From: Corynebacterium glucuronolyticum
GTDB lineage: Bacteria > Actinomycetota > Actinomycetes > Mycobacteriales > Mycobacteriaceae
Direction: 5' to 3'
Assembly (NCBI GenBank): GCA_022772305.1
Contig: JALFAQ010000058.1
Span: 34,646 to 98,645, forward strand
DNA length: 64,000 nt
The notes beneath the pieces are model-generated. The model did not search any database and was not told the DNA's origin. It worked only from the letters and a program-made list of their open reading frames with translations. Below, in pieces: positions 1 through 64,000 of this stretch (position 1 is its first letter; each line of letters opens with the position of its first letter). The translations under genes and the position numbers were made by a program.

Positions 1-1
1 C

Positions 2-3000
2 GTTAAGGAACTACTCGTCAACACTCCTGGCACAGACATCAACGACAACTGTGGGTGGGTTCCTCGTGGCGAGGTCATCGGGGGGATGACTTCCGGAATG
101 AGCCACCTCCACGCGGATATGCACGAGGTGGACAACGCAGCGGCTGAATGCGCCCGGATCATTGCTTCTGTGCACGGGGATACGAAGAAGATTACCGCTC
201 ACAAAGATGAACTCATTGCGGCTATGAACAAAACGTCACGCCCGTACTTCGGTGACCTGTCTTCGATGACCTATGCCGATGTCGTCCGCCGTTACGTAGA
301 GCTGGATTACCCCTACGTTGATCCCTCGTGGCAACAGCGGATGCAGGATCTCCTCCAGCGCTTTGAAGCCCGTCTAGCAAAGGAAGAGCGGGGTGATGTG
401 TACACCCTGTTCGCTGACCTTTCTTCCGTGGACGATGCCCCGGCTGCTGCTCAGAAATTCCTCGATGCCTACCCACAGGCCGAAGACACCACGATTACAC
501 CGGTCGATGAGGCGTGGTTTGTTAACCTCTCCCGCAAATACCCGAAGCCGACCGGCTATGTCCCGGCTCTCGATGAGGACCTTCTGCGCTGGTGGGGACA
601 AGACTGCCTGTGGCAATCCCAGGACGATCGCTACGCGGCTGATAGCGTGCGTGTCATCCCCGGTCCGGTCTCTGTCGGCTTTGTCACCACGATGAACGAG
701 CCCATTGCTACCATTCTTGCCCGTTACGAGGACACCGCTGCACACGTTTTGGAAGACGAGGGTTGTACGCCTACTGCGCGTGTCAGCAGGCGCGCCAACA
801 GTGAGATTGAGCAGGGGACTGGCGGTCATTCTCATGGCGCTGCCTCGGCAACTTCACTTCCTGCTGAACGTCTCCGGGCGCAGCCACTCAGCATGGATTC
901 GGTTTCCGATGAGGGTGGGCGCCACCGAATGAACCAGGAAAACTCCGATGTCCTCTCGCATGCGGAAACAGAATCGGAGTTTTCTCAATCCGAGATAACT
1001 GTCAATCAACCGTGCGCGACTATCACAGAAGCGATCATCGCAAGCCCCGTTATCAGTTGGATGGGCGCGCTGATGACCAATCCTACCCGTGTCGTAGATG
1101 AAGCCGGCTGGGTGCTTACCCATGAAGGCGAAGAGTCGTGGACACTACGTATCACCTTGGACACAGCGTGGGACAACACCAAGGTGGACACGCACGCCGT
1201 CCGCAAGCTCGACATTCCCTTGACCGTCGACGCATCCATTAACACTGGTGGTTGCCCTGTTGTCGATGCAACACGCCTTTCCACGACGATGTTTGACCTG
1301 CTAGAAGGAATTGCTGGTGTCGGTGGTGTCTCCGCACAGGGGGATACGATCGCTGAGCTGCCCGCCATTGTGAGTTCTACACGCTCCGAATTCGGCGAGG
1401 CGCACTACACCTTCACGTGCGCACGCCAGATCGGAGTCACGCACGGGTCTACGACGGGTGCAGCTTTGGGGGATGACCAGCAAGCAATCGTCACCGATGC
1501 GATCCTCGGGCCCTGCTGGCCAGCAATTTATGCTGCACTCGGTTCTGGCCGTGTCGACGGTATGCCGGTAATTGAAGGACTACTCCAAGCAGTTCACCTC
1601 GACCATTCGGCACTCGTGCACGTACCCCTAGAAAGTCTGCTCGGTCAGACGATTTCTGTTATCTCCTGGGCAGATTCCATCGAAGAATCGCGCAGTGGCC
1701 GTGTAGTCACCGTCAAGCTGCAGCTATTCGCAGATGAACGAGATGCCGGTACCGAGAACGGGGTGGACTCGCCAGTCATCGAATTCGTTGAGCGCTTCGC
1801 CATTCGCGGACGTGCGTTCGGAACACAGGCACCGAAGGAACCCGCCGTGGCCGGTGGAACCACGGCAGAATTCACCGATACGCCACGCTCGCACCTGGGT
1901 AGCTACACGGTCACCGCACCGTCTGAGATGACACCGTTCGCCTGGGCATCCGGTGATTTCAACCCGATCCACACCTCGCACCGCGCCGCACGCGTAGCAG
2001 GCCTCACCGCACCACTCGTCCACGGCATGTGGCTCTCTGCGACAGCCCAGCACGCTGCGGAAGCAGCTGTGGGCTCAACTCTGACAGGCTGGACCTACCG
2101 GATGTTCTCCATGGTCGCCTTGAACGACACCGTGGACATCAGCGTCGATCGCATTGGTGCCGTCACCGGCGGAGGACTCCTTATCGAGGTGACCTGCACA
2201 ATTGACGGAACACTCGTGTCGCAGGCAACCGCTGTCACGGCTGCCCCGCGCACCGCGTACGTCTATCCGGGCCAGGGCATCCAGTCCAAGGGCATGGGCA
2301 TGCAGGAGCGGACGTCGTCTCGCGCTGCGGCTGCTGTTTGGGAGCGCGCCGATGCCGTCACGCGCGAGCGCCTGGGCTTCTCCGTTATTTCCATCGTCCG
2401 CGATAACCCGACCGAGGTTGTCGCCGGTGGAGTGACCTATCGCCACCCGAAGGGCGTCCTCAACCTCACCCAGTTCACCCAGGTCTGCCTCGCCACGCTG
2501 GCCCTTGCCCAAACTGCGCAGCTGAAGGAAACTGGCGTCTATGTACCGGGAGCTTACTTCGCCGGCCACTCTCTTGGCGAATACACCGCTCTCGCAGCAT
2601 ATGCCGGGGTCATCGATCCGGATATCGTCCTCGAGCTCGTGTTCCAACGCGGGCTGACGATGCACCATCTCGTGCCTCGTGATGCGGAGGGGAACTCCAA
2701 CTACCTGCTCGGTGCTCTTCGTCCGAACCAGTTCGGTGTGGGCGATGCCGATGTTGCTGACTACGTCGCACGTGCTGCCGAAGAATCCGGTGAAATGTTG
2801 GAGATCGTAAACTACAACCTCCGCGATCAGCAGTATGCCGTGGCTGGCACCATTGCTGGTATCGAGGCGTTGAAGGAGGATTCTTCGTGCCGTGCTCGTG
2901 AAGCCGGTGGTAAGAGCCCGTTCATGCTCGTTCCCGGAATCGACGTGCCCTTCCACTCCCGCGTGCTCCGCAACGGCGTTGATGATTTCCGCGAGAAGCT

Positions 3001-6000
3001 GGATGCGCTACTGCCTCACGATATCGACCCCGATATCCTCATCGGTCACTACATTCCGAACCTTGTGGCCAAGCCCTTTGCTTTGACGGAGGACTTCCGT
3101 CGCAGCGTGCTGGATGTGGCCCCCTCGACCATCGTGGAAAAACTCGATCTCGAAAACGGTGACCGTGAAGAGGTGACCCGCAGCCTGCTCATCGAACTGC
3201 TGGCATGGCAATTCGCTTCTCCCGTGCGCTGGATCGAAACGCAGGAGTTCCTGCTGTCCCGCCAGGCAGGCCTTGACCAGTATGTTGAGGTCGGTCTCGG
3301 CGCTGCGCCGACGCTCACGAATTTGGCGACCAAGACGCTGCGTCTACCGGGCTTCCCCGCTTCGGACGTGGTGCTGCGCAACGTGCAGCGAGATGCAGCC
3401 TACGTCTTCTTCACGGATGTCACCGAGCGTGAACGTCCTGCTGAGCAGCACGCTGTATCGAACGACTCCGCCCAGCACGCTGGAGCTGGCGCATCGTCGG
3501 CACCGGCAAGCGGAAAGCTAGCTTCGGCAGAGGCCGCACCTGCTGCAGAGGCGACACAACCAGAAGCACCTGCCAAGTCCGCTAAGCCGGCTACACCTGC
3601 AGGAAATCCCGCAGCTACCGCGAACACCCAGCCACTTCCCTTTACCGCTGGCCACGCCATCCGCGCTCTGCTTGCGCAGGCCAACAAGATGCGTCTTGAC
3701 CAGGTCGGTGACGCAGACACCATCGGCACCTTGACTAGCGGCGTGTCCTCTCGCTTGAACCAGCAGCTCATGGACATGTCTGCGGAACTGTCGTTGCCTG
3801 CCGTTGAGGGTGCGTCGGAGGCTGACATTAAGACGCTGACCGGTACGGTCAACGCAGCAGCGAAGAACTACCAGCCGTTCGGCGAGGTCCTGGGCAAGTT
3901 TGTTAAGGATCAGGTGCGTAGTGTCTTTGGGCCGGCCGGTGCAAAGTTGGACGACATTGCCCAGCGTGTCACCACCGTGTGGGCTCTTCCCGCAGGCTGG
4001 GATGCGCATGTCACCATCGCTTTGGCTCTTGGTACTCGTTCCGGCACGTCCGCTCGTGGTGGCGATCTCGCTACTGTGGGTACCGTTGCTACCAGTACAG
4101 ACGAGGTCAACGAGCTTATCGACGCTGCCATCGCTCAGGTTGCTTCTGACAATGGTGTCACCGTCGCTCCGCCTGCGAGCGGTGAAACAGGTGGCCAGGT
4201 AGTTGATTCCGGAGCGCTCAACGATCTTGCAGAGAAGATCCTTGGTGCTCAGGGAATTCTGGCTGAGTCTGCCCACCACGTCCTCAAGGCTCTCGGTCAC
4301 GAGGTAGCAACTGCTCCAGCAGATGCTGATGATTCCGCTGAACTCGTAGCTACCGTCGCCGCGGAGGCAGGCTCGGACTGGGCTCGTCGCGTCATTCCGG
4401 CCTTCGACGAAGACAAGGTTGTGCTTTTCGACGACCGGTGGGCCTCTGCCCGTGAGGACATCGCAAGGATCGCCGTCGGTGAACCAATTCCTGAAACCGC
4501 ATCCTTCATCGGTACCGGCGAAGATGTGGCCGCCATTGCTGATTGGCATGGCTTGAGTGATGTGGCAAAGGCTGCGCGTACAGAAGACTCCGGTGAATTC
4601 GTCGGTTCTGTTGCCGTCGTGACGGGTGTATCTCCGCATTCCATCGCCTCCGGGGTTGCCGCTGAATTGCTATCGCGCGGCGCCACCGTGATCGCAACCT
4701 CTTCTCGCGTCACTCCGGAACGCACCGAATGGGCACGTAACCTCTACCGCGATTACGCCTCCGGTGCGGCAGCGCTGTGGCTTGTCCCGGCAAACCTGGC
4801 TTCCTACCGTGACATCGATGCGCTGTCCGAATGGATCGGAAACGAGCGCTTCGTCACCGTCGGGTCCACCAAGAAGAAAGTGAAGGATGCGTGGATCCCG
4901 GATCTGCTCTTCCCGTTTGCTGCACCTCCTGTACGTGGATACCTCACGGATGCCGGCACCGGCAGCGAGTTTGAATCCCGTGTTTTGCTGTGGGGTGTCG
5001 AGCGACTCATCGGCGGGCTCAGCGCGCTGGGGGAGACGATAGATGTCAACCACCGCTTGCACGTGGTTCTTCCAGGTTCTCCCAACCGCGGTACCTTTGG
5101 CGGCGACGGCTCGTACGGTGAAGTAAAGGCTGCCTTCGATGCCATCGCTAACAAGTGGGCAGTCGAGCCCTTCGGCAAGCGCACCACTCTCGCCCATCCA
5201 CGCATCGGTTGGGTGAAATCAACCAACCTGATGGGGCATAATGACCGCCTCGTTGACGTTGCCGAACGTCACGGCGTGCACGTCTGGACTCCAGAGACAA
5301 TCGCCAAGGAACTCGTGGGGTTGTGCAGCGAAAAGTCCCGCGAGGAAGCACACAATCATCCGCTCGAGGCTGATCTGACCGGTGGCCTCGCAGGTGTGTC
5401 CCTTCCGGAGATTGCTGCGGAGGCAGAAGCAGAAGTCGCGCGCCGGGACGCGGAAAAGAGCGAAAGTGAAGTCCACAGCCCATCCGCTGCCACCGGCAAC
5501 GTCCACGATGATGAGCAGCGCGTTGCGGCGATCCCTGCGCTTCCCACTCCGCATACACGTCACCAGCCAACCAACCGCGATGTGCCCTGGACCGGAGAAG
5601 TCACGACACCGCTGGAGGACATGGTGGTCATCGTGGGGCTCGGAGAGGTGTCTCCGTGGGGCTCGGGGCGCACGCGCTTCGAAGCGGAATACGGCATCAA
5701 CCATCTCGGCGATGTCGACCTCACCCCGGCTGGTGTCACGGAACTTGCCTGGATGATGGGTCTCATTACGTGGGGCGACAACCCCACTCCTGGGTGGTAC
5801 GACGAGGAAGGTGCCGCCGTCGCGGAAGCAGATATCTATGATCGCTTCCACGATGAAGTGGTTGCCCGCTGTGGTGTTCGCCCGTTTGCCGATGACGGCC
5901 CCATCGCCGATGGTGCCTCGGGCAAGGAAGTTCAGTTCTTCCTGGAAAAGGACATCACCTTCACCGTGGATGACTTGGAAACGGCTCAAACCTACCTCGC

Positions 6001-7501
6001 TGCGGACCCGACCTTTACCAGCATCAGCGTGGATGCAGACGGATCCATCCGCGTTACCCGACGCGCCGGTGCTACCTCACGCGTTCCCAAGAAGGCCACC
6101 CTTGCGCGCGCAGTCGGTGGACAGATTCCGGATGGCTTCGACCCGCAGAAGTGGGGCATCCCCACGAGTCTCACGGAGTCAATCGACCGAATCGCCGTAT
6201 GGAATCTCGTCGCTACCGTTGACGCGTTCCTTTCTGCCGGCTTTGAGCCTGCAGAGCTCCTCCAGGCCGTACACCCGGCCGATGTAGCAACTACGCAGGG
6301 CACAGGCTTTGGCGGGATGAGCTCCATGCGGAAGCTCTTCCTTGACCGCTTCTTGGACGCAGACATCCCCTCGGATATCCTCCAAGAGACGCTGCCCAAC
6401 GTGGTCGCTGCCCACACCATGCAGACCTACGTCGGCGGCTACGGATCAATGATTCACCCCATCGGCGCATGTGCAACAGCCGCCGTATCGGTAGAAGAGG
6501 GGTTGGACAAGATTGCTCTGGGTAAAGCGGATGTGGTTATTGCAGGTGGTATTGACGATATTTCCGTCGAATCCATTCAGGGCTTTGCCATGATGAATGC
6601 CACTGCGGATTCCGAGGTCATGGCTGCGAAGGGAATCGATCCCCGTTTCTACTCTCGTGCCAACGATCGGCGTCGCGGAGGGTTCGTGGAGAGCGCTGGT
6701 GGCGGAACGGTCATCCTCGCTCGTGGCACCATCGCTCGTGACCTGGGCCTACCGGTTCAGGCTGTGGTGGCTTTCGCGCAGTCCAACGGCGATGGCGCGC
6801 ACACGTCCATCCCGGCTCCCGGTTTGGGTGCATTGGCTACGGCTCGTGGTGGCAAGCGTTCCCGCCTGGCGCGCGCACTAGCCGGCCTCGGCGTTGGGGC
6901 AGATGACGTGTCGGTGATCTCCAAGCACGACACGTCTACCAACGCCAACGATCCGAATGAGACGTGCCTGCACACCTACATTGCAGAGGCGTTGGGCCGA
7001 AGCGAGGGCAACCCGCAATACGTGATCAGCCAAAAGACTTTGACTGGCCACGCTAAGGGTGGTGCAGCAGTCTTCCAGATTGGTGGCATCGTCGACGTAT
7101 TCGCAACCGGACGTATTCCCGGCAACGCCGCACTGACGTGTGTGGATCCGGAGATGAAGGATGGTACGTGGCTCACGTGGCTGACCAAGCCATTACAGCT
7201 CGCTGAGGCTCCGAAGGCGGCTCTGCTCACCTCCCTTGGATTCGGTCACGTGTCTGGCCTTGTCGCTCTCGTACACCCGGCAGCTTTCGCTGCAGCTGTC
7301 GATGACCCGGCGTGGGAGAAGCGTGCGAATGCCCGTCTTGCTGCAGGTGAACGCAGATTGGTGAAGGGAATGCTGGGCAAACAGCAGCTCTTCCAGGGCG
7401 TGGAGAACCGCAGGTTCCAGGAGGGTGATGTCATCTCCGAAAAGGAGAAGACCATGCTTCTCGATCCGGACGCTCGCCTGGGCGCCGAGGGGTGGTTCTA
7501 G
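2..7501 (+). CDS. fas: Type I fatty-acid synthase, 5' end outside window
   Basis: Multifunctional cytosolic synthase making acyl-CoAs by de novo elongation. The frame is open from base 2, so the first ~500 of about 3,000 residues lie upstream. The visible order matches bacterial FAS-I: the end of the enoyl-reductase region; a MaoC-like dehydratase (DFNPIH near 1955); the malonyl/palmitoyl transferase with GHSLGE and its nucleophile Ser codon at 2570-2572; an Ala/Pro-rich linker (about 3430-3640); the ACP with the GVSSRLNQ site at 3740-3763, one Ser of which should carry phosphopantetheine; a Rossmann-type ketoreductase (VVTGVSPHSIASG near 4615); and the ketosynthase with its active Cys in PIGACATAA (codon 6470-6472). 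All visible catalytic motifs are intact. acpS follows 188 nt downstream, the usual pairing. Whether it corresponds to FasA or FasB of C. glutamicum cannot be told here. Family call very secure. Confidence 0.97.
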   Translation, partial: VKELLVNTPGTDINDNCGWVPRGEVIGGMTSGMSHLHADMHEVDNAAAECARIIASVHGDTKKITAHKDELIAAMNKTSRPYFGDLSSMTYADVVRRYVELDYPYVDPSWQQRMQDLLQRFEARLAKEERGDVYTLFADLSSVDDAPAAAQKFLDAYPQAEDTTITPVDEAWFVNLSRKYPKPTGYVPALDEDLLRWWGQDCLWQSQDDRYAADSVRVIPGPVSVGFVTTMNEPIATILARYEDTAAHVLEDEGCTPTARVSRRANSEIEQGTGGHSHGAASATSLPAERLRAQPLSMDSVSDEGGRHRMNQENSDVLSHAETESEFSQSEITVNQPCATITEAIIASPVISWMGALMTNPTRVVDEAGWVLTHEGEESWTLRITLDTAWDNTKVDTHAVRKLDIPLTVDASINTGGCPVVDATRLSTTMFDLLEGIAGVGGVSAQGDTIAELPAIVSSTRSEFGEAHYTFTCARQIGVTHGSTTGAALGDDQQAIVTDAILGPCWPAIYAALGSGRVDGMPVIEGLLQAVHLDHSALVHVPLESLLGQTISVISWADSIEESRSGRVVTVKLQLFADERDAGTENGVDSPVIEFVERFAIRGRAFGTQAPKEPAVAGGTTAEFTDTPRSHLGSYTVTAPSEMTPFAWASGDFNPIHTSHRAARVAGLTAPLVHGMWLSATAQHAAEAAVGSTLTGWTYRMFSMVALNDTVDISVDRIGAVTGGGLLIEVTCTIDGTLVSQATAVTAAPRTAYVYPGQGIQSKGMGMQERTSSRAAAAVWERADAVTRERLGFSVISIVRDNPTEVVAGGVTYRHPKGVLNLTQFTQVCLATLALAQTAQLKETGVYVPGAYFAGHSLGEYTALAAYAGVIDPDIVLELVFQRGLTMHHLVPRDAEGNSNYLLGALRPNQFGVGDADVADYVARAAEESGEMLEIVNYNLRDQQYAVAGTIAGIEALKEDSSCRAREAGGKSPFMLVPGIDVPFHSRVLRNGVDDFREKLDALLPHDIDPDILIGHYIPNLVAKPFALTEDFRRSVLDVAPSTIVEKLDLENGDREEVTRSLLIELLAWQFASPVRWIETQEFLLSRQAGLDQYVEVGLGAAPTLTNLATKTLRLPGFPASDVVLRNVQRDAAYVFFTDVTERERPAEQHAVSNDSAQHAGAGASSAPASGKLASAEAAPAAEATQPEAPAKSAKPATPAGNPAATANTQPLPFTAGHAIRALLAQANKMRLDQVGDADTIGTLTSGVSSRLNQQLMDMSAELSLPAVEGASEADIKTLTGTVNAAAKNYQPFGEVLGKFVKDQVRSVFGPAGAKLDDIAQRVTTVWALPAGWDAHVTIALALGTRSGTSARGGDLATVGTVATSTDEVNELIDAAIAQVASDNGVTVAPPASGETGGQVVDSGALNDLAEKILGAQGILAESAHHVLKALGHEVATAPADADDSAELVATVAAEAGSDWARRVIPAFDEDKVVLFDDRWASAREDIARIAVGEPIPETASFIGTGEDVAAIADWHGLSDVAKAARTEDSGEFVGSVAVVTGVSPHSIASGVAAELLSRGATVIATSSRVTPERTEWARNLYRDYASGAAALWLVPANLASYRDIDALSEWIGNERFVTVGSTKKKVKDAWIPDLLFPFAAPPVRGYLTDAGTGSEFESRVLLWGVERLIGGLSALGETIDVNHRLHVVLPGSPNRGTFGGDGSYGEVKAAFDAIANKWAVEPFGKRTTLAHPRIGWVKSTNLMGHNDRLVDVAERHGVHVWTPETIAKELVGLCSEKSREEAHNHPLEADLTGGLAGVSLPEIAAEAEAEVARRDAEKSESEVHSPSAATGNVHDDEQRVAAIPALPTPHTRHQPTNRDVPWTGEVTTPLEDMVVIVGLGEVSPWGSGRTRFEAEYGINHLGDVDLTPAGVTELAWMMGLITWGDNPTPGWYDEEGAAVAEADIYDRFHDEVVARCGVRPFADDGPIADGASGKEVQFFLEKDITFTVDDLETAQTYLAADPTFTSISVDADGSIRVTRRAGATSRVPKKATLARAVGGQIPDGFDPQKWGIPTSLTESIDRIAVWNLVATVDAFLSAGFEPAELLQAVHPADVATTQGTGFGGMSSMRKLFLDRFLDADIPSDILQETLPNVVAAHTMQTYVGGYGSMIHPIGACATAAVSVEEGLDKIALGKADVVIAGGIDDISVESIQGFAMMNATADSEVMAAKGIDPRFYSRANDRRRGGFVESAGGGTVILARGTIARDLGLPVQAVVAFAQSNGDGAHTSIPAPGLGALATARGGKRSRLARALAGLGVGADDVSVISKHDTSTNANDPNETCLHTYIAEALGRSEGNPQYVISQKTLTGHAKGGAAVFQIGGIVDVFATGRIPGNAALTCVDPEMKDGTWLTWLTKPLQLAEAPKAALLTSLGFGHVSGLVALVHPAAFAAAVDDPAWEKRANARLAAGERRLVKGMLGKQQLFQGVENRRFQEGDVISEKEKTMLLDPDARLGAEGWF

Positions 7502-7516
7502 GAAGTAGGAATTCCA

Positions 7517-7583
7517 GCAAGCTAGAGCCTAGCGGTGGTGTACTGCTCTTTACCGGGGTGGTTCTTGCTAGCTCTAGGCTTGC
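7517..7583. repeat. Imperfect inverted repeat between fas and acpS
   Basis: Bases 7517-7532 and 7568-7583 are near-complementary 16-nt arms around CTAGAGC, with small bulges and a ~35-nt loop. No T-run follows, so it may be an mRNA processing or stability element rather than a terminator. Function not established. Confidence 0.4.
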
Positions 7584-7689
7584 AGAGCCTGAAGGTTAGC
7601 AACGGCAACTGCAACCAATCGTCAGCGTCGTGGCAAACAAAATGTGGCCGGCACAAGAACGAGAAAAATGTGAACGGAGGATTTCGTAG

Positions 7690-8163
7690 ATGAGCGAGCG
7701 TGTGCCCACTCAGGTTCCTGAGTCTGCTGCGGGAGATATACCTGCGGTAGGGGTGGACCTCGTTTATCTTCCCAGTTTCCGTGAGCAATGGAACACTCCG
7801 GGGACGACGATGGCGACGTTCTTTACTACCTACGAAAAGCGGCAAGCTCGCAAGCGGGCAGCGATTAGTGGCGATGTGATCCAGCATCTGGCTGCGCGCT
7901 GGGCAGCCAAAGAGGCGTTCATCAAGGCGTGGGGTGCAATCATCTCACCTGCGCCGCCACTGATTGCGCCGGAGCTCGTGGTTTGGTCGGACATCGAAGT
8001 TCGCTGCGATAACTTTGGTCGCCCGACGCTGCATCTACATGGAGACATTGAGCGCCTTGCAGGTACAGGCATGACATCGTCCGTGTCACTGTCCCATGAT
8101 GGGGACTATGCCATCGCTATGGTGTCCCTTGCCCAACCCGACCCACCGCACCATGGGGTATGA
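7690..8163 (+). CDS. acpS: Holo-[acyl-carrier-protein] synthase (AcpS)
   Basis: Transfers 4'-phosphopantetheine from CoA to the ACP serine of the synthase encoded just upstream. 157 residues, slightly longer than the ~120-residue free-standing AcpS of enterobacteria. The Mg-binding Asp is in GVDLVYLP (residues ~20-27) and the catalytic Glu and Lys are in AARWAAKEAFIKAWG. The C-terminal strand SHDGDYAIAMVSL is typical. The ATG has a good Shine-Dalgarno (CGGAGG at 7675-7680, spacing 9). It is probably co-transcribed with fas; a hairpin at 8226-8254 ends the unit. In this family the enzyme is specific for the type I synthase, which the gene order supports. Confidence 0.93.
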   Translation: MSERVPTQVPESAAGDIPAVGVDLVYLPSFREQWNTPGTTMATFFTTYEKRQARKRAAISGDVIQHLAARWAAKEAFIKAWGAIISPAPPLIAPELVVWSDIEVRCDNFGRPTLHLHGDIERLAGTGMTSSVSLSHDGDYAIAMVSLAQPDPPHHGV

Positions 8164-8225
8164 GAAAAAAGACCGGTAAAACGGGACCGATAGTGGAAGC
8201 CGAACCGATAGTGCAAATGTAGTGG

Positions 8226-8260
8226 GTAGCCAGGCTGTACGGCAGCCTGGCTACATTTCT
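8226..8260 (+). terminator. Terminator after fas-acpS
   Basis: Perfect 12-bp stem (8226-8237 with 8243-8254) around a 5-nt loop, followed by a weak T-stretch (ATTTCT). It lies 63 bp after the acpS stop. Confidence 0.65.
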
Positions 8261-8296
8261 GCACTGTCGCCTTGACCCCAGGTTAGAAGGGGTGCA

Positions 8297-8331
8297 AACA
8301 AAAACCGCGTCAGGTGAAAATCTGACGCGGT
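8297..8331 (-). terminator. Terminator of the minus-strand small-protein gene
   Basis: Perfect 10-bp stem (8304-8313 with 8322-8331). Read on the minus strand it is followed by TTTTTGTTT, a classic intrinsic terminator. It faces the gene ending at 8425 and argues that this gene is really transcribed. Confidence 0.75.
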
Positions 8332-8424
8332 GTGTTCTTCACTTCGGCTGGGGTAGAGCTTGTTGCTCAATCTCAGCTTTGTCGTCAGCCTTACTAGCCG
8401 AGGCTGACATATTGAGTGTATGTG

Positions 8425-8511
8425 TTAAGCGGGAACAGCCATGATGAGTACGGACTGGAACAGTACGCCAGCTGCCATCAGGCCACCGAGAATGTACGAC
8501 AGACGAGACAT
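8425..8511 (-). CDS. 28-residue single-span membrane protein
   Basis: Short gene starting ATG at 8511 and ending TAA at 8425-8427. The peptide begins MSRLSYILGGLM and ends VLIMAVPA: two basic/polar residues and then one hydrophobic stretch of about 20, so it should be a single-pass membrane peptide. Support comes from a strong Shine-Dalgarno (GGAGG at 8516-8520, spacing 4), a possible -10 box TATGTT at 8543-8538 (minus), a perfect inverted repeat at 8555-8571 where a repressor could sit, and a dedicated terminator at 8297-8331. I do not recognise the family. It could be a small stress peptide, a transporter partner or a toxin-like peptide; nothing in the sequence decides. Confidence 0.6.
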   Translation of the reverse strand: MSRLSYILGGLMAAGVLFQSVLIMAVPA

Positions 8512-8554
8512 TTTTCCTCCAGTAAAAGTTTCAAACCAACATAGTCGGGTAAGG

Positions 8555-8571
8555 GTTCAAAATGGTTGAAC
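8555..8571. promoter_or_regulatory. Palindromic operator candidate upstream of the small gene
   Basis: GTTCAA-N5-TTGAAC, perfect 6-bp arms. It lies 12 nt upstream of the candidate -10 (8543-8538) of the minus-strand 28-residue gene, where a bound regulator would cover the -35 region. Confidence 0.5.
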
Positions 8572-8635
8572 AATTTCCCGAGCCGAGAGGTAACCATACA
8601 CGTTTTTTCGTGCTTGTCTAGTCCTACTTTCTTGA

Positions 8636-8651
8636 GTCTTACCCGTAAGAC
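8636..8651. promoter_or_regulatory. 16-bp perfect palindrome
   Basis: GTCTTAC-CC-GTAAGAC in the divergent region between the small membrane-protein gene and purL. Symmetry and position suggest a dimeric regulator site; the regulator is unknown. Confidence 0.45.
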
Positions 8652-8937
8652 GAAATAAAAATAAGCAAAGTACAACCATGAATTAAAATGCTTAAGTTCG
8701 CTCGTAAATTAGCATTGTTTCGTGTTGAATAGTTGTCAGTTGCCAAAAATGTCAATTTAAACCTGTGAGTAAGGAACTAGTGATTTCCGGGCAAATCAGG
8801 ATGAACGATTGTCTTGTCTAAGATCACTGGTTGGGCAACTCTGTTATCTGGCACGGAACTACCGAGTGAGGTGCAGCTGGACTAGACTTACTGCGGAAGA
8901 ATAGCCAAATTTAATGCAAGGAAGGCCCCTCCATCTC

Positions 8938-11900
8938 ATGGATGCACGTCTCGCAGTTCGCCGCAAGCCTCAGTTCCGCGACGAGGAGCGCGCGCTGCTT
9001 GCAACACTCAATAATCTTTCAGGTGTTCAGCTCGATGCCGTTCAAATCATCAACCTTTATGATGTCTTCTCCGCAACGGAAACAGATATTGCTGCGCTGA
9101 GCACGTCCATCGTGTGTGACGACCGCGTTGATACGCAGCTTTCCGCGGAGGATCTCACCCAGGTCCTTAACGATGCATCCGGGTTCCTCGCAGTAGAGCC
9201 GCTACCGGGCCAATACGATCAGCGTGCAGATGCAGCCAACCAGGCCCTTCGCTTGGTACAGCCCGAAACTGATGCGTCGATTTACTCGGCGGTGCTCTAC
9301 GTTTTCGAGCCTGCCCAGTCCGATGAGGCACGAAACGCCATTCGGTCCTTCCTCATCAACCCGGTTGAAGCGGGGGAGAAGGACATAAAGGTCCTTCAGG
9401 CACCGGCTACGGGGGCGGTTGAGCCGCTGCGCCAGTACCCGGGATTCAATGAGCTGGATGAGGCTGGCCTCGAAGCACTCATCGCTGAACGTGGCATGGC
9501 TATGAACCTTGCAGATCTTGCCACCATTCAGGAGTACTTCCGTGAGGAGGGGCGGACTCCAACGGATGTTGAGCTTTCGGTTCTCGATACGTACTGGTCG
9601 GATCACTGCCGTCACACCACCTTCAACACGGAGCTCACGGAGATCGTCAACGAGGGCAGCAAGTTTAAGGATCAGCTCGCCCGCGCATTGAAGCGTTACG
9701 ACGAACTGCGCGAGGCCAACGGCCGGACCCACAAGCCCCGCACTCTCATGGATATGGGCACGATCATGGGGCGCGAACTTCGTCGCACCGGTGTGATGGA
9801 TGATCAGGAAGTCTCCGAGGAGATTAACGCCTGCTCCGTGTACGTTGACGTTGCACCAGGCGACTCCGCATCTCACGCTGCTGAGCGTAGCGAAGCAGCG
9901 CGTAGCGAAGCAGCGCGTAGCGAAGCATCACCATGGCTTCTCATGTTCAAGAACGAGACGCATAATCACCCGACGGAGATTGAGCCGTTCGGTGGCGCTT
10001 CCACGTGTTTGGGTGGCGCGATCCGCGATCCTCTTTCCGGTCGCTCGTGGGTGTACCAGGCGCTGCGCCTGTCGGGTGCAGGAGACATCAACACGCCACG
10101 TGAGGACACCCTCGAGGGTAAGCTGCCGCAGTCCGATATTTCTGCGCGCGCTACGTCGGGTTACTCCAGCTACGGTAACCAGATTGGGCTGGCAACCACG
10201 AACGTGCGGGAGTTCGTCCACCCGGGGTACGTGGCCAAGCGCATGGAGCTCGGCGCCGTCGTCGCCGCCGCGCCTGTGGAGAATGTGAAGCGCCTGGATC
10301 CGGCAGCGGGTGACGTGGTTATCATTCTCGGCGGTCGGACCGGGCGCGACGGGATCGGCGGTGCCACTGGCTCGTCCAAGGCGCACACCGACACGTCCCT
10401 TGCCACCTCCGGTGCCGAGGTGCAAAAAGGCAACCCGGTCAATGAGCGCAAGATTCAGCGGCTGTTCCGCAATCCTGAGGTTGCCCAGATGATCGTTCGG
10501 TGCAACGACTTCGGTGCCGGTGGCGTGGCCGTCGCCGTTGGTGAGCTTGCCGATAGCCTCGATATCCACCTTGACCGCGTGCCACTAAAGTACGCAGGTC
10601 TCAACGCCCGCGAGATCGCGATTTCTGAGTCGCAGGAGCGCATGGCTGTTGTCGTGCGCGCGAACAATGCACCTCGCTTCATTGAACTGGCGGAGACGGA
10701 AAACCTCGAGGCGACGCAGCTCGCAGAGGTGACAGACTCAGGTCGCCTGCGGATGTTCAACGGCGAGGATCTGGTCCTCGATCTGTCGCGCGCTTTCATC
10801 GATACGAACGGCGCTGCACGGTCCCAGTCTGTGTCGCTTGTCGACGCCCCCATGGCAGCCCCGCACGCAGCTCCGGCGAGCGTTGCTGAGGCTCTCGCCA
10901 CGCCTGCCGGCGGGTCGCAGGAGGGCATGGTCGAGCAGTTCGACTCTACCGTCGGCCGCTCCACCGTTCTTATGCCCTTCGGCGGAAAGAACCAGAAGAC
11001 CTACGAGATGGCTTCCATTCAGGCACTGCCTGTCGAGGGTGGCACCCCGACCTCCTCCGTCATGACGTACGGCTTCAGCCCGGAGCTGGCGAGCGAGTCG
11101 CCGTTCCTCATGGGTGCCTACTCCGTGGTAGAGGCTCTTGCGCGCCTCACCGCAGCCGGTGCCGATGCCACCACCGCATGGCTGACCGTGCAGGAGTACT
11201 TCCAGCGCCTCGACCAGGAGCCGGAGCGCTGGGGTGAGGTTACCCAGGCGATCCTTGGCCTGTTGGAAGCCCAGGATGCGTTCCAGGTCGCGGCCATCGG
11301 CGGTAAGGACTCAATGAGTGGCACGTACGGCGAAGAACTACACGTCCCGCCGACGCTCGTCACCTTCGCCGTCGCCGTGATGGACAAGGTCGACGCAATC
11401 AGCGCTGCCGTCCCCGAGGCAGATCTTGATCTGTACCTCCTGCCGCATACTCCACTGGAAACCGGTGAACCGGATTACGCAGCACTGCGAAAGAATTACG
11501 CTGCTTTCACCGAGCTTGCCGCCACCGGAAAGGTGCCCGCCGCATCCGCGGTCACCCAGGCCGGTATCGGTGCCACTATTGTCAACATGGTTGCAGGCAA
11601 CGCCCTCGGCTTCACCGGCACCGCCGATGTGTCGTGGGTGGATAACACCCTCGGCTCCCTCGTCTTCGCCGTAGCAGAAGGAGCCAGTGTTCCCGAGGGG
11701 GCAGTGCTCCTTGGACAGACCACCGGCGACGGTGAGCTGAGCTTCGGCGAGGAACACCTGAACGTCGACAAGGCTGTGGAAACGGCGGAGGAGCGGTACC
11801 GTACCGTCTTCCCGCTCAACGATGCGTCGTGTGACGCGTTGCCCTCCTTCGCAACCGATCTGCCTGATCCGACACCTAGTTCTGCAGACGCGTCAGCTAC

Positions 11901-12717
11901 GTCGGACGGCCCGGCACCGCACGTCCTCCTGCCGGTATTCCCCGGTACCAACTCGGAGTACGACATGGCGGAGGCCTTCCGCGCTGCCGGAGCCACTACG
12001 GAGTTCCTTGTGATCCGCAACCTCTCCCCGCAGATGCTGGAAGAGGACACGCAGATTTTCGTCGACAAGCTCTCCCAGGCTGAGATCCTGGCCTTCTCCG
12101 GTGGCTTCTCGCTCGGTGACGAGCCGGATGGTTCCGCCAAGTTCATCGCGGCCTTCCTCCGCACCCCGAAGGTTGCCGATGCGGTGAGCGACTTCGTTGC
12201 CGGCGACGGCCTCGTTCTGGGTATCTGCAACGGCTTCCAGGCGCTGGTCAAGAGTGGCTTCCTGCCCTACGGCGACCCCGCACAGCTGACGGAGACCTCG
12301 CCTACGCTGACGCACAACCGCCAGCTTCGCCACGTCTCCCGCATCGCCACCACTCGTGTCGCCTCCGTGGATTCCCCGTGGCTTGCCACCTTCACCCCGG
12401 GGCAGAAGCACCTCATTCCTGTGTCACACGGCGAGGGGCGGTTCGTTGTCAGCGAAGAGGATGCGAAGCAGCTCTTTGCCAACCACCAGGTTGCCTTCCA
12501 ATACGTGGATGAAGAGGGGACCCCGACCATGCAGGCACCGGCGAACCCCAACGGCTCCAGCTACGCCATCGAAGGCATCGTCTCCCCAGACGGCCGGATC
12601 CTAGGCAAGATGGGCCACCCGGAGCGCTTCCGCGACGGCTTGATGAAGAACATCCCCGGCATCTACTCGCAGGACATTTTCCTCAACGCGGTGAACTACT
12701 GCAAGAACAAGAAATAA
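8938..12717 (+). CDS. purL: Single-chain phosphoribosylformylglycinamidine synthase
   Basis: Purine step 4: FGAR + glutamine + ATP to FGAM. 1,259 residues, joining the synthetase (PurL) and glutaminase (PurQ) in one chain. Visible: the N-terminal PurS-like domain; DTYWSDHCRHTTF (~residues 217-229); the ATP-site FKNETHNHPTEIEPFGG (~337-353); the two AIRS-like halves; and a C-terminal class I glutaminase with nucleophile Cys in GICNGFQ and the GHPER motif near the end. The start at 8938 puts the N-terminus (MDARLAVRRKPQF) residue-for-residue onto the bifidobacterial enzyme as I recall it, and AAGGAAGG lies ~13 nt upstream; an in-frame ATG at 8914 is the alternative. A 15-nt tandem repeat inserts extra residues before the ATP motif. 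The overall likeness to bifidobacterial PurL is strong. The form is unusual for corynebacteria, where separate PurS, PurQ and PurL are expected, so transfer is possible. Confidence 0.95.
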   Translation: MDARLAVRRKPQFRDEERALLATLNNLSGVQLDAVQIINLYDVFSATETDIAALSTSIVCDDRVDTQLSAEDLTQVLNDASGFLAVEPLPGQYDQRADAANQALRLVQPETDASIYSAVLYVFEPAQSDEARNAIRSFLINPVEAGEKDIKVLQAPATGAVEPLRQYPGFNELDEAGLEALIAERGMAMNLADLATIQEYFREEGRTPTDVELSVLDTYWSDHCRHTTFNTELTEIVNEGSKFKDQLARALKRYDELREANGRTHKPRTLMDMGTIMGRELRRTGVMDDQEVSEEINACSVYVDVAPGDSASHAAERSEAARSEAARSEASPWLLMFKNETHNHPTEIEPFGGASTCLGGAIRDPLSGRSWVYQALRLSGAGDINTPREDTLEGKLPQSDISARATSGYSSYGNQIGLATTNVREFVHPGYVAKRMELGAVVAAAPVENVKRLDPAAGDVVIILGGRTGRDGIGGATGSSKAHTDTSLATSGAEVQKGNPVNERKIQRLFRNPEVAQMIVRCNDFGAGGVAVAVGELADSLDIHLDRVPLKYAGLNAREIAISESQERMAVVVRANNAPRFIELAETENLEATQLAEVTDSGRLRMFNGEDLVLDLSRAFIDTNGAARSQSVSLVDAPMAAPHAAPASVAEALATPAGGSQEGMVEQFDSTVGRSTVLMPFGGKNQKTYEMASIQALPVEGGTPTSSVMTYGFSPELASESPFLMGAYSVVEALARLTAAGADATTAWLTVQEYFQRLDQEPERWGEVTQAILGLLEAQDAFQVAAIGGKDSMSGTYGEELHVPPTLVTFAVAVMDKVDAISAAVPEADLDLYLLPHTPLETGEPDYAALRKNYAAFTELAATGKVPAASAVTQAGIGATIVNMVAGNALGFTGTADVSWVDNTLGSLVFAVAEGASVPEGAVLLGQTTGDGELSFGEEHLNVDKAVETAEERYRTVFPLNDASCDALPSFATDLPDPTPSSADASATSDGPAPHVLLPVFPGTNSEYDMAEAFRAAGATTEFLVIRNLSPQMLEEDTQIFVDKLSQAEILAFSGGFSLGDEPDGSAKFIAAFLRTPKVADAVSDFVAGDGLVLGICNGFQALVKSGFLPYGDPAQLTETSPTLTHNRQLRHVSRIATTRVASVDSPWLATFTPGQKHLIPVSHGEGRFVVSEEDAKQLFANHQVAFQYVDEEGTPTMQAPANPNGSSYAIEGIVSPDGRILGKMGHPERFRDGLMKNIPGIYSQDIFLNAVNYCKNKK
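9885..9927 (+). repeat. In-frame 15-nt tandem repeat in purL
   Basis: Nearly three copies of CGTAGCGAAGCAGCG, translated as repeated (A)RSEA. The repeat sits in a surface loop between the strand VYVDVAPG and the motif WLLMFKNETHNHP. The 15-nt period keeps frame whatever the copy number. Confidence 0.85.
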
Positions 12718-12827
12718 AAAGGCAAAAAATCGGTACGGACGTACAGAAGTACTGATGTGCGGAGGTAGGTTCTAGCCGATCGCGGGCTGGTAAAGCAGCA
12801 TGATTGGTGCAGTGCAAACCTGCACAG

Positions 12828-12858
12828 CGGCCTGGGAGGAAATCCCCCAGGCCGTTTC
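12828..12858 (+). terminator. Terminator after purL
   Basis: 9-bp GC-rich stem (12828-12836 with 12846-12854) then TTT. It lies upstream of the chosen desulfurase start and argues against the longer ORF that begins at 12804. Confidence 0.65.
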
Positions 12859-12895
12859 GCATTCTGGCGGGTTTTCGCCGTCTTGCGCTCGCCAG

Positions 12896-12908
12896 TATTC
12901 TTTTCAGC
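12896..12908 (+). promoter_or_regulatory. -10 box for leaderless desulfurase mRNA
   Basis: TATTCT (12896-12901), then 7 nt to the ATG at 12909. No Shine-Dalgarno is present. Confidence 0.55.
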
Positions 12909-14066
12909 ATGAGCACTCGGACCAATCGGCACTATTTCGATCACGCAGCAACAACTCCCATCCGGCAGTCGGCGGTGGATGCCTGGGTGGAACACGCTGA
13001 TGTGCTCAACCCTGGTGGCACCTACACCTCCGGCAGGCGTGCACAGTCAGTGCTGGCTGAGGCGCGGGAAATGATTGCCGATGCCCTCGGCTGTGAACCG
13101 ATCGAGGTCGTGTTCACAGGCTCGGGAACCGAAGCCGACAACATCGCGGTACGTGGCTTTGCCCAGGCTGCAGCACACAGGGGAGAAACCCCGCGCATTG
13201 TTACCACCCCGATTGAGCACCCCGCGGTGAAGGAGACCGTCTCAGCGTTAAGCGCGGGAGCTACCCACGCTGACGTGGACTATCTCCCCGTCACCTCAAC
13301 GGGTCATATCGAGGATCTTTCGTTTTTGCAGTCACCGGCATCCGTTGCGGCCGTTATGTGGGCAAATAACGAAACCGGTGCTATCCAACCTGTTGCCGAG
13401 GCGGCAAGAGCATGTCAGGAAACCGGAACCCCACTTCACGTCGATGCCGTTCAAGTAGTTGGGCATTTGCCAGTGGATTTTTCCTCCCTCGGCGCCACGA
13501 CGTTGGCCGCAAGTGCACACAAGTTCGGTGGTCCGCGTGGCGTGGGCATCCTTCTTGCCAAGCGCTCGCCGGTGCCGAGTCCCATCATCACTGGTGGTGG
13601 ACAGCAGCGCGGGATTCGTCCCGGCACACCCGACGCGGCGGGAGCGATCGCTACAGCAGTGGCTCTCAAAGAGGCCGTCGACGAGATGGACGCCGAGCGC
13701 ACACGGCTGACACAACTGACCGCACGGTTGCGCAGTGGCCTGGAGGAAAGCGTCGACAAGCTTGTTGTACATACCTGCGAGCCGAACCTTTCCGGTCACC
13801 TCTTTGTCAGCTTCCCTGGTGCGGAAGCCGATTCCCTCATCATGTTGTTCGATTCCCTCGGCATCGAGGTCGCAGCCGGCTCTGCCTGCTCGTCAGGAGT
13901 GAACCGCGCGTCTCATGTGCTGTTGGCCATGGGCGTGGATGAGAAGGTCTCCCGCGGCGCTATCCGCTTCACCCTGGGTCGCACGACCACCGACGACGAT
14001 GTCGACGCAGTGCTTGGCCATGCCACAGATGTCGTGAGCAGGGCTCGGCTAGCGGGCATGGCCTAA
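12909..14066 (+). CDS. iscS: Cysteine desulfurase (IscS/NifS family)
   Basis: PLP enzyme that strips sulfur from cysteine to form a persulfide. 385 residues with this start; a longer frame from 12804 would run through the purL terminator and is rejected. Visible: the N-terminal YFDHAATTP, substrate-binding GSGTEADNIA, Asp/Gln in HVDAVQ, the PLP lysine in SAHKFGGPRG, and the sulfur-accepting Cys in GSACSSG. The next gene is mnmA, which needs persulfide sulfur for tRNA 2-thiouridine, so the pair very likely works together, as in M. tuberculosis where the same neighbours occur. A role in Fe-S cluster assembly is also possible. The start fits leaderless translation (TATTCT 7 nt before ATG). Confidence 0.92.
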   Translation: MSTRTNRHYFDHAATTPIRQSAVDAWVEHADVLNPGGTYTSGRRAQSVLAEAREMIADALGCEPIEVVFTGSGTEADNIAVRGFAQAAAHRGETPRIVTTPIEHPAVKETVSALSAGATHADVDYLPVTSTGHIEDLSFLQSPASVAAVMWANNETGAIQPVAEAARACQETGTPLHVDAVQVVGHLPVDFSSLGATTLAASAHKFGGPRGVGILLAKRSPVPSPIITGGGQQRGIRPGTPDAAGAIATAVALKEAVDEMDAERTRLTQLTARLRSGLEESVDKLVVHTCEPNLSGHLFVSFPGAEADSLIMLFDSLGIEVAAGSACSSGVNRASHVLLAMGVDEKVSRGAIRFTLGRTTTDDDVDAVLGHATDVVSRARLAGMA

Positions 14067-14218
14067 GGAAGACAACAAAGAGAAAGCAAACAAAGGAAAG
14101 AAAAGGAAAGAAATAGCGCTGGGGAAGCATTTCTGTGGGGAAGGACATCCTGCCGGATCTGCATAGCTACGCGCCTGGTACCCGGTGCTCGTCATTTTTA
14201 CCCCCTGCACTCACGCCC

Positions 14219-14261
14219 TATACTGACAAGCCGATCGTTTCATAGCCGCCGATCGGTTCAT
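14219..14261 (+). promoter_or_regulatory. mnmA promoter with two direct repeats
   Basis: -10 box TATACT at 14219-14224, followed by two near-identical 13-mers, CCGATCGTTTCAT (14231-14243) and CCGATCGGTTCAT (14249-14261). Their starts are 18 nt apart and both lie in the presumed 5' leader of mnmA. Confidence 0.45.
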
Positions 14262-14311
14262 CCCGATTTCGGCGGGGAATAAGACGTACATGGGAAGTGT
14301 TGAGGATAGCC

Positions 14312-15388
14312 GTGAGAGTTTTAGCAGCAATGAGTGGAGGAGTAGACAGTGCCGTCGCTGCTGCACGGGCGGTAGAGGCAGGTCACGATGTCGTCGGCGT
14401 ACACCTCGCGCTGTCCCGCGATCCCCAGTCCGTCCGTGAATCCTCGCGTGGCTGCTGCTCGCTTGAAGATTCCGCCGATGCTCGCCGTGTGTGCGACAAG
14501 CTCGGGATTCCCTTCTACGTGTGGGATTTTTCCGATAGGTTCAAGGAAGACGTCATCGACGATTTCGTCGAATCGTACGCCATGGGGGAGACCCCCAATC
14601 CTTGTCTGCGCTGCAACGAGAAAATTAAGTTCCGTGCGCTGCTGGAGCGGGGCATCGCACTCGGCTTTGACGCTGTCGCCACAGGTCACTACGCGACCAT
14701 CGATGACAACGGTTACCTGCGCCGCTCAGTGGATCCCAAAAAGGATCAGTCTTACGTGCTCGGCGTGCTGACCGCAGATGAGCTCGCCCATTGCTACTTC
14801 CCCCTAGGTAATACTGAGAAGCCTCAGATCCGTGAAGAAGCAGCCCGGCACGGTTTTTCCGTGGCTAAGAAGCCGGATAGTTACGATATTTGCTTCATTC
14901 CTGATGGCAACACGAAGGCCTTCCTTGGAAAGCACATCGGCATGCGACCTGGAGCCATCGTGGACGAGGAGGGGCATAAGCTGCAGGAGCATGACGGTGT
15001 CTACGGCTACACCATTGGCCAACGCAAGGGCTTGAACATCCGCGTTCCTGCAGCCGATGGTCGCCCGCGCTATGTGACCGATATCGATGCCTCCACAGGC
15101 ACGGTGACCGTTGGTCCGCGTGAGCACCTCGCCGTCCACACAATCATCGCCGACCGTCTCAAGCAGCTCCATCCCGCCTTTACTGGCGATATTGAGTGCC
15201 AGGTGCAGGTACGTGCGCACGGTGAAGTGGTGCCTTGTTCTGCGCATATCGAGGGTGACACGATGACGTTGACGCTCACGCAGCCACTGTCTGGCGTTGC
15301 ACGTGGCCAGGCTGCGGTTATCTATCTTCCGGATGCGGATGGCGATATCGTGCTTGGCTCTGGCACCATCTGCGGGACGGTGCACTAA
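14312..15388 (+). CDS. mnmA: tRNA-specific 2-thiouridylase MnmA
   Basis: Thiolates U34 of Lys, Glu and Gln tRNAs using ATP and persulfide sulfur from a cysteine desulfurase. 358 residues. The PP-loop SGGVDS lies at residues ~8-13, one catalytic Cys in [12 protein letters not shown] and the second in YDICFIPDG; the C-terminal beta domain is complete. The GTG at 14312 gives [13 protein letters not shown], which matches the family start, and has TGAGGA just upstream; a GTG at 14297 would add five residues without support. The upstream desulfurase is the likely sulfur donor. The stop codon touches the ATG of the next gene with no gap. Confidence 0.95.
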
Positions 15389-16306
15389 ATGGTTGCCTTC
15401 GGTGTCGGTGAAGTCACGGCTGCGAGGTTTGCCGAAGCCTGCGACATCGTCATCAGTGAAACCGGCGATCTGCCACACATCCCTCAGTTGTCCGGTCGTG
15501 GCCCCTGGTACGACTCGGTCGGTAGGACGACGGCGCTTGTCGACGGGCTCCACACCGACATCCGTTCACGTGGCTGGGTTGTCACTCCGCGAGGAAGCAG
15601 GGCTGCTACTCGCGCCAAGGATGCCCTCGACCGCGACCTTGATCAGTTGGAAGAACTATGGCCGTCGCATGTGGATGCCATCAAAGTGCATGCACTTGGA
15701 CCCTGGTCGCTGGCCGTGAAGCTGGAACTGGCTAATGGGCATCGAGTATTAAGCGATCGCTCGGCAGTCACCGATATTTCCGAAGCGCTCACTTCCGGTC
15801 TCATCGCGCATGCTGGCGATGTTGCGAGGCGTTTTTCCCCCGAGAACATCATCGTGCAACTAGACGAGCCTTTCCTCGGTGCCGTTCGTGGGGGAGACAT
15901 ACCGGGTACGTCCGAGTTCGACACACTTCGCCCCGTCTCCGTGGACGAGTTGCAACGCATTCTCTTTCCTGCCTACGAGGCCATTCGCGGCACAGGTGAC
16001 GAGGAAGTGCACTATATTCCATTCATCAACCAGATCGGCTATACGCCCCAGTGGGATGTCATGCCTGAAGATGGCGCGCTGATAGATCTGGCCCGCATCC
16101 GCACCTCCGCTGAGCTCGATGCGGCCGGAACAGCTCTTGAACAATTGGCCGATGAGGGACACCACTGTGCCGTCTCCACCGACTGCAAAGAGATGGACCG
16201 CGTCTGCAGCGAGCTCGGACAGGATCGTGGCATCTTCCACGTCTGGGCTCGTGGTGGGGCGGAGGAGTACCGCACAGCATACGAGCTCGACCGCTTTATT
16301 CATTAA
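15389..16306 (+). CDS. MetE-like protein of unknown role
   Basis: 305 residues, resembling the C-terminal half of cobalamin-independent methionine synthase (a TIM-barrel fold) and M. tuberculosis Rv3015c, which sits at the same place. It starts directly after the mnmA stop, so the two are almost certainly one transcript. QLDEPFLG resembles the substrate-loop signature of the MetE superfamily. I cannot confirm a full zinc-ligand set, although HCAVSTDCKE near the C-terminus contains a His and two Cys. The constant location next to mnmA and ligA across actinobacteria argues for a conserved housekeeping role, not methionine synthesis itself. Specific substrate unknown. Confidence 0.75.
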   Translation: MVAFGVGEVTAARFAEACDIVISETGDLPHIPQLSGRGPWYDSVGRTTALVDGLHTDIRSRGWVVTPRGSRAATRAKDALDRDLDQLEELWPSHVDAIKVHALGPWSLAVKLELANGHRVLSDRSAVTDISEALTSGLIAHAGDVARRFSPENIIVQLDEPFLGAVRGGDIPGTSEFDTLRPVSVDELQRILFPAYEAIRGTGDEEVHYIPFINQIGYTPQWDVMPEDGALIDLARIRTSAELDAAGTALEQLADEGHHCAVSTDCKEMDRVCSELGQDRGIFHVWARGGAEEYRTAYELDRFIH

Positions 16307-16996
16307 CACGGGGGCACAGTACCGCGAAGAGTATGCGGAGATGCCTTCGAAGAGGAGTGCCAGCTGCAAAACCCGCTCTCAGCGCATTCCTACCTTCTGA
16401 CTTAGATCTGATCTAGACAGTTAATCCAGGGCATTGTCAGTACCCTTCACCGCCACAGGGCTAAATGTGTTTGGGGCAATAATAAGAATGTGCTTAGTTA
16501 AACCTTAACGCTTTAATTTTGATCAAAAATGATTTTAACGGCGTTGAATACGTAACATGCAAAACTGCTCTTGGGTCAAGTCTGAGTGTCATTCTGACTG
16601 GAGGCTGAGTAAAGCTTAGTATGCTGTTAGTGTGGCCGATGTGACAAAACTGCAAAATGGGGGGTAGTAGGAGGTAGCGGTTCTTCTGGGGGGAGTATTT
16701 TGAAACAAAACTAGAAAGCATGTTTTTGGGGCAATACTTACCAAAGAGTAAGAAAAGTAAGGCGAGCAGGTGCTCACGCTATTCAGCCTCTCCATAGCCC
16801 GTTAATTGGGGGTCGCCATTCGTATAGCGGTTTGACCAGTACAACATGCAGTTTGAATTCTTCGTGAACATCGAGTTGCGCGCCTTGCGCAATGCTTGAG
16901 TATGTGATTTTATTAAGTATGAAATTTAAGAAACCTTAATACTGGCTTAATTACAGGCTTGAAACTAGTTATTGCCGGTGTCTCATGGGAGGTATA
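16307..16996. other. 690-bp AT-rich region upstream of the repeat surface protein
   Basis: No gene on either strand. It contains the symmetric elements GTTAA-ACC-TTAAC (16497-16509) and TTTTGATCAAAA (16517-16528), and AAACCTTAA-type words again near 16930. Such length before a single exported-protein gene suggests a heavily regulated promoter or a long 5' leader. I could not fix a single promoter. Confidence 0.5.
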
Positions 16997-19900
16997 ATGA
17001 GTTCTTCATCCCGCGGAACCCAGAGAGCGCTACGGCGCACTGGGTTCCGTCTCGTTGTGGCTACGGCCACGTCTTTATCTGTCGTTGCGGGGGTGACGGT
17101 TGCACCACATGCTCCCATCGTTCCTGTGGCCAATGCTGCGCAGCCAGCATTGGCTGACAACAGGCCAGACTCTTTCAAGGACGCAGATACGTGGAGATTC
17201 TATGCAACTGCGCTTGGTAGAAGCGGAACAGTAGTTGCCATTCCTCGCGGCCGCTATGCGGTGCAAATGGACCACAACTTTGAGGGACCTGAGGTCTACA
17301 ACGGCTTCAACGGTATGTCGCTTTTCACCAAGAATTGGGAAAAGTGGGATAAGGCTTCAGAACCTCTGACGGAGACCTTTGGCCCGCGTACCGAGTATGG
17401 GGAATCCGGAGCGCCGCAGTGGGGGACCATTGAGCCGGCGCGAAAGAATGCGGCAAGAAATCTGCTTAAGCTGTACCTCGACGATTACGTCAACAAGAAA
17501 TTCCCGGCAGCTAACCGCAAGCTCGTCGCGCTTCAGATCCTCCTTGGTTCAGGAGACGGTGGAAAGAAGAAGCTTGCTGATTGGGCTTTCGGGACTGAGG
17601 ACGAGAGGAAGGAATTCCTCAAGTGGACAGGGTACACGCTGTATACCGAGGATAGCCTCGGTCGCGACGCGGTCGGTTTCACATTTGACCACAATGTAGA
17701 CGTTCCTGCCAATGCGCCGGAACTTCGCGTTGTCGTGCCGGAAGGATTCAAGAAGGACGGGAAGGGACACGCTCAGGACACGCCTGCACGTGTCCTCGTT
17801 GTTGACCTTGAGGGAGCCCTCAAGCACAAGGACGATCAGCCTACGCCTAACCCCGGCAGCCAGGATGATGACAACGATGGCCTGACAAACGATCAGGAAA
17901 AGGAAATCGGTACCGATCCGAATAACCCCGACACCGACGGCGATGGCATCAATGATGGTGACGAAGTCAACGGAACGAAGAACCGCTTCCCGAACAGCAA
18001 GTACGATCCGAATGGCAAGCCCGGCAACACGAATCCGCTAGACAAAGACTCTGACGGTGATGGTATCACTGATGGTGACGAGCTTGACCCGAATAAGGCC
18101 GGCCATGTTGTCACTGATCCGAATAACAAGGACACCGACGGCGATGGTCTGACTGATGGTGACGAAGTCAACGGCACGAAGAACTCCCAACCTGGGAAGT
18201 CTGATCCGACTGGCCCTGAAGGCAACACGAGCCCTGTAGACCAAGACTCTGACGATGACGGTATCTCCGACGGTGATGAGCTGAACCCGAACGAAGGCAG
18301 CCGCATTGTCACCAACCCGAACGACAATGACACCGACAACGACGGCCTCACCGATGGTGAGGAAGTCAACGGCACACGCAACCCGTTCAGGAACGACAAG
18401 GCTGACCCGCAGGGGAAGCCGGGCAACACCGATCCGACGAACAGGGATTCCGATGGTGACGGGCTCACTGATCTCGATGAGGTCGACCCGACCACCGGCA
18501 CCACAGTCGTTACCAACCCGAACAAGGCTGATACCGACGGCGGCGGTGTCGACGACAAGACGGAAACCGACAACAAGACGAATCCGAACGATCCGTCTGA
18601 TGATCATGGCAAAGATAACCCGAAGCCGGGCGATGACGGCTCTGCTGATCCTGATAAGGATGGCCTGACCAACGACGAAGAGAAGGAACACGGCACCGAC
18701 CCGTATAACCCGGACACCGACGGCGATGGCATCAATGACGGCGACGAGGTCAACGGTTCGAAGAACCCGTTCAAGGACAACAAGTCCGATCCGAATGGAA
18801 AGCCCGGCAACACGGATCCGAGGAACCCGGATACCGATGGTGACGGCATCATCGATGGCGACGAGGTAGATCCCGATAAGGCGGGTCATGTCGTCACAGA
18901 TCCTAACGATAAGGACTCCGACGATGATGGCTTGACCGACGGTGACGAGGTATACGGTAACCGCAACCCGTTCCCCAGCAAGGCTGATCAGCAAGGTCCT
19001 GCGGGAAACACGAACCCCATGAATGATGACACCGATGGTGATGGCATCAACGATGGTGATGAGCTCAACCCGAATAAGGCCGGACACGTTATTACCGATC
19101 CAAACAACAAGGACACCGATGGCGACGGTCTGACTGACGGAGACGAGGTCAACGGCACGAAGAATGATCAGCCAGGGAAGGCTGATTCGAATGGTCCTGA
19201 GGGCAACACGAACCCCAAGAACCGCGACACCGACGGTGACGGTATCGAGGATGGCGAAGAGCTCGACCCGAACAAGGCTGGGCATGTTGTTACCAACCCG
19301 AACAAGAAGGACACCGACGATGACGGTCTCACTGATGGTGAGGAAGTCAACGGCTACCGAAACCCGTTCAAGAACGATAAGTCTGATCCGCAGGGGGAAC
19401 CGGGCAACACCGATCCCACCAAGAAGGATTCCGACGGCGATACGCTCACTGATGGTGACGAGCTCGACCCGCACACCGGCAGCCCGATTATTACCAACCC
19501 GAACAAGCGCGACACCGACAATGGTGGAGTCGACGACAATAAGGAAATCGACGACGGCACCAGCCCGAACGATCCTTCTGATGACGGCAAGAAGCCGGGC
19601 GACAAGCCTGGCGATGAGCCGGGCAAGGATGATGGCTCTGCTGATCCTGATAAGGATGGCCTGACCAACGACGAGGAGAAGGAACACAGTACTGATCCGT
19701 ATAACCCGGATACCGACGGCGATGGCATCAATGATGGTGACGAGGTTAACGGTTCGAAGAACCCGTTCAAGGACAACAAGTTTGATCCGAACGGCAAGCC
19801 CGGTAACACCAACCCGCTGTCCAAGGACACCGACCGTGATGGCCTGCACGATGGTGACGAGCTTGATCCGACGATCGGTTCTGACAAGGTCACTGACCCG

Positions 19901-21232
19901 AACGATCCGGACACGGATGATGGTGGTGTCAACGACGGCACCGAGGTAAACAACAACGGAACTGATCCGACTGATCCTTCTGACGACGGCAAGAACCCTG
20001 GTGATAAGCCTGGTAAGGATGATGGTTCTGCTGATCCTGATAAGGATGGCCTGACCAACGACGAGGAGAAGGAACACGGCACCGACCCGCAGAATCCGGA
20101 CACCGATGGTGACGGCCTGAAGGACGGTGACGAAGTCCACAAGCACGGCACGGATCCGAAGAACCCGGACACCGATGGTGACGGCCTGAAGGACGGCGAC
20201 GAAGTTTCGGGTGACAAGAACCCGTGGGGTGATCCCACCAACCCGAAGAAGTCCGACTCCGACGGAGACGGCATCGAAGATGGCGACGAGCTCGATCCGG
20301 GTAAGGGCGGCAACCGAATCACCAACCCGGCGGACCCGGATACGGATGATGGTGGTGTCAACGACGGCGACGAGGTCAACAATGGCACCGATCCGACCAA
20401 CGGCTCTGATGACCACAAGAACCCCGCTGATCTGCCGAAGTACGACGGCAACGCTGATCCGGATAACGATGGCCTGACCAACGACGAAGAGAAGGCAATC
20501 GGTACCGATCCGTCCAACCCGGATACTGATGGCGATGGCATCAGCGACGGTGACGAGGTCAACGGCACCCGCAACCCGTTCAAGGACAACAAGTTCAACC
20601 AGAACGGCAAGCCGGGTAACACCAACCCGCTGAACAAGGACACCGACGGTGACGGCTTCACCGATGGCCGTGAGATCAGCCCTGCAAACGGTGAAAAGCA
20701 GACGGACCCGAATGCTTTCAACACCAACCCGGGCACGATCGGCAAGGACGATGCCCCTGCGACCGACGCAGGCAGCGCAGAAGGCTCCAGTGCCGGCAAG
20801 TGCTTCCAGCTCGCCACGAACTCCTGGACCAACCCGCTGCTATGGGGCTTCCCGCTCGCTGCGCTGGGTCTGCTGTCCCAGGTAGAGATTCCTGCACTCC
20901 CGGCATCTGTCCAGGATGAGCTCCGTCGTCTGAACCCGTTCGGCGACAATGGTTTCCAGCAGCCGCAGTGGATGCGGGACGGCAACGCCTGGCTTGCTTC
21001 CATCGGTGCACAGATCAACATTCCTGGCATCCTGACCCTGCTTGGTGCAGCCGCTTTCATCGCGGTAACCGGTGCTTACTACGCATCTAAGTGCACCTCC
21101 GGCGTGGGCTGGGACTTCTCGGAAGTCTCCGATGGTGAAAACGCCAACCTTTCGTCCAACGACAAGATGATTCCGGTCGAGGGCTCCTCTGTTGAGCCGT
21201 CCAAGGAAGAAAACGCTGACACCAACAAGTAG
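16997..21232 (+). CDS. Secreted/cell-envelope Ca-binding repeat protein (thrombospondin type 3-like)
   Basis: 1,411 residues. The start at 16997 has GGAGG 4 nt upstream; an ATG at 16985 has none. An N-terminal signal (basic stretch, hydrophobic [16 protein letters not shown], cleavage near [10 protein letters not shown]) is followed by a ~240-residue globular domain I do not recognise. Residues ~288-1248 are Asp-rich repeats of the type [18 protein letters not shown], each a likely Ca2+ loop. They form five super-blocks, each opened by DGLTND(E/Q)EK. The C-terminus has two hydrophobic segments ([14 protein letters not shown], ~1280-1295; [20 protein letters not shown], ~1345-1364) and a polar tail. 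This C-terminal layout recalls a module of corynebacterial surface proteins; no LPXTG is present. Probably an extended Ca-stiffened envelope stalk or adhesin. The strong, uniform repeats imply expansion and contraction by recombination. Confidence 0.88.
17860..20740 (+). repeat. Coding tandem repeats (Asp-rich Ca-binding units)
   Basis: Repeats encoding DxDGDGxxDGDE units. Five super-blocks start near 17865, 18634, 19636, 20026 and 20452; the first four end in GGV(D/N)D...SDD plus a Gly/Pro/Lys-rich linker. Blocks differ in length (~770, 1000, 390, 425 and 285 bp), which indicates unequal exchange. Confidence 0.9.
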
Positions 21233-21310
21233 GGGAAAACACCGTGAGGTGGGAGCCCACGTGCTCCCACTGAACGTCTCCTAGCTGGAAGAGTTCAGCA
21301 AAAGGAGATA

Positions 21311-21357
21311 AGCGCCTCATGCAACCTGTGTTGCATGAGGCGCTTTGCCGTTTCGTT
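21311..21357 (+). terminator. Strong terminator after the repeat protein
   Basis: Perfect 14-bp stem (21311-21324 with 21331-21344), 6-nt loop, then a T-rich run. A second 8-bp hairpin lies just upstream (21249-21270). Confidence 0.85.
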
Positions 21358-21498
21358 GTTTGGGGAAGAATGCGCTAGGTGCGATTCTTTGGGCACGGAA
21401 CGTGCGTGAGCGAAATGAGTGTTTTGCTCATCTGTGGCAACGCGCTTATCTCTGTGGTTGAAGGAGGCAGCTAGTTCCTTGAGCCGGAGTGCTTTTCA

Positions 21499-22170
21499 CT
21501 AGGGGAGCTGGAGAGGCCAAGAAAGATTGACATCTACATCCTTGCCCTTACCTGCGAAGTACTTGGCCAAGTCAGTTTGCATCTCGTAGTACCACACCGT
21601 CTGGTTTTCCATCAGCTCATCACCATCCATCATCGTGATCTCCGGCCATCGGCGAGCCTGTTTCCACGCGATGCGGGCCGCCGCGAGTGAATCGGCGCTG
21701 GAGTTGTGGGCGTTGTCTAGCTTGACCTCGTAGTACTCCGACATGGCGGTCAGGTTACGTTTCCCGGCTCGGTAATGATCCATCTTCTTGTCAATGACGT
21801 ACGGGTCGACAACGAGCCCATCGATGGTGAAATCCGGAGAACACTGGTGCAAAATCGTCAGGTCAAAGCAGCCATTGAAAACAATGAGGGTGAAGCCTTC
21901 CTGCCACCCCTGACGGATAAGCTCCACCGTCTTGGCAACGACCTCGTCGTGGGGCTCACCGTTTGCCTTCGCGTGCTCGTTGGAAATGCCGTGTACTTTC
22001 TCTGCCTCTGGGGTGATGGGGACACCAGGATCAGCAAGGAGGTACGTTTCATCGACGTTGGATCCGTTGATGCGAATAATCGACGAGGTAACCACGCGAG
22101 CCTTCAAAGGATCATTAGTGGTGGTTTCCAAATCAAAGGCCACCATCTTGGATGGGTCAAAGGAGTACAC
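21499..22170 (-). CDS. DEDDh 3'-5' exonuclease (DnaQ-like)
   Basis: 223 residues related to the proofreading epsilon subunit of DNA polymerase III. ExoI is VAFDLETT (residues ~10-17), ExoII is NGCFDLTIL, and ExoIII is HNSSADSLAA with the His and Asp of the DEDDh type, so all metal ligands are present. GTG start at 22170 with CGGAGG ~9 nt upstream. No polymerase-binding tail is recognisable, so it could act in repair, RNA turnover or proofreading. It is divergent from ligA, which may hint at a DNA-repair role. Substrate unproven. Confidence 0.85.
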   Translation of the reverse strand: MYSFDPSKMVAFDLETTTNDPLKARVVTSSIIRINGSNVDETYLLADPGVPITPEAEKVHGISNEHAKANGEPHDEVVAKTVELIRQGWQEGFTLIVFNGCFDLTILHQCSPDFTIDGLVVDPYVIDKKMDHYRAGKRNLTAMSEYYEVKLDNAHNSSADSLAAARIAWKQARRWPEITMMDGDELMENQTVWYYEMQTDLAKYFAGKGKDVDVNLSWPLQLP

Positions 22171-22299
22171 GGTTAAATCCTCCGAAGCTCACTGTGTGCG
22201 GTTTTTTAACTATGCACGTTAGGCTACCACCGCCTACACACACCACGGTTAGACAAGCGATGAGCAGTGTGAATACGGGTTTTCCTCCTTGCTGCTTGA

Positions 22300-24405
<2,106 letters not shown>

Positions 24406-24418
24406 CTCTCTACCCTTG

Positions 24419-24450
24419 CTTGCCTCCCTGCCTAAGGGTAGGGAGGCAAG
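24419..24450. terminator. Hairpin between convergent ligA and ACT gene
   Basis: Perfect 11-bp stem (24419-24429 with 24440-24450) in a 99-bp convergent gap. No clear T-run on either strand, so termination is inferred. Confidence 0.45.
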
Positions 24451-24504
24451 AACTTCAGAGCGAGAAGACTGAGCGATTGAGAAGTTTGAGGGTCGGGGCT
24501 ACGC

Positions 24505-25185
24505 CTAGGCCTGGTGCTTCCCGAGCATCGTCCCGATTATGACACCGAGATCGCCGAGGTGGGCGATTTCGGAGCCGAGGAAGTCCGGTCCACCCGGGCG
24601 ACCGATAACCACGATGAGATCGGTGCCGGTGAGGGGAGCAGCGGCCAGGGAAGCGTCGAGAAGCGTCCAAGACTCGGGGATCCAGTCTTCTGTCTCCGGA
24701 TCGAGCATCCGGCACGATTCCATGACCACCCCGGATGGGCTCGCACCGTTATCCGACGGTGCAGCGGTGGATGCTGCCACACGCGTCAGTTTGGGGGTAT
24801 TACTCAAAATGATGCACCACCCGGCCGTCATCGTCTTCGGCATGACATTGGCCAGTTCATCGAGAGCGTTGCGGGTGCTGGTGACGTGCTCTGCGAAGCG
24901 GGCCAGCATTTGCACCTGCCCGCGACGATCCACCCTGCCAGAAAACGGGCGGATCGAATCAATAACCGCATTCTCATCTTTCTGTGCAGCCGTGACCAAC
25001 GTATCGGGCAGCGCACCCTGGGGGAGAGTGATGACAATGTCGTCCATGACCGTGCCATCCGGGAATTGCTCGACCACATCCACGGATTGAATATTGCCCT
25101 CTGTTAGCCCCACGGAGCTGGCAAGACGGCCCAGCGCGCCGGGCTCGTCGGGGAGCAGCACACGGATGAGATAAGAGGTCACCAT
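24505..25185 (-). CDS. ACT-domain protein (Rv3013-like)
   Basis: 226 residues from ATG 25185 (SYLIRVLLPDEPGALGRLAS). The N-terminal ~80 residues are an ACT fold that usually binds amino acids; the rest has no motif I know. The same gene sits beside ligA and gatC in mycobacteria. A small-molecule-sensing regulatory role is the usual guess and is not shown here. In-frame GTGs at 25194 and 25188 are alternatives. Convergent with ligA, divergent from gatC. Confidence 0.8.
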   Translation of the reverse strand: MVTSYLIRVLLPDEPGALGRLASSVGLTEGNIQSVDVVEQFPDGTVMDDIVITLPQGALPDTLVTAAQKDENAVIDSIRPFSGRVDRRGQVQMLARFAEHVTSTRNALDELANVMPKTMTAGWCIILSNTPKLTRVAASTAAPSDNGASPSGVVMESCRMLDPETEDWIPESWTLLDASLAAAPLTGTDLIVVIGRPGGPDFLGSEIAHLGDLGVIIGTMLGKHQA

Positions 25186-25427
25186 CACGATCACAGCCTT
25201 TATATCGTTTTTGTATAGCGTTCTTGATTACGGTTTAACGTAGGCATTGTAACCAAGAATCGGTACGGAATGGAAGATCTAGACAGCTTTGTACATATTT
25301 GGGGGTTGTCCCACGCTGCCTGACGCCGCACCCGGGTACGGTAGAGTCAAAGGAATAAGACTGTAGCGCATTACTACACTGAAGTCTCGTAACAGAACAC
25401 TTAGAGAAAAGAAAAGGGGAAGCTCGC

Positions 25428-25721
25428 GTGCCTCACATTTCCCGCGATGAGGTGGCCCATCTAGCCACGCTCGCCAGGTTGGCGCTGAGCGAAGAGGAAA
25501 TCACCACCTTCGCCAGCCAGATCGACGGCATTATCGGCCACGTATCAGCAGTCCAGAACGTGGACACCGAGGGAGTGGAGCCCATGAGCCACCCCCACGC
25601 CACGCATACCGCGATGCGGAAGGACACCGTGGCCCCGTCCCTGCTGCAGGAAGCTGCGCTGGACCAGGCTCCGGAAAAGGAAGATGATAAGTTCGTCGTA
25701 CCGCAGATTCTGGGGGAATAA
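25428..25721 (+). CDS. gatC: Asp/Glu-tRNA amidotransferase subunit C
   Basis: 97 residues, the belt subunit that wraps GatA and GatB in the amidotransferase making Gln-tRNA(Gln) and/or Asn-tRNA(Asn). Typical start [21 protein letters not shown] and the C-terminal [14 protein letters not shown] start with AGGGGAAG upstream. gatA starts 4 nt after its stop, so they are co-translated; gatB is 13 kb away, the usual actinobacterial split. Confidence 0.95.
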
Positions 25722-25725
25722 CGTC

Positions 25726-27222
25726 ATGAGCACAGATAACACTTTTCTTGCAGAATCCACCACGGGCCTGACCGCTCTCAGCGCGTCTGAGCTCGCCGAG
25801 AAGATTCACTCTCGCGAGGTCAGCTCCGTTGAGGCCACACAGGCTCACCTCGACCGCATCTCCGAGGTCGACTCGGAGCTTGGTGCCTTCCTCCACGTTG
25901 GTGCCGAGGAGGCTCTTTCTGCTGCACGTGCAGTGGATGAATCCCTGGATAAGGGCGACGGGCCCGCGTCCCCGCTCGCGGGTGTCCCGCTGGCACTCAA
26001 GGATGTCTTCGTCACCACGGATGCTCCGACGACGTGTGCATCCAAGATTCTTGAAGGTTACATGAGCCCCTACGATGCCACCGTAGTGAAGAAGATCCGT
26101 GGCGCTGGTATCCCGATCTTGGGCAAGACTAACATGGATGAGTTCGCCATGGGTTCGTCCACGGAGAACTCTGCCTACCACGTGACCAAGAACCCGTGGG
26201 ATCGCACGCGTACCCCCGGTGGTTCCGGTGGCGGCACCGCAGCCGCGTTGGCCTCTGGTGAGGCTCCTATCGGTATCGGCACCGATACCGGTGGCTCCAT
26301 CCGCCAGCCTGCGGCTCTGACCGGCACCGTGGGTGTCAAGCCCACCTACGGTGGCGTGTCCCGGTACGGCCTCGTCGCCTGCGCCTCCTCCCTCGACCAG
26401 GGCGGTCCCTGCGCCCGCACGGTGCTGGATACGGCACTGCTTCACGAGGTCATTGCCGGTGTCGACCCGCACGATGCAACGAGCGTTGATGTCGCTGTTC
26501 CCGATGTCGTCGCAGCTGCCCGTGAAGGGGCCAAGGGCGACCTCAGTGGTGTGAAGGTCGGCATCGTTAAGCAGTTCGTCCGCGATGGCTACCAGCCCGG
26601 TGTGCTGGAGAGTTTCCAGAAGTCCATCGAAACACTGCGTGGCCTCGGTGCCGAGATTGTTGAGGTTGATTGCCCGCACTTCGATGATGCGATCGGCACC
26701 TACTACCTCATTCAGTTCTCGGAGATTTCCTCCAACCTCGCCCGCTTCGACGGCATGCGCTACGGACTGCGCGAGGGCGACGACGGAAAGCACTCGGCAG
26801 CTGAGGTCATGAGTATGTCCCGTGCCGCAGGGTTCGGCCCGGAGGTCAAGCGGCGTATCCTCGCTGGCACATACACGCTGTCGGTCGGCTACTACGATGC
26901 CTACTATCTGAAGGCACAGCGCGTCCGCGCGCTCATCGCGCAGGACTTCGCAAACGCCTACGAGAAGGCCGATGTCCTTGTTGCGCCGGTGACCCCCACC
27001 ACGGCGTTCGCACTGGGCGAGAAGGTCAATGACCCGCTGGCCATGTACAACTTTGACCTGTTTACGCTGCCGCTAAACCTTGCTGGCCTTGGTGGCATGA
27101 GCGTTCCTGCAGGCCTGGCAAGCGACACCAACCTGCCCGTTGGTCTCCAGATCATGGCTCCTGCGTTCAAGGATGACCGCCTGTACAAGGTCGGCGCTGC
27201 CTTCGAGGCTGCGCGTAGCTAA
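25726..27222 (+). CDS. gatA: Asp/Glu-tRNA amidotransferase subunit A
   Basis: 498 residues, the glutaminase subunit of the amidase-signature family; it releases ammonia for GatB. Catalytic Lys in PLALKDVF, cis-Ser in the [10 protein letters not shown] motif and nucleophile Ser in [12 protein letters not shown] are present. The ATG at 25726 is right after gatC, with GGGGGA in the gatC end as Shine-Dalgarno; a GTG-like extension from 25684 would lie inside gatC. Ends at a strong terminator. Confidence 0.96.
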
Positions 27223-27253
27223 GCCTTGTAGCGTCGAAAGTACAGGTTTTACG

Positions 27254-27293
27254 AGCGGATCCCACCGTGAAGGTGGGGGCCGCTTTTGTTTTT
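27254..27293 (+). terminator. Terminator after gatA
   Basis: 13-bp stem (27254-27266 with 27272-27284) with small mismatches, then TTTTGTTTTT. Confidence 0.85.
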
Positions 27294-27397
27294 CCTCCTG
27301 CTGGGAGGGATGCTGCATCCGTGCTTGTTCCCGCGTGATAGGAATTCCGGAAAGCTTAACGAGCACTACAGGGTTATGGCCTACTAAACTTAAGCCA

Positions 27398-28624
27398 ATG
27401 ACACGAGGAAACCCCGCGGGCACGACCGTCCCGGCAGCAACCCCCTATATCTACCTTGCTTCGGCTGCGACATCCATCCTGGGCAACGCGGTAGCGACCA
27501 TCGTGTGGCCGTGGATGGTGCTGGACAAGACGGGTGATCCGGCGGCTGCAGGCCTTGTCGCGACGGCGATTACTATTCCCTCGTTGTTTTTTGCCTTCAT
27601 CGGCGGTCACCTGGTGGACACGATGGGAAGAAAGCCCATGTCCATCATTTCCGACGTGGTTTCGGCACTCTCCATCGTCCTGCTCATCGTGGTGGACCAC
27701 CTTTTTGGCCTCACATTAGGATGGTTCATCGCGTTGGGAATCCTCGGCGCGGTCGGTGACGTTCCGGGCATGAGTGCACGGTCAGCGCTCGTCGGAGACG
27801 TGGTGACGAAGAATATGACGCTCGACCGGTTGTCGGGAATCAACCAGACGATCGCCAGCTTCGGATTCCTCGTCGGCCCGGCGCTCGCCGGAGTGCTGCT
27901 CAGCGCCCTCAACATGTCCGATGTGCTGTGGATTACCGCCATCTGCTCTCTTACTGCCGCAGGGCTGACGACGCTCCTGCCGGTGGGCTCCTCAGCCGCC
28001 GCGGAGGAAGGAGAGACGCTGCGGGGCTCCCTCGATTCGTGGAAACGCGTGTTGAAACTTCCTGCGATACGACTTATCGCCATCGTCAGCCTTGTCTCCA
28101 CTATCTGCGTGGCACCGCTACTCGCAGTGTTGCTTCCCGCCCACTTCCAGTCGATTGACCGGCCGGGGCTCCTGGGTATCACCATGAGTGCCTACGCTGT
28201 GGGGGAAATTGTTGGTGGTGCCTACGTCGCCTGGAGGGGGACGACACACAGGCGACTGATATGGGCGATCGCCTCCGGTTTGGAGATCATCGGCATGCTC
28301 TTCTTCATAGTCATCCAGCTGAACTGGACTGCCGTGGCGGGAATGATCATCGCCGGCATTGGTGGCGGGCTGTTCGCACCGATGATTATGGTCATCGTCA
28401 CCGAGGGGGTGGCCGACGAGATCCGCGGGCGTGCCTTCTCATTATTCAACGCCATCGGAATGTTTGCTGCACCCATCGGTCTTGTGATTGTCACTGTCCT
28501 ACTCCAGTGGCTGACCATCTACCAGGTGTGCATTGTGCTCAGTATCGCCTTCCTCGGCGTGGGGTCGTGGGCCATTGCCCGGGGCTGGGTGGTGCTCCCG
28601 CGTATCGCAAACAAAAGCAAATAG
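27398..28624 (+). CDS. MFS transporter, multidrug-type
   Basis: 408 residues, about 12 hydrophobic spans. The conserved loop after helix 2, GGHLVDTMGRKPM, is the major-facilitator signature, and the second half repeats the fold. Likely proton-driven export of drugs or metabolites; the substrate cannot be read. The ATG at 27398 follows TAAACT (27385-27390) by 7 nt, so it looks leaderless; the frame is open upstream to 27140 but that would overlap gatA. It stands alone between gatA and pfkA. Confidence 0.88.
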   Translation: MTRGNPAGTTVPAATPYIYLASAATSILGNAVATIVWPWMVLDKTGDPAAAGLVATAITIPSLFFAFIGGHLVDTMGRKPMSIISDVVSALSIVLLIVVDHLFGLTLGWFIALGILGAVGDVPGMSARSALVGDVVTKNMTLDRLSGINQTIASFGFLVGPALAGVLLSALNMSDVLWITAICSLTAAGLTTLLPVGSSAAAEEGETLRGSLDSWKRVLKLPAIRLIAIVSLVSTICVAPLLAVLLPAHFQSIDRPGLLGITMSAYAVGEIVGGAYVAWRGTTHRRLIWAIASGLEIIGMLFFIVIQLNWTAVAGMIIAGIGGGLFAPMIMVIVTEGVADEIRGRAFSLFNAIGMFAAPIGLVIVTVLLQWLTIYQVCIVLSIAFLGVGSWAIARGWVVLPRIANKSK

Positions 28625-28713
28625 CGACTCCCCGTTTTTGGTTATGCACGGCCGGGCGCAATTTGCTGACCTGCGGTGGGCGATCTCAACTCTCCAAATC
28701 GCGTGCGGTTCGC

Positions 28714-28726
28714 TAATATCGGGTCT
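28714..28726 (+). promoter_or_regulatory. -10 box for leaderless pfkA mRNA
   Basis: TAATAT (28714-28719), then 7 nt to ATG 28727. No Shine-Dalgarno. Confidence 0.6.
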
Positions 28727-29758
28727 ATGCGTATTGCGACTTTGACTTCCGGTGGTGACTGTCCCGGCCTGAACGCCGTGATCCGAGGTATTGTACGGAC
28801 GGCGAGCTCTGAATTTGGTTCGACCGTTGTCGGCTACCAGGACGGCTGGGTCGGGCTGATGGAAGATCACCGTGTTCAGCTTTACGACGATGACAGCATC
28901 GACAAGATCCTCCTCCGTGGTGGCACCATCCTCGGTACGGGCCGTCTCCACCCTGACAAGTTCAAGGCGGGGATTGATCGGGTCAAGGAGAACCTCCGTG
29001 AGGCAGAGGTGGATGCCCTCATCCCGATTGGCGGTGAAGGCACCCTCAAGGGCGCACAGTTCCTCGCCGATAATGGCATCCCCGTCATCGGCGTGCCGAA
29101 GACCATCGATAACGACGTGAACGGCACGGACTACACCTTCGGTTTCGACACGGCTGTGTCCGTGGCTACGGAGGCTATTGACCGCCTGCACACGACGGCT
29201 GAGTCTCACAACCGTGTGATGATCATGGAAGTGATGGGTCGCCACGTGGGCTGGATTGCCCTGCACGCTGGCATGGCCGGTGGCGCGCACTACACCGTTA
29301 TCCCCGAGTTCCCCTTCGACATCAACGACATCTGCAAGGCGATGGAGCGTCGCTTCCAGATGGGCGAGAAGTACGGCATCATCTGCGTGGCAGAGGGTGC
29401 TTTGCCCAAGGAAGGCACGATGGACTACAAGGAAGGCGAAGAGGACGAGTTCGGCCACAAGACCTTCAACGGTATCGGCCAGGTCATCGGCGATGAGATC
29501 CACAAACGCTTGGGGCACGACGTCCGCACGATGGTGCTCGGCCATATTCAGCGTGGTGGTACCCCGACGGCGTTCGACCGCGTGCTCGCGACACGTTACG
29601 GCGTGGCTGCTGCTCGTGCAGCGCACCAGGGTGAGTCTGGCAAGTGCGTTGCCCTCCACGGTGAGCACATCGAGCTCATTGACTTGCAGGAGGCCGTCGG
29701 CACCCTCAAGTCTGTGCCGCTGAGCCGCTACGCTACGGCGCAGGCTCTCTTCGGCTAA
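28727..29758 (+). CDS. pfkA: 6-phosphofructokinase
   Basis: Committed step of glycolysis: fructose 6-phosphate to fructose 1,6-bisphosphate. 343 residues, the normal actinobacterial length. [13 protein letters not shown] is the nucleotide-binding start; GGEGTLKGA has Gly at the position where PPi enzymes carry Asp, which points to ATP as donor; [12 protein letters not shown] carries the catalytic Asp; MGRHVGWIA binds substrate. The ATG at 28727 is preferred over 28676 because of family length and the -10 box. Single gene with its own terminator; the gatA-pfkA-gatB neighbourhood is typical of corynebacteria. Confidence 0.96.
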
Positions 29759-29771
29759 GGCTCCGCTTCCG

Positions 29772-29803
29772 CGCCCACAGGTTGCATCCTGTGGGCGTTT
29801 TTG
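29772..29803 (+). terminator. Terminator after pfkA
   Basis: Perfect 10-bp stem (29772-29781 with 29788-29797), then TTTTT. It also separates pfkA from the convergent biotin gene. Confidence 0.85.
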
Positions 29804-29832
29804 CTTGTCGACGCCCTCTCGGTAGCTCTTCT

Positions 29833-31650
29833 CTAGTCCTTGCGCGCCGCCCGGAGGAGCTCGGCCAGTCGGTCGATGTGTGCGTGGGTGTGTGCCGCCG
29901 AGATCGTGACCCGGATGATCGCCTCTCCACGTGGCACGGTGGGGTAGCGCATCGCCGGTGCCCACATGTGATGGTCGCGGAGGTAGTCAGCGACGTGAAC
30001 GGCTCGGCGCTCCTCGCCGATGGGAACCGGGATAATCGGTGTAGCAGGTCCTGTGGACGTGACCTCTAACGCCTCGCATGCGTAGGCGATGTTCGCCTGC
30101 AACGTAGCAACGACGTCCGAGGTCTGGATCAGGCGCAGCGCCGCGCGGCTGGCCGCTACCACGCCTGCTGACAGCGCGGTGGAGTAGACGTAGCTGCGCG
30201 CATGGTTGCACAGGTATGTGCCCAGTTCCCCGTCACAGCAGACGAATCCGCCTTCGGAACCAAACGCCTTCGATAGCGTTCCGATGAGAATGTCTGGACG
30301 CACACCGGTCAGTTCCGCCGTACCTTTCCCCGTGGCGCCGAGGGTGCCCAGGCCGTGTGCATCATCGACGATGAGGGACGCGCCCGTGTCGTGGAGGGAG
30401 GGAAGATCTGCGATATCGCCGGCCATGGAAAAAAGACCGTCGGTGACGATAAGTGGAAGTGACCCGGAAACCGTGTCCGGTGCCGTGCCGTGCGCGTAGA
30501 CGTGCATGCTGGCCCCTTTGCGCCGAGCGAGCGACATACCGTCGATAAGCGAAGCATGGTTTGCAGCATCGGAGAAAAACGTGGGGGAGAGCTCTCCCAA
30601 CGACTGCATGAGCCCGACGTTTGCCTGATAGCCCGTAGCAAAGAGGACGCAGTCCTCGTAGCCGAGCCAGCTCGCCAGCTCCTCTTCCAGAGCCCTGTGC
30701 TGGTCCGTTGTGCCCGTCGTGAGCCGTGACCCGCCGGAGCCTGCTCCGTAGTGCTGAAGGGCCGAAGCACTCGCGCTGATAACCTCGGGGTGCGTGGCAA
30801 GCCCCAGGTAATTGGAAGACGAGAACAGCACGTAGCGTTGCCCGTCTACGGTGCACTCTGTTTCCTGGCCAGTGGAGAAGACATGTTCCTGCCGAGTAAG
30901 GCCGCTGGCCTCCCATTTTTCGTTTCGGTTGGCCACCTCCTCGATGAGGGACCGGGGCTTCGCAGGTAGTGTGCGCACGAGTACGGGAGCGTGCTGGAGG
31001 TAGGAGATGATGTCCTCCACAGTCGTGTGACGGAGATCGACGAAGAAGGCACGCCCGCCGCTGGCGCCAGGAGCAATGCGGGGAATTCTGTGATAGACAC
31101 CGTCGCGGGCGATATAACCCGTGGTGTAGCTCGTGTCATCCGATACGCAGAGCTCTGCGACGATTCCTGGGCAGGACAGCGTTTTCGTCGCCAGCACGAG
31201 GGCTTCGTGGAAGTGATCCTTCGTCGTCTTTGCCTGCACCCCTCCCGCTGGGTCGTCCCAGTCCATGTGGGTGACGCGGACTCCGCGCTCGTGATCGGGT
31301 TCGACGCGCTGTCCCGTCGCAATATCGATGAGTGCTGCCCCGCGCATGGTGGCGGGAGACATGACGACATCCCAGCCACTGGCCGGTAGCCCCGCCAGAA
31401 GCTCCGGGATACACTCCGGTCCGTCGTGTTCTTCAACAGCGAGCGGATCTACCACGCAGGGAGGGGCGGTCACCTGCTCACACGTGAGCGTGAGGGTGTC
31501 CGGCTCGCCGAGTTCGTGGGTGGTACCGCGGGTGACGAGGCTGGAGGCAATGACCGGCAGCTCCGCCAACCGCGGAGTGAGACGCTCGGCGCCGGAGATG
31601 TGGGTGGACGAGCGGGAGGCGCGCATGCGCACGGAGTATAAGGAAGTCAC
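29833..31650 (-). CDS. bioWF: BioW-BioF fusion: pimeloyl-CoA ligase / 8-amino-7-oxononanoate synthase
   Basis: 605 residues joining two consecutive biotin steps. Residues 1-~235 are BioW (SVRMRAS near the start, HISGAER, then MRGAALIDI), which makes pimeloyl-CoA from free pimelate, CoA and ATP. Residues ~236-605 are BioF, a PLP enzyme that condenses pimeloyl-CoA with alanine: SSSNYLGLATHP, GSGGSRLTTG, VDDAHGLGTLG, and the PLP lysine at ~461 in TLSKAFGSEGG. Fusion would let pimeloyl-CoA pass directly between sites. GTG start at 31650, 6 nt after TATACT (31662-31657), so probably leaderless. A palindrome resembling the BioQ operator lies just upstream of that box. A second, separate BioW gene precedes it by 38 bp. 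Confidence 0.92.
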   Translation of the reverse strand: MTSLYSVRMRASRSSTHISGAERLTPRLAELPVIASSLVTRGTTHELGEPDTLTLTCEQVTAPPCVVDPLAVEEHDGPECIPELLAGLPASGWDVVMSPATMRGAALIDIATGQRVEPDHERGVRVTHMDWDDPAGGVQAKTTKDHFHEALVLATKTLSCPGIVAELCVSDDTSYTTGYIARDGVYHRIPRIAPGASGGRAFFVDLRHTTVEDIISYLQHAPVLVRTLPAKPRSLIEEVANRNEKWEASGLTRQEHVFSTGQETECTVDGQRYVLFSSSNYLGLATHPEVISASASALQHYGAGSGGSRLTTGTTDQHRALEEELASWLGYEDCVLFATGYQANVGLMQSLGELSPTFFSDAANHASLIDGMSLARRKGASMHVYAHGTAPDTVSGSLPLIVTDGLFSMAGDIADLPSLHDTGASLIVDDAHGLGTLGATGKGTAELTGVRPDILIGTLSKAFGSEGGFVCCDGELGTYLCNHARSYVYSTALSAGVVAASRAALRLIQTSDVVATLQANIAYACEALEVTSTGPATPIIPVPIGEERRAVHVADYLRDHHMWAPAMRYPTVPRGEAIIRVTISAAHTHAHIDRLAELLRAARKD

Positions 31651-31665
31651 CTTCCCAGTATAAAT

Positions 31666-31678
31666 AGAACTACGTTCA
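31666..31678 (-). promoter_or_regulatory. BioQ-like operator of the biotin gene
   Basis: On the minus strand TGAAC-GTA-GTTCT, a perfect GAAC-N3-GTTC palindrome. It resembles the BioQ site described for C. glutamicum (TGAAC-N3-GTTAC). It sits 4 nt upstream of the -10 box of the fusion gene, where a repressor would block transcription. Confidence 0.6.
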
Positions 31679-31688
31679 AGTGGTGTTG

Positions 31689-32369
31689 TTACATCTCATG
31701 TTCCGTACGAATAAGTACGGGGCGGTGCTCCAAGTAGGCGATGGCTTCCTGCGGGGTGGTGATGTGGGTGTCGAGATAGAACGCCCGACCGCCACCACGC
31801 TGTCCGAGCTCCTTCATCTTGGGGATGCGATGGAACACGCCGTCGCGGACGATGTAGCCACTGGTGAAGCCGGGGTCATCGCTGATGGCGAGCTCTGCCA
31901 CCATGCCGGGGCAATGGTGCACCTTGGTAGCCAGTGCAACCGACTCGCGGAAGTGGTCTTCCTCCTGCGTTATCGGGGTGAACTCCCAATCCATCATAGA
32001 CACGCGGATGCCACGATCCGGATCAGGTTCGAGCCGTTTACCTGTGTGGATATCGATGAGCGCTGCACCACGCATACGAATTTCGCTGGAGGCAATCTGG
32101 TGGCCGATTTCCGGGAGGCCATCGAGAAGCTCGCCGACCTCCTTGACGTTTTTCACGGGGAGCTGGTCGAGGATAAGGGGAGTGGTGCGGACCTGGTCCA
32201 CGGTGATGTGGATTTCGTCAGGCACACCGAAAGAGTGGTTGAGGGCCCTCGACGTCAGCGCGGAGGTGATTGTCGGGATGTAGACCTGCTTGGTGATGCG
32301 CTCCCCGCCGGAGACGTGAATGTCACCGCGGGCGGCGCGCATACGGACGGAAAAATACTCTTCATTCAC
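31689..32369 (-). CDS. bioW: Stand-alone 6-carboxyhexanoate-CoA ligase
   Basis: 226 residues from the GTG at 32369 (MNEEYFSVRMRAARG, HVSGGERIT, MRGAALIDIHTG, GFTSGYIVRDGVFHRIP). Full length for BioW, with the same motifs as the N-terminal half of the next gene, so it should also make pimeloyl-CoA. The two BioW copies are clearly diverged, not a recent duplication. The start follows TAAACT (32383-32378) by 8 nt, consistent with a leaderless message; a longer frame to 32471 lacks family support. Possible roles: different substrate or expression, or a partner in a heteromeric complex with the fusion. All inferred. Confidence 0.88.
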   Translation of the reverse strand: MNEEYFSVRMRAARGDIHVSGGERITKQVYIPTITSALTSRALNHSFGVPDEIHITVDQVRTTPLILDQLPVKNVKEVGELLDGLPEIGHQIASSEIRMRGAALIDIHTGKRLEPDPDRGIRVSMMDWEFTPITQEEDHFRESVALATKVHHCPGMVAELAISDDPGFTSGYIVRDGVFHRIPKMKELGQRGGGRAFYLDTHITTPQEAIAYLEHRPVLIRTEHEM

Positions 32370-32470
32370 ACTTTTCCAGTTTACGTATCGTTCCGTAGAC
32401 CTCGTTGAACAATGCAGGTGATGTGGCGGAACTAACACGCCATAAGGGGAGCACCTCGAAGGTGTGGGCA

Positions 32471-32500
32471 TGAAAAACCCCAGCCCGCGGGGACTGGGGT
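32471..32500 (-). terminator. Terminator of the AAE transporter gene
   Basis: GC-rich hairpin (ACCCCAG / CTGGGGT arms), followed on the minus strand by TTTTT. 32 bp after the stop at 32533. Confidence 0.75.
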
Positions 32501-32532
32501 AGGGGTTGCGTCACAGTGCTACGAGACGATGG

Positions 32533-34128
32533 TTAGATGATGACGACGGCCTGGACTGCCAGAATCTTGATAATCATCGCAATGGCGAATAGTGCTGAGT
32601 ACCCAGAGTTCGTGCGGGGATCGTCGACAAGCGACTGAGCGTGGGTAAGAAGCGCCGGCTGGCCGACGAAACCTGCCATAGCACCGGCCGTACGGGGTAT
32701 GGAGAGCCCCAGAGTGCGACCGGCACACGCAAGAGCGAGGAGCATAATCGCGAGGAGAACACCGGCGATAAGCCCCACCGTGATGCCCTCGGCGCTAAAG
32801 GCCGTTGCCGCGAACATCTGACCAGAGGAAAGACCGACCGTAGCCAGGAAGATGACGAGACCGAACTGGCGAATCGTGAGGTTTGCCGATGTCGGCATAC
32901 CCCACACGAACGGGCCCGTGCGCTCCAAGTAGCCGAGCCAGATGCCCACAACCATCGGGCCTGCCGCGCTGCCGAGCGCCACAGCAGCACCGCCGATGGG
33001 CAGCGTGATGAGGCCGAGCGCGACACCAAGGGCGATGCCCATGCCGGCCGTCATGTAGTCCACCTCGGTGTTTTCCTTCTCCGAGTTGCCGAGGTACTCC
33101 TTAATCGTGTCCATCGTGGACACCGGAGACACAACGAGGAGACGATCACCGAGCTGCACCTCAGCCTCCGCCTCAGCAAGCGTGACCTCGTCACCGCGAC
33201 GGATCCGGGTGATGATCGCGCCGAAGCGCAGCGGAATATAAAGGTCGGCGATGGAGCGACCGGCAAGGCGGCTGTCGGATACGAGGATCCACTGGAAATC
33301 CACCTCCGAGCGATCCTTGGTGAGATCCATCTCCGAGGTGTGTCCCAGTGCTTCGACGGCCTTCTTCACAGCGTCCGGGTAACCGACGATGACGATTGCT
33401 TCGCCGGGAAGGAGCTCCTGTGCCGGGTGGGCAACAGAGGTGTGGCCGTTGCGGCGAATGTACGACACGCGGACGGAACCACCGTAGGTGCCGGGAACAG
33501 AGGCGATGCCGGGGATCTCGGAAACGCGCATCGGCTTGTCGACGATCGCCGTGGTGTTCACCAGGCCTTCGGAAGCAGCGTGTGCGGGGTCGTTACGGGC
33601 AGGGAAGCGGAAACGGGCGAGGATCGTCAGGCCGATCATCGTCACAATGACACCGACGGGGTAGGCGATGGAGTATCCCACAGCGGGGCTCATCGCCCCG
33701 TCGAGCGCATCCTGTGCTGCGGCGAGAGCCGGGGTAGCGGTGAGCACACCGGCGTACATGCCGCCAATCATCCCTGCATCGACCCCGAAGAGCTTACCAG
33801 CGGCAACCGCCAGGGAAGCCATGATGATGAGGATGACAGTGGCACCGATGTAGAGCTTGTACTGGCGCTTGAACTCGCGAACGAACGAGGGGCCGGCCGC
33901 CAGGCCAATGGTGTACACGAAAAGTGCAAGTCCCACGGTCTGAACCAGACCCCATCCTTCGCCCAGGCGCGGATCAAGTGCACCAAAAGCAAGTCCGACA
34001 AAGAGCGCGCCGGCGGGGCCGAAGCGTAACGGCCCAAACGGGATGGAGCCGATAACCGTGCCGAGCGCGATAACAACAAACAACGTCAGAATCGGTGTAT
34101 TCGCGAGTATCTCAATCACGTTAAGCAT
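32533..34128 (-). CDS. AAE-family (AspT/YidE) transporter
   Basis: 531 residues: about five N-terminal spans, a central cytosolic part with two TrkA_C (RCK-C) domains (residues ~205-370, e.g. LPGEAIVIVGYPDAV and VQLGDRLLVVSP), and about five C-terminal spans with the internal repeat GPMVVGIWLGYLERTG. This is the layout of the aspartate:alanine exchanger family, of which C. glutamicum has members; TrkA_C domains usually bind a small ligand that gates transport. Substrate unknown (amino or dicarboxylic acids are likely). ATG at 34128; the ribosome-binding site is poor. The terminator at 32471-32500 ends the unit. Confidence 0.87.
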   Translation of the reverse strand: MLNVIEILANTPILTLFVVIALGTVIGSIPFGPLRFGPAGALFVGLAFGALDPRLGEGWGLVQTVGLALFVYTIGLAAGPSFVREFKRQYKLYIGATVILIIMASLAVAAGKLFGVDAGMIGGMYAGVLTATPALAAAQDALDGAMSPAVGYSIAYPVGVIVTMIGLTILARFRFPARNDPAHAASEGLVNTTAIVDKPMRVSEIPGIASVPGTYGGSVRVSYIRRNGHTSVAHPAQELLPGEAIVIVGYPDAVKKAVEALGHTSEMDLTKDRSEVDFQWILVSDSRLAGRSIADLYIPLRFGAIITRIRRGDEVTLAEAEAEVQLGDRLLVVSPVSTMDTIKEYLGNSEKENTEVDYMTAGMGIALGVALGLITLPIGGAAVALGSAAGPMVVGIWLGYLERTGPFVWGMPTSANLTIRQFGLVIFLATVGLSSGQMFAATAFSAEGITVGLIAGVLLAIMLLALACAGRTLGLSIPRTAGAMAGFVGQPALLTHAQSLVDDPRTNSGYSALFAIAMIIKILAVQAVVII

Positions 34129-34186
34129 ATTGTCAAAGATTCTCCGAATCCGGAAACAGGCACGTGAAGAACAGCGAGAATTCCTT

Positions 34187-34259
34187 AATGGTCACACCAT
34201 GCGAGGTGCCCCGCTGGCCGCTGAAAACAGCGGCTTTTCCGGCGTAAAAAATGACCATT
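34187..34259. other. Structured upstream region of the YkvI-like gene
   Basis: AATGGTCA (34187-34194) and TGACCATT (34252-34259) are perfect 8-nt inverted arms that enclose a terminator-like hairpin, GCCGCT-N6-AGCGGC with TTTT (34217-34238). Could be an attenuator-like leader or a small terminator for upstream reads. Confidence 0.35.
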
Positions 34260-34307
34260 TATAGGCAAACCGCTGCATACACCGTAAAAGCTTATTCGCT
34301 TTCTGTG

Positions 34308-34313
34308 TATACT
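34308..34313 (+). promoter_or_regulatory. -10 box of the YkvI-like gene
   Basis: TATACT, 34 nt before the GTG start, with a Shine-Dalgarno (GGAGG at 34338-34342) in between. Confidence 0.5.
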
Positions 34314-34347
34314 TGCCCCGTTACTGTATTCCACCTTGGAGGTATGT

Positions 34348-35721
34348 GTGTCTTTTAGACGAACACTGTCCATCGCTCTTGCCTTTATCGGTCTTTTGGT
34401 CGGTGCAGGCTTTGCTACAGGCCAGGAGGTGATCCAGTACTTCGTGGCAGCAGGCGGGGTCGGCGTTATTGGCACCGTCATCGCCGGCATCATCATCGCT
34501 GTGGCGGGCCTTGTCATTTTGCAGCTCGGGAGTTACTTCCAGGCTGACGAGCACAACAAGGTGTTCACGTCCGTCTCGCATGCTGTGGTAGCCCGATTTC
34601 TGGATATTGCGGTCATCATCACTTTGTTCGCCTTCGGTTTTGTCATGCTCGCCGGGGCCGGATCCACGTTGACACAGCAATTCGGCTGGCCAACATGGAT
34701 TGGGTCCACGGTCATGCTGGCGCTTGTTCTCATCTCTGGGTTCCTCGACGTGGAGAAGATCACAGACGTCATCGGTGCGCTCACCCCGCTGGTGATCATC
34801 ATGGTTATCGTTGCGTTCGTGTACTCCATGACACAGCTTCCCGTCGACACGGAGGTACTCAACCAGGCTGCGCAGACAGCGGATATGCCTGTAACCCCGT
34901 GGTGGATTTCTGCCATTAACTATGCGGGTCTTGCGCTCATTCTTGGCGTGTCCATGGTTCTCGTGATCGGCGGCAACTACCTCGATCCCCGCGAGGCTGG
35001 TATCGGTGGCCTGGCCGGCGGTGTCGTGTACATGTTGCTGCTCGTCATGGCTGCGACCTCTATCTACATCAATATCGATGACATTGTGGGCACGGATGTG
35101 CCGATGCTCGCCCTGTTTCAGAACCTGCAGGGTTGGACAGGCTACATCATTGTGTTCATCGTCTACGCGATGATCTACAACACGTGCATCGGTATGTTCT
35201 ACGCGCTGGGCCGTCGCCTGGCAGCGGGAAAGCAGTCCAAGTTCCGCTTCTACTTCACGATTACCTCGATCATTGGTTGGGCCGTGAGCTTCATCGGCTT
35301 CCAGGACCTCATGGGCGTGGTCTACCCGGCACTTGGCTACCTGGGTGTCGTACTCGTCGCCACGCTGGTCATCGCCTACCTGCGTGAGCGTCCGAAGATT
35401 TCCGTTGAGGCGCAGCGCCGCGTGCGTATCCGCCAGCTGTTCTACAAGCATGAGCACCCGGATAAGGGTGATCTCACGCGCAAGGAGCAGCGTGAGCTCA
35501 CCAAGCTCGTAGAGCAGTCCCCGGTGGACAATGAGGAACTGCAGGACACCGTGACTGAGGAGGTGGTCCAGGCTCTCGATAGCGACGACGATGTTGACTA
35601 CTCCGCCGACGAGGAGGGGCAGGAAGCGTCCTTCGACGATTTCGACACCGCTGTCACGTCGTCTACGTCGGCAGCAGCTGCGGATGGATCCTCTACCAGC
35701 TCCACCAAAGAAGAAAAGTAA
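34348..35721 (+). CDS. YkvI-like membrane transporter, copy 1
   Basis: 457 residues from GTG 34348 (GGAGG at 34338-34342, spacing 5). About ten transmembrane spans in the first ~350 residues, starting LAFIGLLVGAGFATGQE, a signature shared with the second copy at 40340. The last ~105 residues are cytosolic and hydrophilic and end in an Asp/Glu- then Ser/Thr-rich tail. YkvI-type proteins belong to the amino-acid/cation (APC-like) transporter world; substrate unknown. Single gene with its own terminator. The acidic tail may bind a partner, an inference only. Confidence 0.82.
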   Translation: MSFRRTLSIALAFIGLLVGAGFATGQEVIQYFVAAGGVGVIGTVIAGIIIAVAGLVILQLGSYFQADEHNKVFTSVSHAVVARFLDIAVIITLFAFGFVMLAGAGSTLTQQFGWPTWIGSTVMLALVLISGFLDVEKITDVIGALTPLVIIMVIVAFVYSMTQLPVDTEVLNQAAQTADMPVTPWWISAINYAGLALILGVSMVLVIGGNYLDPREAGIGGLAGGVVYMLLLVMAATSIYINIDDIVGTDVPMLALFQNLQGWTGYIIVFIVYAMIYNTCIGMFYALGRRLAAGKQSKFRFYFTITSIIGWAVSFIGFQDLMGVVYPALGYLGVVLVATLVIAYLRERPKISVEAQRRVRIRQLFYKHEHPDKGDLTRKEQRELTKLVEQSPVDNEELQDTVTEEVVQALDSDDDVDYSADEEGQEASFDDFDTAVTSSTSAAAADGSSTSSTKEEK

Positions 35722-35751
35722 ATAGAGAAGAGTAAAAAACAAAAAAGTACG

Positions 35752-35806
35752 AGCATCGTCCTGCGTGGACGTGCTCTTGAAGCCGCCTCTCGGGGCGGCT
35801 TTTTCG
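35752..35806 (+). terminator. Terminator after YkvI copy 1
   Basis: Two stacked hairpins: GAGCATCGTCC pairing with GGACGTGCTC, then AGCCGCC-N6-GGCGGCT (35781-35800) followed by TTTTT. Confidence 0.85.
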
Positions 35807-35918
35807 TGCCTATACGACAGAGAAAGCATCGACGAGAAATGACAGAGGAAACATCGACAAAACTCGTGGGTTGTGTCAAAGTAGATGAGGTAAGACCAAT
35901 CTATGCGTGAGGTGACGA

Positions 35919-36980
35919 GTGCAAACTGTGACGATCGCGACGGCCGGTGAACCATTTCCCGGTTCGGCCTTTTCCTCGCCGATCTACCGGATCCCTGCTC
36001 TGTGCGTGACAGGATCCGGTCGCATCCTTCTGGCGTACGACGTGCGAGAAGACTGGCGGGATTTGCCGGCAGATTTTGATATCGCGTTGCGCCACAGTGA
36101 TGACGGCGGAAAGACGTGGTCAGTTCCGCGCGCGCTGCGCCGACACGAACCGGGGCATGGATTCGGGGATGCCTCCCTCGTGTGTGCGTCGACACGTCAT
36201 GGCGGCGACATCCTTTGTTGGTATGTCGGTTCGACGGGGGAATCCTACTTCAGCGCCACGCCTGGAAAACCCGGGCTTGAGCTCTGGCTGTCCCGTTCGC
36301 GGGACGACGGGATGACGTGGGAGCACCACCAGATGGACGACCTGCGTCCGGAATCAGTAGGTGGCATGTTCGCCTCCTCTGGCAATGGGCTCGCACTGTC
36401 CGACGGCGGTCTCATCCAGACCTTTGTCGCCCGCGTGGGGGAGGACAACTTCGCGCTGGCTGCCCGCAGCGATGACGGGGGACAGACCTGGCGCGCAGGT
36501 GCACTCATCGGCCCGGACTGCGACGAAAACAAGGTGGTTGAGCTAGCAAACGGAGACATCCTCATGCACGCGCGGGCGACACCGGCGCGTCGACAAGCAC
36601 TGTCACGCGATGGCCTCACGTTTGCTTCCCCAACTCCCGTGCCGGCGCTGACAGATCCGGCGTGCAACGGTGGCCTGTGCAGGTGGAGCGACCTCCTCGT
36701 GGCGAGCATGTGTGACCACCCACGGGAACGTGGGCGCTTGAGCCTTCACTTTTCCACCGATGAGGGGGCAACGTGGGGGCCGGTAATTCCCCTCGATACC
36801 GGCGCCACGGCTTACTCCGTAGCAGTACCACTTGATGATGACACTCTCGCGCTGGCGTGGGAAGCCGACGATTACCGCACCATCCAGTTCGCTACCGTTA
36901 CTCGTGGCGAGGACATCGTCCCGAGGCGCGGTGCAGGCACGTGGGCTAAGCCTCCGGTGGTTAACCCCGCCGGAAAATGA
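35919..36980 (+). CDS. Exo-alpha-sialidase (GH33), no signal peptide
   Basis: 353 residues, six-bladed propeller type. YRIPAL (the FRIP-type box with the first Arg, ~23-28) and YDVRED follow near the start. Four Asp-boxes are readable (SDDGGKTW, SRDDGMTW, SDDGGQTW, STDEGATW). The probable nucleophile Tyr (AYSVAV), the catalytic Glu in DENKVVEL, and Arg residues in MHARATPARR and ERGRLSL are all present, so it should be active. It removes terminal sialic acid. No signal peptide or anchor is visible, so it is cytosolic and would act on imported sialosides or internal substrates. GTG start with GTGAGG 6 nt upstream. Its 3' end overlaps the convergent acetyltransferase gene by 20 bp. Confidence 0.9.
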   Translation: MQTVTIATAGEPFPGSAFSSPIYRIPALCVTGSGRILLAYDVREDWRDLPADFDIALRHSDDGGKTWSVPRALRRHEPGHGFGDASLVCASTRHGGDILCWYVGSTGESYFSATPGKPGLELWLSRSRDDGMTWEHHQMDDLRPESVGGMFASSGNGLALSDGGLIQTFVARVGEDNFALAARSDDGGQTWRAGALIGPDCDENKVVELANGDILMHARATPARRQALSRDGLTFASPTPVPALTDPACNGGLCRWSDLLVASMCDHPRERGRLSLHFSTDEGATWGPVIPLDTGATAYSVAVPLDDDTLALAWEADDYRTIQFATVTRGEDIVPRRGAGTWAKPPVVNPAGK

Positions 36981-37473
36981 ACTCGTGGTCGCGCTGATCG
37001 CCGACTTTGAAGCGGTATTCTCCTGCTTTGTGGAATCCGAACCGGGAATAAAACCGCTGTGCACCAAGGTTTTGTGACCAGACCCCGAGCCACTGGGTGG
37101 CATAGTGTTGATCCAACCAGTCCAAACCCAGCCTCATAAGCACGCCACCCAAGCCACTGCTTTGGTGTGTTCCCCGTATGTACAGGCGTTTGATTTCGCC
37201 GTCGCCCTCTGTGACATCGGGGTGGGGAAGACCACAGGGGCCGACGAGGACATAGCCTATGGGCACCCGGCCGTCGCGGGCGATCCACACCGCGTGTTTC
37301 CTACTTCGTAAAAGGGAAACGAGCGCCCCGGTCGAGTATGTCGTCGTCAGAAAGTAGTCGAGATCAGCTGGCGGGTAGAGGTGCCCGAAGGTCTCTGTGA
37401 ATGTGTCGATGGATAGGTGCTGTAGCTCATCAACATATTCAGGACCGGCTGGCGTTACTGTCACTGTTGGCAC
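36961..37473 (-). CDS. GNAT-family acetyltransferase
   Basis: 170 residues. Acetyl-CoA motif A reads IKRLYIRGTHQSSGLGGVLM (the Q/RxxGxG/A variant), and the C-terminal strand has AQRFYSRFGFHKAGEY. GTG start at 37473 with AGGGAGA ~7 nt upstream. Substrate unknown: small amines, protein N-termini and antibiotics are all acetylated by this fold. The 3' end overlaps the sialidase gene, so the two may affect each other by antisense transcription. Confidence 0.88.
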   Translation of the reverse strand: MPTVTVTPAGPEYVDELQHLSIDTFTETFGHLYPPADLDYFLTTTYSTGALVSLLRSRKHAVWIARDGRVPIGYVLVGPCGLPHPDVTEGDGEIKRLYIRGTHQSSGLGGVLMRLGLDWLDQHYATQWLGVWSQNLGAQRFYSRFGFHKAGEYRFKVGDQRDHEFIFRRG

Positions 37474-37776
37474 CGTATCTCCCTCGTCCTTTCTCTGCTA
37501 CCGCGGAACCCTGCGTGGGATGCAGCTTGTAGTCGTACCTGGGTCTACAACGACATCTAAACAGAATCCATCTACTTTGCTTGTCCAGCATAGTTACCTG
37601 TCTTACTATAGCGTTCGGACTGGACAAAAAATTTTTACCGACGTAGTGGACACGGTGACGCAGCCGCCATACGGATGGGAAAGCATCAAGTTGCGCTCGG
37701 TTGTGTCACGGTCGTGCGCGCTAGTCCGTATCGACGCTGCGCCACGGTTGCCCCAGAAGAACAGGAGGATAGTGCC
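37474..37776. other. Divergent promoter region, acetyltransferase / glycerophosphodiesterase
   Basis: 303 bp. It contains TTGTCCAG (37581-37588) and CTGGACAA (37620-37627), perfect 8-nt inverted arms 31 nt apart, followed by an A/T run. No credible gene on either strand. Confidence 0.45.
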
Positions 37777-38532
37777 ATGTCTCGCTGCACGCTTATCGCT
37801 CACCGGGGTGCAAAGACACTCGCACCTGAAAACACTTTTAGCGCATTTCAAGCCGCACTCGATCACGGCATCAACTGGATCGAGACGGACGTGGACATTC
37901 TGGGGGACGGTACCCCCATCGTCATGCATGACACGTCCTTGGATCGTACGACCGATCACCCAGGTCTGTTCTACGACCTGGAAGCTGCTGATCTCGCTTC
38001 CATCGACGCAGGTAGCTGGTTTTCTCCGGACTTTGCAGGAGAGCGGATTCCCACTCTGCGCGACCTCGTGCGCTTCATGAACGAGAAGGAGTTCAACGCC
38101 AACGTCGAGATTAAATCAAACGAACAGGGCAAGACGCAGACCTTGACTCTCATCGACAACGTCATCGCCGAACTGGAAAACCTCGATCCGGAACGCAAAG
38201 TGATCGTCTCCTCCTTTAACCACGTACTGCTATCAATATTCAAACAGCGCGCGCCAAAGCTTCCGGTTGGCTGTTTGTACGCGTCGGCGGCGCTTTACGA
38301 CGATTGGAAGTCGGTCTTGGAGCTTGTTGGGGCCGACTATATTCACCCGGAAGACGGGTACCTCACCCGCGAGCGAGTCGAGGCGTTCCACGCTGCAGGC
38401 TTTGGCATCAACGCCTGGACAGTGGACTCACCCGAGCGAGCGAACCAACTGGCTAACTGGGGCGTGGACGGAGTAATCTCCAACTGCCCACAGCTACTCA
38501 AAGGTATTTCGGGTGCGGTAAGCGAAAAATAG
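37777..38532 (+). CDS. Glycerophosphodiester phosphodiesterase
   Basis: 251 residues, GDPD TIM-barrel family. It splits glycerophosphodiesters into glycerol 3-phosphate and an alcohol. IAHRGAKTLAPENT carries the catalytic His and Glu, WIETDVDILGDGTPIVMHD carries the metal-binding Glu-x-Asp and the second catalytic His, and NVEIKSNE is a third ligand motif. Start ATG 37777 with a near-perfect AGGAGG 8 nt upstream. No signal peptide, so cytosolic. Stand-alone between the acetyltransferase and gatB. Confidence 0.92.
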   Translation: MSRCTLIAHRGAKTLAPENTFSAFQAALDHGINWIETDVDILGDGTPIVMHDTSLDRTTDHPGLFYDLEAADLASIDAGSWFSPDFAGERIPTLRDLVRFMNEKEFNANVEIKSNEQGKTQTLTLIDNVIAELENLDPERKVIVSSFNHVLLSIFKQRAPKLPVGCLYASAALYDDWKSVLELVGADYIHPEDGYLTRERVEAFHAAGFGINAWTVDSPERANQLANWGVDGVISNCPQLLKGISGAVSEK

Positions 38533-38659
38533 GTAGTCTCGTTACGACGCTCCGTGACTCAGTGCGCGTCTGGTCGAACGACCAGCGTGTGCAACCTCGG
38601 AGGAGACCCCTGTAGTGGCCGAACGGGTAGGCGAGGGCACCAACAAGTTGCCGACGCTA

Positions 38660-38673
38660 TAAACTAGAGCCTT
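38660..38673 (+). promoter_or_regulatory. -10 box for leaderless gatB mRNA
   Basis: TAAACT (38660-38665), then 8 nt to ATG 38674. Confidence 0.5.
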
Positions 38674-40179
38674 ATGACGTACCAGGATACTGATCTCATG
38701 GATTTTGACGAGGTTTTGGAGACCTTCGACCCGGTTATGGGCCTCGAGGTACACGTGGAGCTACAGACGGAAACCAAGATGTTTTCGTCCAGCTCCGCCG
38801 ATTTCGGCGCTCCGCCGAACACACACACCGACCCCACGTGCTTGGGGCTGCCCGGTGCGCTCCCCGTTGTTAATGAGACCGGTGTCGAGTGGGCCATCAA
38901 GATTGGCCTGGCTTTGAACTGCAAGATTGCCGAGTACTCCCGCTTCGCCCGGAAGAACTACTTCTACCCGGATCAGCCGAAGAATTACCAGATCTCCCAG
39001 TACGACGAGCCCATCGCCTACGACGGCTACCTCGATGTTCAGCTTGATGATGGAACCACCTGGCGTGTCGAAATCGAGCGTGCGCACATGGAGGAGGACA
39101 CCGCCAAGCTCACCCACATCGGTGGTGCAGACGGTCGCATCGCAGGTGCTACACACTCGCTCGTAGACGTGAACCGCGCAGGTGTCCCGCTTATCGAGAT
39201 CGTGACCAAGCCCATCGAGGGTGCTGGCGAGCGTGCGCCCGAGGTCGCCCGCTGCTACGTTGCGGCACTTCGTGACCTCGTGAAGGCTCTCGGTGTGTCC
39301 GATGCGCGCATGGACCAGGGTTCCATGCGTTGCGACGCTAACCTCTCCCTCATGCGTAAGGGTGCCACCGAGTTTGGTACTCGTACGGAGACGAAGAACA
39401 TTAACTCTGTGCGCTCCGTCGAGCAGGCCGTGCGCTACGAGATGATGCGCCAGGCCGCTGCCATTGAAGCCGGTGAAGAGATTATCCAGGAGACACGCCA
39501 CTATCAGGAGACCGACGGCTCCACGAAGAAGGGACGTCCGAAGGAGACATCCTCGGATTACCGCTACTTCAACGATCCGGATCTGCCTCCGGTCATCGTG
39601 TCCAAGGAGCGTGTAGAGGAAATCCGCGCGACCCTCCCGGAGCTGCCCTGGGTGAAGCGTGACCGCCTGCAGGAGGAATGGGGAGTCTCCGATGCGGAGA
39701 TGCGCGACCTTGTGAACGCAGGCGCGCTGGATCTCATCGTTGAGACCACTGAAGCTGGTGCCAAGGCTGATGAGGCCCGTTCGTGGTGGACATCCTACCT
39801 GGCACAGAAGGCCAAGGAATCCGAGGTCGAGCTCGAAGACCTGTCCATCACCCCGCAGCAGGTTGCTCGCGTGGCAGAGCTCGTCCGCGAGGGCAAGCTC
39901 ACAAACAAGCTCGGTCGTACAGCTATCGACGGTGTCCTTGCCGGTGAGGGCGACGTGGACGAGGTTGTGTCCCAGCGCGGCCTTGAGGTCGTTCGCGACG
40001 ACGCAGCCATCGAAAAGGCCGTGGACGAGGCGCTCGCCGCTAACCCGGACATCGTGGAGAAGTACCGTGCGGGTAACAAGAAGGTTACCGGTGCCATCGT
40101 CGGTGGCGTGATGAAGGCTACAAAGGGCAAGGCTGACCCGAAGACGGTGAACCAGCTCATCGCCAAGAAGCTTTCCTAA
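38674..40179 (+). CDS. gatB: Asp/Glu-tRNA amidotransferase subunit B
   Basis: 501 residues; activates the tRNA-bound Glu or Asp by phosphorylation and transfers ammonia from GatA. Conserved [12 protein letters not shown] at the start, [16 protein letters not shown], and [14 protein letters not shown]; the C-terminal YqeY-like tRNA-binding tail is complete ([16 protein letters not shown]). Works with gatC and gatA 11-13 kb upstream. The start fits a leaderless message. Ends with a strong terminator. Confidence 0.96.
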
Positions 40180-40193
40180 CACAGCAATCTCTT

Positions 40194-40226
40194 AGAACTC
40201 GCCTGCGGTCGCAGGCGAGTTCTTTT
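40194..40226 (+). terminator. Terminator after gatB
   Basis: Perfect stem of ~13 bp (40194-40206 with 40211-40223), then TTTT. Confidence 0.85.
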
Positions 40227-40339
40227 ATATCCCAAGGTTACGGTTCCGTTGCAATTTGCTGGAAATACTTATATTTCAGAGAATGTGCAGCCGGAATTGC
40301 ATATTATGCAATTATGAGCCTAAATGAAAAGGAGCGATA

Positions 40340-41653
40340 ATGCTCAAGCGTGCATTGACTATTTCCATGGCCTTCCTCGGCGTTCTCGTCGGCGCAGGGT
40401 TCGCCTCAGGGCAGGAAATTCTTCAGTACTTCGGAGCATTCGGCCACTGGGGAATATGGGCCGCAGTGATCTCTGGACTCATCATGATGGTCTGCGGCAT
40501 GGTGACCCTTCAGTTCGGGTCCTACTTCCAATCCAAGGAACACATGCCTGTCGTCGCATACATCGCCAGCCCGCTGCTGGCCAAGGTGTTTGATGTGGCC
40601 ATCATGCTCACCCTCTTCGCCACAGGTTTCGTCATGCTCGCCGGTGCCGGAAGCAACCTGAACCAGCAGTTTGGTCTGCCAACGGTGGTTGGCTCGGTGC
40701 TCATGGTGGTGCTCGTCATCGCCGCAGGCTTTCTGGACGTGGATAAAGTGTCCAATGTCATTGGCATGATCACCCCGTTCCTTCTGGTGTTTATGGTCAT
40801 TCTCTTTGCCACCTATGCGTTCAGCCCTGCAGATACCATCGAGGTTCTCGACCAGCAAGCTGCAAGTGTGGAACCAGGACAACTCATCCCAAGCTGGTGG
40901 GTCGCCTCCGCCAACTACGTGGGAATGTGTCTCATGATTGGCATTTCCATGTCGCTCATCATGGGCGGCAATAGTGCTGATCCCAAAGCGGCAGGAATCG
41001 GTGGTCTCATTGGTGGCGCACTGTACAGCGTCTGCCTCCTTGGCCTTGTGCTCTCGTTGTACTTCAACATTGGCGAGGCGAGTGCCTACGATATGCCGAC
41101 TCTAGCCCTCGTCACGAAGATTCACCCGGTGCTGGGAACCGTCATGGCAGTGGTCATCTACGCCATGATCTTCAACACGGCGATCGCCATGTTCTACGCA
41201 CTGTCCAAACGCTTGAGTGCAGAGAAGCCGGAACGATTCCGTACGTTCATGATCGGCTCGACCCTCATCGGCTTCCTCTTCTCCTTCATTCCGTTTGCCA
41301 CGTTGGTGAACTGGCTGTACCCGATAGTCGGCTACGTAGGAATCCTCCTAATCATCACCCTTGTTATCTCCTGGGTGGCAACCCGCCCAGAGATTACAGA
41401 GGAGGGAACGAGGCGCGAAAAGATCCGCCGGCTTGTCTCTCGCCGGTTGGATCCACGCGCACGCTTCACCTCCAAACAGCGGAGGAAGCTGCGCAGCGAG
41501 ATTCGCGCGTCGAATGTCGAGGATAAGGAACTCTACCGGGCGATCGAGCAAGAGGAAGCAGATCGGCTTGATTCCGATGATGAGGTGGAATTCTCCTCCG
41601 AGGAGTACTTCAAGGAGCGCTATCCAGAGGAATACGCCGACGACGATAAGTAA
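40340..41653 (+). CDS. YkvI-like membrane transporter, copy 2
   Basis: 437 residues with the same design as the copy at 34348: start MAFLGVLVGAGFASGQE, the motif FATGFVMLAGAGSNLNQQFG, ~10 spans, then an acidic C-terminal tail. Roughly half the residues match copy 1 by eye, so this is an old duplication and not a recent one. AGGAGCG lies just upstream of ATG 40340. Both copies are probably cation- or amino-acid-coupled carriers, possibly with different substrates. The aldo/keto reductase starts 20 bp after it but has its own -10 box. Confidence 0.82.
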   Translation: MLKRALTISMAFLGVLVGAGFASGQEILQYFGAFGHWGIWAAVISGLIMMVCGMVTLQFGSYFQSKEHMPVVAYIASPLLAKVFDVAIMLTLFATGFVMLAGAGSNLNQQFGLPTVVGSVLMVVLVIAAGFLDVDKVSNVIGMITPFLLVFMVILFATYAFSPADTIEVLDQQAASVEPGQLIPSWWVASANYVGMCLMIGISMSLIMGGNSADPKAAGIGGLIGGALYSVCLLGLVLSLYFNIGEASAYDMPTLALVTKIHPVLGTVMAVVIYAMIFNTAIAMFYALSKRLSAEKPERFRTFMIGSTLIGFLFSFIPFATLVNWLYPIVGYVGILLIITLVISWVATRPEITEEGTRREKIRRLVSRRLDPRARFTSKQRRKLRSEIRASNVEDKELYRAIEQEEADRLDSDDEVEFSSEEYFKERYPEEYADDDK

Positions 41654-41673
41654 CCGCGGTTACACTCGGAGAT

Positions 41674-42747
41674 ATGTACACTCCACGATCTGATAGATAC
41701 GAGTCCATGGAGTACAGGCACGTTGGACACTCGGGCCTCATGCTCCCCGCGATTTCCCTCGGCTTCTGGCACAACTTCGGTGACGACAAGCCACGCGAAA
41801 CTCAGCGCGCCATCATGCGCCGTGCGTTCGACCGTGGCGTCACCCACTTCGACCTTGCAAACAACTACGGCCCGCCGGCAGGCTCCGCGGAAACCAATGT
41901 GGGGGAGATCCTGCGACAGGACTTTTCCTCCCACCGCGACGAGCTCATCATCTCTTCGAAGGCCGGCTGGCGCATGCAGCCGGGGCCGTATGGTTTCGGC
42001 GGTTCGCGGAAGTACCTCATGGCTTCCCTTGATGCGTCCCTGAAGCGACTCGGCCTGGATTACGTGGATATTTTCTACCACCACCGCCCAGACCCGGACA
42101 CCCCGCTGGAGGAAACCATGTACGCACTCCGCGACATCGTGGCATCCGGCAAGGCATTGTACGTGGGGATCTCCTCCTACTCCGCAGACCTTACATCGGA
42201 AGCAGCAGAAATCATGCGGGAGGAAGGCTACCCACTGCTCATTCACCAACCGAGCTACTCCATCGTCAACCGCTGGGTGGAGGAGCCGGATGAAAGTGGC
42301 GATAACCTTCTCACCGCAGCGGCGGACAACGGCATGGGGGTCATCGCCTTTTCGCCTCTCGCCCAAGGGCTGCTCACGGACCGTTACCTGCATGGCATTC
42401 CCGAAGGCTCCCGCGCTGCCAGCTACAAGTCTTTGACCGCCGACATGCTCAGTGAGCGCAACCTGGGCATGGTGCGGGAATTGAAGAAGATCGCCGATAG
42501 TCGCGGTCAAACCGTTGCACAGCTCGCTTTGGCGTGGGTGCTTCGGAAACAAGGTGATTACGGTGAGAAGACCGTTACGAGTGCGCTCATCGGTGCGTCC
42601 TCGGTGGAACAGCTCGACCAGAACCTGGACACGTTGCACAACCTGGAGTTCTCGCAGGAGGAGTTGGATACCATCGACCGGGTGACAAGCGATGCCGGCA
42701 TCAATATTTGGGGTGCAGCGACGAAGTCGAAGTCAGCTGATCACTAG
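41674..42747 (+). CDS. Aldo/keto reductase (YghZ/Kv-beta type)
   Basis: 357 residues, NADPH-dependent TIM barrel. Catalytic Asp and Tyr in HFDLANNYGPPAGSAE, Lys in IISSKAGWRM, His in FYHHRPDP; NADPH site in SALIGASSVEQL. Closest to the L-glyceraldehyde-3-phosphate reductase / voltage-gated-channel-beta group. Reduces aldehydes; the physiological substrate is unknown. The start follows TACACT (41661-41666) by 7 nt. It lies beside lysE/lysG as in C. glutamicum, which supports the genus call. Confidence 0.9.
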   Translation: MYTPRSDRYESMEYRHVGHSGLMLPAISLGFWHNFGDDKPRETQRAIMRRAFDRGVTHFDLANNYGPPAGSAETNVGEILRQDFSSHRDELIISSKAGWRMQPGPYGFGGSRKYLMASLDASLKRLGLDYVDIFYHHRPDPDTPLEETMYALRDIVASGKALYVGISSYSADLTSEAAEIMREEGYPLLIHQPSYSIVNRWVEEPDESGDNLLTAAADNGMGVIAFSPLAQGLLTDRYLHGIPEGSRAASYKSLTADMLSERNLGMVRELKKIADSRGQTVAQLALAWVLRKQGDYGEKTVTSALIGASSVEQLDQNLDTLHNLEFSQEELDTIDRVTSDAGINIWGAATKSKSADH

Positions 42748-42762
42748 TTGCTCGGCTAGGCG

Positions 42763-43455
42763 CTACATGAACAGCACGCGGAAGGCCATGAACACCATGA
42801 ACAGGCCGATACCCGTGTTGATGCAGCGCCACACCCCGGGGCTGGACAGTGGTGTGGTTAGAGCCGCTGCTCCGTAGCCGAAGACTGGGAACCAGACGAA
42901 GGATGCAGCCATCGTGCCTAGGAGGAACGACCACTTGTCCGGTCCGTAGCTGGAAGAAATCGAGCCGATGACAACGAACAGGTCGACCCATGCGGCAGGG
43001 TTGACTACGCTGACCACAAAGGCTGCGATAGCAGGTTCCTTGATGTCTTGGAAGGTGCGTCGGCGCGTTTTGGTCAAGGTTGATGTGGAGCCACCTTCTG
43101 CGGCAACCTCGACCGTATGCGGTTCGCTCGTGGAGACGGTTTCCGTCTCAATGGTCTTGGGGTGGATGGCATCGCGGAAGCAGGTGAAAGCAAACCACAA
43201 TAGGTAGAGGAAACCGCCGTAGCGGAGGATCTCCAAAACGATGGGTGCCTTCTCCAGGATGACACCCACGCCGATGCCACTGAGGGCGATGAGCGTGATG
43301 TCGCACAGCGCGCACACAGCGATGACGAGAGTGATGGCTTGGCGCCGCAACCCATACTTGAGGATGAGCGCGTTCTGAGGCCCGAGTGCCAGGATCAGGG
43401 AAAGGTTAAATAGCAGTCCAGCAAAGAAAACGTTCACAGAATCATTCTGAGACAC
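42763..43455 (-). CDS. lysE: L-lysine/L-arginine exporter LysE
   Basis: 230 residues, six spans. Conserved start FFAGLLFNLSLILALGPQNALILKYG and the motif VVNPAAWVDLFVVIGS. Exports excess basic amino acids, for instance when peptides are degraded. Divergent from its activator lysG, with 79 bp between. GTG start at 43455. Substrate by homology to C. glutamicum LysE; the mid-loop (about residues 105-135) is longer and Thr/Glu-rich. Confidence 0.9.
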   Translation of the reverse strand: MSQNDSVNVFFAGLLFNLSLILALGPQNALILKYGLRRQAITLVIAVCALCDITLIALSGIGVGVILEKAPIVLEILRYGGFLYLLWFAFTCFRDAIHPKTIETETVSTSEPHTVEVAAEGGSTSTLTKTRRRTFQDIKEPAIAAFVVSVVNPAAWVDLFVVIGSISSSYGPDKWSFLLGTMAASFVWFPVFGYGAAALTTPLSSPGVWRCINTGIGLFMVFMAFRVLFM

Positions 43456-43534
43456 GAACCTAAATAAGTAAAATGATTAATTCTCGGGTACCATAAAAGA
43501 TGCTTAACAAATGGGGAAGGATGAGGTTCGAAGA
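43456..43534. promoter_or_regulatory. lysE-lysG divergent promoter
   Basis: 79-bp AT-rich gap between divergent genes, the expected LysG binding site. No single operator could be fixed by eye. Confidence 0.5.
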
Positions 43535-44419
43535 ATGAAGCTAGAGCAGATGGAAACCCTCCTGGCGATCATCGATGAGGGAAGTTTTGAGCGTGCTGCT
43601 ACAGCACTGGGGATCAGTGCGCCTGCTGTCAGTCAGCGAATCAAGGCGCTGGAGCACTCGACGGGCCGGGTGCTCGTACGACGAGAAACGCCTGTCTCAC
43701 CGACAGAGGCCGGCGAAGTTATCGCTCAGGCGGCCCGGCGCGTTGCCCTGTTGCAGGCGGAGACGGAGGCGGCGCTTGACCGGCGCCTAGCTAGCGTTCC
43801 GTTGAATGTTGCCATTAACGCCGATTCTCTTGCCACGTGGTTTCCTCCCGTGCTCCGGGAGGTCGCGCAGTGGGATTCCGCTTCCATCATGATGCGTCTG
43901 GAGGACGAGTCGCACTCGCTGGAACTCCTCCGAAGTGGTGATTGTCTGGGTGCAGTGACGCGGGAGTCGAAGCCTGTCTCCGGGTGTGATTCGGTGTTGC
44001 TCGGTACGATGCACTACGTTGCGGTTGCCGCGCCGTGGCTGGCGGAAAAATACACCCATGACGGTGTCATCGATTGGGCGGGGATGCCGGCTTTGCGCTT
44101 TGGCCCACGGGACTACTTGCAGGACCGGGATCTCGTTGGGCGTCTCGACGATCCGCCGAAGCACCGTCGCGTGTCCGTCGTTCCCTCGATGGAGGCGTTC
44201 CTCCATTCCATCGAGGCGGGACTTGGGTGGGCGATCGTTGTCGATACCCAGGCGAAGGAGATGATTGAGAAGGGGGTGGCTGTGCGTCTGGATGATCTCG
44301 TTTCCAGTTCGGATCTGTACTGGCAGCACTGGCGGCTCGAGTCGCCCCTGCTCGAGCTACTTTCAGCTGCGGTCACGCGGGCAGCGCGCGAGAACATCCC
44401 CCAAGGTCCCTCGCTCTAG
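43535..44419 (+). CDS. lysG: LysR-type activator of lysE
   Basis: 294 residues. N-terminal winged helix-turn-helix (LEQMETLLAIIDEGSFERAA, SAPAVSQRIKALE), then the effector domain with AINADSLATWFPPVL, LEDESHSLELLR and MEAFLHSIEAGLGW, all like C. glutamicum LysG. Senses Lys/Arg/His and turns on lysE. The ATG at 43535 (MKLEQMET) is preferred over 43511 on family alignment; GATGAGG gives a Shine-Dalgarno ~9 nt upstream. Confidence 0.92.
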   Translation: MKLEQMETLLAIIDEGSFERAATALGISAPAVSQRIKALEHSTGRVLVRRETPVSPTEAGEVIAQAARRVALLQAETEAALDRRLASVPLNVAINADSLATWFPPVLREVAQWDSASIMMRLEDESHSLELLRSGDCLGAVTRESKPVSGCDSVLLGTMHYVAVAAPWLAEKYTHDGVIDWAGMPALRFGPRDYLQDRDLVGRLDDPPKHRRVSVVPSMEAFLHSIEAGLGWAIVVDTQAKEMIEKGVAVRLDDLVSSSDLYWQHWRLESPLLELLSAAVTRAARENIPQGPSL

Positions 44420-45520
44420 TTAGCTCCAGCCGAAGAACTCTGCCTGCCATGGTTCCGGGTTCTTAACGCGTTCCGACGCCGCGATGTCGCCGGGGAGCGA
44501 GGTTCCCGGGGCGAAGGGGGAGCCCCCAAGGCTCTCTCGTCCGTGTGGGGTGACAAGTCCGGATAGATCGGGCCCGACGGGAACGATCTGTGTTGGGTTT
44601 ATTTCCTTGTGGACTATGTAGTAGTGCTGCTTCATCTCGGTGAAGTCACACGTGTCACCGAAACCTGGGGTTTGGAACAGGTCGCGCAGGTAGCCCCACA
44701 GATTCGGCATCTCCGTGATCTTGTTCCGGCTTGCCTTGAAGTGCGAGTGGTAGACGGCGTCGAAGCGGATGAGCGTGGTAAAGAGCCGGATATCCGCCTC
44801 TGTGATGTGTTCACCCATGAGGTAGCGACGATCCGCCAAGCGCTCCTCTAACCAGTCGAGTGCCGTCCACAAACGGTCGTAGGCATCCTCGTAGGCCGTC
44901 TGGCTCGTGGCGAAACCGCAGCGGTAGACACCGTTATTCACCTCGGTGAGGATGCGCTTCATCACGGGCTTCATTTCTTCGCGCAACTCTTCCGGGTAGA
45001 GATCTGGCGCGCCGGGGCGGTGGAATTCCTTCCACTGCTCACCGAAATCAATGGTGATGTCCGAGTATTTGTTTGTTACCACCTGGCCACTAGATACCTC
45101 GACAATGGCGGGCACAGTAATCCCGCGCGGGTAATCGGGGAAGCGCGCAAAATAGGCATCCTGGAGGCGAGGAATCTGCAGCACGGGATCCACGCCATCA
45201 GGGTCAACGTTGAAAGTCCACGAACGTATGTCGTGCGTGGGGCCTGCTAAGCCAAGAGAGATCGCATCCTCCAGGCCGTAGAGCCTGCGGGCAATGATGG
45301 TGCGGTGCGCCCAGGGGCACGCGCGCGCGGCAATAAGACGGTAGCGCCCCTTTTCTACCGGCCAGGCGTACGTCCCATCTGGTTGCTCCACCGGATCCGC
45401 TCCTGGTTCGACGGTGCTGACGATGCGATCGTCGATGTAGTTGGTGTCGCGGACGTACTCGCCCTTCTCGTTGTTGGTCCTGTTCTGGGCGTCTCCTGCC
45501 CAATCGTCTATGTTGTTCAT
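44420..45520 (-). CDS. Xi-class glutathione-transferase-like reductase (ECM4/YqjG)
   Basis: 366 residues. Catalytic Cys in the CPWAHR motif (~68-73), then TWNVDPDGVDP-like and EYSDI-type motifs (NKYSDITIDF) that bind the thiol, and a C-terminal helical domain (LMGEHITEADIRLFTTLIRFD). In other bacteria these reduce glutathionyl-hydroquinones. Corynebacteria make mycothiol rather than glutathione, so the true thiol is probably different. ATG 45520 with AGGAG in front; an upstream open stretch to 45790 lacks family support. Divergent from the DoxX gene. Confidence 0.88.
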   Translation of the reverse strand: MNNIDDWAGDAQNRTNNEKGEYVRDTNYIDDRIVSTVEPGADPVEQPDGTYAWPVEKGRYRLIAARACPWAHRTIIARRLYGLEDAISLGLAGPTHDIRSWTFNVDPDGVDPVLQIPRLQDAYFARFPDYPRGITVPAIVEVSSGQVVTNKYSDITIDFGEQWKEFHRPGAPDLYPEELREEMKPVMKRILTEVNNGVYRCGFATSQTAYEDAYDRLWTALDWLEERLADRRYLMGEHITEADIRLFTTLIRFDAVYHSHFKASRNKITEMPNLWGYLRDLFQTPGFGDTCDFTEMKQHYYIVHKEINPTQIVPVGPDLSGLVTPHGRESLGGSPFAPGTSLPGDIAASERVKNPEPWQAEFFGWS

Positions 45521-45625
45521 GCGTAAACTCCTTTCGTCATCTAGTGTACGCGTCAATAAAATGTGACGGCGCGCCTGGAATGTGAAAAGCGCCATAGCCG
45601 GTGGGAAGTCCTTTAGGCTAAAGAC

Positions 45626-46498
45626 ATGGATAAGAAGAACACCCCAGATAAAGCAAGCCCTGTAGATTTCGACTCCGAAGTACCGACGTATGACGGAAAG
45701 ACCGAGGTTTTTAGCGCACCAGACGACCAGAAGACCACGGCTTTTACGCGTCCTGGGCGTGCGACGCCCCAGGTCATTAGCCCGGCGCAAAACGAGAGTT
45801 CCGCCACTGCCGTCTTTTCTGCGTCCGAATCCCCGGACGCAGATTTCGCGCCGACAGAAGCAGTTTCGGCGCCGACCTTCGCTGCAGATACATCGAGCGC
45901 ACCAGTGTATTCGACCACCCCGGTAGAAACCTCCTATGCGCAGGCATCCGCAATCGATGAACCAGAGCCTGTTGTCGAGGATCCGCGTCGCGGAACGATC
46001 GACTTTGGTTTGTTCCTGCTCCGCCTCGTTTTTGGTGGGTTCCTCATCTTCGAGGCTATCAAGGTGTTCTTTAACCTCGGAGACGGGGGAGGACTAGCGG
46101 GAATGAAGGAAGCCTTCGGTGCTTACGATTTCCCCACAGCACTGGCCATCGCTGTTCCCGCGCTAGAGCTCACTGCCGGTGTGTTCCTCGTTCTCGGCCT
46201 GCTTACCCCGGTGGCTGCGGCCCTCGCGCTTGTTGCCACGGGCTTTAACGCGGTTCACGCCTTCGTACAAAACGACACGACGAGCCTGTTCTCCGTCTCT
46301 CCGGCAGTGACACTATCCGTGCTCGTTTTGGGGATTGCCTTGGCGTTGCAGTTTACAGGGCCGGGCAAAATCGCCCTTGACTTCTCCCGCAGCTGGGCTC
46401 GCAGGCCACTGGCATCGAGCTGGATTTGGCTCATCCTAGGACTCATCGGCGCCGGAGCGCTCTGGTGGTTCGGTGCCGGGATCAACCCGCTAGCGTAG
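45626..46498 (+). CDS. DoxX-family membrane protein with long N-terminal tail
   Basis: 290 residues. The first ~125 residues are disordered, rich in Ser/Thr/Ala/Pro/Asp; then four hydrophobic spans (FLLRLVFGGFLIFEAIKVFF, ALAIAVPALELTAGVFLVLG, and two more) of the DoxX type. DoxX-like proteins join redox complexes, for example with SodA and SseA in mycobacteria. The long cytosolic tail is typical of corynebacterial members. Start 6 nt after TAGGCT (45614-45619). Overlaps the 3' end of the convergent GT87 gene by 9 bp. Confidence 0.82.
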   Translation: MDKKNTPDKASPVDFDSEVPTYDGKTEVFSAPDDQKTTAFTRPGRATPQVISPAQNESSATAVFSASESPDADFAPTEAVSAPTFAADTSSAPVYSTTPVETSYAQASAIDEPEPVVEDPRRGTIDFGLFLLRLVFGGFLIFEAIKVFFNLGDGGGLAGMKEAFGAYDFPTALAIAVPALELTAGVFLVLGLLTPVAAALALVATGFNAVHAFVQNDTTSLFSVSPAVTLSVLVLGIALALQFTGPGKIALDFSRSWARRPLASSWIWLILGLIGAGALWWFGAGINPLA

Positions 46499-47776
46499 AG
46501 CTGTTTCTTGCCCCGCCTTGGCGGGGCTTTTTTGTTCCGACCGTACGGGGAGGCGTCGACAAGCAAAAGCGTAAAGCACCAGCGTGACCAATGCGAGCCA
46601 GACGTAATCGGACACGAGGAACGTCTGCCACCAAGGCAAAGAGTACAGATCGATGGCATCGCCGAACCACCACTTCGGCGGGTTGGTCACCATGAGTACC
46701 GTCCACACGCCGAGGACAATCCCGAGAGCTACCGGGCATTCGAAGCTCGTGTACCAGCGCCAGGCGAAGACGGGGATGATGAGAGCCACCCACACCCAGT
46801 GGTGCGACCAGGAAATGGGGGAGATAAGCAGCATGAGGATGGCGTTGCACAGCCACGCATCCACGTCGAGCCCACGGCGGATGAGTGCCACCATCAGCCA
46901 CCCAACGAGCCCGATCGCGGTGAAGGACAACACCAGCCAGAGGATGTTGAGGAGACCCGAATGCGCGTCCAGCGCAGCCTCGGAGCTGAACCAGCGCATG
47001 ATCATTCCCTTAAAGGAAGAGTTGGATTGGTATGCCGTGTTCACACCCGCATCCTCGCCCGAGCCCAAGCCAAGAAGTGTGTTAGAGAAATACTCGACGG
47101 CGACATCCCATCGCACTGCTGCGGCAATGAGAGTAGCGAGGATTGTCGAGGCGAAGCTGACGAGGATTGCCCGAATGTTCTTCTTGAGGAGGAAGAAATA
47201 AAGCATGACAAGCGGAGTGAGCTTGATCGCCACCGCGATGCCAATGAGCGAGCCCTGTGGGAGAAAGCGCCGGCGGGGGACAAGGTCAAGCACCACGAGT
47301 CCCATGATGATGATATTGATCTGCGCGAAAGACGAGTTGAGAACCACCGGCTCCAACAGCATGGCTGCCGGCCACGTGACCGCCACAAGGACGTGTTGCA
47401 TTGCCGGTGATACACCTGCAGGTGTGAGAACTGCGCGCGCCACGAAGTACAAGCAGGCAAGCAGCAACAGCGCAGAAGATCCGATCATGATGTCACCGGC
47501 GAGCTTCACACTGAGAAACGAAAGTGGCACCATGACCAACGCCCCAAACGGCGGATAAATGAACGGCAGCAGCACGGTTCCCACCTGCATCGGTTGCGAA
47601 TACACCTCGCCACCGCGGACGAACGTGCGCACGCCCTCGATATAAATGGCCATGTCAATGGGCTCATCGTTCATGCGGATCTGCTGCCACATCACTGCGA
47701 GGCCTGCGACAAGCCCCACGGCAATAAGTGCAGTGGGGTAAAAGGATGAGTGCCTATCTGCCACCTGGTTGTGCAT
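46490..47776 (-). CDS. GT87 polyprenyl-phosphate-mannose mannosyltransferase
   Basis: 428 residues, about ten spans, GT-C fold. Conserved Asp in DMAIYIEGVRTF on the first outer loop; YPPFGALVMVPLSFL and SPISWSHHWVW are GT87 signatures. These enzymes extend lipomannan, lipoarabinomannan and phosphatidylinositol mannosides using decaprenyl-phospho-mannose on the outer face of the membrane. Which linkage it makes is not clear. ATG 47776 with GAAAGG upstream. Fits a mycolic-acid-type envelope. Confidence 0.85.
   Translation of the reverse strand: MHNQVADRHSSFYPTALIAVGLVAGLAVMWQQIRMNDEPIDMAIYIEGVRTFVRGGEVYSQPMQVGTVLLPFIYPPFGALVMVPLSFLSVKLAGDIMIGSSALLLLACLYFVARAVLTPAGVSPAMQHVLVAVTWPAAMLLEPVVLNSSFAQINIIIMGLVVLDLVPRRRFLPQGSLIGIAVAIKLTPLVMLYFFLLKKNIRAILVSFASTILATLIAAAVRWDVAVEYFSNTLLGLGSGEDAGVNTAYQSNSSFKGMIMRWFSSEAALDAHSGLLNILWLVLSFTAIGLVGWLMVALIRRGLDVDAWLCNAILMLLISPISWSHHWVWVALIIPVFAWRWYTSFECPVALGIVLGVWTVLMVTNPPKWWFGDAIDLYSLPWWQTFLVSDYVWLALVTLVLYAFACRRLPVRSEQKSPAKAGQETALR
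46510..46533 (+). terminator. Terminator after DoxX gene
   Basis: Stem GCCCCGC (46510-46516) with GCGGGGC (46521-46527), then TTTTTT. It lies inside the 3' end of the opposing GT87 gene. Confidence 0.8.
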
Positions 47777-47816
47777 GCGCGCCTTTCGTCTCGACTCATC
47801 TAATAATCGCACATGC

Positions 47817-47850
47817 AGCTGCGCGCCGGTGCATTCACCGGTGCGCAGCT
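47817..47850 (-). terminator. Hairpin downstream of ilvD
   Basis: Long stem, 8 bp plus 6 bp with one mismatch (47817-47831 with 47836-47850), just after the ilvD stop. No T-run follows on the minus strand, so it may protect mRNA as well as terminate it. Confidence 0.45.
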
Positions 47851-47859
47851 GACAAAAAC

Positions 47860-49695
47860 CTAGAGGGCGCGGACTGCACCCTTATCGGCGGAGGTGGCTA
47901 GCTTTGCATATGCCTGGAGAGCCTTGGACACGACGCGGTTGCGCTGTGGAGTCCAGGGGTGCACGGAAGCCTCCATCTGCTGGCGACGGCGTTCGAGCTC
48001 GTCGGCATCCACATCGAGGGTGAGCGTGCGGTTGTGCACGGAGATTGTCACCGTGTCGCCGTTTTCGATCAGTCCGATGAGGCCGCCGTGGGCAGCCTCC
48101 GGGGAGATATGGCCGATGGACAAACCGGACGTACCACCGGAGAAGCGACCGTCGGTGATGAGCGCGCAGGACTTGCCCAAGCCCGCGCCTTTGAGGAAGC
48201 TCGTCGGGTGCAGCATTTCCTGCATTCCCGGACCTCCTGAGGGGCCCTCGTAGCGGATGACCACGCAGTCGCCCGGCTGGACTTCGTGATTCAAGATCAT
48301 GGAGACGGCTGCCTCTTGGCTATCCACGACGCGTGCGGGACCGGAAAACTCCCACAGCTCCTCGTCCACGCCTGCGGACTTGAGCACCGCGCCATTCGGG
48401 GCGAGGTTGCCACGGAGAATGACGAGGCCGCCGTCGGAGGTGAAGGGGTGCTCGACATCGTGGATGACACCGTTGACGGGGTCGGTATCCAGCTCGTCCC
48501 AGGTGGTGGACTGGGAGAAGGCCACGTTCGTGCGCTTGCCGCCGGGGGCTGCGTGGAAGAGTTTGAGGGCTTCGTCAGAGGCCTTGCCACCGCGGATGTC
48601 CCACTCACTCAGCCACGTGTCCAGATCGTTGTAGATCACAGAATGGACGTCTTCGTTCAGCATGCCTGCGCGGTGCAGCTCGCCGAGAATAGCGGGGATG
48701 CCACCGGCGCGGTGCACGTCCTCCACGTGCGCGGTGCCGTTCGGCGCAATCTTAGAGATACAGGGGATGACGTAGGAGAGCTCGTCGATGTCGTGGAGCG
48801 TGAAATCAACCTCGCCTTCTTGCGCTGCTGCGAGCGTGTGCAAGATCGTGTTGGAGGATCCGCCCATGGCCATGTCCAGGGCCATCGCGTTGCGGAATGC
48901 ATCTCGCGTGGCGATGGAGCGTGGCAGAACGGAGTCGTCCGCTTCGCCGTAGTAGCGCTTGCACAGCTCCACCACGGTGCGTCCGGCGTGGGAGAAGAGC
49001 TCGCGTCGCGCGGAATGTGTAGCGAGTGTGGTGCCGTTGCCGGGCAGTGACAGGCCGAGTGCCTCGGTCAGGCAGTTCATCGAGTTGGCGGTGAACATAC
49101 CGGAGCACGAGCCACAGGTGGGGCACGCGGATTCGACAATGGTGCCGAGCTCGTCGTCGCTCACGTTGTCATCGGCGGAATACTGGATGGCATCGATGAG
49201 GTTGGAGTGGGACTTGGCCTGACCGTCCACAACAATGGCTTTACCTGCCTCCATCGGGCCACCAGAGACGAACACAGCGGGGATATTGAGACGTAGCGCA
49301 GCGTTGAGCATGCCGGGGGTGATCTTGTCGCAATTGGAGATGCACACCATGGCATCGGCGGTATGCGCATTCACCATGTACTCCACCGAGTCCGCGATGA
49401 TCTCGCGAGAGGGAAGCGAGTACAGCATGCCACCGTGGCCCATGGCGATGCCGTCATCGACGGCGATGGTGTTGAACTCCTTCGGCACGCCACCGGCCGC
49501 GCGGACGGCCTCGGCAACGATCTCACCGACGTTTTTCAAATGGACGTGTCCGGGGACGAACTGCGTGTATGAGTTAACAATGGCCACAATCGGCTTACCA
49601 AAGTCCTCGGCGGCGGTGCCCGTTGCCCGCCATAGTGCCCGTGCGCCGGCTGCCTGCCTGCCCACGGTTGTGACCTTTGAGCGAAGTGGAATCAT
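47860..49695 (-). CDS. ilvD: Dihydroxy-acid dehydratase
   Basis: 611 residues; third step of valine/isoleucine synthesis, making the 2-keto acids. [Fe-S] cluster ligands are in [12 protein letters not shown] and [30 protein letters not shown] is invariant, and the C-terminal GRFSGGT loop carries the catalytic Ser. ATG 49695 with AAGGAG upstream; upstream open codons to 49791 are not used by relatives. Opposite in orientation to ilvBNC and separated from it by the PH-domain gene. Confidence 0.96.
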
Positions 49696-49954
49696 GATGC
49701 GCTCCTTCTTATGCCTGAAAGTGACCAGTTGTACGAAACCAATGCTGCATGGGGCCGCTTGCCCTCGCTTTTCGGCGGAAGCCACGGCCAAAACAGATTG
49801 TGGTTAATTTACCTTAGTCGCTTTGCCCCCAAAAAATCTCAAAAAGTGGTTCATTAGTCCCGTATGGCGGGAATTGAAGCAGAAGTAAACATGGGAAAAC
49901 CCACGTGCCAGGAGGAATTCTGGATCACGTGGGTGGGGTGAACGCGTGCCCGCG

Positions 49955-50494
49955 CTAGTGCTTGCGCTTGTGGGATGCGCGCTTTCGGTCGAGATCCTCG
50001 GCGACCTTCCTCTCGATCTCCTCGGCCTCTTCCTTGGAGACGAGCACCTCGTGGCCATCCTTTGACACCACGCGAACCTTGTCCTTCGCCGCCTCGTAGC
50101 CCTCGGTGTACACGTCGGGGATGCGTCCGCCAGATGCGGCAGCAAAATCGGGAATGCTGTTGAAAGTGACTGCCGGGAGTGGGAACGAACGCTCGTCCTT
50201 AGCTACGGCCACGGTTCGTGACTTTTCAAAACGGAGCTTGTCAAACTCGTCCCACGTCATCGATTGCGGCCCTTTAAAGGCGTAGCGCGCGGTGATTCCC
50301 TTTTCCGGGTCGACGGTGGTAGAGGAGCGCAGTGCCCACCACACGAGAAGTGCCGGGATAATGACAAAAACATAGACCCACAGATCCTTGCCTGCAGCGA
50401 TGAAAATAAAGAACAGGAAAAAAACCGCTGCCGCGAGGTGACCTTTGGAGGGGGTAAACCTGGTGGCGGCGGTGGACGCGTTCGTTTTTGGCAT
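49955..50494 (-). CDS. PH-domain membrane protein (CFP-6 / low-MW antigen 6-like)
   Basis: 179 residues. Two N-terminal spans (LAAAVFFLFFIFIAAG and VYVFVIIPALLVWWAL), then a bacterial PH fold (ITARYAFKGPQSMTWDEFDKLRFEK) and a basic, Lys/Arg/Glu-rich C-terminus. Similar proteins are the mycobacterial low-molecular-weight antigen 6. Role unknown. ATG 50494 follows TAGAAT (50507-50502) by 7 nt. It sits between ilvD and ilvB in corynebacteria. Divergent from ilvBNC. Confidence 0.82.
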   Translation of the reverse strand: MPKTNASTAATRFTPSKGHLAAAVFFLFFIFIAAGKDLWVYVFVIIPALLVWWALRSSTTVDPEKGITARYAFKGPQSMTWDEFDKLRFEKSRTVAVAKDERSFPLPAVTFNSIPDFAAASGGRIPDVYTEGYEAAKDKVRVVSKDGHEVLVSKEEAEEIERKVAEDLDRKRASHKRKH

Positions 50495-50604
50495 ACAGCC
50501 CATTCTATGGCATTTCGGGCAATCGCTCGTCATTGGGTGTGCGGTTCACAACCTTGTAAATCCCAATATATGAAACGGCTTTCCCAATTTTGGGGGTAGC
50601 GCAG

Positions 50605-50633
50605 TTGCGGTAAGGGGGTGCCCGTTATACAGT
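50605..50633 (+). promoter_or_regulatory. ilvBNC promoter
   Basis: -35 TTGCGG (50605-50610), 17-nt spacer, -10 TACAGT (50628-50633). The leader-peptide ATG comes 7 nt later, so the message probably begins at its start codon. Confidence 0.65.
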
Positions 50634-50640
50634 TTCAGCC

Positions 50641-50715
50641 ATGACAAACCTTCGACTTCTTGTGGTAGTGATTACCGAGCGGTGCAGACCGCGGGCGCTA
50701 CCAACTTTGTCGTAG
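50641..50715 (+). CDS. ilvL: ilvBNC leader peptide (attenuation)
   Basis: 24 codons, ATG 50641 to TAG 50713. The peptide begins MTNLRLLVVVI, a run of Leu, Val and Ile, the very products of the pathway. When charged tRNAs are scarce the ribosome stalls on this run and changes the folding of the leader RNA. C. glutamicum ilvBNC is known to be controlled this way. Inverted TGGTAG/CTACCA arms near 50663-50702 could form the alternative hairpin. No Shine-Dalgarno; the leaderless spacing to TACAGT fits. Confidence 0.8.
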   Translation: MTNLRLLVVVITERCRPRALPTLS

Positions 50716-50739
50716 GAAAAAGCCACACAAGCTTTTATC

Positions 50740-50781
50740 GCCCCCGTCTTCGCACCGCACCACGGTGCCGAAGGCGGGGGC
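50740..50781 (+). terminator. ilvBNC attenuator hairpin
   Basis: Strong stem of ~19 bp: 50740-50751 with 50770-50781 (one T-G wobble), continuing inward 50752-50757 with 50763-50768 after a bulged base. Followed by CCTTGTCAT. Lies 24 nt after the leader stop and 146 nt before ilvB. Confidence 0.8.
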
Positions 50782-50927
50782 CTTGTCATATCGCGTCAGG
50801 GTCACTCACACCCACAGACACGACAACACGTCCGGTTCACCCATAGCCGCCGCTGACACAATTCCACCACTATGCCCCCAACCCCCAAGGCCCACGGCCC
50901 AAAATGAAAGGGAAAGGATACACGGTT

Positions 50928-52883
50928 GTGACTACAGGCAATCCCCCAACTCCAGCCAGCCTGCCTAAGAAGCTCAAGAGCAAAGCTTCGTCCGGGCGGG
51001 AAGAATCCAGCAAGCCGATCATGATGACTGGCGCAGAAGCAGTCGTGAGGTCTCTAGAAGAACTCGGCGTTGACACAATTTTCGGCATTCCCGGTGGCGC
51101 CGTACTGCCGCTGTACGACCCTCTTTACAGCTCCGAGATAATCCGCCACGTGCTCGTTCGTCACGAGCAGGGTGCCGGACATGCAGCGGAAGGATACGCA
51201 ACAGCCAGTGGCAAAGTTGGCGTGTGCATCGCCACCTCTGGGCCTGGTGCAACAAACATCGTGACCGCACTCACGGATGCGAACCTCGATTCGGTTCCCA
51301 TCGTCGCCATTACTGGTCAGGTCGGCCGTGGTCTCCTCGGTACCGATGCTTTCCAGGAGGCGGACACCCGCGGAATCACGATGCCGGTGACCAAACACAA
51401 CATGATGGCGCAGTGTGCTGAGGATGTTCCCCGCATTATTGCGGAGGCTTTCCACATCGCCTCCACGGGTCGACCTGGCCCGGTTCTCGTGGATATCCCC
51501 AAAGATGTCCAGAACGCAACGCTGGAATTTCGCTGGCCACCAGAAATGAATCTCCCCGGTTACCACCCGGTGACCGAACCGCACAAGCGTCAGATCGCGG
51601 AAGCCGTTGAGCTCATCGCCGCTGCCAAGCAGCCGGTGTTGTACATCGGCGGTGGCGTGATCAAAGCTAACGCGCACGCGGAGCTCCTCCAATTCGCTGA
51701 ATATACCGGCATTCCCCTCGTCACCACCCTCATGGCGTTGGGAGCCGTGCCGAAGCACCATCCTCTCAACATGGGGATGCCCGGCATGCATGGTACTGTG
51801 CCCGCCAACGCGGCGCTCCAGCGCTCGGACCTCATCATCGCTATCGGGACGCGTTTCGACGACCGCGTCACCGGTGATGTCGAGGCCTTCGCGCCGAACG
51901 CGAAGATCATCCACGCTGACATCGATCCAGCTGAGATCTCAAAGATCAAGGAAGCCGATGTGCCGATCGTGGGGGATGCTGCAGAGGTGCTGCGCGCTCT
52001 CCTTGACGCGTACCGCGGTGCTGGGCATAAGAAACTCGCTCTGGACAAGTGGATGACGTACCTCAACAACCTGTGCTCGACGTTCCCTCTCGGCTACGAA
52101 GCATCGGCAGGCGACGAGATCGATCCGCAGTTTGTGCTGAAGAAGATCGCCGAGGTCGTGGGCTCCGACGCGATCTATGTCGCGGGTGTGGGGCAGCATC
52201 AGATGTGGTCGGCCCAGTTCCTCGAGTTCGATAAGCCGCGCACGTGGTTGAACTCGGGTGGTCTCGGCACCATGGGGTACTGCATTCCCGCTGCCCTCGG
52301 GGCGAAGGCCGCCCGCCCGGACATGCAGGTGTGGGCCATCGACGGTGACGGTTGCTTCCAGATGACGAATCAGGAGCTGGCCACCGCCGCTGTCGAGGGC
52401 TTCCCGCTCAAGGTTGCCATTATCAATAACGGCAACTTGGGCATGGTGCGGCAGTGGCAGTCCCTCTTCTACGAGGAGCGCTACTCCAACACGCACCTGG
52501 GTGACAAGGGTGCCTACATCCCGGATTTCCTGCTTCTCGCGGAGGCCCTCGGCTGTGTGGGTATTCGCGTGGAGCGGGAGGAGGATGTTGTCCCCGCCAT
52601 TAAGAAGGCGCAGGAGATCAACGACCGTCCTGTGGTCATTGACTTCATCGTTTCTGAAAACGCGCAGGTGTGGCCGATGGTCGCCGCCGGTGCGTCGAAC
52701 TCCGACATCGAATACGCTCGCGGTTTGCGCCCGCTTTTCGACGAAGATTCGGCCGCCGAACGAATAACCGCCATCGATGCTGCTCTGCAAGCACACAGTT
52801 CGGATCACTCCGATCTGGCTGCACCTGGGCCCGCGCCCAAGGTGAGCTACTTCACCTATGACGAGGAGGAGAACAATGCCTAA
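50928..52883 (+). CDS. ilvB: Acetolactate synthase large subunit
   Basis: 651 residues, ThDP/FAD enzyme joining two pyruvates (or pyruvate and 2-oxobutyrate). Catalytic Glu in [18 protein letters not shown] region with GMPGMHGT; ThDP motif [14 protein letters not shown]...NNGNLG. The GTG at 50928 has AAGGA 9 nt upstream and gives an N-terminal tail like C. glutamicum; an in-frame ATG at 50904 lacks a ribosome site. The stop overlaps ilvN. Confidence 0.95.
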
Positions 52884-53406
52884 CCGCGAAAAATCGATGC
52901 ACACGCTCTCCGTGCTCGTGGAGGACGTCGACGGCATCATGTCCCGCGTCTCGGGAATGTTCACCAGGCGTGGGTACTCCATGCACTCCATCAACTCAGC
53001 AAAAACAGAAGTGCCCGGTTTCAACCGCATCACTGTTGTTGTGTGGGCCGATGCGGTACATATTGAACAGATCACAAAACAGCTCAACAAGCTCATCAAC
53101 GTGATCAAGGTGGTGCGATTTGAAGAGGAATCCTCAATCGCACGTGGCTACCTCATGGTGAAGGTGTCCACAGACACGTCGAACCGGCCACAGGTGGTGG
53201 ATGCAGCCAAGCTGTTCCGCGCACGCGTCATCGACGTAGCACGTGATTCCGTCATCATCGAGGCGACCGGTGGAGAAGCAAAGCTCAAAGCCCTCCTCGA
53301 CGTTCTGGAGCCCTTCGGCATACTGGAGCTCATCCAGTGCGGACAGATCGCCCTCGCCCGTGGGCCGCGGACGATGATGCCCCAAACGCTGCGTCCACAG
53401 AGTTAA
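52876..53406 (+). CDS. ilvN: Acetolactate synthase small (regulatory) subunit
   Basis: 176 residues. N-terminal ACT domain ([26 protein letters not shown]) that binds Val/Leu/Ile for feedback inhibition, and a C-terminal domain that activates IlvB. ATG 52876 overlaps the ilvB stop by 8 nt, with GAGGAGGA in front: translational coupling. Confidence 0.95.
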
Positions 53407-53422
53407 ACTACAACTACTACTC

Positions 53423-53439
53423 GGGGCTACTACAGCCCC
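53423..53439 (+). other. Hairpin between ilvN and ilvC
   Basis: GGGGCT-N5-AGCCCC, 6-bp stem, 32 nt before ilvC. Likely mRNA processing or stability element; ilvC may also have its own promoter nearby. Confidence 0.4.
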
Positions 53440-53464
53440 AACACAATCCGTGAAAGGACACTGA

Positions 53465-54487
<1,023 letters not shown>

Positions 54488-54531
54488 TCGCTAGCCTGCG
54501 GACTCTGTAATATACAGTGTTACTTTGCATA

Positions 54532-54570
54532 CACACCGCGTTGTTCCACCCAACGCGGTGTGTTTTTGTT
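54532..54570 (+). terminator. Terminator after ilvC
   Basis: Perfect 12-bp stem (54532-54543 with 54551-54562), then TTTTTGTT. Confidence 0.85.
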
Positions 54571-54718
54571 GTGAGTCCGCTGGTGAAACCGACCCCGTGC
54601 TGGTCACCGTTCATATCTGCCCAACGGCTGAGTGCTGGGGAGAAGCAGGCCACAAAGGAGAACTGAGGGCTACCACGAGGCGTCGATAAGCAAAGCCGAG
54701 AACCGCTACGGTGGGAGC

Positions 54719-55310
54719 ATGGAGACCAAAGAGCCGACATACAGTTTTGCCTTGGTGGAATTCCGCAAGTGGGTGAGCGACCTTGTGCGTGACACCCCAC
54801 GTTTTATCGCTATCGATGGCCGGGGAGGAGCGGGGAAGTCAACGCTTGCTGCACGGACCGCGGACGAGATTGGTGCGGCGGTGGTACACGTCGATGATGT
54901 GTCCTGGACACTTTAGCTGCTTCGACTGGGCAGACGAGCTACAGTGCCAGATTGTTACTCCCCTCCGCAAAGGTCTCGCCGTGGACTACAGGCCACCGGG
55001 ATGGGTCTCCCACAACAGGGCGGGGTCCATCCGTGTTCCAGCAGACGTGGCCGTCGTGATAATCGAAGGAACCGGCATCATCCGGCCGGATTTCCGCTGG
55101 GAAGCAAGCATCTGGATCGCCGGAGACATGGAGGCACAGCTACAGCGATGCATTGACAGGGGAGAGGCCCCGACCTTCTTCGATGAGTGGCAAAAAGAGG
55201 AGATCCCTTTCCTAGATCAAATAGAACCGTGGGCGCATGCTCGCTACATCGTCGACGGGCAGGATGTGACAGGCGCAACTATCGGGGTTGCTGAAACGTC
55301 CGACATCTAA
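54719..55310 (+). pseudogene. Uridine-kinase-like P-loop protein with +1 frameshift
   Basis: Codons 54719-54913 encode residues 1-65 with the Walker A motif GRGGAGKST (~40-48) and HVDDVSW, then hit TAG at 54914. In the +1 frame from 54915 the protein continues without a gap (SCFDWADEL...EGTGIIRPDF...HARYIVDGQD) to 55310, for ~196 residues in all, about the family's length. The shift site is CTT TAG C, the same form as the prfB recoding heptamer (CTT TGA C). It is therefore either a simple 1-nt insertion (dead gene or sequence error) or programmed recoding. No purine-rich stimulator is evident just upstream, which favours the former. TACGGT lies 6 nt before the ATG. Confidence 0.75.
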
Positions 55311-55360
55311 GAAAGGGTATCCTTAGTTTTGTAGTGAAAGTATGAGGGTTAGGAGATTCG

Positions 55361-56359
55361 ATGGAAGCTCACAACCATTCGCATTGTCACATCCACGCGA
55401 ATGACACGCATGACCACGCGGATGCGCACGGTCATGACCATGAACACGATCATGTCAATGGGCACGGGGCAGGGCATAGCCACCATCATCACCATGCGGG
55501 TGCGTCCTTGCGGGCGCTTGGTATTGCCTGCGCAATGACGGTAACAATTCTCTTTGCCGAAGTCGTCGGCGGTGTTGTGTCCGGGTCGCTTGCGCTGCTA
55601 TCTGATGCGGCGCACATGCTGTCCGATGCAGCAGGGCTTATCCTTGCGCTGGTTGCCAGTTGGTATGGCCAGAAGAAAGCCTCTGGGCGGGCGACTTATG
55701 GTAACAAGCGCTTTGAGGTGCTGGCGGCTTTCATCAACGCTGTTGTGGTGCTAGCCATCAGCGTGTGGATCATCATCCGGGCAATCATGCGGTTCATGGC
55801 CCCGGATCCCGAGGTGCACACAGGTGTCATGCTTGTCGTGGCGGTCGTCGGTCTTTTGGCCAACGTCGTTTCTGCCGTCATTCTCAACCGCTCTGCCAGT
55901 GACTCGATGAACGTGCGCGGAGCGCTTTTGCACGTCCTGAGCGACCTCCTGGGATCCGTGGCTGTCATCGTCGCCGGCGTGATCATCCAGTTCACAGGCT
56001 TTACCATGGCGGATTCTATAGCGTCGCTCCTCATTGCATTGATTATCGTTCCGCGGGCGGTGGGCCTGGTATTTAGTTCCGCCGGTGTGCTCGTAGAGCA
56101 CGCGCCGGAGACAGTATCCGTGAAAGAGGTCAGGGACCGGCTCGTTCAACTGCCGGACGTGATTGCCGTCCATGATCTCCACGTCTGGTCACTCGATGGG
56201 GAATCACTCCTTGCGACTTGTCACATCGTCACCGATAGTCCGCACCACCCTGTATTGGACGCAGCCCACGACGAACTAGTAAACATGGGAATAGACCATT
56301 CGACCATCCAGATGGAGATGCCTGAGCACGCTAAGTGCGAGGGCGAGCTGCATCCGTAG
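55361..56359 (+). CDS. CDF zinc/cobalt/cadmium efflux transporter
   Basis: 332 residues. A His-rich N-terminus (HSHCHIHANDTHDHADAHGH and on to ~46) binds metal; then six spans with the two metal-site pairs (LLSDAAHMLSD and LLHVLSDLLGS) and a C-terminal ferredoxin-like domain (VHDLHVWSLDGES). Exports Zn2+ or similar from the cytosol in exchange for protons. ATG 55361 with TAGGAG 5 nt upstream. Same neighbourhood as a Co/Zn/Cd transporter in C. glutamicum. Confidence 0.92.
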   Translation: MEAHNHSHCHIHANDTHDHADAHGHDHEHDHVNGHGAGHSHHHHHAGASLRALGIACAMTVTILFAEVVGGVVSGSLALLSDAAHMLSDAAGLILALVASWYGQKKASGRATYGNKRFEVLAAFINAVVVLAISVWIIIRAIMRFMAPDPEVHTGVMLVVAVVGLLANVVSAVILNRSASDSMNVRGALLHVLSDLLGSVAVIVAGVIIQFTGFTMADSIASLLIALIIVPRAVGLVFSSAGVLVEHAPETVSVKEVRDRLVQLPDVIAVHDLHVWSLDGESLLATCHIVTDSPHHPVLDAAHDELVNMGIDHSTIQMEMPEHAKCEGELHP

Positions 56360-56370
56360 GCGAAAGAAGA

Positions 56371-56383
56371 TAGATTTAGGGCC
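56371..56383 (+). promoter_or_regulatory. -10 box for leaderless DUF262 mRNA
   Basis: TAGATT (56371-56376), then 7 nt to the ATG at 56384. Confidence 0.5.
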
Positions 56384-58189
56384 ATGGGTTTTTCAACACC
56401 GAGTTATGGTTTGCACGATCTTTTCGCGCGCATTGATCGAGGTGATCTTCAGCTTCCGGATTTTCAGCGAGGATATAAATGGAACCTCGATGCGATCCGT
56501 GAGCTCGTCGTCACGGTCCTCCGCGGCTACCCCGTAGGAGCACTCATGGCGCTGGAGACGTGGCACGTCCCCATCCGCTTCCGCCCGCGCCCCATCGATG
56601 GCGCGCCGGATATCAACGACAACCCCGGTTTGCTGCTCCTCGACGGCCAGCAGCGCCTCACATCGCTGTACCACACCCTCAAGGGTGACGGCTTTGTGAA
56701 GACGGTGGACTCGCGTTCCAAGCCGATCAAGCGCCGTTTCTTCGTGGATCTCAACCGCGTCGCCGGTTCCGATATCCTCCCCGACGAGGCTGTGTTCTCC
56801 GTGGACGAAAAGGGCCACGTCCGCAGCCACTTCGGCCCCCAGATCGACTTCCCGCTGGACAACAATGAGGCCTACCTGAAGGCCAACGCGGTGCCGATCT
56901 CCACCCTCCTGACCGACAAGGTCACAGACTTGCTTCTGGATATGGCCTCCACGGGCAATATGCAGCGCCAGGAAGTCAAGGAGTTCAACAACAAGGTGGT
57001 CAAGCCACTGGCAGGCTACCAGATCCCTGTCATCCGCCTGGATCGCGAAACTGCTCAGGCCGGTATCGGTTCCATCTTCGCGCACGCAAACTCCGCAGGC
57101 CTGCAGATGGACGTGTTCGAACTGCTTACCGCTGTGTTTGCTGCAGAGGATCCAGAATTCGATTTGAAGGCAGACTGGGATCGCACGCGCTCGATCCTTG
57201 CTGCACACCCGGTATTCAAGGATCTGGATCGCACCGACTTCCTCACCGCTGTCGCCCTGTATATGACGGCGAACAAGGGGCACGCTCGTGGACACCGCGA
57301 GGACATTCTCCGCCTGACCCTCGACGATTACATCCCGGCCGCCGAGTCTGTGCGCAAGGGCATCAAGTCCGCAGCGGAGTTCGTGACTGTTCGTGGCATG
57401 TTTACCGCCGAGCAGATTCCGTTCCCCAAGCAGCTCATCCCCATCACCGTCATCTTGGCGCTGCTGTCCGACACTCCCGAGGTCTTCGAGTCCCAGGATG
57501 CCGTCGACCGCATGAACCGCTGGTTCTGGTCGGGTGTGTTCGGTGAGCTGTACAGTTCCCACTCTCTCACCACTCGCATTGCGCATGACTGCGACGAGGT
57601 GACGCGCTGGGTGCGAGCCGGTGCCGAGGGTGACGAGACCGTTCCGGAGCCGGCAACCGTCGAGTCCGCAACGTTCAACGAGTCCCGTCTCTACTCCGTC
57701 GGCCGTGATTCGCCGGTGCACAAGGCGATCTACACGTTGCTCATGGCGCGAGGTGCGCGTGATTGGCGCACGGGCGAACCGTTTACGGAGCACACCTTCT
57801 TCGAGATGAAGACCGGTTTCCACACGATCTTCCCTGGTGCCTGGTGCGAGGAGAATGGTGTGGATCGCGTTCTGGAAGAGTCGGTTCTTAACCTCACGCC
57901 GATGGCTCGTCGTACCGAGGTTGTGCGCGCCGGAACCTCGCCTGCGCGGTACCTGGCACGCCTGATGGGCAAGTCCCTCATGGATCAGACTCAGTTTAAC
58001 AAGGTGCTGGCAACGCATCTGCTGGATCCGGAGCTTCTCCAGGCGGGTGAGCCGTTCAAGTTCTTCGCTGACCGTCGCGAGCGGTTTGTGAAGATGGTGG
58101 AGGAAGCCATGGGCAAGGAGGTCATCCACGATGTGGATGAGTCCGACCTCCGCGGTGGCTTCGAAGGTCCTGATGCTTTTCTGAAGTAA
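56384..58189 (+). CDS. DUF262 protein with DUF1524/HNH-like C-terminus (GmrSD-like)
   Basis: 601 residues. The N-terminal DUF262 fold has QLPDFQRGYKWN (~25-36) and LLLDGQQRLTSLY (~84-96), the ParB-like nucleotide motifs found in GmrS, BrxU and SspE-type phage-defence enzymes. The C-terminal part (~470-530) resembles the HNH domain DUF1524: FHTIFPGAW, then ESVLNLTPMARRTEV and SPARYLARL. In standard members this reads HHIFP and TN; here one His is Thr and the Asn is Glu, so nuclease activity may be altered or lost. Single gene with its own TAGATT-N7-ATG start and terminator. Function: possibly modification-dependent DNA cleavage; not certain. Confidence 0.78.
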   Translation: MGFSTPSYGLHDLFARIDRGDLQLPDFQRGYKWNLDAIRELVVTVLRGYPVGALMALETWHVPIRFRPRPIDGAPDINDNPGLLLLDGQQRLTSLYHTLKGDGFVKTVDSRSKPIKRRFFVDLNRVAGSDILPDEAVFSVDEKGHVRSHFGPQIDFPLDNNEAYLKANAVPISTLLTDKVTDLLLDMASTGNMQRQEVKEFNNKVVKPLAGYQIPVIRLDRETAQAGIGSIFAHANSAGLQMDVFELLTAVFAAEDPEFDLKADWDRTRSILAAHPVFKDLDRTDFLTAVALYMTANKGHARGHREDILRLTLDDYIPAAESVRKGIKSAAEFVTVRGMFTAEQIPFPKQLIPITVILALLSDTPEVFESQDAVDRMNRWFWSGVFGELYSSHSLTTRIAHDCDEVTRWVRAGAEGDETVPEPATVESATFNESRLYSVGRDSPVHKAIYTLLMARGARDWRTGEPFTEHTFFEMKTGFHTIFPGAWCEENGVDRVLEESVLNLTPMARRTEVVRAGTSPARYLARLMGKSLMDQTQFNKVLATHLLDPELLQAGEPFKFFADRRERFVKMVEEAMGKEVIHDVDESDLRGGFEGPDAFLK

Positions 58190-58202
58190 ACGGCACGCAC
58201 GA

Positions 58203-58240
58203 AGGGCCGGCGATTTTTGCTCGTCGACCCTTTTTGCTTT
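58203..58240 (+). terminator. Terminator after the DUF262 gene
   Basis: 11-bp stem with one mismatch and one wobble (58203-58213 with 58221-58231), then TTTTTGCTTTT. Confidence 0.75.
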
Positions 58241-58391
58241 TCGACGTCTGCTCGTCGCCGTTGCCGGTCACGCTTACGCGCTGCATGGTTGCTATTTCCG
58301 CGTAGTTTTGGCACCGTGGAACAGTTGATTTCTTTTTGGTTTGCCCGCCGGTTGTGTGTGCCGGTGGTCTCGTTTGTGAAAGGTGTGGTCT

Positions 58392-60119
58392 TTGTCCGTC
58401 CGTAGAAACCTTGCCCTCGCTGTATCCACCATCCTCGTCGCTGGCATAGCCCTGACCGGGTGCGCCTCCGATGGTGGCGATTCTGCTGCGGAGACGACCA
58501 CCCAAGCCCAACTCACGGGCCTGTTTGCGGAAGCGAAGGCTCGCAACACGTCGCGGACAGTGGACGAGCGTTTCCCCACCACCCCGCACGTGCTGTCCGA
58601 CGAAGATTTCTCCGGTGTCTCGTCCTCGAAGATGTTCCTGGAAAAATCCGAGACGGCAATTGTGACCGGTCTGACGATGAACGAGCAGCTCCGCGGTGCC
58701 TCACTGTCGGTGGCATCCTACGCACCGATGTTTCGAATGACCCCAGAAAATCGGCAGGACATTATTGATGAGCTGGGCCGCCTTGGTGCCCATACTGTCC
58801 TTGCTGTCGGCGATGCCGACCTCACGGGGATTAATCCAGAGACGACGGTGATCACCGACGACTTCACCGACCGGGGAATCGAGGAGCTCATTGCTCTCAA
58901 GCTGGACCGTGTGCCGGTGGAGGCACCGGAAGACGTGGCCAGTGCTGTCGCCGGGCTGGGAGCCGAAAATACCGTACAGCTCGTGCCGTCCTTTGAGGCG
59001 TTGTCTCCACATCTGGTGAAGACCCCGGAAGATCCGCACGCCAAGCGGACTGCGTTGCACGCGTTTCCCATCCAGTCTGCCCGCGACGGTGGCATGGCAC
59101 CGGTTGTGCTGGCCTGGCCGGGAACAGCCGTAGCAGCGATTGCCAACGCGCGCGTCTATGGTGCAGAGGTACACGTGCTGTCGTACCCGGATCCGCGTAT
59201 CTCCAAGGAGTCCATGGAGCTTGTCGCCGGTCTTGCAGACCGGCCACTCATCGCGCTGGGCAGTGCGTTCGGTACCGGTGAGTTCCTGGCGGAGGAGATT
59301 CGTTTTGGCGAAAAGGAGCGGCCCACGCTGGCGACAGGAACGCCGCTGGCGCTTCCCGGCCAGCGCATGGTTGCCCTTTACGGGCATCAGCTGACACCCG
59401 TTCTCGGTGTCATGGGGGAGCAGCCTCCGGCCGAATCTGTGGAGCGAGTGAAAGAACTGGTCGCGCAATACCAGGAGTTCTCTAAGGAGCCAGTCATCCC
59501 CGCTTTCGAAATCATCGCCACGGTTGCCTCGGGTGGTCCAGGCCCGGATGGAAACTTCTCCAACGAGTCAGCGCCCGAGGAGCTGGTGGGCTACATCGAT
59601 GCCATCACCGACGCCGGTGGCTACGCCGTCATTGATCTGCAACCCGGCCGTGCTACATTCCTGGAGCAAGCTAAGCTGTACGAGGAGCTCTTGAAGCGTC
59701 CCAATGTCGGGCTTGCTCTCGATTCAGAGTGGCGGATCGGCCCCGATGAGCTGCCCATGCAGCGAATTGGCTCGGCGGATGCTGCGGAGATAAACGAGGT
59801 GTCCGAGTGGTTGGCGCAGCTTGTTGAACGGGAAAATCTTCCCCAAAAACTCTTTGTCTTACACCAGTTCCAGCTGGCGATGCTCCCAGACCGGGAAAAC
59901 ATCGACACTTTACATCCTGAGCTCGCCTTTGTCCTTCACGCGGATGGGCATGGTGTCCCAGAGCAAAAACGCGACACGTGGAATGTACTCCGTCAGGACT
60001 TGGACCCCAGGTATTTCATGGCATGGAAGAATTTCATCGATGAGGATATGCCCACCTTCACCCCTGAGCAGACGATGACTACGGTGGTTCCTCAGCCCTG
60101 GTTTGTGTCTTACCAGTAG
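58392..60119 (+). CDS. Lipoprotein of unknown function, two-domain
   Basis: 575 residues. A lipoprotein signal (RRNLALAVSTILVAGIALTGC; the lipobox is LTGC) anchors it outside the membrane. The first half has paired motifs (AVGDADLTGINPETTV and ALGSAFGTGEFLAEEI) that resemble cell-wall-binding repeats. The second half (ATVASGGPGPDGN, YAVIDLQPGRA, LALDSEWRIGPDEL) looks like a TIM-barrel, hydrolase-like domain, with many carboxylates. I do not recognise the family. The TTG at 58392 has GAAAGG 8 nt upstream; a GTG at 58383 is also in frame but lies against that site. Unlinked to serA. Confidence 0.72.
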   Translation: MSVRRNLALAVSTILVAGIALTGCASDGGDSAAETTTQAQLTGLFAEAKARNTSRTVDERFPTTPHVLSDEDFSGVSSSKMFLEKSETAIVTGLTMNEQLRGASLSVASYAPMFRMTPENRQDIIDELGRLGAHTVLAVGDADLTGINPETTVITDDFTDRGIEELIALKLDRVPVEAPEDVASAVAGLGAENTVQLVPSFEALSPHLVKTPEDPHAKRTALHAFPIQSARDGGMAPVVLAWPGTAVAAIANARVYGAEVHVLSYPDPRISKESMELVAGLADRPLIALGSAFGTGEFLAEEIRFGEKERPTLATGTPLALPGQRMVALYGHQLTPVLGVMGEQPPAESVERVKELVAQYQEFSKEPVIPAFEIIATVASGGPGPDGNFSNESAPEELVGYIDAITDAGGYAVIDLQPGRATFLEQAKLYEELLKRPNVGLALDSEWRIGPDELPMQRIGSADAAEINEVSEWLAQLVERENLPQKLFVLHQFQLAMLPDRENIDTLHPELAFVLHADGHGVPEQKRDTWNVLRQDLDPRYFMAWKNFIDEDMPTFTPEQTMTTVVPQPWFVSYQ

Positions 60120-60140
60120 CGTTCCGATTTAATCAAGGGG

Positions 60141-60169
60141 TTCACATTGGGCGAATAGTGGGCTATTAT
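60141..60169 (+). promoter_or_regulatory. serA promoter
   Basis: -35 TTCACA (60141-60146), 17-nt spacer, -10 TATTAT (60164-60169). The leader then holds a hairpin, GCACCAC (60194-60200) with GTGGTGC (60220-60226), just before the Shine-Dalgarno GAAGGAGAG. Confidence 0.6.
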
Positions 60170-60244
60170 CTGTTCATTACAAGATGAAAATATGCACCAC
60201 TGTGTGAGTTATACGTTCCGTGGTGCTTGTAGTGAAGGAGAGAC

Positions 60245-61840
60245 ATGCCTAAGCGTAAACCCGTCGTACTCATCGCGGATAAGCTGTCCCAGTCAACGGT
60301 GGAGATTCTGGGAACTGATGTTGAGGTTCGTGGGGTAGACGGCACAGATCGTGACGCTCTCCTAGAAGCCATTCCCGAAGCTGATGCCCTGCTCGTACGC
60401 TCCGCAACCAAGGTAGACAAAGAAGTTCTCGATGCAGCAGTGAACCTGCAAATCGTCGGGCGTGCCGGTGTCGGTTTGGACAACGTCGATGTGGAAACCG
60501 CAACGGCGAAGGGTATCATGGTGGCTAACGCCCCCACATCCAATATCCACTCTGCGTGCGAGCATGCACTCGCACTGCTGCTTTCCACGGCCCGCCAGAT
60601 CCCCGCAGCGGATAAGACGCTGCGCGATGGTGAGTGGAAGCGCTCCAAGTTCAAGGGTGTGGAAATTTATGGCAAGGTCATCGGCATCGTCGGGTTTGGC
60701 CACATCGGTCAGCTTTTCGCTGAGCGCATCGCTGCCTTCGGCGTAGATGAGATTCTCGCTTACGACCCGTACGCCAACCCGGCGCGAGCAGCCCAGCTCG
60801 GCGTGGAGCTGGTTCCCATCCGCGACCTCATGGAGCGGTCCGACTTTGTCACCATTCACCTGCCGAAGACTCCGGAGACGGAGCGGATGTTTGATCGTGA
60901 GCTGTTGAGCTGCGCCAAGCAGGGGCAGATCATCATCAACGCTGCCCGTGGCGGACTTGTCGACGAGCAGGCGCTCGCCGACGCAATCAACGAAGGCCGC
61001 ATTCGTGGCGCGGGCTTCGATGTGTACGCGACGGAGCCATGCACGGATTCTCCGCTGTTTGCGCTTTCTGAAACTGTAGTCACTCCGCACCTCGGAGCGT
61101 CCACCTTCGAAGCTCAGGATCGTGCCGGTAGTGATGTCGCAGATTCTGTCCTCATGGCGCTGGCCGGGGAACTGGTGCCCGATGCCGTTAACGTTCCTGG
61201 CGGTCGTCCGTCGCAGGAGGTCTCGGATTGGCTCAACCTCTCTCGCAAGCTGGGACTCATCGCCTCGGCCGTCCTGGATAAGGCACCGACCACGGTGGAA
61301 ATCGTCGCCCGTGGCGAAATCTCGCACGAGAATATTGAGCCTCTCGGCTTGTCCGCACTACGTGGTATCTTCTCCCGCGTTGTCGATGAGGATGTCAGCT
61401 TTGTCAACGTTTCGCGCATCGCCAAGGAACGCAATGTGACCGTATCCACCTACACGGAACCGCAGGCTCGTTCGTACCGGTCGACGCTCGAGGTGACCGT
61501 CATCGCTGCGGATGGCTCGAAGTACTCTGCCAAGGGCGCGTTGACGGGTATCGACAAGGAAGAGCGCATCATCACACTCGGCCGTCGTCCCCTCGACCTC
61601 CATGCAACGGGCAAGAACATCATTCTCCGCTACGAGGATCACCCGGGGGCCATCGGCAAGGCAGGTTCGCGTCTTGGCGCCACCGGCATCAACATTCTTG
61701 CAGCTGCCATGTCCATCGACAGGGATTCCTCCGATGCCACTCTCGTCCTCCGCGTCGACAGTGAGGTGCCACAGGAGACGTTGGAAGACTGCGCAGAATC
61801 GCTGAAGGCAACAGCTGCCGTTATCGATTTGGGTAAGTAG
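60245..61840 (+). CDS. serA: D-3-phosphoglycerate dehydrogenase
   Basis: 531 residues; first step of serine synthesis. Catalytic domain with NAD motif GIVGFGHIGQLFAERI, catalytic Arg/Glu/His in NAARGGLVDEQAL, ATEPCTDSPLF and TPHLGAST; then the actinobacterial ASB (allosteric substrate-binding) region and a C-terminal ACT domain (DHPGAIGKAGSRLGATGINI) for serine inhibition. Length matches C. glutamicum. ATG 60245 with AAGGAGAG. Monocistronic, with its own promoter. Confidence 0.96.
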   Translation: MPKRKPVVLIADKLSQSTVEILGTDVEVRGVDGTDRDALLEAIPEADALLVRSATKVDKEVLDAAVNLQIVGRAGVGLDNVDVETATAKGIMVANAPTSNIHSACEHALALLLSTARQIPAADKTLRDGEWKRSKFKGVEIYGKVIGIVGFGHIGQLFAERIAAFGVDEILAYDPYANPARAAQLGVELVPIRDLMERSDFVTIHLPKTPETERMFDRELLSCAKQGQIIINAARGGLVDEQALADAINEGRIRGAGFDVYATEPCTDSPLFALSETVVTPHLGASTFEAQDRAGSDVADSVLMALAGELVPDAVNVPGGRPSQEVSDWLNLSRKLGLIASAVLDKAPTTVEIVARGEISHENIEPLGLSALRGIFSRVVDEDVSFVNVSRIAKERNVTVSTYTEPQARSYRSTLEVTVIAADGSKYSAKGALTGIDKEERIITLGRRPLDLHATGKNIILRYEDHPGAIGKAGSRLGATGINILAAAMSIDRDSSDATLVLRVDSEVPQETLEDCAESLKATAAVIDLGK

Positions 61841-61895
61841 TTTTTTCACGTGCCAGAGCACTACGAGGGCACTACGTGCTGGTAGCATCGGTTAA

Positions 61896-62315
61896 ATGAC
61901 AAAACGATCAGCTATCGCGCGTGGTTCCCTTTCTGCTGTTGTGGCTTGTGCCTGTACCGCGGGTATAGCCTCCGCTCAGTCCTCTCAAGGCTATGACCCT
62001 GACACGCCCGAAGGTCAGTTCCTCTACGCCTCGTCCCAGATTATCTGGCCGCCCATTGAAGGGTTTATCAACTTGCTTCAGGGAGATCCCGATCGGAACA
62101 TGATGATCAGTATCTATACGTCGGGGTATCCGGGGGAGGAGCCGGCTAGCGGCTCCTTCGGGGAATTGGATCGGTGCGCCAGCGGGCTTACCTCCTCGAA
62201 TCCCGCGCCTATGGCGCGGTTTTTCGGTGCAGGAATCTGTCTTCTTGTTAACCCATCGATTGTGGAGGCCTACAGAAACGAACAGGAAGCCTTCCACAAC
62301 GGCTACCGGTTCTAA
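61896..62315 (+). CDS. Small exported protein, unknown
   Basis: 139 residues with a signal peptide (KRSAIARGSLSAVVACACTAGIASAQ, cut after ASA) and a ~110-residue mature part containing two Cys (DRCASG and GAGICLL) that could form a disulfide. No family recognised. TAGCAT (61883-61888) lies 7 nt before ATG 61896: leaderless. It sits alone between serA and the decayed ABC genes. Confidence 0.7.
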   Translation: MTKRSAIARGSLSAVVACACTAGIASAQSSQGYDPDTPEGQFLYASSQIIWPPIEGFINLLQGDPDRNMMISIYTSGYPGEEPASGSFGELDRCASGLTSSNPAPMARFFGAGICLLVNPSIVEAYRNEQEAFHNGYRF

Positions 62316-62432
62316 CTCGTCAATCTTTTCCGCTCAGAGGTACACGTGTGACCTGCGTGCGCCTCATTTTCTCTCCATCTTGTGGTGGGGATTTTGTTTT
62401 CCCGTTGCAGTGCGGAGTTTTGCTACGTAAAA

Positions 62433-62455
62433 TTCAACACATAACACATGTTGAA
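62433..62455. promoter_or_regulatory. Palindromic operator before the ABC remnant
   Basis: TTCAACA-N9-TGTTGAA, perfect 7-bp arms, directly in front of the start at 62459. Spacing and symmetry suit a TetR-type repressor of an exporter. Confidence 0.55.
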
Positions 62456-62458
62456 AGC

Positions 62459-63186
62459 ATGGTGCGAGTGTAGCCATCCGCGTTGATGACCTGCATATTA
62501 AACCATATAAAACGCAGTGGGCAGCCGGTGCTCAAAGGGCTCAACTGTGACATTCCTGCAGGCACGATTACCGGGCTCGTCGGTCCGTCCGGCTGTGGAA
62601 AGACCACCCTCATGCGCGCCATCATGGGGGTGCAGCGGATAACCTCAGGATCTATTTTTGTCTTGGGAGAGCCTGCAGGAAGTCCAGGACTGCGGAAAAG
62701 GTTGCATACACCAGCCAATCCCTGTCTGTATACAAAGAACTCACCATAAAAGAAAACATTCATTACTTCGCACGTTTGGTAGGAGCTAGCGCTGAGGATG
62801 AAAAGGTCGCCTGTGATCGCGTCCAGCTCACTGACTACGCTGACCGCCAGGTCCGCAACCTTTCCGGCGGTCAAGCCGGTCGAGTCTCCCTCGCCTGCGC
62901 GCTCGTGGGGGAGCCACAGGTATTGGTCCTCGATGAACCGACTGTTGGCCTCGACCCGCTCACGCGCAACCAATTGTGGGTCTTCTTCCGTGAGCTGGCT
63001 GAAAACGGCAGGACGCTTCTCATATCTAGCCATGTGATGGATGAAGCGACCCGATGCGATAGTGCACTCATCAAGCGGGACGGGCGATTCCTTGCTCACG
63101 AACCGCTGACAGACCTTATGGAGAGAACGAGCTCATCTGGTCCAGAAGAAGCGTTCCTGGCGCTCATCGAGGAGGACAGGAAATGA
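62459..63186 (+). pseudogene. ABC exporter ATPase, multiply frameshifted
   Basis: ABC-2-type ATPase. Walker A GPSGCGKTT, signature LSGGQAGRVSLA, Walker B VLVLDEPT and the H-loop SSHVMDEA are all recognisable but not in one frame. The expected N-terminus (AIRVDDLHI) is in a different frame from RSGQPVLKGL. A second shift follows near 62696-62701 (a short A-run; LRKR then VAYTSQSLSVYKELT one frame off). No complete reading frame remains, so no function is expected. Once it would have powered drug or lipid export with the next gene. Sequencing error at one site cannot be excluded, but several lesions argue for decay. Confidence 0.8.
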
Positions 63187-64000
63187 GAACTACAGCAGCA
63201 ACCATGGGGCGAATCGTCGCTCAACTTAAGCATGATCCCCGCACGGTAGCGCTCGTCCTCGTCATCCCGCCCTTACTGCTCACCCTGGTCTACTACATCT
63301 TCGTTGATGTTCCCACGACACCGGGGCACCCGGGAATGTTCGACCGCATTGGGCCCATCATGCTTGTCATATTGCCCATGCTCATGATGTTTATCGTCAC
63401 CTCAGTCGTCATGCGCCGTGAGAGGATGAGTGGCACCATGGAAAGGGTTTTTACAACCCCGCTAACGCAGTTGAGTCTTGTTGTCTCCTATGCGGTCGTA
63501 TTCACTATCCTCGCTTTCTTCCAGTCCCCGATCCTGGGAATTTTGCTCATCCCAGTCTTCGACGTATCCATTGAAGGAAATTGGGGGTCGCTCCTCCTCG
63601 TAGCGTTCCTGTGCGCGTTATTTGGCATCGCTTTTGGTCTCCTTGCCAGTGCATTCGCAGAAAACGAGTTTCAGGCTGTGCAGTTCATGCCATCTTTGTT
63701 GGGCCTCAGCTGTTGTTGTGTGGACTGTTTGTAGCGCCGGAAAACATGCCCCGGGCGCTGGAGGTGGTAGCCAATTCGTTGCCGATGACGTGGGCTGTCG
63801 ACGTGGCAAAGAAGACACTGACCTCAGCAGATAGTTCCTCGGGCAGCTGGGTTCGCTTAGGGGGTGTTCCTATATAGTTTGTCAACTCGGCGGGTGCGGT
63901 TGATGGGGGTGCATTGGTTGTCTGCGTCGTCGTGTTGATGTTGTTTTTCGAGGGCATGCTGATGAGCCGATTGTGCTTTCTGCGCAATCGGCTCGGGTGT
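63183..64000 (+). pseudogene. ABC-2 permease partner, frameshift and stop, runs off window
   Basis: Membrane partner of the decayed ATPase; its ATG overlaps the ATPase stop. Spans VALVLVIPPLLLTLVYYIF, IMLVILPMLMMFIVTSVVM and more are visible. A 1-nt loss near 63690 (QFMP then, in the other frame, IFVGPQLLLCGLFVAPENMPRA) and an in-frame TAG at 63875-63877 break it; the last span (GALVVCVVVLMLFFEG) is still readable after the stop. The region continues beyond 64000. Confidence 0.75.

Follow-up and report, generated by a model that had tools for sequence, protein, structure and literature searches.

A stand-alone BioW beside a BioW-BioF fusion in Corynebacterium glucuronolyticum: two copies that differ in active-site residues and upstream DNA

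A stand-alone bioW gene and a bioWF fusion lie side by side in the stretch of Corynebacterium glucuronolyticum DNA analysed here (64,000 nucleotides, hereafter the window). Given the differences in their active-site residues and upstream control DNA, the two copies probably act on different acids and are probably regulated differently. Our best explanation, to which we give an even chance, is that the fusion would be a biotin-controlled enzyme leading from pimelate to 8-amino-7-oxononanoate, and the stand-alone protein an acyl-CoA ligase with relaxed or changed specificity that has likely escaped biotin repression. Of the two, it is the stand-alone copy that stands out; fusions of this kind are known, and the one here is unusual in a single loss, that of Lys218 (residue positions are those of Bacillus subtilis BioW, BsBioW). 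The acid chain of biotin is set at the BioW step, and the enzyme is reported to become less selective for its acid when tyrosines of its pimelate clamp are changed to Phe (PMC9544090). The duplicate described here has both clamp tyrosines and two otherwise invariant residues changed, yet it is strongly conserved, and its intact-clamp neighbour provides an internal control. The pair therefore makes a natural switch of the BioW fold to another acid directly testable.

Both genes are on the minus strand. Stand-alone bioW (31689-32369, GTG start at 32369, stop codon ending at 31689) codes for 226 aa and bioWF (29833-31650, GTG start at 31650, stop codon ending at 29833) for 605 aa, with a gap of 38 bp between them (31651-31688). 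An earlier note, made from the letters of this DNA, had described a BioW of this length followed 38 bp later by a BioW-BioF fusion, and both the coordinates and the Pfam matches confirm it. PF03744 was matched over its full profile length by the stand-alone protein (E 4.4e-56, 190.5 bits) and by the fusion (E 7.8e-58, 196.3 bits), above the curated cut-off of 25 bits. In the single open frame of the fusion, PF03744 (residues 5-225) was followed by PF00155 (residues 273-597); the BioW half extends over 30970-31650 and the BioF half, starting around residue 232, over 29833-30957, both on the minus strand. The further claim that both copies keep the family motifs holds at the level of PF03744, but not throughout, since invariant or nearly invariant residues were changed (see below) and both proteins missed the NCBIfam cut-offs for BioW. 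Against PRK01322 (cut-off 226) the stand-alone copy scored 194.7 and the fusion 202, and against TIGR01204 (cut-off 193.55) they scored 131.5 and 128.4. The BioF half reached 358.4 bits with TIGR00858, below the equivalog cut-off of 426.45, yet this was the top-scoring family there; a PLP-lysine motif was present in this half. The two BioW domains of the window shared 47% identity across 225 residues. The stand-alone protein displayed the BioW fold and the predicted models of both proteins were confident, with a pLDDT of 89.9 for the fusion.

The same gene pair was encountered in a second species (genome G063, locus L053), in the same order and between the same flanks, i.e. pfkA on one side and a gene for an AspT/YidE-type transporter on the other. 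Database relatives of the stand-alone protein were recorded at 96% and 85% identity, the latter being its nearest named relative, from Corynebacterium pyruviciproducens. Because of these relatives and of the arrangement in G063, the pair is considered more than a chance association. Terminator-like hairpins were observed on both sides, one at the end of pfkA (29771-29798, plus strand), between that gene and the end of bioWF, and one (32477-32500, minus strand) separating bioW from the transporter gene. The transporter gene (32533-34128, minus strand, encoding Asp-Al_Ex and TrkA_C domains) is in both species the immediate upstream neighbour of bioW, and it is conceivable that it has an acid-transport role for BioW, although the hairpin intervenes. 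A sialidase-like protein with BNR/Asp-box repeats is encoded about 3.5 kb from bioW (35919-36980, plus strand).

The pairing is rare. BioW was matched in 73 of the 242 Corynebacterium genomes searched, and loci were obtained from 71 of these. A fusion occurred in 16, accompanied by a stand-alone copy only in the window and in L053, i.e. in 2/242 genomes. The two genomes outside these loci (G151 and G181) each had a single match, and the open frames concerned (254 and 263 aa) are too short to encode one. Of the 60 loci with wide flanks, 47 had a stand-alone BioW only, and a BioF match adjoined it in 45 of them, the exceptions being L046 and the presumed relic L051. As for database relatives, no second BioW was present in the flanks (up to 4 kb) of any of the 80 named loci, the best 80 of 164 relatives. 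In a phylum sample of 396 genomes, BioW scored above the cut-off in one, the window's own genome. No article title dealing with a BioW and BioWF pair was found in a literature search that mostly left subscription journals outside its reach.

Several other loci of the genus displayed incomplete genes. The match in L051 (5995-6162, 57 residues) is near a pfkA 80% identical to that of the window, in a genome with no other BioW match, and may be what is left of the locus seen in the window. A BioW-BioF fusion in L050 (4810-6657) lacked about 27 model positions in the middle of its BioW half, its frame being open. Broken bioW genes occurred in L047 (5941-8151, two pieces about 1.3 kb apart) and in L036 (5986-6753, in-frame TGA), and the sequence they share there relates them to a group of BioW proteins with Ala in place of Arg213.

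For the comparison of active-site residues, 314 rows matching BioW to any extent were available; 12 of them covered fewer than 200 model positions and were excluded, and the other 302 gave 287 distinct domains, namely eight of the window lineages and 279 others, many of which are close mutual relatives and all of which were picked by similarity to the queries. Tyr199 and Tyr211, which hold the far carboxylate of pimelate and are tied to pimelate specificity (PMC9544090), form together with Arg213 the pimelate clamp. In the stand-alone protein this clamp reads Phe, Phe, Arg. Position 199 was Phe in all four stand-alone sequences and Tyr in 277/279 other domains; position 211 was likewise Phe in the four, and elsewhere Tyr (253/279) or Phe (26/279). 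Two residues identical in 279/279 other domains were also replaced in each of the four, Cys192 by Ala and Ala174 by Ser, and one of them (P0002) further displayed Asn for the otherwise invariant Asp195. Apart from these changes the lineage kept Arg213, Lys218, Lys180, Glu190 and Arg227.

The clamp of the fusion reads Tyr, Tyr, Arg, and its lineage (four sequences) also kept Cys192 and Ala174. Its main departure is at Lys218, which was Lys in 279/279 other domains, was kept in four of the C-terminal pieces left out of the set (L036, L047, L049 and L050), and was Ala in all four fusion-lineage sequences. Thr replaced Pro197 (Pro in 267/279 others) and Ala replaced Gly221 (Gly in 274/279 others), where the loop was shortened. 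Of the 21 columns with a conservation of at least 99%, three were changed in the stand-alone copy, against a maximum of one among the 279 other domains, and one in the fusion, as in nine of the others. Neither copy was extreme in less conserved columns (97%: at least three departures in 3/279 others and at least two in 11/279; 95%: at least three in 13/279; 90%: at least four in 20/279 and at least five in 9/279). The active-site alignment suggested in the earlier note thus gave a mixed answer for each copy, the fusion having its clamp but not Lys218, and the stand-alone protein Arg213 and Lys218 but not Tyr199, Tyr211, Cys192 and Ala174. Its idea of different substrates gains from the absence of the two specificity tyrosines, the argument being one from residues.

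Changes at Arg213 were also recorded elsewhere, with Ile in L026, Ala in L067-L070 and Thr in P0138 and P0157 (the latter named Cutibacterium), and L038 displayed Phe199, Phe211 and Ser213. The pimelate clamp seems to have been eroded several times among BioW proteins.

A difference was observed between the upstream regions of the two genes. The predicted corynebacterial BioQ box is TGAAC-N3-GTTCA (PMC3398298), and a box with one mismatch to it, TGAACGTAGTTCT (31666-31678, minus strand), precedes bioWF; in L053 a box with two mismatches was found at the same place. Before the stand-alone gene no BioQ-type box was found, the best sites having three mismatches in the window and four in G063. Within 250 bp upstream and with at most two mismatches, such a box preceded 65/69 bioW genes of the genus, against 3/69 for the reversed pattern, although these genes (from 67 genomes, the partial matches L036, L049, L050 and L051 being outside the count) are mutually related and do not represent independent cases. 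A box was missing from four genes, the stand-alone bioW of each pair and also L040 and L042, which look unrelated and whose lack of a box counts against our best explanation. The weight rests on the position of the box across the 69 upstream regions, not on site counts: neither the number of sites in the genome (44 allowing a single mismatch, against 25 with the pattern reversed) nor that in the window (2, with 1.95 expected) carries much by itself. The different control proposed in the earlier note is thus in line with the upstream sequences of both species.

Each gene is also preceded by a -10-like hexamer read by eye, TATACT 6 bp before the GTG of bioWF (31657-31662, minus strand) and TAAACT 8 bp before that of bioW (32378-32383, minus strand), and in L053 TACACT occurs at the same spacing before both. 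Both hexamers of the window were missed by a consensus promoter scan. Their occurrence before each gene, with the spacing unchanged between the two species, suggests that bioW and bioWF each have their own leaderless transcript. A GlxR-type site upstream of bioW (two mismatches to a pattern that we take to be that of GlxR) was discarded, the window containing 14 such matches, fewer than the mean of 27.6 in shuffled sequences.

Further genes of the biotin pathway were encountered in the window's genome. bioA and bioD scored above the cut-off, and bioB was split into two parts lying at contig ends, neither of which reached the whole-protein cut-off. There was one BioY, and the BioF half of the fusion was the sole BioF match at E <= 0.001. 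bioA and bioD are consecutive on one strand in locus L078 (contig C52), downstream of two frames that we take to be scpA- and scpB-like. BioQ-type sites occurred where the scpB-like frame ahead of bioA begins (one mismatch), some 150 bp ahead of the bioY match (one mismatch) and shortly before bioB (two mismatches). No P450 was found in this genome, nor any BioC above the cut-off, with seven weak matches to the latter. The source of pimelate in BioW organisms is given as not known in one account (PMC11089781).

Comparison of the window with G063 (NG86) gave dN/dS ratios of about 0.03 for bioW (0.035/1.317) and 0.10 for bioWF (0.147/1.406), which are rough because dS exceeds 1 and is near saturation. 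The two halves of the fusion were alike in this respect (0.125/1.221 for the W half and 0.16/1.521 for the F half). At the protein level, identity between the two species was 97% for pfkA, 92% for the transporter, 93.4% for bioW and 78.7% for bioWF. Judged from these sequences, neither gene looks like a remnant and both appear to be under purifying selection; since constraint on the two halves of the fusion is similar, its BioW part probably still works. Stand-alone, fusion and C. phocae-type fusion sequences formed one clade, supported at 100/99 (tree of 77/93 rows) and 100/98 (31/93 rows), and the stand-alone gene is therefore regarded as a paralogue of the corynebacterial fusion and not as a separate import. 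A topology joining the two window lineages without the C. phocae-type fusion was not rejected (p-AU 0.18), and the branch uniting the fusions reached only 85/31 in the 31/93-row tree, so that the duplication may have preceded or followed the C. phocae split. The stand-alone copies of the window and of G063 represent a single case shared by inheritance and not independent occurrences.

From these data a plausible course of events may be proposed. The BioW domain would have been duplicated beside, or out of, the bioWF fusion, as the tree suggests. The fusion, with its box and its three clamp residues, would feed its own BioF half. The stand-alone protein has Arg213, Lys218 and other conserved charged residues, and its clamp tyrosines have become Phe and its Cys192 and Ala174 have changed; by analogy with CaBioWF (the fusion of C. 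amycolatum) and with BsBioW Y199F, it may accept acids of another length or acids without the far carboxylate. Lacking a BioQ box upstream, its gene would be expressed even with ample biotin. The retention of Arg213, the third clamp residue, counts against this explanation. In a more tentative version, the stand-alone protein would have abandoned pimelate and become a novel acyl-CoA ligase, built on the BioW fold and free of biotin repression, whose product would serve another purpose or would be turned by the BioF half into non-biotin aminoketones.

The closest rival to relaxed specificity of the stand-alone copy assigns it the supply of pimeloyl-CoA to a fusion with a weak BioW half of its own. 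As Lys218, invariant in the other domains, is absent from all four fusion-lineage sequences, this half may be weak or dead, in which case a stand-alone pimelate ligase feeding the BioF half would be favoured. The adjacency of the genes in both species, the single BioF found in the genome and the higher conservation of the stand-alone gene between species all agree with it. On the other hand, a dead half would need neither the constraint observed on the W half nor the tyrosines, Arg213 and Cys192 that it has kept, and it is from the stand-alone copy, not from the fusion, that box and tyrosines were lost; we regard this supply as rather unlikely. Another way of linking the two proteins is the mixed complex mentioned in the earlier note, in which the stand-alone BioW would pair with the BioW half of the fusion, each filling in for residues missing from the other, or both setting specificity jointly. 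CaBioWF is reported to be a homodimer to which both domains are predicted to contribute (PMC9544090), and residues absent in one copy are present in the other. Reciprocal loss was nevertheless dropped as support for a shared active site, such non-overlap being expected by chance (P 0.60, 0.76, 0.80 and 0.86 at four conservation levels), and a fixed stoichiometry is disfavoured by the seemingly different control of the two genes, so that a complex of this kind appears improbable.

Plain dosage, with two ordinary pimelate ligases of which the second adds activity or a constant supply, is hardly more attractive. Both are intact proteins of the BioW family in a genome with bioA, bioD and bioB, and CaBioWF still uses pimelate with Phe at the 211 position (PMC9544090). 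Recent copies would, however, be expected to be alike, not to share 47% identity and differ at otherwise invariant residues. That one copy is a decaying remnant is very improbable. The earlier note had named the lack of essential residues as the sign of a remnant, and this sign is there in part: each copy has lost otherwise invariant residues, Lys218 in the fusion and Cys192 and Ala174 in the stand-alone protein, and bioW is broken elsewhere in the genus (L036, L047). Against decay stand the open frames in two species, the purifying selection on both genes, the confident structure models and the conserved blocks upstream of the pair.

BioW-BioF fusions are an already known type. That of Desulfosporosinus orientis is reported to complement an Escherichia coli bioF mutant on pimelate (PMC9544090); it is, like that of the window, a natural fusion, and differs in that the description by which it is known here mentions no paired stand-alone BioW. 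Purified CaBioWF converts pimelate to 8-amino-7-oxononanoate and has a broad acid range, which is related to its Phe192, since F192Y restores pimelate specificity; likewise, BsBioW Y199F takes mono- and di-acids (PMC9544090). Phe192 of CaBioWF is paired with BsBioW Tyr199 in the text of that report and with Tyr211 in a figure legend (PMC9544090), and it corresponded to Tyr211 in our alignment. Channelling of pimeloyl-CoA within the fusion, which the earlier note had put forward, is not new here, having already been proposed for CaBioWF (PMC9544090). CaBioWF and the window fusion have the same domain order and size, and a BioQ-type box also precedes the C. amycolatum-type loci L064-L066. A naturally occurring clamp Phe is common to both cases within the genus. 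Yet, in CaBioWF the single Phe (position 211) sits in the fusion itself and no second BioW was found in those genomes, whereas in the window the fusion has both tyrosines and lacks Lys218, and it is the adjoining separate BioW that carries two Phe.

The BioW proteins of B. subtilis (PDB 5FLL) and Aquifex aeolicus (PDB 5TV5) are about 35-37% identical to the stand-alone copy, which differs from them by Y199F, Y211F, C192A and A174S. In ordinary corynebacterial bioW-bioF neighbours, as in the window, a BioF-coding sequence directly follows bioW, and a BioQ-type box is usually found upstream. The pairs of the window and L053 distinguish themselves from these by a bioW that precedes a complete fusion, and by a box that is placed before the fusion instead.
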